Positions 1 to 32,484 of a DNA stretch of 32,484 nt are shown here, piece by piece (positions within the stretch are counted from its first letter, which is position 1; each line of letters begins with the position of its first letter). The stretch spans positions 1-32,484 of the forward strand of contig JANTGO010000006.1 of assembly GCA_024763015.1 (NCBI GenBank), given 5' to 3'. The stretch comes from Flavobacteriaceae bacterium (GTDB lineage: Bacteria > Bacteroidota > Bacteroidia > Flavobacteriales > Flavobacteriaceae). Both the position numbers and the translations under genes were made by a program. The notes beneath the pieces were generated by a model. It was not told the origin of the DNA. It was given only the letters and a program-made list of their open reading frames with translations, and did not search any database.

Positions 1-863
1 GATGCTGTTACATAATATGAATATGTTGCATTTGAGTCAGTTGTATTATCATTATATGTCATATTATTAACGCCCAAACTTGTCCCAATATGCATAAATC
101 TATTAGCATACATTCCTTTTCTATATATATTATATTTTACAATAGGTGTTGTTCCATTATAAGAATAAGTCCAAAAAAGTTGAATACCAGTAGGTATTGC
201 TTGTCCTTGTAAATTCCAATTTAGAATTACAATTGGAATTTGATGTTGACCAACATCATCATGACCATTTCTTTCATTATCCCCAATTACTATGACAGGT
301 TCATCTGGTTCAATTGTTGAATTTACAGATGCTAATTGTTGATTTTGATATGCTGGCAAGTCAATACTTTGACCATCATCAAGCATTTCAGGTATAAAAG
401 TTACTTTTGGTATATAACTATCTGTCCAGTCATCAGCGTGAACAGGTACACTAATTTGTAAGTTAGGGTACATTTGTGTTAATTGATCAATATAATCCTG
501 TGCGTTAGATTTATTATCTACAGATATATCTAGATCTTTTGCATAATTTGAAAGAAAACTTCCAATATTTATTTGATTATTTGATTTAGTATTAGAGGTT
601 ACTTTTTCGTTTTTAAAACTTCTAAGTAATATGTCATAATCTCCATCAAACTTTTTCAAAGCTTCGCTTTTAACAAGTTCTCTAAAATTGTCATTTTTAT
701 TGATTGCAATACTAACAACTCTAGCTAAACCTTGGTAATCTTTGTCTCTTTTGGTAAATGATAAATTTGATATTTCATTAGTCTTTGTGTCATCAACTTT
801 TCTACAATTAAATAAAAATAGAGTTGACAATAATACCAGTGAGAAAATTTTACCTTTTTTCAT
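1..863 (-). CDS. Secreted lipoprotein with a fibronectin type III-like segment (5' part, truncated by window edge)
   Basis: Reading the minus strand from the ATG at 863 gives an uninterrupted frame of 287 codons that leaves the window at base 1 without a stop. The N-terminus is a lipoprotein signal: two lysines, a hydrophobic stretch, then LFNC at residues 17-20 with Cys20 as the likely lipidated residue. A charged, Asn-rich linker follows. The last ~70 residues, with an 'IQLFWTYS...YNIYRKG...YSYYVTAS' pattern, resemble a fibronectin type III beta-sandwich. Two further in-frame ATGs lie upstream (887 and 905) before a stop codon at 918-920; I prefer 863 because it places the charged residues directly before the hydrophobic core. 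Function is not recognised. A cell-surface lipoprotein role is inferred from the signal and the extracellular-type domain. A plus-strand frame at 742-933 lies inside this gene and is a shadow. Confidence 0.8.
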   Translation of the reverse strand, partial: MKKGKIFSLVLLSTLFLFNCRKVDDTKTNEISNLSFTKRDKDYQGLARVVSIAINKNDNFRELVKSEALKKFDGDYDILLRSFKNEKVTSNTKSNNQINIGSFLSNYAKDLDISVDNKSNAQDYIDQLTQMYPNLQISVPVHADDWTDSYIPKVTFIPEMLDDGQSIDLPAYQNQQLASVNSTIEPDEPVIVIGDNERNGHDDVGQHQIPIVILNWNLQGQAIPTGIQLFWTYSYNGTTPIVKYNIYRKGMYANRFMHIGTSLGVNNMTYNDNTTDSNATYSYYVTA

Positions 864-963
864 AGTTTTAAATTTATTGTTAAACATTAGATTCTTTAAA
901 CCCATTTTATTTCCGGTTTATTCTAGAAATTAGGATCACAAACCCTGTTTAACTAAAAATTTG

Positions 964-971
964 TATTTTTG
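964..971 (+). promoter_or_regulatory. Bacteroidota -7 promoter element (TATTTTTG) for ncRNA candidate 1
   Basis: TATTTTTG matches the TAnnTTTG -7 consensus of the Bacteroidota primary sigma factor. Transcription would start near 976-980, exactly where the rod-like RNA candidate begins. No good TTG is seen at the -33 spacing, so the call rests on the -7 element and on position. Confidence 0.45.
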
Positions 972-975
972 CTGT

Positions 976-1187
976 GTCAGGCCAAGTGTATTATGACGTA
1001 TAATGCGACATTCTTTTTGTCAAGAGTAAGGCATATAATTTTCAGTATAGCCACAGTTATTGGCAAAAAGAACAAGTCTTGGTTATGTTAATAATATACT
1101 TGACTTGGCACTAGGTTAAACAAGGTTTAACTTCTACGGGAACGTTACTGTAGTTTGGTGCTGTTAGTGGCGTTCCCTTTTTTTAGT
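976..1187 (+). ncRNA. Candidate structured small RNA 1 (rod-like, with own terminator)
   Basis: No protein frame fits here, but the plus strand folds into a long irregular hairpin. GCCAAGT (981-987) pairs with ACTTGGC (1103-1109). GTATTAT (988-994) pairs, with a bulge, with 1091-1099. An 11-bp helix joins 1011-1021 to 1062-1072 with one G-U pair. A second hairpin, 1113-1133, has a 9-bp stem and an AAG loop. The last element is an intrinsic terminator ending at 1184. Promoter element, structure and terminator all point the same way, giving a transcript of about 205 nt. The shape (long bulged rod) resembles 6S RNA, and a Bacteroidota 6S class (6S-Flavo) is known, but I cannot match its consensus from memory. 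The family is therefore open; that this is a transcribed RNA is moderately likely. Confidence 0.5.
1138..1184 (+). terminator. Intrinsic terminator of ncRNA candidate 1
   Basis: GGGAACG (1138-1144) pairs perfectly with CGTTCCC (1171-1177), the stem continues inward through 1145-1150/1165-1170 with G-U pairs, and seven T residues (1178-1184) follow. The U-run lies only on the plus-strand side, so it terminates rightward transcription. Confidence 0.75.
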
Positions 1188-1190
1188 TTT

Positions 1191-1354
1191 CACCTAAACT
1201 GTGTGATTATGTTCAAAGAAAAGGGCTAATGCTTTGAGATAGAAATGTTTGTAAAAAGCACAGGAATACCCCGTGGTATTGTGAACATTTTTACAAGTCA
1301 TTTACGCTCAAATGATTGGTTCTTTTCAAAGGAGATAATCACTCAATTTAGGTT
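1191..1354. ncRNA. Candidate structured RNA 2 or palindromic element: 164-base imperfect hairpin
   Basis: Nearly the whole segment is one bulged rod. Helices from outside in: 1192-1198/1347-1353 (7 bp), 1203-1210/1335-1342 (8 bp), 1215-1220/1320-1325 (6 bp), 1225-1229/1315-1319 (5 bp with a G-U pair), 1233-1238/1307-1312 (6 bp), 1243-1247/1299-1303 (5 bp), 1249-1257/1288-1296 (9 bp), 1259-1261/1281-1283 (3 bp), and an apical AATACC/GGTATT helix (1265-1270/1275-1280) closed by CCGT. That is about 55 pairs in nested order. The shape is that of 6S RNA. The strand is unclear: a consensus promoter on the minus strand (1437-1466) points into it, while the plus side has only an imperfect -7 element at 1184-1191. 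Neither end carries a U-run. A degenerate mobile palindrome is the alternative reading. Confidence 0.45.
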
Positions 1355-1539
1355 ATAGTAAGTTATCCCATAGGCAGTTTGTTTTATGAATTTTATTTAA
1401 ACAAATGATGCACGATATTATATAATGCATCTGCTACAAATATATAATAAAAAAATTAAATAGCAAGTGTTTTTTTTATCAAAAATTTTAAACATTTCCT
1501 ATAAATTATACAAATAACCAAAGAAAATATTAAGAAATA
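1355..1539. other. AT-rich spacer before the acetyltransferase gene
   Basis: Besides the minus-strand promoter at 1437-1466, this stretch holds a short inverted repeat (GATGCA 1407-1412 / TGCATC 1426-1431). No plus-strand TAnnTTTG element for the acetyltransferase gene could be found. Confidence 0.5.
1437..1466 (-). promoter_or_regulatory. Consensus minus-strand promoter (TTG-N19-TATATTTG)
   Basis: On the minus strand, TTG (1466-1464) is followed after 19 bases by TATATTTG (1444-1437), a full match to the Bacteroidota -33/-7 consensus. Start of transcription is expected near 1430, reading through the 1191-1354 rod toward the lipoprotein gene that starts at 863. It could drive a separate RNA or give the lipoprotein mRNA a leader of more than 500 nt. 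Confidence 0.5.
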
Positions 1540-1980
1540 ATGGTGAAATTTCACATAAGACCGGCAGTTGAAAAAGATTTTAAAGCAATTCTAGATATGA
1601 TAAAGGAATTGGCACTTTTTGAGAAAGCACCCGAAAAAGTTAACAATACAGTAGGACAAATGAAGGAAGAAAAAGATTATTTTCAGGCTTGGGTTGCCGA
1701 AAAAGAGGATGGTGAAATTGTAGGAATGGCATTGTTTTATTATGTTTATTACACTTGGGTTGGCAAATCTATGTATCTGGATGACCTATATGTCAAAAAA
1801 GAATACCGAGGACATAAGATAGGAAGTCGCTTGCTCGATAAAGTACTTCAGATAGCCAAGGATAATAATTGTAAGCGTGTCAGGTGGCAAGTATTGGACT
1901 GGAACAAACCGGCCATAGATTTCTATAAAAAACTAGGTGCTAACCTTGACGGCGAATGGATTAACTGCGATATGGAATAG
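1540..1980 (+). CDS. GNAT-family N-acetyltransferase (spermidine/thialysine acetyltransferase-like)
   Basis: The 146-residue product is a single GNAT domain. It transfers an acetyl group from acetyl-CoA to an amine. The acetyl-CoA pyrophosphate loop is visible as RGHKIG (residues 90-95), preceded by the beta-4 strand 'MYLDDLYV' and followed by 'WQVLDWNKPAIDFYKKLGA', the pattern of the SSAT/diamine acetyltransferase group. 'LALFEKAPEKV' near residues 24-34 is also typical of that group, which acts on polyamines, thialysine or other small primary amines. Substrate is not decided by the sequence. The start has no Shine-Dalgarno, as usual in this phylum. It stands alone, with over 150 bases to the next gene. 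Confidence 0.85.
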   Translation: MVKFHIRPAVEKDFKAILDMIKELALFEKAPEKVNNTVGQMKEEKDYFQAWVAEKEDGEIVGMALFYYVYYTWVGKSMYLDDLYVKKEYRGHKIGSRLLDKVLQIAKDNNCKRVRWQVLDWNKPAIDFYKKLGANLDGEWINCDME

Positions 1981-2149
1981 ATTTTTTTATTCATATCTTA
2001 TTAATTTACAGGGAATTTAGTCCTTTTGTCAGGAATTCTTATTTTTCTTTAATTCTTTCTTTTTTTCGAGTAATTATCTTTTTAACTTGCAGATAATAAC
2101 CCTCGTTTGTCTATCTTAAATAAGACAAGCAGATTAAAATGATATAGTT

Positions 2150-3091
2150 ATGAAACGATTTATTTTAGCAAGTTTACTCATGTTTTTTGCCTTAAATCTA
2201 CAGGCACAACGCACAAAAGACATTGCGGGCAGCAAGGATTTTCCATTGGTGTCGCGTTTTGATGGTTCTATTATCCAATGGTATCAGCACAAAAACTTTG
2301 ACAGGTATTTTATGTTGTCTTTAAAAGATCATAAATTAGATAAATATGAAATTGATGGTGCTGTAACACGCATACAATATGCTGTGTCAAAGGAGCATTC
2401 CGTTTTCGAAATTTTTAAAAGTTACGAAGCGGCTTTAAAAAATAATGGCTTTAAAATTTTATTGGAGTTGGACAAAACCAACTGTGGTGTTAACCTAAGT
2501 GAGCAATTGTACAATGGAGAATTTAATGGTTTAAATGCACTAAGTGATAAAAAATCGCTAAGCACTAATTATCGTGAGGGTGAATTTACTTACCTGTCGG
2601 CAAAGAAAAAAGTGAACGGAAAAGATGTTTACATCGTGGTGTATATAGCCAATTGGGATTATCCGTTGATTACTTTTGATGCCATTGAAGTCAAAGCGCT
2701 TGATAATGCGTTGGTAACGGTAAAGGATTTAGAATCAAACATTAATGAAGACGGACATATTGCCATTCATCACATTTACTTTGATACAGGTAAGTTTGTT
2801 ATAAAACCAGAATCCAAAGAGGTGTTGAATAATATTGCTACATATTTAAAAACCCACTCCGATAAAAAATATTTAATAGTCGGTCATACAGATAATGTGG
2901 GGGATTTTGAGGCCAATTTAACTTTGTCACTTCAAAGAGCAAAAGCAGTTGTTGATTATTTGGTCGGTAATTATGGCATCGATGGCGCACAACTTAAAGC
3001 TTATGGCGATGGACAAACCGCTCCTATAGCTAGTAATACAACCGAAAAAGGACGCGCCAAAAACAGAAGGGTAGAGATTGTAGCGCAATAA
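2150..3091 (+). CDS. Exported protein with DUF4892-like N-terminal region and C-terminal OmpA peptidoglycan-binding domain
   Basis: The 313-residue protein opens with a cleavable signal peptide (residues 1 to ~20, ending LQAQ). The middle (about 25-190) starts 'DFPLVSRFDGSIIQWYQHKNFDRY' in style and resembles the DUF4892 region found in front of OmpA domains; this is recalled similarity. Residues ~206-313 form an OmpA-like domain: 'IYFDTGKFVIKPES', 'VGHTDNVGD', 'LSLQRAKAVVDYL' and the closing 'GRAKNRRVEI', whose Asp and Arg residues bind diaminopimelate in peptidoglycan. The protein therefore probably sits in the periplasm or outer membrane and contacts the cell wall. It lacks an OmpA beta-barrel. 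It appears to be transcribed alone. Confidence 0.85.
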   Translation: MKRFILASLLMFFALNLQAQRTKDIAGSKDFPLVSRFDGSIIQWYQHKNFDRYFMLSLKDHKLDKYEIDGAVTRIQYAVSKEHSVFEIFKSYEAALKNNGFKILLELDKTNCGVNLSEQLYNGEFNGLNALSDKKSLSTNYREGEFTYLSAKKKVNGKDVYIVVYIANWDYPLITFDAIEVKALDNALVTVKDLESNINEDGHIAIHHIYFDTGKFVIKPESKEVLNNIATYLKTHSDKKYLIVGHTDNVGDFEANLTLSLQRAKAVVDYLVGNYGIDGAQLKAYGDGQTAPIASNTTEKGRAKNRRVEIVAQ

Positions 3092-3124
3092 ACAGATTTT
3101 TAATGATTTGTTAAAAAAAAATTA

Positions 3125-3132
3125 TATATTTG
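3125..3132 (+). promoter_or_regulatory. -7 promoter element (TATATTTG) of rpsU
   Basis: An exact TAnnTTTG match 44 bases before the rpsU start. A TTTG lies upstream at 3107-3110, but the gap of 14 is shorter than the usual ~19, so the -33 partner is uncertain. Expected start of transcription is near 3138-3140, giving a leader of about 38 nt. Confidence 0.55.
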
Positions 3133-3161
3133 CAATTCGTAATTTAAGTATAACCATATAA

Positions 3162-3169
3162 AAGAGGTG
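3162..3169 (+). promoter_or_regulatory. Strong Shine-Dalgarno of rpsU (AAGAGGTG)
   Basis: GAGGTG (3164-3169) is a perfect six-base match to the anti-Shine-Dalgarno end of 16S rRNA, seven bases before the ATG. No other gene start in this window has a comparable element. In Flavobacterium johnsoniae, bS21 helps hide the anti-SD and rpsU is the gene known to keep a strong SD, consistent with autoregulation. Confidence 0.75.
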
Positions 3170-3176
3170 TAAAACT

Positions 3177-3374
3177 ATGTTGATCATACCCGTAAAAGAA
3201 GGAGAAGCTATTGATAGAGCGCTAAAGCGTTTCAAAAGAAAATTTGACCGTACCAAAACGATGCGTCAAATCAGAGACCGTAAACAATTTACAAAACCTT
3301 CTGTCAAAAGAAGAGCGCAAATTATCAAAGCAAAGTATATCCAACATCTACGTGATTTAGAAGATCAATACTAA
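3177..3374 (+). CDS. rpsU: Small ribosomal subunit protein bS21
   Basis: The 65-residue, highly basic product matches bS21: 'IIPVKEGEAIDRALKRFKRKFDRTKTMRQIRDRKQFTKPSVKRR' in order, followed by a helical tail. It binds the 30S platform beside the 3' end of 16S rRNA. In Bacteroidota, bS21 together with bS6 and bS18 sequesters the anti-Shine-Dalgarno, which explains why most genes of the phylum do not use SD sequences. The gene has its own -7 element, a strong SD, and a strong terminator right after the stop, so most transcripts are probably monocistronic. The next two genes encode XerC-like recombinase and the hibernation factor, an order I believe recurs in Bacteroidota. Confidence 0.95.
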   Translation: MLIIPVKEGEAIDRALKRFKRKFDRTKTMRQIRDRKQFTKPSVKRRAQIIKAKYIQHLRDLEDQY

Positions 3375-3402
3375 TATTTGAAAATTTATTAGTTAAAAAC
3401 TT

Positions 3403-3450
3403 GCCTTATAAAAAAGAATTGAGTAAATTCGTTTTTATAAGGCTTTTTTT
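3403..3450 (+). terminator. Strong intrinsic terminator between rpsU and xerC
   Basis: GCCTTATAAAAA (3403-3414) and TTTTTATAAGGC (3432-3443) form a perfect 12-bp stem followed by seven T residues (3444-3450). The U-run ends one base before the ATG of xerC, so anything that expresses xerC must read through this site or start inside it. Confidence 0.85.
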
Positions 3451-4341
3451 ATGCTTAAAAAACAATTTTTAGATTATTTACAGAAAGAACGGAATTATTC
3501 TTTGTTAACCATTAAGAGTTATGCAGGAGACATTTCTGATTTTGAAGCATTTATAAAGTCTATAGCTGTAAAAAATAATTTCACCAATATTTCTACCAAA
3601 GAAGTGCGCATGTGGATTGCAGGTCTTTCGGATAAATCCCTTTCCGAAAAAACCATCAATAGAAAAATAGCCGCTCTCAAGAGTTTTTATAAATTTTTAC
3701 AAAAGACAGATAGTCTGAAGATCAATCCCTTGGCAAGTATTTCAGGCATGAAGATCCATAGGAAAATTTCCGTACCTTTTTCTGAAACGGAAATGCAAAA
3801 TTTATTTGATGAAAGATTGTTTTCGGAGGACTTTGAGGGTGCAAGAGACCGAGCCATCATCTCCGTTTTTTATACGACCGGTATTAGGCGGGCAGAATTG
3901 ATAAATTTATCGCCACCCGGGATCGATTTTCACAAAAAAGAGTTAAAAGTATTAGGAAAGAGAAATAAGGAACGAATAATTCCGTTATTAGAGAATACGA
4001 TTGGTTTTATCAATAAATATTTATCCTATAGAAATGAATTGGAGGTGATAGAAGATGAGGATTTTTTATTTTTAACAAAAAAAGGAAAAAAAATATACGA
4101 AAAACTTGTGTATAGACTAATTAATTCGTACATTAGTAGAGTGAGTATTAAACATAAAAAAAGTCCGCATATGTTGCGACATACCTTTGCAACACATTTG
4201 CTAAACAACGGTGCAGACCTTAATGCCATTAAGGAATTGCTGGGACACACCAGTTTGGCAGCCACACAGGTTTATACGCATAGCGGTATACAAGAATTAA
4301 AAAATATTTACAAAAAAGCTCATCCAAGGAGCCGGAAATAG
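3451..4341 (+). CDS. xerC: XerC/XerD-type tyrosine recombinase
   Basis: The 296-residue protein has the Xer length and layout: an N-terminal SAM-like core-binding domain (about 1-95) and a catalytic domain (about 105-290). The active-site set is complete: Arg146 (in TTGIR), Lys170, His240 and Arg243 (HMLRHT), His266 (LLGHT) and the nucleophile Tyr275. Xer recombinases resolve chromosome dimers at dif and are also used by mobile elements; the housekeeping role is favoured here because the gene lies inside a core translation cluster and has no excisionase or attachment repeats nearby. XerC versus XerD cannot be settled from one sequence. The ATG directly follows the U-run of the rpsU terminator, with no room for a leader. 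hpf follows after 24 bases. Confidence 0.85.
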   Translation: MLKKQFLDYLQKERNYSLLTIKSYAGDISDFEAFIKSIAVKNNFTNISTKEVRMWIAGLSDKSLSEKTINRKIAALKSFYKFLQKTDSLKINPLASISGMKIHRKISVPFSETEMQNLFDERLFSEDFEGARDRAIISVFYTTGIRRAELINLSPPGIDFHKKELKVLGKRNKERIIPLLENTIGFINKYLSYRNELEVIEDEDFLFLTKKGKKIYEKLVYRLINSYISRVSIKHKKSPHMLRHTFATHLLNNGADLNAIKELLGHTSLAATQVYTHSGIQELKNIYKKAHPRSRK

Positions 4342-4365
4342 AAGTCTAACTAAAAATGAAGTGAT

Positions 4366-4659
4366 ATGAAAGCAATTTATCAAGCTACAAATTTTGATGC
4401 CGATCAAAAATTAATCGATTTTATCCAAGCCAAATTAGATAAATTAGATAATTTTTTTGATAAGGTAATTGAAGCGGAAGTGTATTTAAAGTTGAATAAT
4501 AAGGGTGAAAAGAACAAAACTGTTGAAGTAAAAATCGATATTCCCAGAAATGCCGTAGTGGTTTCCAGAGATGCAGAAACATTTGAAAAAGCAATGGATT
4601 TAGCTTTTGATGTTTTAAAAAGGCAGTTAAAGAAACAAAAAGAGAAGTTAAAAAAATAA
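4366..4659 (+). CDS. hpf: Ribosome hibernation-promoting factor, short form (HPF/RaiA/YfiA family)
   Basis: The 97-residue product fits the short HPF family: 'ADQKLIDFIQAKLDKLDNFFDKVIEAEVYLKL' (first helix and strands), 'KTVEVKIDIPRNAVVVSRDAETFEKAMDLAFDVLKRQLKKQKEKLKK' with the basic C-terminal helix. Proteins of this family bind the decoding centre of idle 30S or 70S ribosomes and block tRNA and mRNA when growth slows. It lacks the C-terminal dimerisation domain of long HPF. It lies 24 bases after xerC, probably on the same transcript, and ends at a perfect palindromic terminator. Confidence 0.9.
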   Translation: MKAIYQATNFDADQKLIDFIQAKLDKLDNFFDKVIEAEVYLKLNNKGEKNKTVEVKIDIPRNAVVVSRDAETFEKAMDLAFDVLKRQLKKQKEKLKK

Positions 4660-4682
4660 ATTCATACATTATATATATATGT

Positions 4683-4716
4683 AAAAAAATACAGCAAATA
4701 TTTGCTGTATTTTTTT
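4683..4716 (+). terminator. Palindromic terminator after hpf
   Basis: A perfect 17+17-base palindrome with ACAGCAAAT|ATTTGCTGT at its centre (4691-4708), flanked by an A-run and a T-run (4710-4716). It separates hpf from the tRNA operon promoter. Confidence 0.8.
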
Positions 4717-4750
4717 AAATAATAACCATTTATTTATGGTAATAAATGAT

Positions 4751-4758
4751 TACATTTG
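4751..4758 (+). promoter_or_regulatory. Possible upstream -7 element (TACATTTG) of the tRNA-tuf operon
   Basis: An exact TAnnTTTG match 103 bases before tRNA-Thr. No TTG at the right distance is seen. A short inverted repeat ACCAT/ATGGT (4725-4740) lies just upstream. Confidence 0.35.
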
Positions 4759-4807
4759 CACCGGTTTTGAAGACAAAAAAATAATATTAAAAAAAAGTCA
4801 AATTTTT

Positions 4808-4838
4808 TTTGCTAAAAAGAATAAAGTTTTTAACTTTG
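4808..4838 (+). promoter_or_regulatory. Main promoter of the tRNA-tuf operon (TTTG-N19-TAACTTTG)
   Basis: TTTG (4808-4811), a 19-base spacer and TAACTTTG (4831-4838) match the full Bacteroidota -33/-7 consensus. Transcription would begin near 4844, about 17 bases before the first tRNA. Confidence 0.75.
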
Positions 4839-4860
4839 CAAACCGTTAGTGAGAGAATAA

Positions 4861-4934
4861 GCCGATGTAGCTCAGCTGGCTAGAGCAGCTGATTTGTAAT
4901 CAGCAGGTCGTGGGTTCGAGTCCCTCCATCGGCT
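4861..4934 (+). tRNA. tRNA-Thr (anticodon TGT)
   Basis: Acceptor stem GCCGATG/CATCGGC, D-arm, anticodon stem GCTGA/TCAGC around loop TTTGTAA (anticodon TGT, reads ACA), and T-arm with GTTCGAG. CCA is not encoded. First gene of the tRNA-tuf operon. Confidence 0.97.
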
Positions 4935-4968
4935 CATAGAAATTGACATATTGAATAAAGTAATTACT

Positions 4969-5049
<81 letters not shown>

Positions 5050-5051
5050 CA

Positions 5052-5079
5052 ATTATTAAGGAAACATATCCTTGATAAT
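5052..5079 (+). repeat. Hairpin directly after tRNA-Tyr
   Basis: An 11-bp stem (5052-5062 with 5069-5079, one G-T pair) with a six-base loop AACATA. No U-run follows, so a role in tRNA 3' processing is more likely than termination. Confidence 0.4.
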
Positions 5080-5086
5080 ATAGTGT

Positions 5087-5238
5087 CTGTCAGAAAACAG
5101 ACAAATTTTATAAAATGAATTTTTATTAGTGAGATTTTAAATTTCTTTTTATGAAGTGATGCTAAGCATCAGACGATTAAAAAAAATTGAAAAGATTGCA
5201 ATAAAAAACATTTTTAGCTTTAGAGTGTTTTCTGACAG
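5087..5238. repeat. 152-base spacer bounded by a 13-bp inverted repeat, between tRNA-Tyr and tRNA-Gly
   Basis: CTGTCAGAAAACA (5087-5099) is the exact reverse complement of TGTTTTCTGACAG (5226-5238). Inside lies a 15-base palindrome TGATGCTAAGCATCA (5157-5171). The rest is AT-rich with no coding frame. It may be a long-range processing stem in the tRNA precursor or a miniature inverted-repeat element; no clear target duplication is seen. Confidence 0.45.
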
Positions 5239-5253
5239 TTACTATTAATACCA

Positions 5254-5326
5254 GCGGGAGTGGCTCAGCTGGTAGAGCATCAGCCTTCCAAGCTGAATGT
5301 CGCGGGTTCGAACCCCGTCTCCCGCT
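5254..5326 (+). tRNA. tRNA-Gly (anticodon TCC)
   Basis: Acceptor stem GCGGGAG/CTCCCGC, anticodon stem TCAGC/GCTGA around loop CTTCCAA (anticodon TCC, reads GGA), T-arm with GTTCGAA. CCA not encoded. Confidence 0.97.
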
Positions 5327-5335
5327 CAACTCAAG

Positions 5336-5407
5336 GCCGATGTAGCTCAGGGGTAGAGCGCTTCCTTGGTAAGGAAGAGGTCACGGGTTCAATTCCCGTC
5401 ATTGGCT
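5336..5407 (+). tRNA. tRNA-Thr (anticodon GGT)
   Basis: Acceptor stem GCCGATG/CATTGGC with one G-T pair, anticodon stem CTTCC/GGAAG around loop TTGGTAA (anticodon GGT, reads ACC), T-arm with GTTCAAT. It is 9 bases from tRNA-Gly and 47 bases from tuf. Confidence 0.96.
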
Positions 5408-5454
5408 CTACGGAGGCACATTAAAGAAAAAAATAAAGATTAAAAATTAGTATT

Positions 5455-6642
5455 ATGGCTAAAGAAAAATTCGAAAGAACCAAACCGCATGTTAATATCG
5501 GTACTATTGGTCACGTTGACCACGGTAAAACCACATTGACCGCTGCAATCACAAAAGTATTATCTGAAAAAGGTCTTGCTGAGATCAAAGATTTTGCTGC
5601 TATTGATAATGCTCCTGAAGAAAAAGAAAGGGGTATTACCATTAACACTGCCCACGTTGAATATCAAACTGACAAAAGACACTATGCACACGTAGATTGT
5701 CCCGGTCACGCCGATTACGTTAAAAACATGGTTACAGGTGCTGCCCAAATGGACGGCGCTATATTAGTTGTTGCTGCAACTGACGGACCTATGCCTCAAA
5801 CTCGTGAACATATCCTTTTAGCGCGCCAAGTAGGTGTGCCTAGAATTGTTGTATTCATGAACAAAGTAGATATGGTTGACGATGAAGAGTTAATCGAATT
5901 GGTAGATATGGAAATCCGTGATCTATTAAGCTTCTACGAATATGATGGTGACAATACACCTGTTATTGCCGGTTCTGCCTTAGGTGGATTAGAAGGCGAT
6001 GCAAAATGGGTTGGTAAAATTGAAGAGTTAATGGATGCTGTTGACGAATGGATTCCTGAACCTGAAAGAGATACTGATAAACCATTCTTGATGCCTGTTG
6101 AAGATGTATTCTCAATTACAGGTCGTGGTACTGTTGCAACCGGTAGAATTGAAACCGGTGTTATCAACACAAGTGATCCTGTAGAAATCATTGGTATCAG
6201 TGATAAAAAAATGACTTCTGTTGTAACCGGAGTTGAAATGTTCCGTAAAATCCTTGATAGAGGTGAAGCTGGTGATAACGTTGGTTTATTACTTAGAGGT
6301 ATAGACAAAAATGATATCAAAAGAGGTATGGTTATTGCCGCACCTGGTACCATTACACCTCACAAAAAATTCAAAGCGGAAGTTTATATCTTGAAAAAAG
6401 AAGAAGGTGGTCGTCACACACCTTTCCACAACAATTACCGTCCTCAATTTTTCTTGAGAACTTCTGACATCACCGGAGAAATTCGTTTGCCCGAAGGTGT
6501 AGAAATGGTATTACCTGGAGATAACTTGACCATCGAAGTAGAATTGATCAACAATATTGCCTTGAACAAAGGTTTACGTTTTGCAATCCGTGAGGGAGGT
6601 AGAACAGTTGGTGCTGGTCAAATTACAGAAATTTTAGACTAA
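5455..6642 (+). CDS. tuf: Translation elongation factor EF-Tu
   Basis: The 395-residue protein has full EF-Tu length. It is a GTPase that brings aminoacyl-tRNA to the ribosomal A site. The G-domain motifs are intact: P-loop GHVDHGKT (19-26), switch II DCPGH (81-85) and NKVD (136-139); domains 2 and 3 follow, ending '[15 protein letters not shown]'. The four upstream tRNA genes and tuf form one operon in the same order as the thrU-tyrU-glyT-thrT-tufB operon of Escherichia coli, so EF-Tu and some of its tRNA partners share a transcript. The leader has no SD at the right distance. A strong hairpin and tRNA-Trp follow. Confidence 0.98.
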
Positions 6643-6662
6643 GTCTAAAACAATATAAAATT

Positions 6663-6703
6663 AGAGTCTGATTTGGAGCCCATTTTTGGGCTTCAAATTC
6701 TCT
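6663..6703 (+). terminator. Hairpin after tuf (terminator, attenuator or processing site)
   Basis: A 10-bp helix (6672-6681/6688-6697, one G-T pair, loop ATTTTT) is extended outward by 6670-6671/6698-6699 and AGAG/CTCT (6663-6666/6700-6703). No U-run follows, so transcription may partly continue into tRNA-Trp and secE, for which no clear promoter is visible. Confidence 0.5.
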
Positions 6704-6759
6704 ATAAAAAGACCTTGCATTTCCTACAGTTGTTTGGAATATAGTGTCTTAAATAATTT

Positions 6760-6832
6760 ACGGGCGTAGCTCAGTTGGTAGAGCACTGGTCTCCAAAACC
6801 AGGTGTCGGGAGTTCGAGTCTCTCTGCCCGTG
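6760..6832 (+). tRNA. tRNA-Trp (anticodon CCA)
   Basis: Acceptor stem ACGGGCG/TGCCCGT with one G-T pair, anticodon stem CTGGT/ACCAG around loop CTCCAAA (anticodon CCA), T-arm with GTTCGAG. It sits between tuf and secE. Confidence 0.96.
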
Positions 6833-6871
6833 CTAATTCGATTTGAATTTTTTTAATCAAAATAGAATAAT

Positions 6872-7072
6872 ATGTTTAAAGGTTTTATTAATTATGTAAA
6901 AGGTGCATACGATGAGTTAATGAATCATGTAGTATGGCCCAAATGGGATGAAGTTTACAAAATGACAATTGTTGTTTCTGTATTTTCTGCCATATTCTCA
7001 ATATTCTTATTCTTCGTCGATTATATCTTTAGGACGATATTAAAATACTATTATAACATAGTCAAAAACTAG
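6872..7072 (+). CDS. secE: Preprotein translocase subunit SecE
   Basis: A 66-residue protein of the short SecE type. An amphipathic N-terminal helix carries the conserved 'VVWPKWDEV' (Trp22-Pro23) and one membrane span follows at about residues 30-52. SecE clamps the SecY channel in the inner membrane. It is placed between tRNA-Trp and nusG, the usual bacterial order, and nusG starts 4 bases after its stop, which suggests coupled translation. Confidence 0.93.
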   Translation: MFKGFINYVKGAYDELMNHVVWPKWDEVYKMTIVVSVFSAIFSIFLFFVDYIFRTILKYYYNIVKN

Positions 7073-7075
7073 TTA

Positions 7076-7624
7076 ATGAGCAATCAAGTGAAAAAGTGGT
7101 ACGTTCTTAAAGTAGTAGGCGCAAAAGAAGCCAAAATTAAACACATGATAGAATCCGAAGTGCAAAGAAATGGTTTGGAGGATTATGTGGAAAATATTTT
7201 GGTACCTACAGAAAAAGTTGTGCAAATACGTAATGGAAAACGTATTCAAAAAGAAAAAACACTCTTTCCGGGTTACATATATATCGAAGCAAATTTATCA
7301 GGAGAATTACCGCATGTGATTAAATCAATTCCGGGTGTTATGCTTTTTTTAAGTGGTGTTAAAGGAGGTGATCCTATGCCGCTTAGTAAGGCCGAAGTCA
7401 ATAAACTTTTAGGTAAGATTGACGAAATGGCTATGAATGATGACAATATCAGAATTCCTTACGAAGTAGGGGATAATGTTAATGTAACCGACGGACCCTT
7501 TAAAGGTTTTGACGGCGTGATTGAAGAAGTAAATAAAGAAAGAAAGAAAGTAACCGTAATGGTGAAGTTTTTTGGAAGAAAAACACCACTCGAATTGGGT
7601 TATTTTCAAGTTAAAAAAGTATAA
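7076..7624 (+). CDS. nusG: Transcription termination/antitermination factor NusG
   Basis: The 182-residue product has the NGN domain ('KKWYVLKVVGAKEAKIKHMIE', 'ILVPTEKVV', 'LFPGYIYIEA', 'SIPGVMLFL') and a C-terminal KOW domain with 'VGDNVNVTDGPFKGFDGVI' at residues 131-149. NusG bridges the RNA polymerase clamp, suppresses pausing, and through KOW contacts S10 or Rho. It follows secE closely and precedes the L11 operon. Confidence 0.95.
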   Translation: MSNQVKKWYVLKVVGAKEAKIKHMIESEVQRNGLEDYVENILVPTEKVVQIRNGKRIQKEKTLFPGYIYIEANLSGELPHVIKSIPGVMLFLSGVKGGDPMPLSKAEVNKLLGKIDEMAMNDDNIRIPYEVGDNVNVTDGPFKGFDGVIEEVNKERKKVTVMVKFFGRKTPLELGYFQVKKV

Positions 7625-7640
7625 ACTGTTACATATATAA

Positions 7641-7669
7641 AAACTATTAGGCTTCCAAAATAATAGTTT
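7641..7669 (+). promoter_or_regulatory. Hairpin in the nusG-rplK spacer
   Basis: AAACTATTA (7641-7649) and TAATAGTTT (7661-7669) pair perfectly around an 11-base loop, 18 bases before rplK. It is AT-rich and without a U-run. It lies where the L1 autoregulatory site sits in other bacteria, but no recognised L1-binding motif is seen. Confidence 0.35.
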
Positions 7670-7687
7670 CAAAAAAACAATTTAAAA

Positions 7688-8128
7688 ATGGCAAAAGAAA
7701 TAGGTAAAGTAGTTAAACTACAAATTCGGGGAGGTCAAGCGAATCCTTCGCCACCGGTTGGACCCGCATTAGGTGCCGCTGGAGTAAATATCATGGAGTT
7801 TTGTAAGCAATTTAATGCGCGTACACAAGACAAACAAGGTAAAGTACTTCCGGTAGCAATTAATGTTTACAAGGACAAATCTTTTGATTTCGTCGTGAAA
7901 ACGCCACCTGCCGCAGTGCAATTATTAGAAGCTGCTAAAATCAAAAAAGGATCAGGCGAACCCAACCGTGTAAAAGTAGGAAGTGTTACTTGGGAACAAG
8001 TAAAACTAATCGCTGAAGACAAGATGCCCGATTTAAATGCATTTAGCGTTGAATCGGCTATGAAAATGGTTGCTGGTACAGCAAGATCAATGGGATTAAC
8101 CATTGCAGGAGAGAATCCTTTTAATTAA
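7688..8128 (+). CDS. rplK: Large ribosomal subunit protein uL11
   Basis: 146 residues with the classic L11 N-terminal motif '[29 protein letters not shown]' (about 15-43) and the C-terminal RNA-binding domain ending '[12 protein letters not shown]'. uL11 binds the GTPase-associated region of 23S rRNA, where thiostrepton acts and where EF-G and RelA contact the ribosome. rplA starts 13 bases downstream. Confidence 0.97.
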
Positions 8129-8141
8129 AAAGATTTTAGAA

Positions 8142-8828
8142 ATGGCAAAATTAAGTAAAAAACGTAAAGAAGCACTATCAAAAATAGATAAGAATAAATT
8201 ATATTCTTTATCAGAAGCCGCCAAATTAGTAAAAGAAATTTCGACCACTAAATTTGACCCTTCGGTTGATATTGCTGTAAGATTGGGCGTAGACCCTCGT
8301 AAAGCGAACCAAATGGTCAGAGGGGTAGTAACGCTCCCTCATGGTACCGGTAAAGATTTAAAAGTCTTGGCTTTGGTTACGCCTGACAAAGAAGAGGAAG
8401 CAAAAGCTGCCGGTGCAGATTATGTTGGATTAGATGAATACTTGGATAAAATTAAAGAAGGTTGGACAGACATTGATGTCATCGTTACCATGCCAAGTGT
8501 TATGAGAAAATTAGGTCCCTTAGGTCGTGTTTTAGGGCCTAGAGGATTGATGCCTAACCCCAAAACAGGTACCGTTACCATGGAAATTGGTAAAGCGGTA
8601 AATGAAGTAAAAGCCGGTAAAATCGATTTTAAAGTTGATAAAACAGGTATTATTCATGCTGCTATTGGGAAAGCGTCTTTTGATGCTAAAAAAATTGAAG
8701 AAAACGCAGAAGAGTTGCTTTCAACTATTCATAAATTGAAACCGGCTGCTGCTAAAGGTACTTATGTAAAAAGTATCGGGCTTTCTTCAACTATGAGTCC
8801 GGGTATCAAAGTAGACCCTAAAAATTAA
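8142..8828 (+). CDS. rplA: Large ribosomal subunit protein uL1
   Basis: The frame stays open back to 8103, but the start at 8142 ([12 protein letters not shown]) is chosen: it gives 229 residues, the normal L1 length, and avoids overlap with rplK, which ends at 8128. Conserved parts include '[20 protein letters not shown]' and '[30 protein letters not shown]'. uL1 forms the mobile L1 stalk that handles E-site tRNA, and in many bacteria represses its own operon. Confidence 0.96.
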
Positions 8829-8850
8829 TGAAGGCCAAAAAAATTAAAAA

Positions 8851-9375
8851 ATGAGAACAAGAGAACAAAAAGCTCAATTAATACAAGAACTTACTGATAG
8901 ATTGTCCGAAAATGAAGTAATTTATTTGGTTGATATTTTAGGATTAAATGCTGAAACCACTTCCAATTTACGACGTGCTTGTTACGGAAGCGATGTGAAT
9001 ATACAAGTGGTGAAAAACACCATGCTTAAACAAGCAATGGATAATTCTAATAAAGAATTTGGTGAATTGGTAGATGTCTTACACGGCAACTCGGCATTAA
9101 TGTTGGCTGATGTAGGAAATAAACCTGCAAAAATCATCAAAGACTTTAGAAAAAAATCTGAAAAACCTATATTAAAAGGTGCCTGGATTGAAGAATCAGT
9201 ATATGTTGGAGATGATCAATTAGATACACTTGTAGCAATTAAATCTAAAGAAGAATTGTTAGGAGAATTGATTGGATTATTACAATCGCCTGCTAAAAAC
9301 GTTATTTCGGCTCTTAAATCTGGAGGCGGAAAACTTGCAGGAATCCTAAAAACCTTATCAGAGAAGTCTGAATAA
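8851..9375 (+). CDS. rplJ: Large ribosomal subunit protein uL10
   Basis: 174 residues, the usual L10 length. The N-terminal rRNA-binding part begins 'MRTREQKAQLIQELTDRLSENEVIYLVDI' and contains 'VVKNTMLKQAM'; the C-terminal helix that carries L7/L12 dimers is at about 140-174. It builds the stalk base on 23S rRNA. Only 22 bases separate it from rplA, too little for the long L10-binding leader known in Escherichia coli. Confidence 0.96.
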   Translation: MRTREQKAQLIQELTDRLSENEVIYLVDILGLNAETTSNLRRACYGSDVNIQVVKNTMLKQAMDNSNKEFGELVDVLHGNSALMLADVGNKPAKIIKDFRKKSEKPILKGAWIEESVYVGDDQLDTLVAIKSKEELLGELIGLLQSPAKNVISALKSGGGKLAGILKTLSEKSE

Positions 9376-9424
9376 ATACTACTAAATTAAAAATCATAAA
9401 TTAAATAATAAAAACGATAGAAAA

Positions 9425-9799
9425 ATGGCAGATTTAAAAGCATTCGCAGAACAATTAGTTAACCTTACAGTAAAAGAAGTTAACGAATTAGCCGAAATCA
9501 TGAAAGAAGAATACGGCATCGAGCCTGCAGCAGCAGCTGTAGCAGTAGCTGGTCCCGCAGGTGGCGGTGAAGCAGCAGCAGAAGAACAAACAGAATTTGA
9601 TGTAATTTTAAAAGCAGCTGGTCAATCTAAATTAGCAGTAGTTAAATTGGTTAAAGAATTAACCGGTTTAGGACTTAAAGAAGCTAAAGGTGTTGTAGAT
9701 GGCGCCCCCGCTCCTGTTAAAGAAGGTGTTTCTAAAGACGAAGCAGAAGGAATCAAAAAGTCTCTAGAAGAAGCTGGTGCTGAAGTAGAACTTAAGTAG
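9425..9799 (+). CDS. rplL: Large ribosomal subunit protein bL12 (L7/L12)
   Basis: 124 residues in three parts: N-terminal dimerisation helices (1-32), an Ala/Gly/Glu-rich hinge (about 34-55) and the globular C-terminal domain (56-124) with '[32 protein letters not shown]'. L12 dimers on L10 recruit and activate EF-Tu and EF-G. It is followed by a long structured spacer before rpoB. Confidence 0.97.
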
Positions 9800-9819
9800 T
9801 TCTTACATAAATTCCTTAT

Positions 9820-9864
9820 TGGTTTAGGTCTTCCGCTAACAAGCGGATAGACCTAAACCATTTT
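9820..9864 (+). terminator. rplL-rpoB attenuator hairpin
   Basis: A perfect 12-bp stem (9820-9831/9849-9860) is capped by a 6-bp GC-rich helix (TCCGCT 9832-9837 / AGCGGA 9842-9847) and followed by only four T residues. Such a strong stem with a short U-run fits partial termination, matching the known need to make far more L12 than RNA polymerase. Confidence 0.75.
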
Positions 9865-9907
9865 GCATATAAAATATGCAACGCACCTTATCGACTGATT
9901 TTCAGTC
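9863..9907 (+). promoter_or_regulatory. Two further hairpins in the rpoB leader
   Basis: TTGCATAT (9863-9870) pairs with ATATGCAA (9874-9881), overlapping the T-run of the attenuator, and GACTGA (9893-9898) pairs with TCAGTC (9902-9907). Because the first overlaps the U-run, the two may act as alternative folds, or as processing sites. Confidence 0.4.
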
Positions 9908-9947
9908 ACTTGAAATATTATTTAACCCTTAATTTTGTCCTACAAAT

Positions 9948-12900
9948 ATGACAAATTCAACAAATGACTTACTCGTAAAAGGGAATCAAAACAAAAGAAT
10001 CAATTTTTCTTCTGTTAAAAATATCCCCGAATATCCCGATTTGCTGGCTATTCAATTAAAATCATTTCAAGACTTTTTTCAATTAGAAACAAAACCCGAA
10101 AACAGAAATGTTGAAGGACTCTACAAAACTTTTCAAGATAATTTTCCCGTTTCTGATACCAGAAACCAATTCGAATTGTCTTTCCTAGATTATTTTGTCG
10201 ATCCGCCTCGTTACTCTATTCACGAATGTATCGAAAGAGGTCTTACATATAGCGTTCCGCTAAAAGCCAGACTAAAACTTGAATGTAACGATCCCGAACA
10301 CGAAGAGTTTGAAACAGTAGTACAAGATGTTTATTTAGGTAATATTCCCTACATGACACCACGTGGTACTTTTGTTATTAATGGTGCCGAAAGGGTCATC
10401 GTCTCTCAATTACATCGTTCACCGGGTGTGTTCTTTGGACAATCCGTGCATACAAACGGTACTAAATTATATTCCGCCAGAATTATTCCTTTTAAAGGTT
10501 CTTGGATCGAATTTGCTACCGATATTAACAATGTGATGTATGCATATATCGATAGAAAGAAAAAATTGCCTATTACGACTTTGTTGCGTGCCATTGGTTA
10601 TGAGCGTGATAAAGATATTCTCGAAATTTTTGACCTTGCAGATGAAGTTAAGGTTTCAAAAACCGGTTTAAAAAAGAATGTTGGCCGAAAATTAGCTGCC
10701 AGATTACTAAAAACTTGGCACGAAGATTTTGTCGATGAAGATACCGGTGAAGTGGTTTCCATCGAAAGAAACGAAATTATCCTCGATCGCGATACCGTTA
10801 TCGAAAAAGAACATATTCCCGAAATATTAGAATCCGGTTCTAAAACAATTTTGTTACACAAAGAAGATATTTCTCAATCGGATTTCGCAATTATTTACCA
10901 TACATTACAAAAAGATTCAACCAATTCTGAAAAAGAAGCCGTTGAATATATTTATAGATTACTTCGTAATGCCGAGCCACCGGATGAAGAAACCGCCAGA
11001 GGTATTATCGATAAATTGTTCTTCTCTGACCAACGTTATAGTTTGGGTGAAGTAGGACGTTATAGAATCAATAAAAAATTAAACCTTGATACATCGCTCG
11101 ACGTACAAGTCTTAACGCGTGAAGATATTATCATCATTACCAAACAATTGATTGAATTAATTAACTCCAAAACGGAAGTAGATGATATCGATCACTTGTC
11201 AAACAGACGTGTCAAAACAGTTGGAGAGCAATTGTCACAACAGTTTGGCGTTGGATTGGCGCGTATGGTTCGTACCATTCGCGAACGTATGAACGTAAGA
11301 GATAATGAAGTTTTTACCCCCATTGACCTTATCAATGCAAAAACTTTGTCATCTGTTATCAAATCATTCTTTGGTACCAATCAGCTTTCTCAGTTTATGG
11401 ATCAAACCAATCCATTGTCTGAGATTACACACAAACGTAGATTGTCCGCACTAGGACCGGGAGGACTTTCAAGAGAAAGAGCTGGTTTTGAGGTGCGTGA
11501 TGTTCATTATACACATTACGGGCGTTTATGTCCTATTGAAACACCTGAAGGACCCAATATCGGGTTGATATCATCTTTGGCGGTATATGCTAAAATAAAT
11601 GATATGGGTTTTATAGAAACACCTTATAGAACGGTAGAAGAAACACAGGTTCAATATAACAAACCTATCGTTTATCTAACAGCGGAAGAAGAAGAAGGCA
11701 TGAAAATTGCCCAAGCTGAAACGCATATCGATGATGCCGGCAATATTATTCCGGATCACCTTGTCGCAAGAGAAGAAGGCGATTTCCCTGTAGTTAACAA
11801 ACAAGAAGTAAACTATATGGATATTGCACCCAATCAGATTGCATCGGTTTCCGCTTCCTTAATTCCATTCTTGGAACACAATGATGCCAACCGTTCATTG
11901 ATGGGATCAAACATGATGCGTCAGGCAGTTCCGTTATTGACACCGCAAGCGCCTATTGTGGGAACTGGTTTGGAAAAAACCTTGGTACAAGATTCTCGTA
12001 TCTTGATCAATGCCGAAGGTGAAGGCGTTGTAACCTATGTCGATGCTAAAAAAATCGTCATTAAGTATGATCGTACCGACGAGGAAAGATTGGTTAGTTT
12101 TGATATCGATGAAAAAACCTATTACTTGGTAAAATTCCGTAAAACCAACCAAAACACAACCATTAATTTAACACCGATTGTTAAAAAAGGTGACAGGGTA
12201 ACCAAAGGACAAGTGCTTACCGAGGGTTATGCAACCGATAAAGGAGAATTGGCTTTGGGGCGTAACTTGCAAGTAGCTTTTATGCCTTGGCAAGGTTATA
12301 ACTTTGAGGATGCTATCGTTATCTCGGAAGACGTTGTCAGAAATGATTACTTCACATCTTTGCATATCGTTGAACATGCTTTAGAAGTTAGAGATACCAA
12401 ATTAGGTCAAGAAGAATTAACCAATGACATACCAAATGTTAGCGAAGAAGCGACCAAAGATTTGGATGAAAACGGTATGATTCGAATTGGCGCTGAAGTA
12501 AAACCCGGTGACATTCTAATTGGTAAGGTAACGCCAAAAGGTGAATCCGATCCGACACCAGAAGAGAAACTTTTACGTGCTATTTTCGGTGATAAAGCCG
12601 GTGATGTAAAAGATGCATCTCTAAAAGCATCTCCTTCTTTACGAGGAGTTGTGATTGATAAAAAACTCTTTACGAGATCTATTAAAGATAGAAGAAAAAC
12701 GGCTCAAGATAAAGTAAGAATTGACGAACTTGAAAAAGATTTTGAAACAAAGTATGAAGCCTTAAGGTTGAAACTTATCGAAAAATTATTCCAGTTGGTA
12801 AATGGAAAAACAGCACAAGGGGTTAAAAATGATTTAGGAAAAGATATCTTCCCCAAAGGAAAGAAATTTACCTTAAAATTATTAAACACAGTTTATGATT

Positions 12901-13829
12901 TCGAGCATTTGACACAAGGAACTTGGACAACTGATAAACATATCAATAGCCTAATTTCCGAGTTGGTCAATAATTATAAAATAAGATTAAATCAACTTAA
13001 GGGAAATCTTCGTAGAGAAAAATTTGCGATAAGTGTTGGGGATGAATTACCTCCCGGAATTTTGAAGTTAGCCAAAGTATTTATCGTACAAAAACGTAAG
13101 TTAAAAGTAGGAGATAAAATGGCAGGACGTCACGGAAACAAAGGTATTGTTGCCAATATTGTTCGTCGTGAAGATATGCCGTTTATGGAAGACGGTACAC
13201 CGGTTGATATCGTATTGAACCCGCTAGGGGTGCCCTCTCGTATGAATATCGGTCAGATTTATGAAACCGTATTGGGTTGGGTCGGTCTAAAAACCGGCAA
13301 AAAGTTTGCCACACCTATTTTTGATGGTGCCTCTGAAGATGATGTAATTGCTGAAAGTGAGGCTGCAGGCATTCCTGAATTTGGTGAAACCTATCTATAT
13401 GATGGCGGTACCGGTGAACGTTTTGACCAACCGGCAACCGTAGGCGTAATTTATATGTTGAAATTGGGACACATGATCGATGATAAGATGCATGCGCGTT
13501 CTATCGGACCTTACTCCTTGATTACGCAACAACCATTAGGTGGTAAAGCCCAATTTGGGGGACAACGTTTGGGAGAAATGGAAGTCTGGGCACTTGAGGC
13601 TTACGGCGCTTCGCATACGCTTCAAGAAATGCTGACCATTAAATCTGATGATGTAATGGGAAGAGCCAAAGCTTATGAATCTATCGTAAAAGGTGAAGTG
13701 ATGCCCGAATCAGGTATTCCTGAATCATTCAACGTTTTAATGCACGAATTAAAAGGATTGGGTCTTGATGTAAGACTGGAAGATCTTAAAGGCAAAGACG
13801 TTTTAGAGAATATTAAAGACAAAAAATAA
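9948..13829 (+). CDS. rpoB: DNA-directed RNA polymerase subunit beta
   Basis: The 1293-residue protein is full length for the phylum and collinear with bacterial beta. The rifampicin pocket (about residues 475-515) reads '[30 protein letters not shown]', with the Asp, His and Ser that mutate in resistant strains all in wild-type form, so sensitivity at the target is predicted. '[15 protein letters not shown]' near 1052 contributes active-site lysines and the histidine, and the C-terminal clamp connector ends '[20 protein letters not shown]'. A lineage-specific helical insertion with many Lys and Glu lies at about 900-1020. It follows the attenuator and precedes rpoC by 14 bases. Confidence 0.98.
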
Positions 13830-13843
13830 TACATTTAGTAATT

Positions 13844-16800
13844 ATGGCTAAAAGAAATAATAAATATACCACCATTAAGTTTGATAAGATTTCGATAGCT
13901 TTATCGTCTCCCGAACGCATCAAAAAAGCGTCTAGAGGTGAAGTGTTAAAGCCTGAAACCATCAATTATCGTACACATAAACCCGAAAGAGACGGTTTGT
14001 TCTGCGAAAGAATATTCGGTCCCATCAAAGATTATGAGTGTGCTTGTGGTAAATACAAACGAATTCGTTATAAAGGAATCGTTTGTGATAGATGTGGGGT
14101 TGAAGTAACCGAAAAAAAAGTACGACGCGAACGTGTAGGTCATATTGAACTGGTCGTTCCTGTGGTACATATTTGGTATTTTAGATCGCTCCCCAACAAA
14201 ATTGGTTATTTGTTAGGCTTGCCTACAAAAAAACTGGAGATGATTGTGTACTATGAAAGATACGTAGTAATCAATCCGGGTCCGGCTGTTGATGCAGAAG
14301 GCAATCCGATTCAAAAAATGCAATTCCTAACGGAAGAAGAATACCAAGACATTTTAGAAAAACTACCCCAAGACAACGATTATTTAGAGGATTCGGATCC
14401 TAATAAATTTATCGCCAAAATGGGTGGTGAAGCTATTAAAGATTTGTTGAGTAGTATTGACTTGAATGAACTTTCTTACGAATTGCGTCATAAAGCCAAT
14501 CATGAAACTTCTAAACAAAGAAAAACCGAAGCTTTAAAACGTTTGCAAGTAGTAGAAGCTTTCCGTAAAGCCAACGAAACCAGACCGGAAGGTAATAAAC
14601 CAGAATGGATGGTAATGAACATTATTCCGGTTATTCCACCCGAATTGCGTCCATTGGTGCCTTTGGATGGCGGTCGTTTTGCCACTTCAGACTTAAACGA
14701 TTTATACCGACGTGTGATCATCCGTAACAATCGATTAAAAAGGTTGATGGATATTAAAGCACCGGAGGTAATTTTGCGTAATGAAAAACGTATGTTGCAG
14801 GAATCAGTTGATTCATTATTTGACAATACACGTAAATCATCCGCTGTAAAAACGGAATCAAACAGACCTTTAAAATCGCTTTCCGATTCATTAAAAGGTA
14901 AACAAGGACGTTTTCGTCAAAATTTGCTTGGTAAAAGGGTGGATTATTCCGCACGTTCTGTTATTGTTGTAGGGCCTAACCTTAAATTATATGAGGCAGG
15001 AATTCCAAAAGATATGGCTGCTGAGCTATACAAACCTTTTGTGATAAGAAAACTTATTGAAAGGGGAATTGTAAAAACCGTAAAATCAGCTAAAAAAATT
15101 ATCGATAGAAAAGATCCTATCGTATGGGATATATTAGAAAATGTTTTGAAAGGACATCCTGTATTGCTCAACCGTGCGCCTACTTTGCATAGATTGGGTA
15201 TTCAAGCATTTCAACCCAAATTGATTGAAGGAAAAGCTATCCGATTGCACCCTTTGGTTTGTACGGCATTTAATGCGGATTTTGATGGTGACCAGATGGC
15301 AGTACACTTGCCATTAGGACCTCAAGCTGTTTTAGAATCTCAATTGTTGATGTTGGCATCGCAAAATATTCTAAATCCGGCTAACGGTTCACCGGTAACG
15401 GTACCTTCACAAGATATGGTTTTGGGATTGTATTATATCACAAAAATCAAAAAAACAGGTAAAATTTATGACGTGAGAGGAGAAGGAATGACTTTCTATT
15501 CTCCCGAAGAGGTTAAAATTGCCTTAAACGAAGGGAAAATTGATATTCATGCGCAGATAAAAGTCTTAATCACCGATTATGATGAAAACGGAAAAGCTTT
15601 TGAGCATATCATTGAAACAACAGTTGGTCGTACCATATTTAATGAATTAAAACCGGTGGGTGTACCTTTTATCAATAAGGTTTTAACCAAAGGTTCATTA
15701 AGAGGTATTATTTCTGATATTCTAAAAAGAACAGACGTTCCAACTACTGCAAAATTCCTTGATGATATCAAAGGATTAGGATACTATTATGCTTTTAAAG
15801 GCGGACTTTCATTTGGTTTAAGCAATATCAAGGTGCCGGATGAAAAGAAAATATTAATAGCGAAAGCACAAGAACAGGTTGATGATATCAAGGCGCAATA
15901 TGCTGCCGGTTTCATCTCCCAAAAAGAAAGATATAACAAGACTGTTGATATTTGGACCACTGCCAATGCGCAATTAACAGAACTTTTGATGGATAGAATT
16001 ACCAATGACAAAGAAGGATTTAACTCGGTATATATGATGTTGGATTCCGGGGCAAGGGGTTCTAAGGATCAGATACGTCAGCTTATCGGTATGCGTGGTT
16101 TGATGGCAAAACCCAAAAAATCTACTGCAGGTGGGGGTGAAGTTATCGAAAATCCAATTCTTTCAAACTTTAAAGAAGGACTTTCTATTCAGGAATACTT
16201 TATATCAACGCACGGTGCCCGTAAAGGTTTGGCGGATACTGCTCTTAAAACAGCCGATGCCGGATATTTAACCAGACGTTTGGTCGATGTTTCCCAAGAC
16301 GTTGTGGTTCGCGAAGAGGACTGTGGTACTTTAAGGGGGATTGAAGTTTCTGCGCTTAAGAAAAACAATGAGATTGTAGAAACTTTAGGAGAAAGAATAT
16401 TGGGACGTGTGGTATTGGATGACATATACAATCCTGAAACGCAAGAGCTTATTTTGCCTGCCGGTGAAGAAATTACCGAAGAAATTGTCGAAATTATCAA
16501 CAATACGACTATTGAGACGATTGAAGTACGCTCGCCTTTAACTTGTGAAGCCAAACACGGTATTTGTGCCAAGTGTTACGGACGTAACTTGTCAACCGGT
16601 GATATGGTTGAGAAAGGCGAAGCAGTAGGTGTGGTAGCCGCACAATCAATTGGTGAACCCGGTACACAGTTGACCTTGAGAACTTTCCACCAAGGTGGGG
16701 TTGCCGGTAACGTTTCCGAACAATCGAATATGACGGCTAAGTTTGATGGTATTGTTGAAATAGACGAACTAAAAACGGTTCACGACGACGAAAATAATGT

Positions 16801-18145
16801 CGATATTGTTATTTCCAGAACATCTGAAGTTAAGATTGTCGGAGACAAATCTCATAAGGTTTTAAGTAATGACCAATTGATTTACGGTTCCAAATTATAT
16901 AAAAAACCAGGTGATAAAGTCAAAAAAGGAGAGGTTATTGCCGAATGGGATCCTTGGAACTCCGTTATTGTTTCTGAATTTTCAGGTAAAATCCAATATG
17001 AAAACTTAATTCAAGGAACGACTTATCAAATTGAAAAAGATGAGCAAACAAACCGTGAAGAAATTGTTATTTCCGAAAGTAAAAACAGAAAATTAATCCC
17101 AAGTTTGAAGATCGTCGATAATAAGGGAGAAGTGATGCGAACATATAACTTGCCTTTTGGTGCGCGTGTGATTGTAAGCGATGGACAAAAGATAAAACAA
17201 GGTATGGACTTGGTAAAAATTCCGCGTAAATCTGTAAAAGCAGGTGATATCACCGGTGGTTTACCTAGAGTTACCGAGCTGTTTGAAGCACGTAATCCTT
17301 CAAATCCTGCAGTTGTTTCCGAGATTGACGGTATTGTATCGTTTGGAAAGATCAAGCGTGGTAATAGAGAGATTATCGTTACAGCCAAATCAGGAGAGAT
17401 TAAAAAGTATTTGATTAAATTGTCTAATCAAATTTTGGTGCAAGAAAACGATTTTATCAAAGCAGGTACGCCTTTGTCTGATGGTGCTATTACGCCTAAT
17501 GATATCTTGAAAATTAAAGGACCCTCTGCTGTTCAACAGTATTTGGTGAACGAGGTTCAAGAGGTTTATCGTTTACAAGGCGTAAAAATTAACGACAAGC
17601 ACTTTGAAGTAGTGGTAAGACAGATGATGCAAAAAGTTATTGTCGAAGAATCCGGTGATACAACATTCTTGCCGAGTGAATTGGTTCATAAACTAGATTT
17701 TATTGAAGAAAATGATCAAATTTCTTCCATGAAAGTGATTGAAGATCAAGGCGATTCAGATGTGCTGAAAGCCGGTCAGTTGGTTACACCACGTCAGTTG
17801 AGAGAAGAGAATTCAATGTTAAGACGCCAAGATAAGAAATTGGTAGTAGCACGTGATGTTATTCCGGCAACAGCTTCGCCTGTATTGCAAGGTATCACAC
17901 GAGCATCGTTGCAGACCAAATCATTTATTTCTGCAGCTTCTTTCCAAGAAACGACAAAAGTCTTGAACGAAGCCGCTATCAGAGGTAAAGTGGATAGTTT
18001 GGAAGGATTGAAAGAAAACGTGATTGTGGGCAGAAAAATTCCTGCCGGAACCGGCTTAAAAGAATATGAAAATGTTTTGGTTTCCGAAAAAGAAGATATC
18101 GAAGAAATGATCATTGATAAAATTCAAAATAGCATTGTAGATTAA
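13844..18145 (+). CDS. rpoC: DNA-directed RNA polymerase subunit beta'
   Basis: 1433 residues, the usual length in flavobacteria. The N-terminal zinc ribbon has Cys66, Cys68, Cys81 and Cys84. The catalytic NADFDGD motif at 477-483 supplies the three Asp residues that hold magnesium. The trigger-loop region contains 'MRGLMAKP' and '[34 protein letters not shown]'. The second zinc site uses cysteines in 'EEDCGTLRG' and '[15 protein letters not shown]'. The C-terminus '[17 protein letters not shown]' fits the omega-contacting end. It is translated from the same transcript as rpoB, with a DUF3467 gene 15 bases after its stop. Confidence 0.98.
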
Positions 18146-18160
18146 TTAAAAAATCGAAAA

Positions 18161-18469
18161 ATGAAAGAACAAAAACAACAACAAATCAATATTGAACTTA
18201 CAGATGAAGTAGCTGATGGAATATATTCCAATTTGGCTATTATCAACCATTCTGTTTCCGAATTCATCGTTGATTTTGTTAACATTATGCCGGGCGTTCC
18301 AAAGGCAAAAGTGAAGTCTAGAATCATCCTGACACCACAGCATGCCAAGCGATTGGTTCGTGCCTTAAACGATAATGTAAAACGCTTTGAAAGTGTTCAT
18401 GGACCTATCAAAGATTACGAAACATCCGGACAGCCGCCTATTAATTTTGGCCCTGCCGGTGAGGCATAA
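18161..18469 (+). CDS. DUF3467 family small protein, rpoC-linked
   Basis: The 102-residue protein 'INIELTDEVADGIYSNLAIINHSVSEFIVDFVNIMPGVPKAKVKSRIILTPQHAKRLVRALNDN' matches the DUF3467 pattern, which is widespread in Bacteroidota and has no assigned function. It has no signal peptide or membrane span, so it is probably cytoplasmic. It is the last gene of the secE-to-rpoC run: 15 bases after rpoC and closed by a strong terminator. The tight linkage to rpoC suggests co-expression with RNA polymerase; a physical link is only inference. Confidence 0.85.
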   Translation: MKEQKQQQINIELTDEVADGIYSNLAIINHSVSEFIVDFVNIMPGVPKAKVKSRIILTPQHAKRLVRALNDNVKRFESVHGPIKDYETSGQPPINFGPAGEA

Positions 18470-18491
18470 GTATAAATAGTATTATAATGAT

Positions 18492-18523
18492 AAACGCCTG
18501 TTAGAATTTCTAACAGGCGTTTT
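18492..18523 (+). terminator. Terminator of the rpoBC-DUF3467 transcript
   Basis: A 15-bp near-perfect stem (18492-18506 with 18508-18522) with a very tight loop and core CGCCTGTTAGA/TCTAACAGGCG, followed by TTTTACTTTTTG. It lies between convergent genes; the minus side has a weaker T-run. Confidence 0.85.
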
Positions 18524-18549
18524 ACTTTTTGTTTGAAATTTAGAAGTCT

Positions 18550-20019
18550 TTATTCTTTTATAAATCTAAAAGTGCCAATCTTTTTCGCACCGATTAATTT
18601 CAAAATATACAAGCCACTTCTTAAGTTAGAAACATCAATATTTTGTTCAAATGCGCCATTAAGAACCTTTTGCCCGTTCATATTAAATATTTCAACACTT
18701 TCAATTTCAGCATCATTTTCAAGGCTGATGTTTAAATAATCTTTGGTAGGATTTGGATAAATATTCACTTCATCTTTTTGCAGTTTTTCTACGGCAGTAG
18801 CTTGATTGACATGCATGACAAAAGTATCTACCCAACTTCCTTCATCCGATGTGGTTGCCAAAGTAAACACGACATCTTTTTCGGGGGTATTTGCATAAAT
18901 ACTAAAACCGAAACTTTGTGCCCAAACATCGCTGTTTGCACCAACATCACCAAGATTTACGCTTGCATTGGTAATATTGATGTCGGAGTCTAAAGTTGAG
19001 AGTGTTGAAGTAGTATTATGCGCAATGGATGCACCGCTATTATGAATTTTTATCTCTAGCATAATATCTTCACCCGGATCTAATCGTCCGTTGCTATTGC
19101 CTACACCTCCACCGTTGCCATCTCTAATGAGTTGATCAACTTTATGCAGACTGATATTACCATCGTTGATGTGGAACAAGAAAGAGTCGTTAAAACTACC
19201 TTCGTCACAGTTGATGGTTAGGTTCATAATCACATCTTTTTCTATAGCAGCCGCTGAAATAGAAAATAAAATACCATTGGCAATCGCAGTTGTATTTGGG
19301 TTTAAATCTCCCATAGAGAATGTGCCTGCATTTATGGTGATATCCGAATCGGTTGTCGATAAAGTTCCCGATATATTGTGTGCCGTATTGGTGCCGTTAT
19401 TTCTAATATTGATGGGCAATTCGATTTGTTCTCCGGGTTCTGCAGCGCCATCAGCATCTCCTGAACCATGTCCACTGATGCCATCTAGTGTGATATGACT
19501 TTCGTATTCTAAATCCACATTTCCACCACTTGCATTGTGTGTGATACAAATCTGAAAAGTGCCATCTGACGGGGGCATTGAGCCATAGTCATAAACCCTT
19601 ATATAGTAGGTTTGTCCCACTACAAAGTTTGCGTTATTAATAGTTGCATGGCTGTTTCCGGAGGTGTCGTTACAATCAAACTCTGTAAAGTTTCCACAAG
19701 AACCGGTGTAAATAACCAAAACGGGGTCGATAGATGAGCTGCCATCAACTTTAACCGTATTGGTTGCATATTGCGGTACAAAGGTGTACCAGACGTCTTC
19801 ACCTGCATAAGAGCCGCTATATGCATCGCAAGATCCTTGTGCTAAACCCGGTGTAGCGGTGGCGCCATCAACGGTTCCATTGGTATAAACACAAGTGGCG
19901 TTACTGGTAATCGACGTAGCTGCCGAACAAGCATCATTGGCGGGTTGTGCCATTGTTTCTTGGGCAAAAATACTTACCATAAGAAGTATCAAGCCGGTAA
20001 AAAAAGTATTGTTTTTCAT
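18550..20019 (-). CDS. Secreted protein with type IX secretion C-terminal sorting domain
   Basis: The 489-residue protein starts with a signal peptide (1 to ~25, ending ETMAQ). Next is a pre-peptidase C-terminal-like beta domain (about 27-165) with 'GEDVWYTFVP...TVKVDGSSSIDPVLVIYTGSC' and cysteine pairs. Two tandem repeats follow (about 180-290 and 300-405), each with an acidic Gly/Asp-rich loop, 'PGE.I.L.I.I.N.G...AHN', 'LST.DSDI.I' and 'DEGS..D.F..H.N'; they look like CARDB-type sandwiches with possible calcium sites. Residues ~418-489 ('IYPNPTKDYLNISLEN...VEIFNMNGQKV...LRSGLYILKL') are a type A T9SS sorting domain, which directs export across the outer membrane. No catalytic domain is seen, so adhesion or binding is more likely than protease activity. 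It appears to be a single-gene unit. Confidence 0.88.
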   Translation of the reverse strand: MKNNTFFTGLILLMVSIFAQETMAQPANDACSAATSITSNATCVYTNGTVDGATATPGLAQGSCDAYSGSYAGEDVWYTFVPQYATNTVKVDGSSSIDPVLVIYTGSCGNFTEFDCNDTSGNSHATINNANFVVGQTYYIRVYDYGSMPPSDGTFQICITHNASGGNVDLEYESHITLDGISGHGSGDADGAAEPGEQIELPINIRNNGTNTAHNISGTLSTTDSDITINAGTFSMGDLNPNTTAIANGILFSISAAAIEKDVIMNLTINCDEGSFNDSFLFHINDGNISLHKVDQLIRDGNGGGVGNSNGRLDPGEDIMLEIKIHNSGASIAHNTTSTLSTLDSDINITNASVNLGDVGANSDVWAQSFGFSIYANTPEKDVVFTLATTSDEGSWVDTFVMHVNQATAVEKLQKDEVNIYPNPTKDYLNISLENDAEIESVEIFNMNGQKVLNGAFEQNIDVSNLRSGLYILKLIGAKKIGTFRFIKE

Positions 20020-20035
20020 AAGCTGTTTTTTTTAA

Positions 20036-20197
20036 ATACTAAACTGCTACCAAGATGCTACTTTAGAAAATGAATTATTTTTTCTTTGATTGATGTTAAA
20101 AAATTCTTGCATAGCCGTAGCTACGGAATGATTTCTTAATGAAAAGCAAAGGAAAAAGAAACGCTTTATATTCATCATCTTGGCAACAGTTTAGTAT
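20036..20197. repeat. 162-base inverted-repeat element (MITE-like)
   Basis: The ends are 22-base inverted repeats with two mismatches (20036-20057 and 20176-20197; ATACTAAACTG at the outside, CCAAGATG inside). The interior is loosely self-complementary and is centred on the perfect palindrome CCGTAGCTACGG (20115-20126). There is no coding frame. The layout fits a miniature inverted-repeat or intergenic palindromic element; a flanking duplication is not evident. It lies just upstream of the T9SS gene start, so it may replace or disturb that promoter. Confidence 0.6.
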
Positions 20198-20265
20198 AAG
20201 ATATTAATTTGAAAATTTAAAGATACTTATTTTTTTGAAATTAAAAAAATATTGTGAATGATTGT

Positions 20266-20401
20266 GTAGAGACGCCCAATTTGGGCGTCTGTACGGTGTG
20301 CATATGCGTGTGTGTAGAGATGCAATGCATTGCGTCTGTACGAGGAAATGGCATCTATTTGTTGTGTGAGGTGTAGAGACGTTGCGGCGCAACGTCTCTA
20401 C
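20266..20401. repeat. Array of three GTAGAGACG palindromes
   Basis: Three units share the outer GTAGAGA arm and a variable core: 20266-20294 (core GCCCAA/TTGGGC), 20314-20341 (core GCAATG/CATTGC) and 20373-20401 (core GTTGCG/CGCAAC, a perfect 14-bp stem). The first two carry the same mismatch in the right arm (CTGTAC instead of CTCTAC). Similar GTAGAGACG palindromes are common intergenic elements in Bacteroidota and cyanobacteria. Degenerate half-units continue to about 20444. A minus-strand open frame over this region (20204-20461) is a by-product of the repeats. Confidence 0.8.
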
Positions 20402-20551
20402 AGGCAGCAATGTCTGTACATAGTGTAGGGCAAAATGTCTATGCGGTACAGTGTACGGCATCCGTATGCTGTGAATAAAAGAAATAGAAAATTTTGCAAA
20501 AAATTTATTATATAATATTTTCTAAAACATAATCTTGATAGCAGATTAGTA

Positions 20552-21577
20552 TTAATCCAACAAAATGATTTGCTTGCTATGATAAATATTGATTTTTCCA
20601 TTTTTATCGCTGTAAATTAACACAACTTGGAGTTCGGGATGTTGCTTCAGAAAAATTTTAGTTTTTTCAAAGCCCAATACCATAAATGCCGTGGCATAAC
20701 CATCTGCCATGGTACAGTTCTTTGCTATTACCGAAGCGCTTAAAAGATTGCTTTGTACCGGATAACCGGTTTTGCCATCAAGCGTATGAACATATTTTTG
20801 TCCGGTTTTTTTATCAATATAGAATTTTCGATAGTTTCCGGATGTTGCCATCGCCTGATTTTTTAGAGCTATTTTAGAGATGAATTTTTGCTGAGCTGTT
20901 TGGTTAGGATTGTCAATTGCTACCAGCCAATCTCTTTTTTTTATAATATTTTTTCCTTTTGCAAGTACTTCGCCACCAACTTCCACTAAATAGTTTTTAA
21001 AGCCATTATCGGATAACATTTTACCCAATCGGTCTATGGCATAACCTTTAGCAATCGAATTGTAATCGATATAAGATTGTGGGTATTTTTTTTTAAGAAA
21101 ACCGTGTTCATCAATTTTTATCAGATTATAGCCTACATATTTTTTTAGCGAATCGACAATGCTGCTATCTTTTTCTAAATTTGGCAATTTTTTTCCGGGG
21201 CCAAATCCCCAAGCGTTGACCAAAATACCAATAGTCGGATCAAACCTTCCACCTGTCTCTATGTAAATTTCGCGTGCGGCATTGTAAACATCTTTAAACT
21301 GTTGGTCAACTTTTAAAACTTGTCCTTTGTTTATTTTTGAGATAAGCGAGTTGTCTTGATAGGTCGAAAGTGAATTGTTGATAGCAGTGATGACACTATC
21401 GACATTTTTGTTGCTAATCTGTACATTATTATGGTCAGAAATAGCGGTAATATGATAGGTGGTGCCTAAGGCATTTCCTTCCAAATAATATTTGTGGTTA
21501 GAAGATTTTTTATTTTGCTGACAACTGTTGGCAATTATAAGTAAAAGGAAGACGGGAAGTAATAATTTTATTTTCAT
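20552..21577 (-). CDS. apbE: FAD:protein FMN transferase ApbE (lipoprotein)
   Basis: The 341-residue product begins with a lipoprotein signal (IANSC, lipidated Cys19), as is usual for periplasmic ApbE. The ApbE fold motifs appear in order: 'GNALGTTYHI', 'STYQDNSLISKIN', 'GGRFDPTIGILVNAWGFG', 'DYNSIAKGYAIDRLG', 'YLVEVGGEVLAKG', 'ATSGNYRKFY', 'YVHTLDGKTGYPVQSN' and 'NCTMADGYATAFMVLG', the last providing metal-binding residues. ApbE attaches FMN from FAD to a threonine of proteins such as NqrB, NqrC and RnfG. No such target is in the window. It diverges from the nuo operon; both concern respiratory electron transfer, but a direct link is not shown. Confidence 0.93.
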   Translation of the reverse strand: MKIKLLLPVFLLLIIANSCQQNKKSSNHKYYLEGNALGTTYHITAISDHNNVQISNKNVDSVITAINNSLSTYQDNSLISKINKGQVLKVDQQFKDVYNAAREIYIETGGRFDPTIGILVNAWGFGPGKKLPNLEKDSSIVDSLKKYVGYNLIKIDEHGFLKKKYPQSYIDYNSIAKGYAIDRLGKMLSDNGFKNYLVEVGGEVLAKGKNIIKKRDWLVAIDNPNQTAQQKFISKIALKNQAMATSGNYRKFYIDKKTGQKYVHTLDGKTGYPVQSNLLSASVIAKNCTMADGYATAFMVLGFEKTKIFLKQHPELQVVLIYSDKNGKINIYHSKQIILLD

Positions 21578-21586
21578 AAATCACGA

Positions 21587-21594
21587 CAAAAGTA
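21587..21594 (-). promoter_or_regulatory. Possible -7 element (TACTTTTG) of apbE
   Basis: Matches TAnnTTTG on the minus strand only 9 bases before the apbE ATG, so the mRNA leader would be only a few bases long. No -33 partner is seen. Confidence 0.3.
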
Positions 21595-21834
21595 GTAAAA
21601 TTATATTAGAAAAAATGATTCTGTTTTGCAAGTGCTAAGTTTTTTTTAGTGAGTTTTAAAGAGCTTAATTTTGATGCATAAAAATTTTCTTAAACTTTTA
21701 TGTATTTAACAAAATCATTCGGTTATAAAAATTACAATCATATTTTTATACGGTTTAATATGTAAATACACTTATTAATATGATAAATGAGTTGATTTAG
21801 AATAAAAGTCAATAAATAATTTGTTTTTTTTTAT

Positions 21835-21842
21835 TAAATTTG
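21835..21842 (+). promoter_or_regulatory. -7 element (TAAATTTG) of the nuo operon
   Basis: Exact TAnnTTTG match 63 bases before nuoA. A TTTG at 21820-21823 is only 11 bases upstream, so the -33 partner is unclear. Confidence 0.5.
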
Positions 21843-21905
21843 TCAGATTTTGAAAAAAAAAATTTTATTTGTAACAAATAATACATTTCTATATAAAAAA
21901 AGAAC

Positions 21906-22256
21906 ATGGGAAAAGTAGCCATATTAGTATTTTTATTAGCAGGAGTTGGTTTAATCCTGATTGCTAATTACTTATCAGATTTAATTTCGCAAAAATCAGA
22001 CAATCCGAGCAAGAGGGAGCCTTACGAATGTGGGGTTGAGACGATAGGACCAACTTGGATTAGATTCAAGATTGGATATTACCTCTTTGCTTTGGTTTTT
22101 TTAATCTTTGATGTTGAGATTGTATTTTTAGTGCCTTGGTCAGTTGTTTTTAAGAAGATGGGCGCTGTGGCATTGGTCGATATCATCATCTTTTTGGTTA
22201 TTTTAGGTTTAGGACTTATTTATGCATTGAAAAAAAGAGCTTTGAAATGGATGTAA
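21906..22256 (+). CDS. nuoA: NADH-quinone oxidoreductase subunit A
   Basis: 116 residues with three membrane spans and the NuoA signature '[44 protein letters not shown]' (about 36-80). The cytoplasmic loop between spans 1 and 2, with its cysteine, lies next to the quinone cavity of complex I. First gene of the operon; its last four codons overlap the start of nuoB by 10 bases, suggesting coupled translation. Confidence 0.96.
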
Positions 22257-22852
22257 ACGATAAAAAAATAAATTGGATAGGCGATTCACCTGAAAAACCA
22301 TATACCAATTCGCCAATTGTAAACGATTTTCCGGGACAGATTATTCCTGCCGGAAATGGTGGTAATATTTTGATTAGTAAACTGGACGATGTTATCAACT
22401 GGGGACGATCTAATTCCCTTTGGCCTTTGTATTTCGGCACCAGTTGTTGTGCTATTGAAATGATGCAAACGGGTGCTGCACGACACGATTGGTCACGTTT
22501 TGGTTTTGAAGTGGCGCGCCCTTCACCCCGTCAAGCAGACGTCATTATTATTGCAGGGACCATTACGATGAAAATGGCTCCGGTTTTAAGAAGATTGTAT
22601 GATCAAATGTCCGAGCCTAAATATGTTTTGGCTATGGGTGCTTGTGCCATTTCGGGTGGTCCATTTTATTACAACACTTATTCGGTTGTCAAAGGTGCCG
22701 ACCATGTGATACCGGTAGATATTTATGTACCGGGTTGCCCACCGCGTCCAGAAGCATTACTAGACGGAATGATGCTTTTGCAAAAGAAAATTAAAACCGA
22801 AAAAATGAAAACCAAGAAAAATCCTATTGTTGGTTTTGATGAAGGTTTATAA
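22247..22852 (+). CDS. nuoB: NADH-quinone oxidoreductase subunit B
   Basis: 201 residues. The four ligands of the terminal [4Fe-4S] cluster N2 are present: Cys67, Cys68, Cys133 and Cys164, in '[10 protein letters not shown]', '[10 protein letters not shown]' and '[15 protein letters not shown]'. NuoB passes electrons to quinone at its interface with NuoD. The N-terminal ~35 residues are a variable extension. A 139-base gap, unusually wide for this operon, follows before nuoC. Confidence 0.96.
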
Positions 22853-22900
22853 TATTTTTAAATTAGATAAGCACAGTTGAAAAATTAGAATACTACTATT

Positions 22901-22987
22901 ATGAAACCACTATGTATAATTCCCTTTACACACAAAGATATGATTATGGTGGTTCCATGTGTTACCAATAAAAAAATAAAAATATAA
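22901..22987 (+). CDS. Possible 28-residue small protein between nuoB and nuoC
   Basis: An ATG frame of 28 codons fills most of the nuoB-nuoC gap and ends 4 bases before nuoC. The peptide starts MKPLCIIPFTHKD and contains two cysteines (5 and 20) with a hydrophobic centre. No family is recognised. Close spacing to nuoC fits a translated leader, but a chance frame is equally possible. Confidence 0.25.
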   Translation: MKPLCIIPFTHKDMIMVVPCVTNKKIKI

Positions 22988-22991
22988 ACAC

Positions 22992-23429
22992 ATGAAAAAT
23001 AAACTATCAAATAAATTTCCAAACATTGAATTTGCAGAAGATTTAGAATTGTTGACAATGACGATTCCGCAAGAAGATTATTTGTCATTGATGCAACTAC
23101 TTCGCGATGAATTTGGTTTTGATTATCTTTTTTCAATGACCGGAATGGATTGGGGAAAAGACTTGGGTATTACAAATCATTTGGAAAACACAAATACACA
23201 CGAAATGGTCGTGGTAAAAGTATTGTTTCCGGACAGAGAAAATCCCGAAATTGAAACTTTGGAAAAAATTTGGAAAACAGCCCACTTGCACGAGCGCGAG
23301 ATTTTTGATTTATTTGGTATTAATTTCAAGGGACATTCGGTTATGAAACGCATAATGCTTACCGATGACTGGGAAGGACATCCGATGCGTAAAGATTGGA
23401 TGGATGAAACAAAAATGATTATTCGATAA
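22992..23429 (+). CDS. nuoC: NADH-quinone oxidoreductase subunit C
   Basis: 145 residues, near the short end for NuoC. The conserved C-terminal block is clear: 'KTAHLHEREIFDLFGINFKGH' and 'MKRIMLTDDWEGHPMRKDW' (about 94-137). NuoC (30-kDa subunit) is part of the connecting arm and supports NuoD; it carries no cofactor. It is a separate gene here, not fused to nuoD as in enterobacteria. nuoD starts 3 bases after its stop. Confidence 0.94.
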   Translation: MKNKLSNKFPNIEFAEDLELLTMTIPQEDYLSLMQLLRDEFGFDYLFSMTGMDWGKDLGITNHLENTNTHEMVVVKVLFPDRENPEIETLEKIWKTAHLHEREIFDLFGINFKGHSVMKRIMLTDDWEGHPMRKDWMDETKMIIR

Positions 23430-23432
23430 ATT

Positions 23433-24557
23433 ATGGAACAAGTAATATATAATTCGGCCGATTTAAAGTCGCAGGAATATTTTATAAATATGGGTCCGCA
23501 ACACCCGGCGGCGCATGGGGTTTTGAGATTGATTTTAACAATGGATGGTGAGATGGTTAAAAACATTGAGCCCGATTTGGGATATATCCACAGATCTATT
23601 GAAAAACAATGTGAGCACGAAGGTTATAAACAAATTATCCATCTTACGGATCGTTTGGATTATTTGTCTTCACATATGAACAATGAGGCGGTTGCTTTGG
23701 CAATTGAGCAAGCTATGCAGATAGAAGTCCCTGAACGTGTCAAAGTTATCCGTACGATTATGGGCGAATTGACCCGTATCGCTTCGCATCTTTTGTGGTG
23801 GGGCGTTATGGGTATGGATGTAGGCGCACTGACTACTTTTATGTATGCGTTTCGCGACAGAGAGATGATCAACGACATCATGGAAGAAACCTGTGGTGCC
23901 AGATTGACGATGAGTTACAGCACACCCGGTGGCGTGATGTTTGATTTGCACCCCAATTTTGTTAATAGAGTAAAGGAATTTATTCCGCATTTACGCAGTG
24001 TTATTCCCAAATATGACGAATTGCTTACCGGAAATATTATTTTCCAAAAAAGGATGAAAAATGTAGGTTTTTTATCTGCACAAGACGCCATTTCTCTAGG
24101 TGCATCAGGACCTGTAGCTCGTGGTTCAGGCGTTTCTTGTGATAGAAGAATTATTGAACCTTACAGTGCTTTGAGTAAAGTTGATTTTAAAGAAATTTTA
24201 TACCAAGAAGGCGATAACTTGGCGCGATACAATGTTAGAATGAAAGAAATGTATGAGTCTTTACATATTATAGAACAACTTATCGATAACATTCCCGATG
24301 ATGGTATTCAAGCCAAAACAAAAGCATTGATTAAGTTGCCCAAAGGCGAATTTTTACAACGCGTAGAAACCGCTCGTGGTGATTTTGGTGTGTACATTGT
24401 TAGTGACGGAAAGAAAAACCCTTATCGAGTAAAATTCCGTTCGCCCGGTTTTTCTAACTTAAATACTTTGATGGAGATCGGAAAAAATCAATTGTTAGGC
24501 GATTTGATAGCCATCTCTGCAACTATGGATTTTGTAATTCCCGATATTGACAGATAA
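23433..24557 (+). CDS. nuoD: NADH-quinone oxidoreductase subunit D
   Basis: 374 residues, related to the large subunit of [NiFe] hydrogenases but without the metal-binding cysteines. 'NMGPQHPAAHGVLRL' carries His24 and His28, the latter matching the quinone-headgroup histidine, and Tyr65 in 'CEHEGYKQI' matches the quinone-binding tyrosine. 'DRLDYLSSHMNNEA', 'GMDVGALT' and the C-terminus 'ISATMDFVIPDIDR' are typical. nuoH follows after 12 bases: nuoE, nuoF and nuoG, which normally lie between, are absent. Confidence 0.96.
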   Translation: MEQVIYNSADLKSQEYFINMGPQHPAAHGVLRLILTMDGEMVKNIEPDLGYIHRSIEKQCEHEGYKQIIHLTDRLDYLSSHMNNEAVALAIEQAMQIEVPERVKVIRTIMGELTRIASHLLWWGVMGMDVGALTTFMYAFRDREMINDIMEETCGARLTMSYSTPGGVMFDLHPNFVNRVKEFIPHLRSVIPKYDELLTGNIIFQKRMKNVGFLSAQDAISLGASGPVARGSGVSCDRRIIEPYSALSKVDFKEILYQEGDNLARYNVRMKEMYESLHIIEQLIDNIPDDGIQAKTKALIKLPKGEFLQRVETARGDFGVYIVSDGKKNPYRVKFRSPGFSNLNTLMEIGKNQLLGDLIAISATMDFVIPDIDR

Positions 24558-24569
24558 AAAAATAGCATA

Positions 24570-25646
24570 ATGATATTAACAAATACTACAAATTATTTTT
24601 CTCAATTTATTGCCTATTTTTCCGATACGATAGGTTGGGGTATGGGCGGTCAAATATTGGCTTATGTATTAATTGCCATTGTTTATTTGATATTCTTTGC
24701 CCTTGCCGGTTTATATTTGGTTTACTTAGAGCGAAGGGTGGCTGCTTTTTTTCAATTGCGTCTTGGCCCCAATAGAGTAGGGCCTTGGGGGCTTATGCAA
24801 ACCATTGCCGATGCGCTCAAATTATTATCAAAAGAAATATTTGGTACGGATCGAAAAGATAAATTACTTTACCACACAGCCTATTATCTGGTTATTGTAG
24901 CCGCACTCATTTCTTTATCGGTTATTCCGTTTTCCAATGGTATAGCGGCTTACGATATTAATATTGGGGTGTTTTTTATCTCAGCGGTTTCGTCGGTGGG
25001 TATTCTTGGCTTGCTGATAGGTGGCTGGGGAAGTAACAACAAATATGGTGTATTAGGCGGTATGCGTAGTGGCTTGCAAATGATTAGTTATGAACTATCG
25101 TCGGGCTTGGCTATTTTGACCATTGTCTTAATGGCGGGCTCTTTACAACTGTCGGAAATTATTCATCAACAACAAGCAGGTTGGTTTTTATGGCGCGGTC
25201 ATATTCCGGCTCTGATAGCCTTTGTGATTTTTGTGATTGCAGGAACCGCAGAATCCAATCGTACACCTTTTGACTTGCCCGAAGGCGAAGCGGAATTGGG
25301 TGCCGGTTATCACACCGAATATTCAGGGATGGGTTTTGCTTGGTTTTTCTTGGCAGAATTTATCAATATGTTTATTATCTCTGCCGTAGGCGTTACCTTG
25401 TTTTTAGGCGGTTGGTTGGCGCCTTTTGGTATTACCGACGGTTTGGGAATGCCTTGGCTGTGGGGTTTTATTTGGTTTTTTATTAAAGTAGGATTGATGA
25501 TTTTCTTGCTGATGTGGTTCCGTTGGACTTTTCCACGTTTGCGAATCGATCAGCTCTTAACTTTGGAATGGAAATATCTACTGCCTATCGGTTTGGTAAA
25601 TATTATCTTAATGGCAGTTTTGGTTTATTATCATTTAGTTTTTTAA
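24570..25646 (+). CDS. nuoH: NADH-quinone oxidoreductase subunit H
   Basis: 358 residues, strongly hydrophobic (eight spans in the family). Key loops are intact: 'YLERRVAAFFQLRLGPNRVGPWGLMQTIADALKLLSKE' (about 52-89) and 'AESNRTPFDLPEGEAELGAGYHTEYSGMGF' (about 227-256), which line the quinone tunnel and the charged E-channel. NuoH joins the peripheral arm to the membrane arm. Confidence 0.97.
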   Translation: MILTNTTNYFSQFIAYFSDTIGWGMGGQILAYVLIAIVYLIFFALAGLYLVYLERRVAAFFQLRLGPNRVGPWGLMQTIADALKLLSKEIFGTDRKDKLLYHTAYYLVIVAALISLSVIPFSNGIAAYDINIGVFFISAVSSVGILGLLIGGWGSNNKYGVLGGMRSGLQMISYELSSGLAILTIVLMAGSLQLSEIIHQQQAGWFLWRGHIPALIAFVIFVIAGTAESNRTPFDLPEGEAELGAGYHTEYSGMGFAWFFLAEFINMFIISAVGVTLFLGGWLAPFGITDGLGMPWLWGFIWFFIKVGLMIFLLMWFRWTFPRLRIDQLLTLEWKYLLPIGLVNIILMAVLVYYHLVF

Positions 25647-25656
25647 AATTTGATTT

Positions 25657-26136
25657 ATGAGTTATTTTGGAGATATTTTTGGCGGTATTAGGTCTTTGCT
25701 AACCGGTATGAAAATTACCGGAGGCTATTTTTTCCCATCAATTATTGGACGAAAATATACAATTACACGTCAATACCCCGAAGAACCGGCTGTGGTAGCT
25801 GAAAGATTTAAGGGTGAAGTTGTAATGTGGCACAATGAAAACAACGAACACCGTTGTACCGGTTGTCAGGCTTGTGAAATTGCTTGTCCAAACGGAACGA
25901 TTGAAATTATCTGGGACAGGGTGCTAAATGAAGAAACCGGAAAAAAAGTTAAGGTCATTGACAAACATATCTATCATTTGGGTATGTGTACAATGTGCAA
26001 TTTGTGTATTCAAGCTTGTCCAACCAATGCGATTATGTGGTCGACAAACTTTCATAATGCTACTTTTGACCGTAGTCAATTAACCAAAGTATTAAACCAT
26101 CCCGGATCAAAATTAATGACGGGTGTAGAAGAATAA
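25657..26136 (+). CDS. nuoI: NADH-quinone oxidoreductase subunit I
   Basis: 159 residues with two [4Fe-4S] ferredoxin motifs: Cys67, 70, 73, 77 in 'CTGCQACEIACP' and Cys111, 114, 117, 121 in 'CTMCNLCIQACP'. These hold clusters N6a and N6b, the last relay before NuoB. Since NuoEFG are missing, NuoI is the likely entry point for electrons from an external donor, as proposed for other 11-subunit enzymes. Confidence 0.96.
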   Translation: MSYFGDIFGGIRSLLTGMKITGGYFFPSIIGRKYTITRQYPEEPAVVAERFKGEVVMWHNENNEHRCTGCQACEIACPNGTIEIIWDRVLNEETGKKVKVIDKHIYHLGMCTMCNLCIQACPTNAIMWSTNFHNATFDRSQLTKVLNHPGSKLMTGVEE

Positions 26137-26143
26137 AAAAATT

Positions 26144-26674
26144 ATGGAAAGAATTATATTTTACTTATTGGCAATTTTTATTGTTGTTTTTGCACTTTTG
26201 AGTGTAACTACAAAAAAGTTATATAGAGCAGCCATCTACTTATTGTTTGTGCTTTTATCTATTTCCGGCATATATTTCCTATTGGAATATAACTTTATGG
26301 GTGCCGTACAGTTGTCGGTTTATGTCGGTGGTATTATGGTTATTTTGATTTATGCCATTATGATGACTGACAAAATTGAAGGACCTTTGAGAACGATTCC
26401 AACAACTTGGAAAATCGTACCTATAATTGTTACCGTTGCGACAGCTGCTACTGCTATTTATGCAATTGTGACCAATTCGGGCATTCAGAAGGAAAATGTT
26501 GCATCAGTTACAACAGTAGATCAGGTTGGTGAAAAACTTTTGAGCTATGATTCCGGTGGGTTTGTCCTACCCTTTGAGGTTATTTCGGTTTTGCTACTAG
26601 CCGTTATGATTGGTGCTATTGTAATTGCCAAAGCAAAAAAATTAGTAGATCAACAAAAAAATATTAAGTTATGA
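26144..26674 (+). CDS. nuoJ: NADH-quinone oxidoreductase subunit J
   Basis: 176 residues, about five membrane spans. 'LYRAAIYLLFVLLSISGIYFLLEYNFMGAVQLSVYVGGIMVILIYAIMM' (about 25-74) includes the third span, whose pi-bulge helix is part of the proton-coupling path. The end 'FEVISVLLLAVMIGAIVIAKAKK' is typical. Its stop overlaps the nuoK start (ATGA). Confidence 0.94.
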   Translation: MERIIFYLLAIFIVVFALLSVTTKKLYRAAIYLLFVLLSISGIYFLLEYNFMGAVQLSVYVGGIMVILIYAIMMTDKIEGPLRTIPTTWKIVPIIVTVATAATAIYAIVTNSGIQKENVASVTTVDQVGEKLLSYDSGGFVLPFEVISVLLLAVMIGAIVIAKAKKLVDQQKNIKL

Positions 26675-26988
26675 TTGAAGGAGTTACACTAGTAGAAATT
26701 ATGTCGCTGACAACTATTTTGTTTTTTATTGGCGTATATGGTTTTTTGACCCGTACCAATTTAATGGCAATGTTGATGTCTCTAGAATTGATGATTAATG
26801 CAGAAGCTGTGAATTTTGTAAGTATCAATAAATATCTGTCTCCTGCCATATTGCAAGGACAAATTTTTTCCTTGTTTATTATAGCATTGGCAGCGGCCGA
26901 AACAGCTTTAGCTGTCGCGATAATTTTACATTTATTTAGATTGACCAATACCATTGATGTCAAAGAAGTTAAAACTTTGAAGTACTAA
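26671..26988 (+). CDS. nuoK: NADH-quinone oxidoreductase subunit K
   Basis: 105 residues, three spans, related to MrpC. 'GVYGFLTRTNLMAMLMSLELMINAEAVNFV' carries the conserved membrane glutamate in 'MSLELM', and 'FIIALAAAETALAVAIILHLFR' has the second. Both take part in the central proton path. It overlaps nuoJ by four bases. Confidence 0.95.
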   Translation: MIEGVTLVEIMSLTTILFFIGVYGFLTRTNLMAMLMSLELMINAEAVNFVSINKYLSPAILQGQIFSLFIIALAAAETALAVAIILHLFRLTNTIDVKEVKTLKY

Positions 26989-27000
26989 AATATTATAGAC

Positions 27001-28944
27001 ATGAACGAATTTAATTATGTATATCTCATCCCGCTTATTCCACTATTGACCTTTTTGTTTCTAGGTTTTTTTGCTAAAAAAATCAAGGAGCCTATTTCGG
27101 GTTATATCGGTACTGCCAGTTTGGCGACGGTCTTTATTTTGTCTTTATACACGGCTTATAAATACTTTTTTGTAGTCGGATTGGTCGATGGTAAGTACCA
27201 AGCCGTTAGGGTGATGATTAAAGAAGCTTGGCTTAATTTTACAGACAAATTGGCAATCGACGTAGGTATAATAATCGATCCTATTTCGGTAATGATGCTA
27301 ATTGTAGTATCAACGATTTCATTTATGGTGCATATTTACTCTTTGGGATATATGCACGGAGACAATGGTTTTAGCAGATTTTATGCTTATTTGTCCTTGT
27401 TTACATTCTCAATGTTAGGATTAGTTTTGTCTTCCAATTTATTTTTAATTTACGTTTTTTGGGAGTTGGTAGGGGTTTCCTCTTTCCTATTGATTGGTTA
27501 CTATTTTGAAACACCCTCGGCCGTTGCTGCCAGTAAAAAAGCATTTATCGTAACGCGATTTGCTGATATGTTTTTCTTGATTGGTATTTTAATGATTGGT
27601 TATTTTGGGCAAAGTTTCGATTTCCAAACTTTGAACAGCGAAGGAATGATTGAAAAGATTGGGCATATGATTGCCAACAATCAGATTTATTCTTTTATGG
27701 GACTTTCCTTGTTTACTTGGGCACTTATGTTGGTTTATATAGGTGGTATGGGAAAATCGGCTATGTTTCCGTTACACATTTGGTTGCCGGATGCTATGGA
27801 AGGTCCGACACCTGTTTCTGCCTTGATTCATGCCGCTACTATGGTTGTTGCCGGTGTTTATTTGGTGGCTAGATTGTTCCCATTATATTTTCATATCGAA
27901 GATGGATACGCCTTAGGCTTGGTTGCCATAGTCGGAACTTTTTCGGCACTTTTTGCAGCTATTATAGCTTTGACACAAGAAGATATCAAGCGAGTATTGG
28001 CTTTCTCAACCATGTCGCAAATCGGCTATATGATGATGGCACTTGGTGTTTCCAAATACGAAGGTCACGAAGGTTTGGGTTATATGGCAGGTATGTTCCA
28101 CTTGTTTACGCACGCCATGTTCAAAGGATTGTTATTCTTAGGAGCCGGTGCTATTATTCACGCTGTTCATAGCAATTTTATGGACAAAATGGGTGGTTTG
28201 CACAAATATATGCCTATCACCAGTATTACGTTCTTGGTAGCTGCTTTGGCTATATCCGGAATTCCTCCTTTTGCAGGCTTTTTTAGTAAAGATGAAATCT
28301 TGACAGCTGCTTATGAATACAATAAAGTTATTTGGTTTATTGGATTCTTGGTAGCCGGTATGACAGCTTTTTATATGTTCAGATTATATTTTAGAATATT
28401 TTTTAATAAAAAGAAAGAATACGAACACGCACCACATGATGCCCCCTTTAGTATGTCATTCGCATTGATATTTTTAGCTATTTTGGCAACAACGGTAGGA
28501 TTTATTCCTTTCTCCGAATTTGTTACAGCTGACAGAATCCCGTTTCAAAGTCATATAGATTTTGGAGATCCCTTGGTAATTGGTTCTATTTTAATGGCAC
28601 TTTTTGGTATCGGAATCGCTTATATAATGTATTATAAAGAAACAAATTATCCTCAAAAGCTTGCTAAAACTATGGGGGTCGGTTATAAATGGGCAAAAGA
28701 CAAATTTTATATGGACGAATTATACATTTTTGTTACGCATAAAATTATTTTTGATAGAATTTCAAAACCTATTGCTTGGTTTGACCGAAATGTAATAGAT
28801 GGCTTTATGAATTTAATTGGTTTAACGATGGAAAAACTTTCGGATAAAACCAAAGGATTACAATCAGGTCGTTTGCAAGATTACGCTATGTATTTTATCG
28901 GTGGTGTAATTGGTATCATTATGTTAGTTGTATATTTTAAATAA
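27001..28944 (+). CDS. nuoL: NADH-quinone oxidoreductase subunit L (proton-pumping antiporter-like subunit)
   Basis: 647 residues, the normal NuoL length. The Mrp-antiporter-like core has the pumping pair intact: Glu155 in 'FWELVGVSSFLLIGY' and Lys252 in 'GGMGKSAMFPLHIWLPDAMEGPTPVSALIHAATMV'. 'FSTMSQIGYMMMALG' and 'FSKDEIL' follow. The C-terminal ~130 residues contain the long lateral helix and a final span that tie the membrane arm together. It occupies the distal end of the membrane arm. Confidence 0.97.
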   Translation: MNEFNYVYLIPLIPLLTFLFLGFFAKKIKEPISGYIGTASLATVFILSLYTAYKYFFVVGLVDGKYQAVRVMIKEAWLNFTDKLAIDVGIIIDPISVMMLIVVSTISFMVHIYSLGYMHGDNGFSRFYAYLSLFTFSMLGLVLSSNLFLIYVFWELVGVSSFLLIGYYFETPSAVAASKKAFIVTRFADMFFLIGILMIGYFGQSFDFQTLNSEGMIEKIGHMIANNQIYSFMGLSLFTWALMLVYIGGMGKSAMFPLHIWLPDAMEGPTPVSALIHAATMVVAGVYLVARLFPLYFHIEDGYALGLVAIVGTFSALFAAIIALTQEDIKRVLAFSTMSQIGYMMMALGVSKYEGHEGLGYMAGMFHLFTHAMFKGLLFLGAGAIIHAVHSNFMDKMGGLHKYMPITSITFLVAALAISGIPPFAGFFSKDEILTAAYEYNKVIWFIGFLVAGMTAFYMFRLYFRIFFNKKKEYEHAPHDAPFSMSFALIFLAILATTVGFIPFSEFVTADRIPFQSHIDFGDPLVIGSILMALFGIGIAYIMYYKETNYPQKLAKTMGVGYKWAKDKFYMDELYIFVTHKIIFDRISKPIAWFDRNVIDGFMNLIGLTMEKLSDKTKGLQSGRLQDYAMYFIGGVIGIIMLVVYFK

Positions 28945-28997
28945 GTCAATAATTGGGATTTTTAATGTCCTTATAAATGAATAAAATTTTTTAGAAA

Positions 28998-30488
28998 ATG
29001 GATATATTATCTTTATTTGTAGTAGTACCGGTTTTAATTGTTTTGGCAATGGTTTTCTTTGCCAAAGACTTAAAGCGTGCAAGAATAATCGCACTGGTGG
29101 GCATGTTGGTGCAATTGGCTATGTCGGTGAATTTAATTGTAAAATATATGGCCGTAAGAAATGGAGGTGATCACTCCATTATGCTGTTTACTAGGAATAT
29201 TCCTTGGTTTGCCGAATTTAATGCACATTATCACATTGGCGTAGATGGCATTTCCGTCTTAATGATTTTACTGACAACCTTGATTGTTATTGCCGGTATC
29301 TTTGTTTCTTGGAAAATAGATTATTTACCAAAAGAATTTTTTATATCACTCATTGTATTGGCATCCGGTGTTTATGGATTTTTCATTTCGTTGGATTTAT
29401 TTACCATGTTTGTTTTTTACGAAATTGCTGTTATTCCGATGTATCTATTAATCGGTATTTGGGGTAGTGGACCTCGTGAATACGCTGCTATGAAGTTAAC
29501 CTTGATGTTGATGGGCGCTTCTGCCTTGTTATTGGTTGCTTTATTTGGTATTTATTTTTATAGTGGTATGAACGGGCAAACACCAACTTTTGATATTTTG
29601 GAATTATCACAACGACAAATGCCTTTTGATGCACAAAAAATATTTTTTCCATTGGCATTTATCGGCTTTGGAACGATTGGTGCTTTGTTTCCTTTCCATA
29701 CTTGGTCTCCTGATGGTCACGCTTCAGCACCAACAGCCGTTTCAATGCTTCACGCCGGTGTTTTGATGAAATTAGGCGGTTATGGTATTTTTCGTTTTGC
29801 GATGTTTTTAATGCCGGCAGGTGCTTTGTTTTGGCAAGATTTCTTTTTAATTCTTGCGGTTACCGGTGTTACTTACGGTGCACTTTCGGCAATACAACAA
29901 ACGGATTTAAAATATATTAATGCCTATTCATCTGTAAGTCATTTAGGATTGGTGCTTTTTGCGCTTCTCATGATTAACAAAACAGCATGGAACGGGGCGA
30001 TGCTTCAAACGCTTTCACATGGATTTATAACAGCTTTATTCTTTGCATTAATCGGGATGATTTATGGTAGAACACATGTTCGAGATATTACTAAAATGAG
30101 GGGAATGATGCGGATTGTACCATTTCTGGGTGTTGGTTATGTGATTGCTGCCTTGGCAAATTTGGGTTTGCCCGGATTTAGCGGATTTGTCTCAGAGATG
30201 ACCATTTTTGTAGGAGGTTTTTCCAATCATGATTTGTATAAACAAGCTTTAACCGTATTAGCGGTAACTTCTATTGTCGTAACGGCTGTTTATATGTTGC
30301 GTTTGACAGGTAGAATGCTTTTTGGACCGGTTACAAAAATTTACACCAATTTGCCTAGAGCGTTTTGGTATGAAAAAACCGCCATTGCTATTTTGGTTGT
30401 TTTCATGACTTTGATAGGTACTTTGCCTTTCTGGTGGTTACAATTTATCGAAGAAAGTGTCGATAATTTTATCAAACCTTTAATCTAA
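28998..30488 (+). CDS. nuoM: NADH-quinone oxidoreductase subunit M (antiporter-like subunit)
   Basis: 496 residues with about fourteen spans. Glu142 in 'FVFYEIAVIPMYLLIG' is conserved and Lys258 in 'GVLMKLGGYG' corresponds to the central lysine of span 8. At the span-7 site where Escherichia coli NuoM has Lys234 ('AVKMPMVPLHGW'), this protein reads 'GTIGALFPFHTWSPDGH', with Ile227 in the lysine position and Ser/Gly changes in the usual 'WLPDAH'. I believe related Bacteroidota/Chlorobi proteins share this, but that needs checking. The rest fits a functional NuoM. The spacers before and after it (53 bases each) are wider than most in the operon. Confidence 0.95.
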   Translation: MDILSLFVVVPVLIVLAMVFFAKDLKRARIIALVGMLVQLAMSVNLIVKYMAVRNGGDHSIMLFTRNIPWFAEFNAHYHIGVDGISVLMILLTTLIVIAGIFVSWKIDYLPKEFFISLIVLASGVYGFFISLDLFTMFVFYEIAVIPMYLLIGIWGSGPREYAAMKLTLMLMGASALLLVALFGIYFYSGMNGQTPTFDILELSQRQMPFDAQKIFFPLAFIGFGTIGALFPFHTWSPDGHASAPTAVSMLHAGVLMKLGGYGIFRFAMFLMPAGALFWQDFFLILAVTGVTYGALSAIQQTDLKYINAYSSVSHLGLVLFALLMINKTAWNGAMLQTLSHGFITALFFALIGMIYGRTHVRDITKMRGMMRIVPFLGVGYVIAALANLGLPGFSGFVSEMTIFVGGFSNHDLYKQALTVLAVTSIVVTAVYMLRLTGRMLFGPVTKIYTNLPRAFWYEKTAIAILVVFMTLIGTLPFWWLQFIEESVDNFIKPLI

Positions 30489-30541
30489 CAAATGATATTA
30501 AGAAACCTTTTGGTTTTTATAAATTATAAAAAATATAAGAA

Positions 30542-31966
30542 ATGAATTTAGATACTTTTATGTTAATGAGGGACGAAATCGTACTGACGGGCATACTGCT
30601 TATTTTGCTTATAGCCGAGGTCTTGTGGTCGCCTAAAAATAAAAAAGGATTGATATATTTGGGACTGTTGTTATTTGCAGGATATACCCTTCAATCTTTT
30701 TTCTCTATGGGTACCGGAAGTTTGTTTGGTGGAAGTTTTAAAGCCTATCCGTTGGTCAATTTTTTCAAAGCAAGTTTAGCCTTTGGGGTTATGGTCATCC
30801 TGTTACAATCTGTTGAATGGATTAAGCAAAAATTATTGCCTAATGATTTTTCTGCAGAATTTTTTATACTGATTTTTGCTTCATTATTAGGCATCAATTT
30901 TATGGTTTCTTCCGGAGATTTCCTCATTTTTTACATAGGATTAGAGTTGGCTACCATGCCCGTTATTGCTCTTACAGCATTTGAGTTTTATAACCACAGA
31001 TCTGTTGAAGCAGGCGTGAAATATATAATGTTGGCTTCGGTTTCTTCTGCCATTTTATTATTCGGCGTTTCCTTAGTCTATGCAACGGCTGGAAGTATCT
31101 TTTTTGACGATATCAAAGGTGCTTTGCAGTTACCACTGTTAGAAATTATTGGTTTGGTCATGATTTTTACGGGTATTGCATTTAAGATTTCATTGGTACC
31201 TTTTCATTTTTGGGCAGCAGATGTTTACGAAGGTGCACCTACGGTTGTGTCAAATTATTTGTCTGTTATCTCAAAAGCGGGGGCTGTATATGTGTTGATG
31301 ACCTTGCTCTTTATCACTTTCAGGGTTTTTGAAACTGAGTGGAACTGGATAATGTACGGAATAGCGATTTTGACCATGTTTGTCGGAAATATTTTTGCAT
31401 TGCGTCAACAAAATATGAAGCGCTTCCTTGCTTTTTCATCCATTGCACAAGCCGGTTTTATACTATTGGCTATGCTGTCTAATGACCAAATGGGGGTAAA
31501 AGCAATTATTTATTTCTTGTTGATTTATATATTTTCAAATATCGCTGCATTTGGTGTGGTACACATTATTTCACTCAAAACAGGTAAGGAAAATATCGAT
31601 GATTATAACGGTTTGTACACCAGTAATCCTAAACTGAGTTTGGCACTTATGATTGCTTTATTCTCTCTTGCAGGGATTCCACCGGTTTCCGGATTTTTTG
31701 CGAAATTCTTTTTGTATGCCGCTGCCGCAAGCAAAGGTTACTACGTATTAATATTTATAGCTGTGTTGAATGTAACCATTTCGTTATACTATTATTTATT
31801 GCCAATACGTGCTGCTTTTTTGCGTAGAAACGAACATCCGATTCCTTATTTTAAAATCGATATTTTTAGTAAAATAGCTTTGGTAATTGTGATGGTTGGC
31901 TTAATGGTTTTAGGCCTTTACAGTGGTGTATTCTCATATATTTCATCGATCAGCAACATATTTTAA
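30542..31966 (+). CDS. nuoN: NADH-quinone oxidoreductase subunit N (antiporter-like subunit)
   Basis: 474 residues, fourteen-span type. The conserved pumping residues are present: Glu135 in 'YIGLELATMPVIAL' and Lys215 in 'GIAFKISLVPFHFWAADVYEGAPTVVSNYLSVISK'. 'FLAFSSIAQAGFILLAM' and 'LFSLAGIPPVSGFFAKFFLY' are typical. NuoN sits between NuoM and NuoK in the membrane arm. It is the last complex I gene; a small unknown gene follows after 22 bases. Confidence 0.96.
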   Translation: MNLDTFMLMRDEIVLTGILLILLIAEVLWSPKNKKGLIYLGLLLFAGYTLQSFFSMGTGSLFGGSFKAYPLVNFFKASLAFGVMVILLQSVEWIKQKLLPNDFSAEFFILIFASLLGINFMVSSGDFLIFYIGLELATMPVIALTAFEFYNHRSVEAGVKYIMLASVSSAILLFGVSLVYATAGSIFFDDIKGALQLPLLEIIGLVMIFTGIAFKISLVPFHFWAADVYEGAPTVVSNYLSVISKAGAVYVLMTLLFITFRVFETEWNWIMYGIAILTMFVGNIFALRQQNMKRFLAFSSIAQAGFILLAMLSNDQMGVKAIIYFLLIYIFSNIAAFGVVHIISLKTGKENIDDYNGLYTSNPKLSLALMIALFSLAGIPPVSGFFAKFFLYAAAASKGYYVLIFIAVLNVTISLYYYLLPIRAAFLRRNEHPIPYFKIDIFSKIALVIVMVGLMVLGLYSGVFSYISSISNIF

Positions 31967-31988
31967 TTTATAATTTTAATAGACAATT

Positions 31989-32312
31989 ATGGCATTAGCA
32001 GGAAAACATCAGTTTGGAGAAATCGACGGAAAACGCGTAACTTTTGTTGAAAAAGGCGTGGATGAGGAAAGAATGAAGTTCTTGAAATCACTTTTGGAAC
32101 ACAATAAATTTGAGGTGATTGTGGGCGAGAAAAAGAAGAAGTCGGAAGACGAACCAACTTTATACGATATAGGCGTTACCGATTTGGTTTTTAATCCGAC
32201 CATTTGGATATTTGAAAGAAAACTCCTAACAGAAGATGGTAGGAAAGTAAGCCAAGAATACTGGGAACAAAAAGGAACGACAACCAAGCCACAATATTGG
32301 CAAGAAAAGTAA
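31989..32312 (+). CDS. Uncharacterised 107-residue protein at the end of the nuo operon
   Basis: Not recognised. The product is soluble and charged, without signal peptide, span or cysteine. The N-terminal half (GKHQFGEIDGKRVTFVEKGVDEERMKFL in style) looks like a small alpha/beta unit, then a Lys-rich stretch (KKKKSED, ~48-54), then 'LYDIGVTDLVFNPTIWIFERKLLTEDGRKVSQEYWEQKG', rich in aromatic residues. It begins 22 bases after nuoN and ends before a strong terminator, so it is very likely on the nuo transcript. A role in assembly of complex I is possible but is only inferred from position. Confidence 0.75.
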   Translation: MALAGKHQFGEIDGKRVTFVEKGVDEERMKFLKSLLEHNKFEVIVGEKKKKSEDEPTLYDIGVTDLVFNPTIWIFERKLLTEDGRKVSQEYWEQKGTTTKPQYWQEK

Positions 32313-32340
32313 TTTCGTAAGTTTTTATAAAGAAAATAAA

Positions 32341-32371
32341 AACAGAGATGAGACACATCTCTGTTTTTTTT
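32341..32371. terminator. Bidirectional terminator after the nuo operon
   Basis: AACAGAGATG (32341-32350) and CATCTCTGTT (32356-32365) form a perfect 10-bp stem with loop AGACA; T-runs follow on the plus side (to 32371) and, read on the minus strand, on the other side as well. It fits convergent transcription. Confidence 0.85.
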
Positions 32372-32428
32372 ATTTTAGAATAGTAGCTCTTTTTTCTATT
32401 GTTTTTTTACTCTCCTGTTTTCATAAAA

Positions 32429-32484
32429 TTAATAACCTAAATATTTATGCTTGTCAATTTTATTGATTCTACTAGGTTGATTGA
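32429..32484 (-). CDS. Possible C-terminal end of a converging gene (cut by window edge)
   Basis: On the minus strand one frame is open from the window edge and stops at 32431-32429, encoding an 18-residue tail ending NKIDKHKYLGY. A basic, protein-like tail next to a bidirectional terminator supports a real converging gene, but 18 residues are too few to identify it. Confidence 0.35.
   Translation of the reverse strand, partial: NQPSRINKIDKHKYLGY

Follow-up and report, generated by a model that had tools for sequence, protein, structure and literature searches.

What is the long hairpin that separates a minus-strand lipoprotein-like gene from a plus-strand GNAT-like gene in this Flavobacteriaceae bacterium? 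Could it be an RNA gene served by its own promoter, or did it arrive there as a mobile element? A preliminary description, prepared from the sequence alone, had listed a 6S-type RNA, an antisense partner of the neighbouring RNA, a structured leader of the lipoprotein gene and a degenerate mobile palindrome. We examined the hairpin within the window, by which we mean the whole 32,484-nt stretch analysed (contig JANTGO010000006.1, positions 1 to 32,484, forward strand). With a probability of roughly 90%, it is a decayed non-autonomous transposable element of the MITE type, about 163 bp long, with 19-bp terminal inverted repeats and a palindromic interior. The features on which the argument turns are the following.

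1192..1353, plus strand: probable decayed mobile palindrome (MITE-like), ACC...GGT, 162 nt; from the fold, a second copy in the same genome and 30 relatives with both ends
1192..1210, plus strand: left terminal inverted repeat ACCTAAACTGTGTGATTAT, 3 mismatches relative to the consensus ACCTAAATTGAGCGATTAT; read from the sequence
1335..1353, minus strand: right terminal inverted repeat ACCTAAATTGAGTGATTAT, 1 mismatch relative to the consensus ACCTAAATTGAGCGATTAT; read from the sequence
1265..1280, plus strand: apex AATACC-CCGT-GGTATT; from the fold
1437..1466, minus strand: promoter-like motif TTG-N19-TATATTTG, directed towards the element; from a motif search in which 150 of 1000 simulated spacers also hold such a motif

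Positions 1191-1354 of the plus strand fold into one unbranched, end-to-end hairpin of −63.3 kcal/mol. Shuffled versions average −30.1 kcal/mol (standard deviation 3.9, z −8.6) and 0 of 200 fold as well, which bears out the earlier claim that the nesting goes far beyond chance. The minus strand reaches −47.8 kcal/mol (z −6.6, 0 of 200 shuffles as good), and the segment is still exceptional when DNA parameters are used (z −5.8 and −6.0). For 1192-1354, 61 pairs are predicted (40 A-U, 15 G-C and 6 G-U), slightly above the approximately 55 pairs first reported; the coordinates of the 164-base structure, its nested order and its AATACC/GGTATT apex had been read correctly. In a strand-neutral palindrome register the same interval comprises 79 positions, namely 59 Watson-Crick, 6 G-U, 3 A-C and 11 other combinations. 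The natural unit of the hairpin is the 162 nt from ACC to GGT; its GC content is 0.33, and no frame of at least 60 aa in the open reading frame list overlaps it.

Is this hairpin present elsewhere in the genome? The assembly is a draft of 2.10 Mb in 201 contigs, 87% complete, and holds one further full-length match (contig 12, 22440-22602; 78% identical over 163 nt). Similarity between the two copies is confined to the hairpin, and the second copy folds as well (z −7.3). The copy count proposed as a check in the preliminary description thus comes to two dispersed full-length copies in the draft. The second copy is located between two genes that are, by their protein sequences, yihY-like and DUF2147-like, and the yihY-like frame receives its stop codon from the terminal ACCTAA of the element. 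These genes adjoin in 8 of the 11 congeners with a yihY orthologue, separated by 55-134 nt as against 228 nt here, and the end repeat is absent from the eight spacers (6-9 mismatches of 19); in the other three congeners a stretch of 700 nt holds no such gene. The pattern is most simply read as an insertion in this lineage. At the window locus the empty site is not readable because gene order differs in the congeners: eight have an orthologue of the GNAT-like gene, and on its upstream side six of these carry an acyl-CoA dehydrogenase-like gene, directly adjacent in five and past one small gene in the sixth, while the remaining two are covered on the downstream side only.

BLASTN returned no full-length match in 59 relatives or in 298 other genomes of the family; short matches in 18 of those family genomes (longest 51 nt) were taken as chance. 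A covariance model of the focal element detected no copy in 12 congeners, where only a copy of the neighbouring repeat scored, at 24.8 bits. Searched in the genus with up to 3 mismatches, the pattern of the element's own ends recovered the four ends of the two own copies, and its five single matches elsewhere equal the five of a reversed control. When the genome_contigs collection (84,980 species according to its description) was searched with a two-ended pattern restricted to lengths of 146-176 nt, 30 further elements emerged in five MAGs: 21 in the Bacteroidales MAG 355-202, four in the Chlorobiota MAG CSMAG_422, three in the Bacteroidales MAG GMC4, and one each in Candidatus Scalindua sediminis and the Verrucomicrobia MAG OFTM167. 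These phylum labels are record titles, and misbinning is possible. Since no copy was found in the 12 congeners, and no full-length one in the 59 relatives or 298 family genomes, the link to the five MAGs rests on sequence, without an intermediate. Against the three GMC4 copies and one CSMAG_422 copy (L107), identity is 77-80% for the window copy and 83-86% for the second own copy. L107 is itself 94-95% identical to the GMC4 copies, and 95% identical to L104 of a MAG labelled Bacteroidales, despite the differing phylum labels, which suggests a recent transfer or a binning error. CSMAG_422 contains two subfamilies. Plasmid and phage collections gave no match to the window copy or to L100 as queries, and IMG/VR holds 0 exact matches to the end with the variant ACCTAARTTGAGCGATTAT.

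The dispersed copies share 19-bp terminal inverted repeats with the consensus ACCTAAATTGAGCGATTAT. Perfect 3-bp direct repeats flank 24 of the 30 elements in the MAGs, and 24 of 32 when the two own copies, both of which have none, are included. When flanks are shuffled among partners, the 32 elements show 3.8 such matches on average and never more than 11 in 2000 shuffles. The duplication is exactly 3 bp, because 2-bp and 4-bp matches occur in only 1 of 32 elements each. Open frames of at least 120 codons contain none of the 30. With at most 2 mismatches, 234 ends were counted in 355-202, 79 in Scalindua, 22 in CSMAG_422, 7 in GMC4 and 4 in OFTM167; the reversed-pattern control gave 0 in each. 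One pair among the four OFTM167 ends forms the element, and two further candidates there, L139 (inside an open frame) and L144 (without a close mate), were not accepted as elements.

The interiors are more variable. In the Scalindua set (14 stretches plus five earlier loci) we found 22 short end pairs, between 131 and 228 nt long; a 3-bp duplication accompanies 15 of these. The Scalindua and Verrucomicrobia copies have the common ends and interiors unlike that of the window copy; judged by eye, the Scalindua interiors consist of several short palindromes or hairpins inside a terminal stem. The Verrucomicrobia copy, which has a 3-bp duplication, is an almost full-length palindrome of different interior (−118 kcal/mol on the better strand), and a 59-bp element of CSMAG_422 with a 3-bp repeat comprises little beyond the two ends. 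As in MITEs, the end repeat is the constant part. As a separate observation, the Scalindua loci L173-L185, L108, L128, L133, L148 and L152 have modular interiors assembled from recurring short palindromes, e.g. GTAGCCGC...GCGGCTAC. Taken together, the dispersed second copy, the element-free site in 8 of 11 congeners, the many copies elsewhere, their common ends and the 3-bp target duplications in relatives speak for the degenerate mobile palindrome among the options first listed.

Does the adjacent plus-strand hairpin belong to the same family? This neighbour (972-1117, plus strand) is an internally shortened copy of a palindromic repeat whose family core of about 162 nt has the ends CTAGTGTCATG...; this family also matches contig 107 of the own genome and 8 of 12 congeners, and a single genome holds as many as 11 match pieces. 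The neighbour resembles the focal element in its core length, its end-to-end palindrome and its dispersed copies, but differs in its ends and in being present in those eight congeners, in none of which, nor in the other four, the focal family was found. The focal model R1 scores 17-25 bits on neighbour copies and 19 bits on another stretch (L108:559-714). We considered treating both repeats as one family and rejected this: the neighbour model R2 misses the focal element, and R1 scores on L108:559-714 as well. Nothing backs the proposed antisense partnership, the adjacent hairpin being of a different repeat family whose model misses the focal element.

Several observations concern this neighbouring family and its surroundings. 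A third long palindrome at 20036-20200 (plus strand; −42.7 and −48.9 kcal/mol) scores 57.7 bits with the neighbour-family model and has the ends TACTAAACTG...CAGTTTAGTA, reminiscent of the focal ends. Four neighbour-family copies (L022, L033, L034 and L038) carry a nested short insert, GCGGTGTNCTGAGCTTGCCGAAGTA-like, i.e. a repeat within a repeat. In two congeners a copy adjoins a tRNA gene (L017:1415-1664 and L037), the L037 copy being internally deleted. Between the two repeats of the window, at 1138-1184 (plus strand), lies a terminator-like hairpin GGGAACG...CGTTCCC followed by seven T.

Is the pairing of the focal family under selection? The window copy differs from three subfamily consensuses by 33-51 substitutions and keeps 53-58 Watson-Crick pairs. 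If substitutions of the same kinds are placed at random, 35-42 pairs survive on average, and 0 of 5000 randomisations were as good in each comparison. For the second own copy, 0, 1 and 3 of 5000 were as good; for seven copies of the GMC4 and CSMAG_422 types against the 355-202 consensus, 0-8 of 1000. Among the 20 full-length 355-202 copies (1-13 substitutions), 11 fell under 50 of 1000 and 9 did not. Because the observed pair counts exceed the randomised ones, pairing is preserved between subfamilies. It is kept better than neutral decay predicts, and a dead element alone would not explain this. Covariation calculated from the two own copies alone gave no such signal, as 116 of 500 shuffles reach the observed value.

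Tests for strand-specific selection as RNA were mixed. In 28 of 28 elements of the MAGs that could be aligned, and in both own copies, the plus strand gives the better fold. Across consensuses and copies, G-U and A-C positions stand at 2:0, 6:1, 3:2, 6:3 and 7:4, positions that are shared and hence not independent. Private changes in the 20 copies of 355-202, in counts that are likewise not independent, turned Watson-Crick pairs into G-U 14 times and into A-C 18 times, and other mismatches into G-U 16 times and into A-C once. Folded DNA, hairpin-templated repair or RNA are all possible reasons for the kept pairing. A broader reading, which we offer only tentatively, is that the 19-bp ends belong to a transposition system whose putative transposase mobilises mini-elements in MAGs that carry at least four phylum labels, and that the folded form itself may be selected, not the ends alone. 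Pair-preserving substitutions would then keep the Bacteroidales, Chlorobiota and Verrucomicrobia copies as one palindrome, selected as DNA (in transposition or repair) or possibly as RNA; this part, too, we regard as speculative.

How do other explanations fare against a MITE-like element? One alternative is a structured RNA gene whose hairpin is selected as RNA: 6S-like, antisense or another sRNA, read from the minus-strand promoter or off the plus strand. It could draw on the promoter-like motif at 1437-1466, on Watson-Crick pairing preserved through 33-51 substitutions to a degree that no randomisation reached, on the better fold of the plus strand throughout, and on the excess of G-U over A-C positions in each of the consensuses and copies compared. 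The motif, which is of the Bacteroidota promoter type, is indeed present, as the preliminary description stated. As a sign of transcription it is weak, because motifs of the class TTG-N17-20-TANNTTTG occur 8 times in the window on both strands, where 100 first-order Markov runs give 5.0 on average and at most 11, and because one or more turned up, on one or the other strand, in 150 of 1000 simulated spacers of 677 nt. Rfam has no match for the hairpin at gathering score, and among its four weak matches to 850-1600 with E up to 5 none is relevant and none is 6S. 6S RNA has a long closing stem with a large central bubble; the focal hairpin is nested with small internal loops only and has no such bubble. 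Together with the dispersal of the relatives, this leaves the 6S-type option unsupported. More generally, an RNA gene fits poorly with dispersed, intergenic copies flanked by 3-bp duplications, with private changes from Watson-Crick to A-C as frequent as those to G-U (although other mismatches changed to G-U more often than to A-C), and with Scalindua members that have the same ends and quite different folds; we consider it very improbable.

The hairpin itself might instead be the substrate of single-strand transposition (HUH, IS200/IS605 or REP-type), without a DDE transposase that recognises the ends. Pairing preserved between subfamilies would suit such a mechanism, as would the almost full-length palindrome of the Verrucomicrobia copy in spite of its other interior; moreover, DDE_Tnp_1 was not matched in two of the five MAGs, including the one with 234 ends. 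IS200/IS605 insertion is not known to produce a target duplication, however, and 24 of the 30 relatives have one; exact 3-bp duplications point to a staggered double-strand cut, and the Scalindua members form several short hairpins in a terminal stem and no full-length hairpin. We therefore hold single-strand transposition to be unlikely. Somewhat easier to entertain, though still doubtful, is a domesticated cis-element: a hairpin that acts on the stability or termination of the lipoprotein mRNA from within its long 5' leader. The promoter-like motif lies upstream and is directed through the element to that gene, and ERIC and Correia copies, as described in PMC10969869 and PMC2229807, offer an analogy in that they change transcript stability. 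Homologues of the lipoprotein gene, on the other hand, occur in only 2 of 12 congeners, and a genome-wide model search found no focal-family copy in those two.

If the hairpin is a MITE-like element, which enzyme moved it? An autonomous parent with the focal ends was found neither in the fetched loci nor through the two Pfam domains searched. Loci with a single end were assessed by eye from their open frames, and in the loci fetched no unpaired end is matched by another at an IS-like distance. None of the 17 DDE_Tnp_1 genes (in four of six genomes) has an end with fewer than 5 mismatches of 19 in the fetched loci. IS982 ends start with AC, and PF13612 was searched for this reason; this IS982-type domain is absent from the five MAGs holding focal-type elements and occurs in one of ten genomes, the own genome, as a fragment without a good end. 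Three long pairs of 2694, 1450 and 1575 nt, with one end at 4 of 17 mismatches, were dropped as chance, as was L186, an unpaired end at a contig edge. We infer that the likeliest mobiliser is a DDE transposase acting in trans. Such an enzyme would recognise the element ends and join the element to a target whose strands are cut 3 bp apart. The window copy would have landed in the spacer between the lipoprotein-like and GNAT-like genes, beside an unrelated palindromic repeat, and would then have diverged and lost its target duplication. If it has any effect today, this would be incidental: should the motif at 1437-1466 be used, the lipoprotein transcript would carry a stable hairpin in its 5' leader; a leader role for that gene would be a consequence of the landing place.

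The focal element is, like a MITE, short (under about 300 bp) and free of a transposase gene; it shares its terminal repeats with dispersed copies, and the relatives have target duplications. Bacterial MITEs as characterised in PMC10969869 and PMC2229807 are likewise small, non-coding and mostly intergenic, with terminal inverted repeats, target duplication and a long stem-loop; here, unlike in bacterial MITEs generally, near-identical 19-bp ends recur across MAGs of several phyla. ERIC/IRU of enterobacteria, described in PMC2229807 as a 127-bp unit that ends in TA and has a terminal repeat listed at 7 bp, is also a multi-copy, intergenic, end-to-end stem-loop, but the focal element differs in its ~163 nt, its 19-bp ends ACC...GGT and its 3-bp duplication, a comparison made on the published description. 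YPAL/RU-2 of Yersinia (168 bp), similar in length and palindromic character, is described in the same source as having internal inverted repeats, not being A+T-rich and producing duplications of 3-26 bp, whereas the focal family has terminal repeats and duplications of exactly 3 bp, and the focal element a GC content of 0.33. MITECca01 of Cardinium, according to the account in PMC9769881 about 240 bp and derived from the IS982-family ISCca4, is a short, non-autonomous, mostly intergenic element of Bacteroidota as well; it differs in length and in its known parent, and is set apart here on these described features. No description of the focal end sequence was found in the open literature searched, and the sole match to an end sequence, PMC3865298 (C. 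difficile SigD), is unrelated by its title. The focal element fits the description of known bacterial MITEs as given in these sources; what is unusual is its presence under several phylum labels and the maintained end-to-end pairing.

A suspected RNA gene thus becomes a traceable mobile element with a signature, ACCTAAATTGAGCGATTAT ends and a 3-bp duplication, by which its copies are therefore recognisable in searches for RNA genes. The family also prompts a question in two parts: what enzyme mobilises elements whose 19-bp ends are nearly identical in Bacteroidota, Planctomycetota and Verrucomicrobiota, and what keeps the interior palindromic as its sequence diverges?
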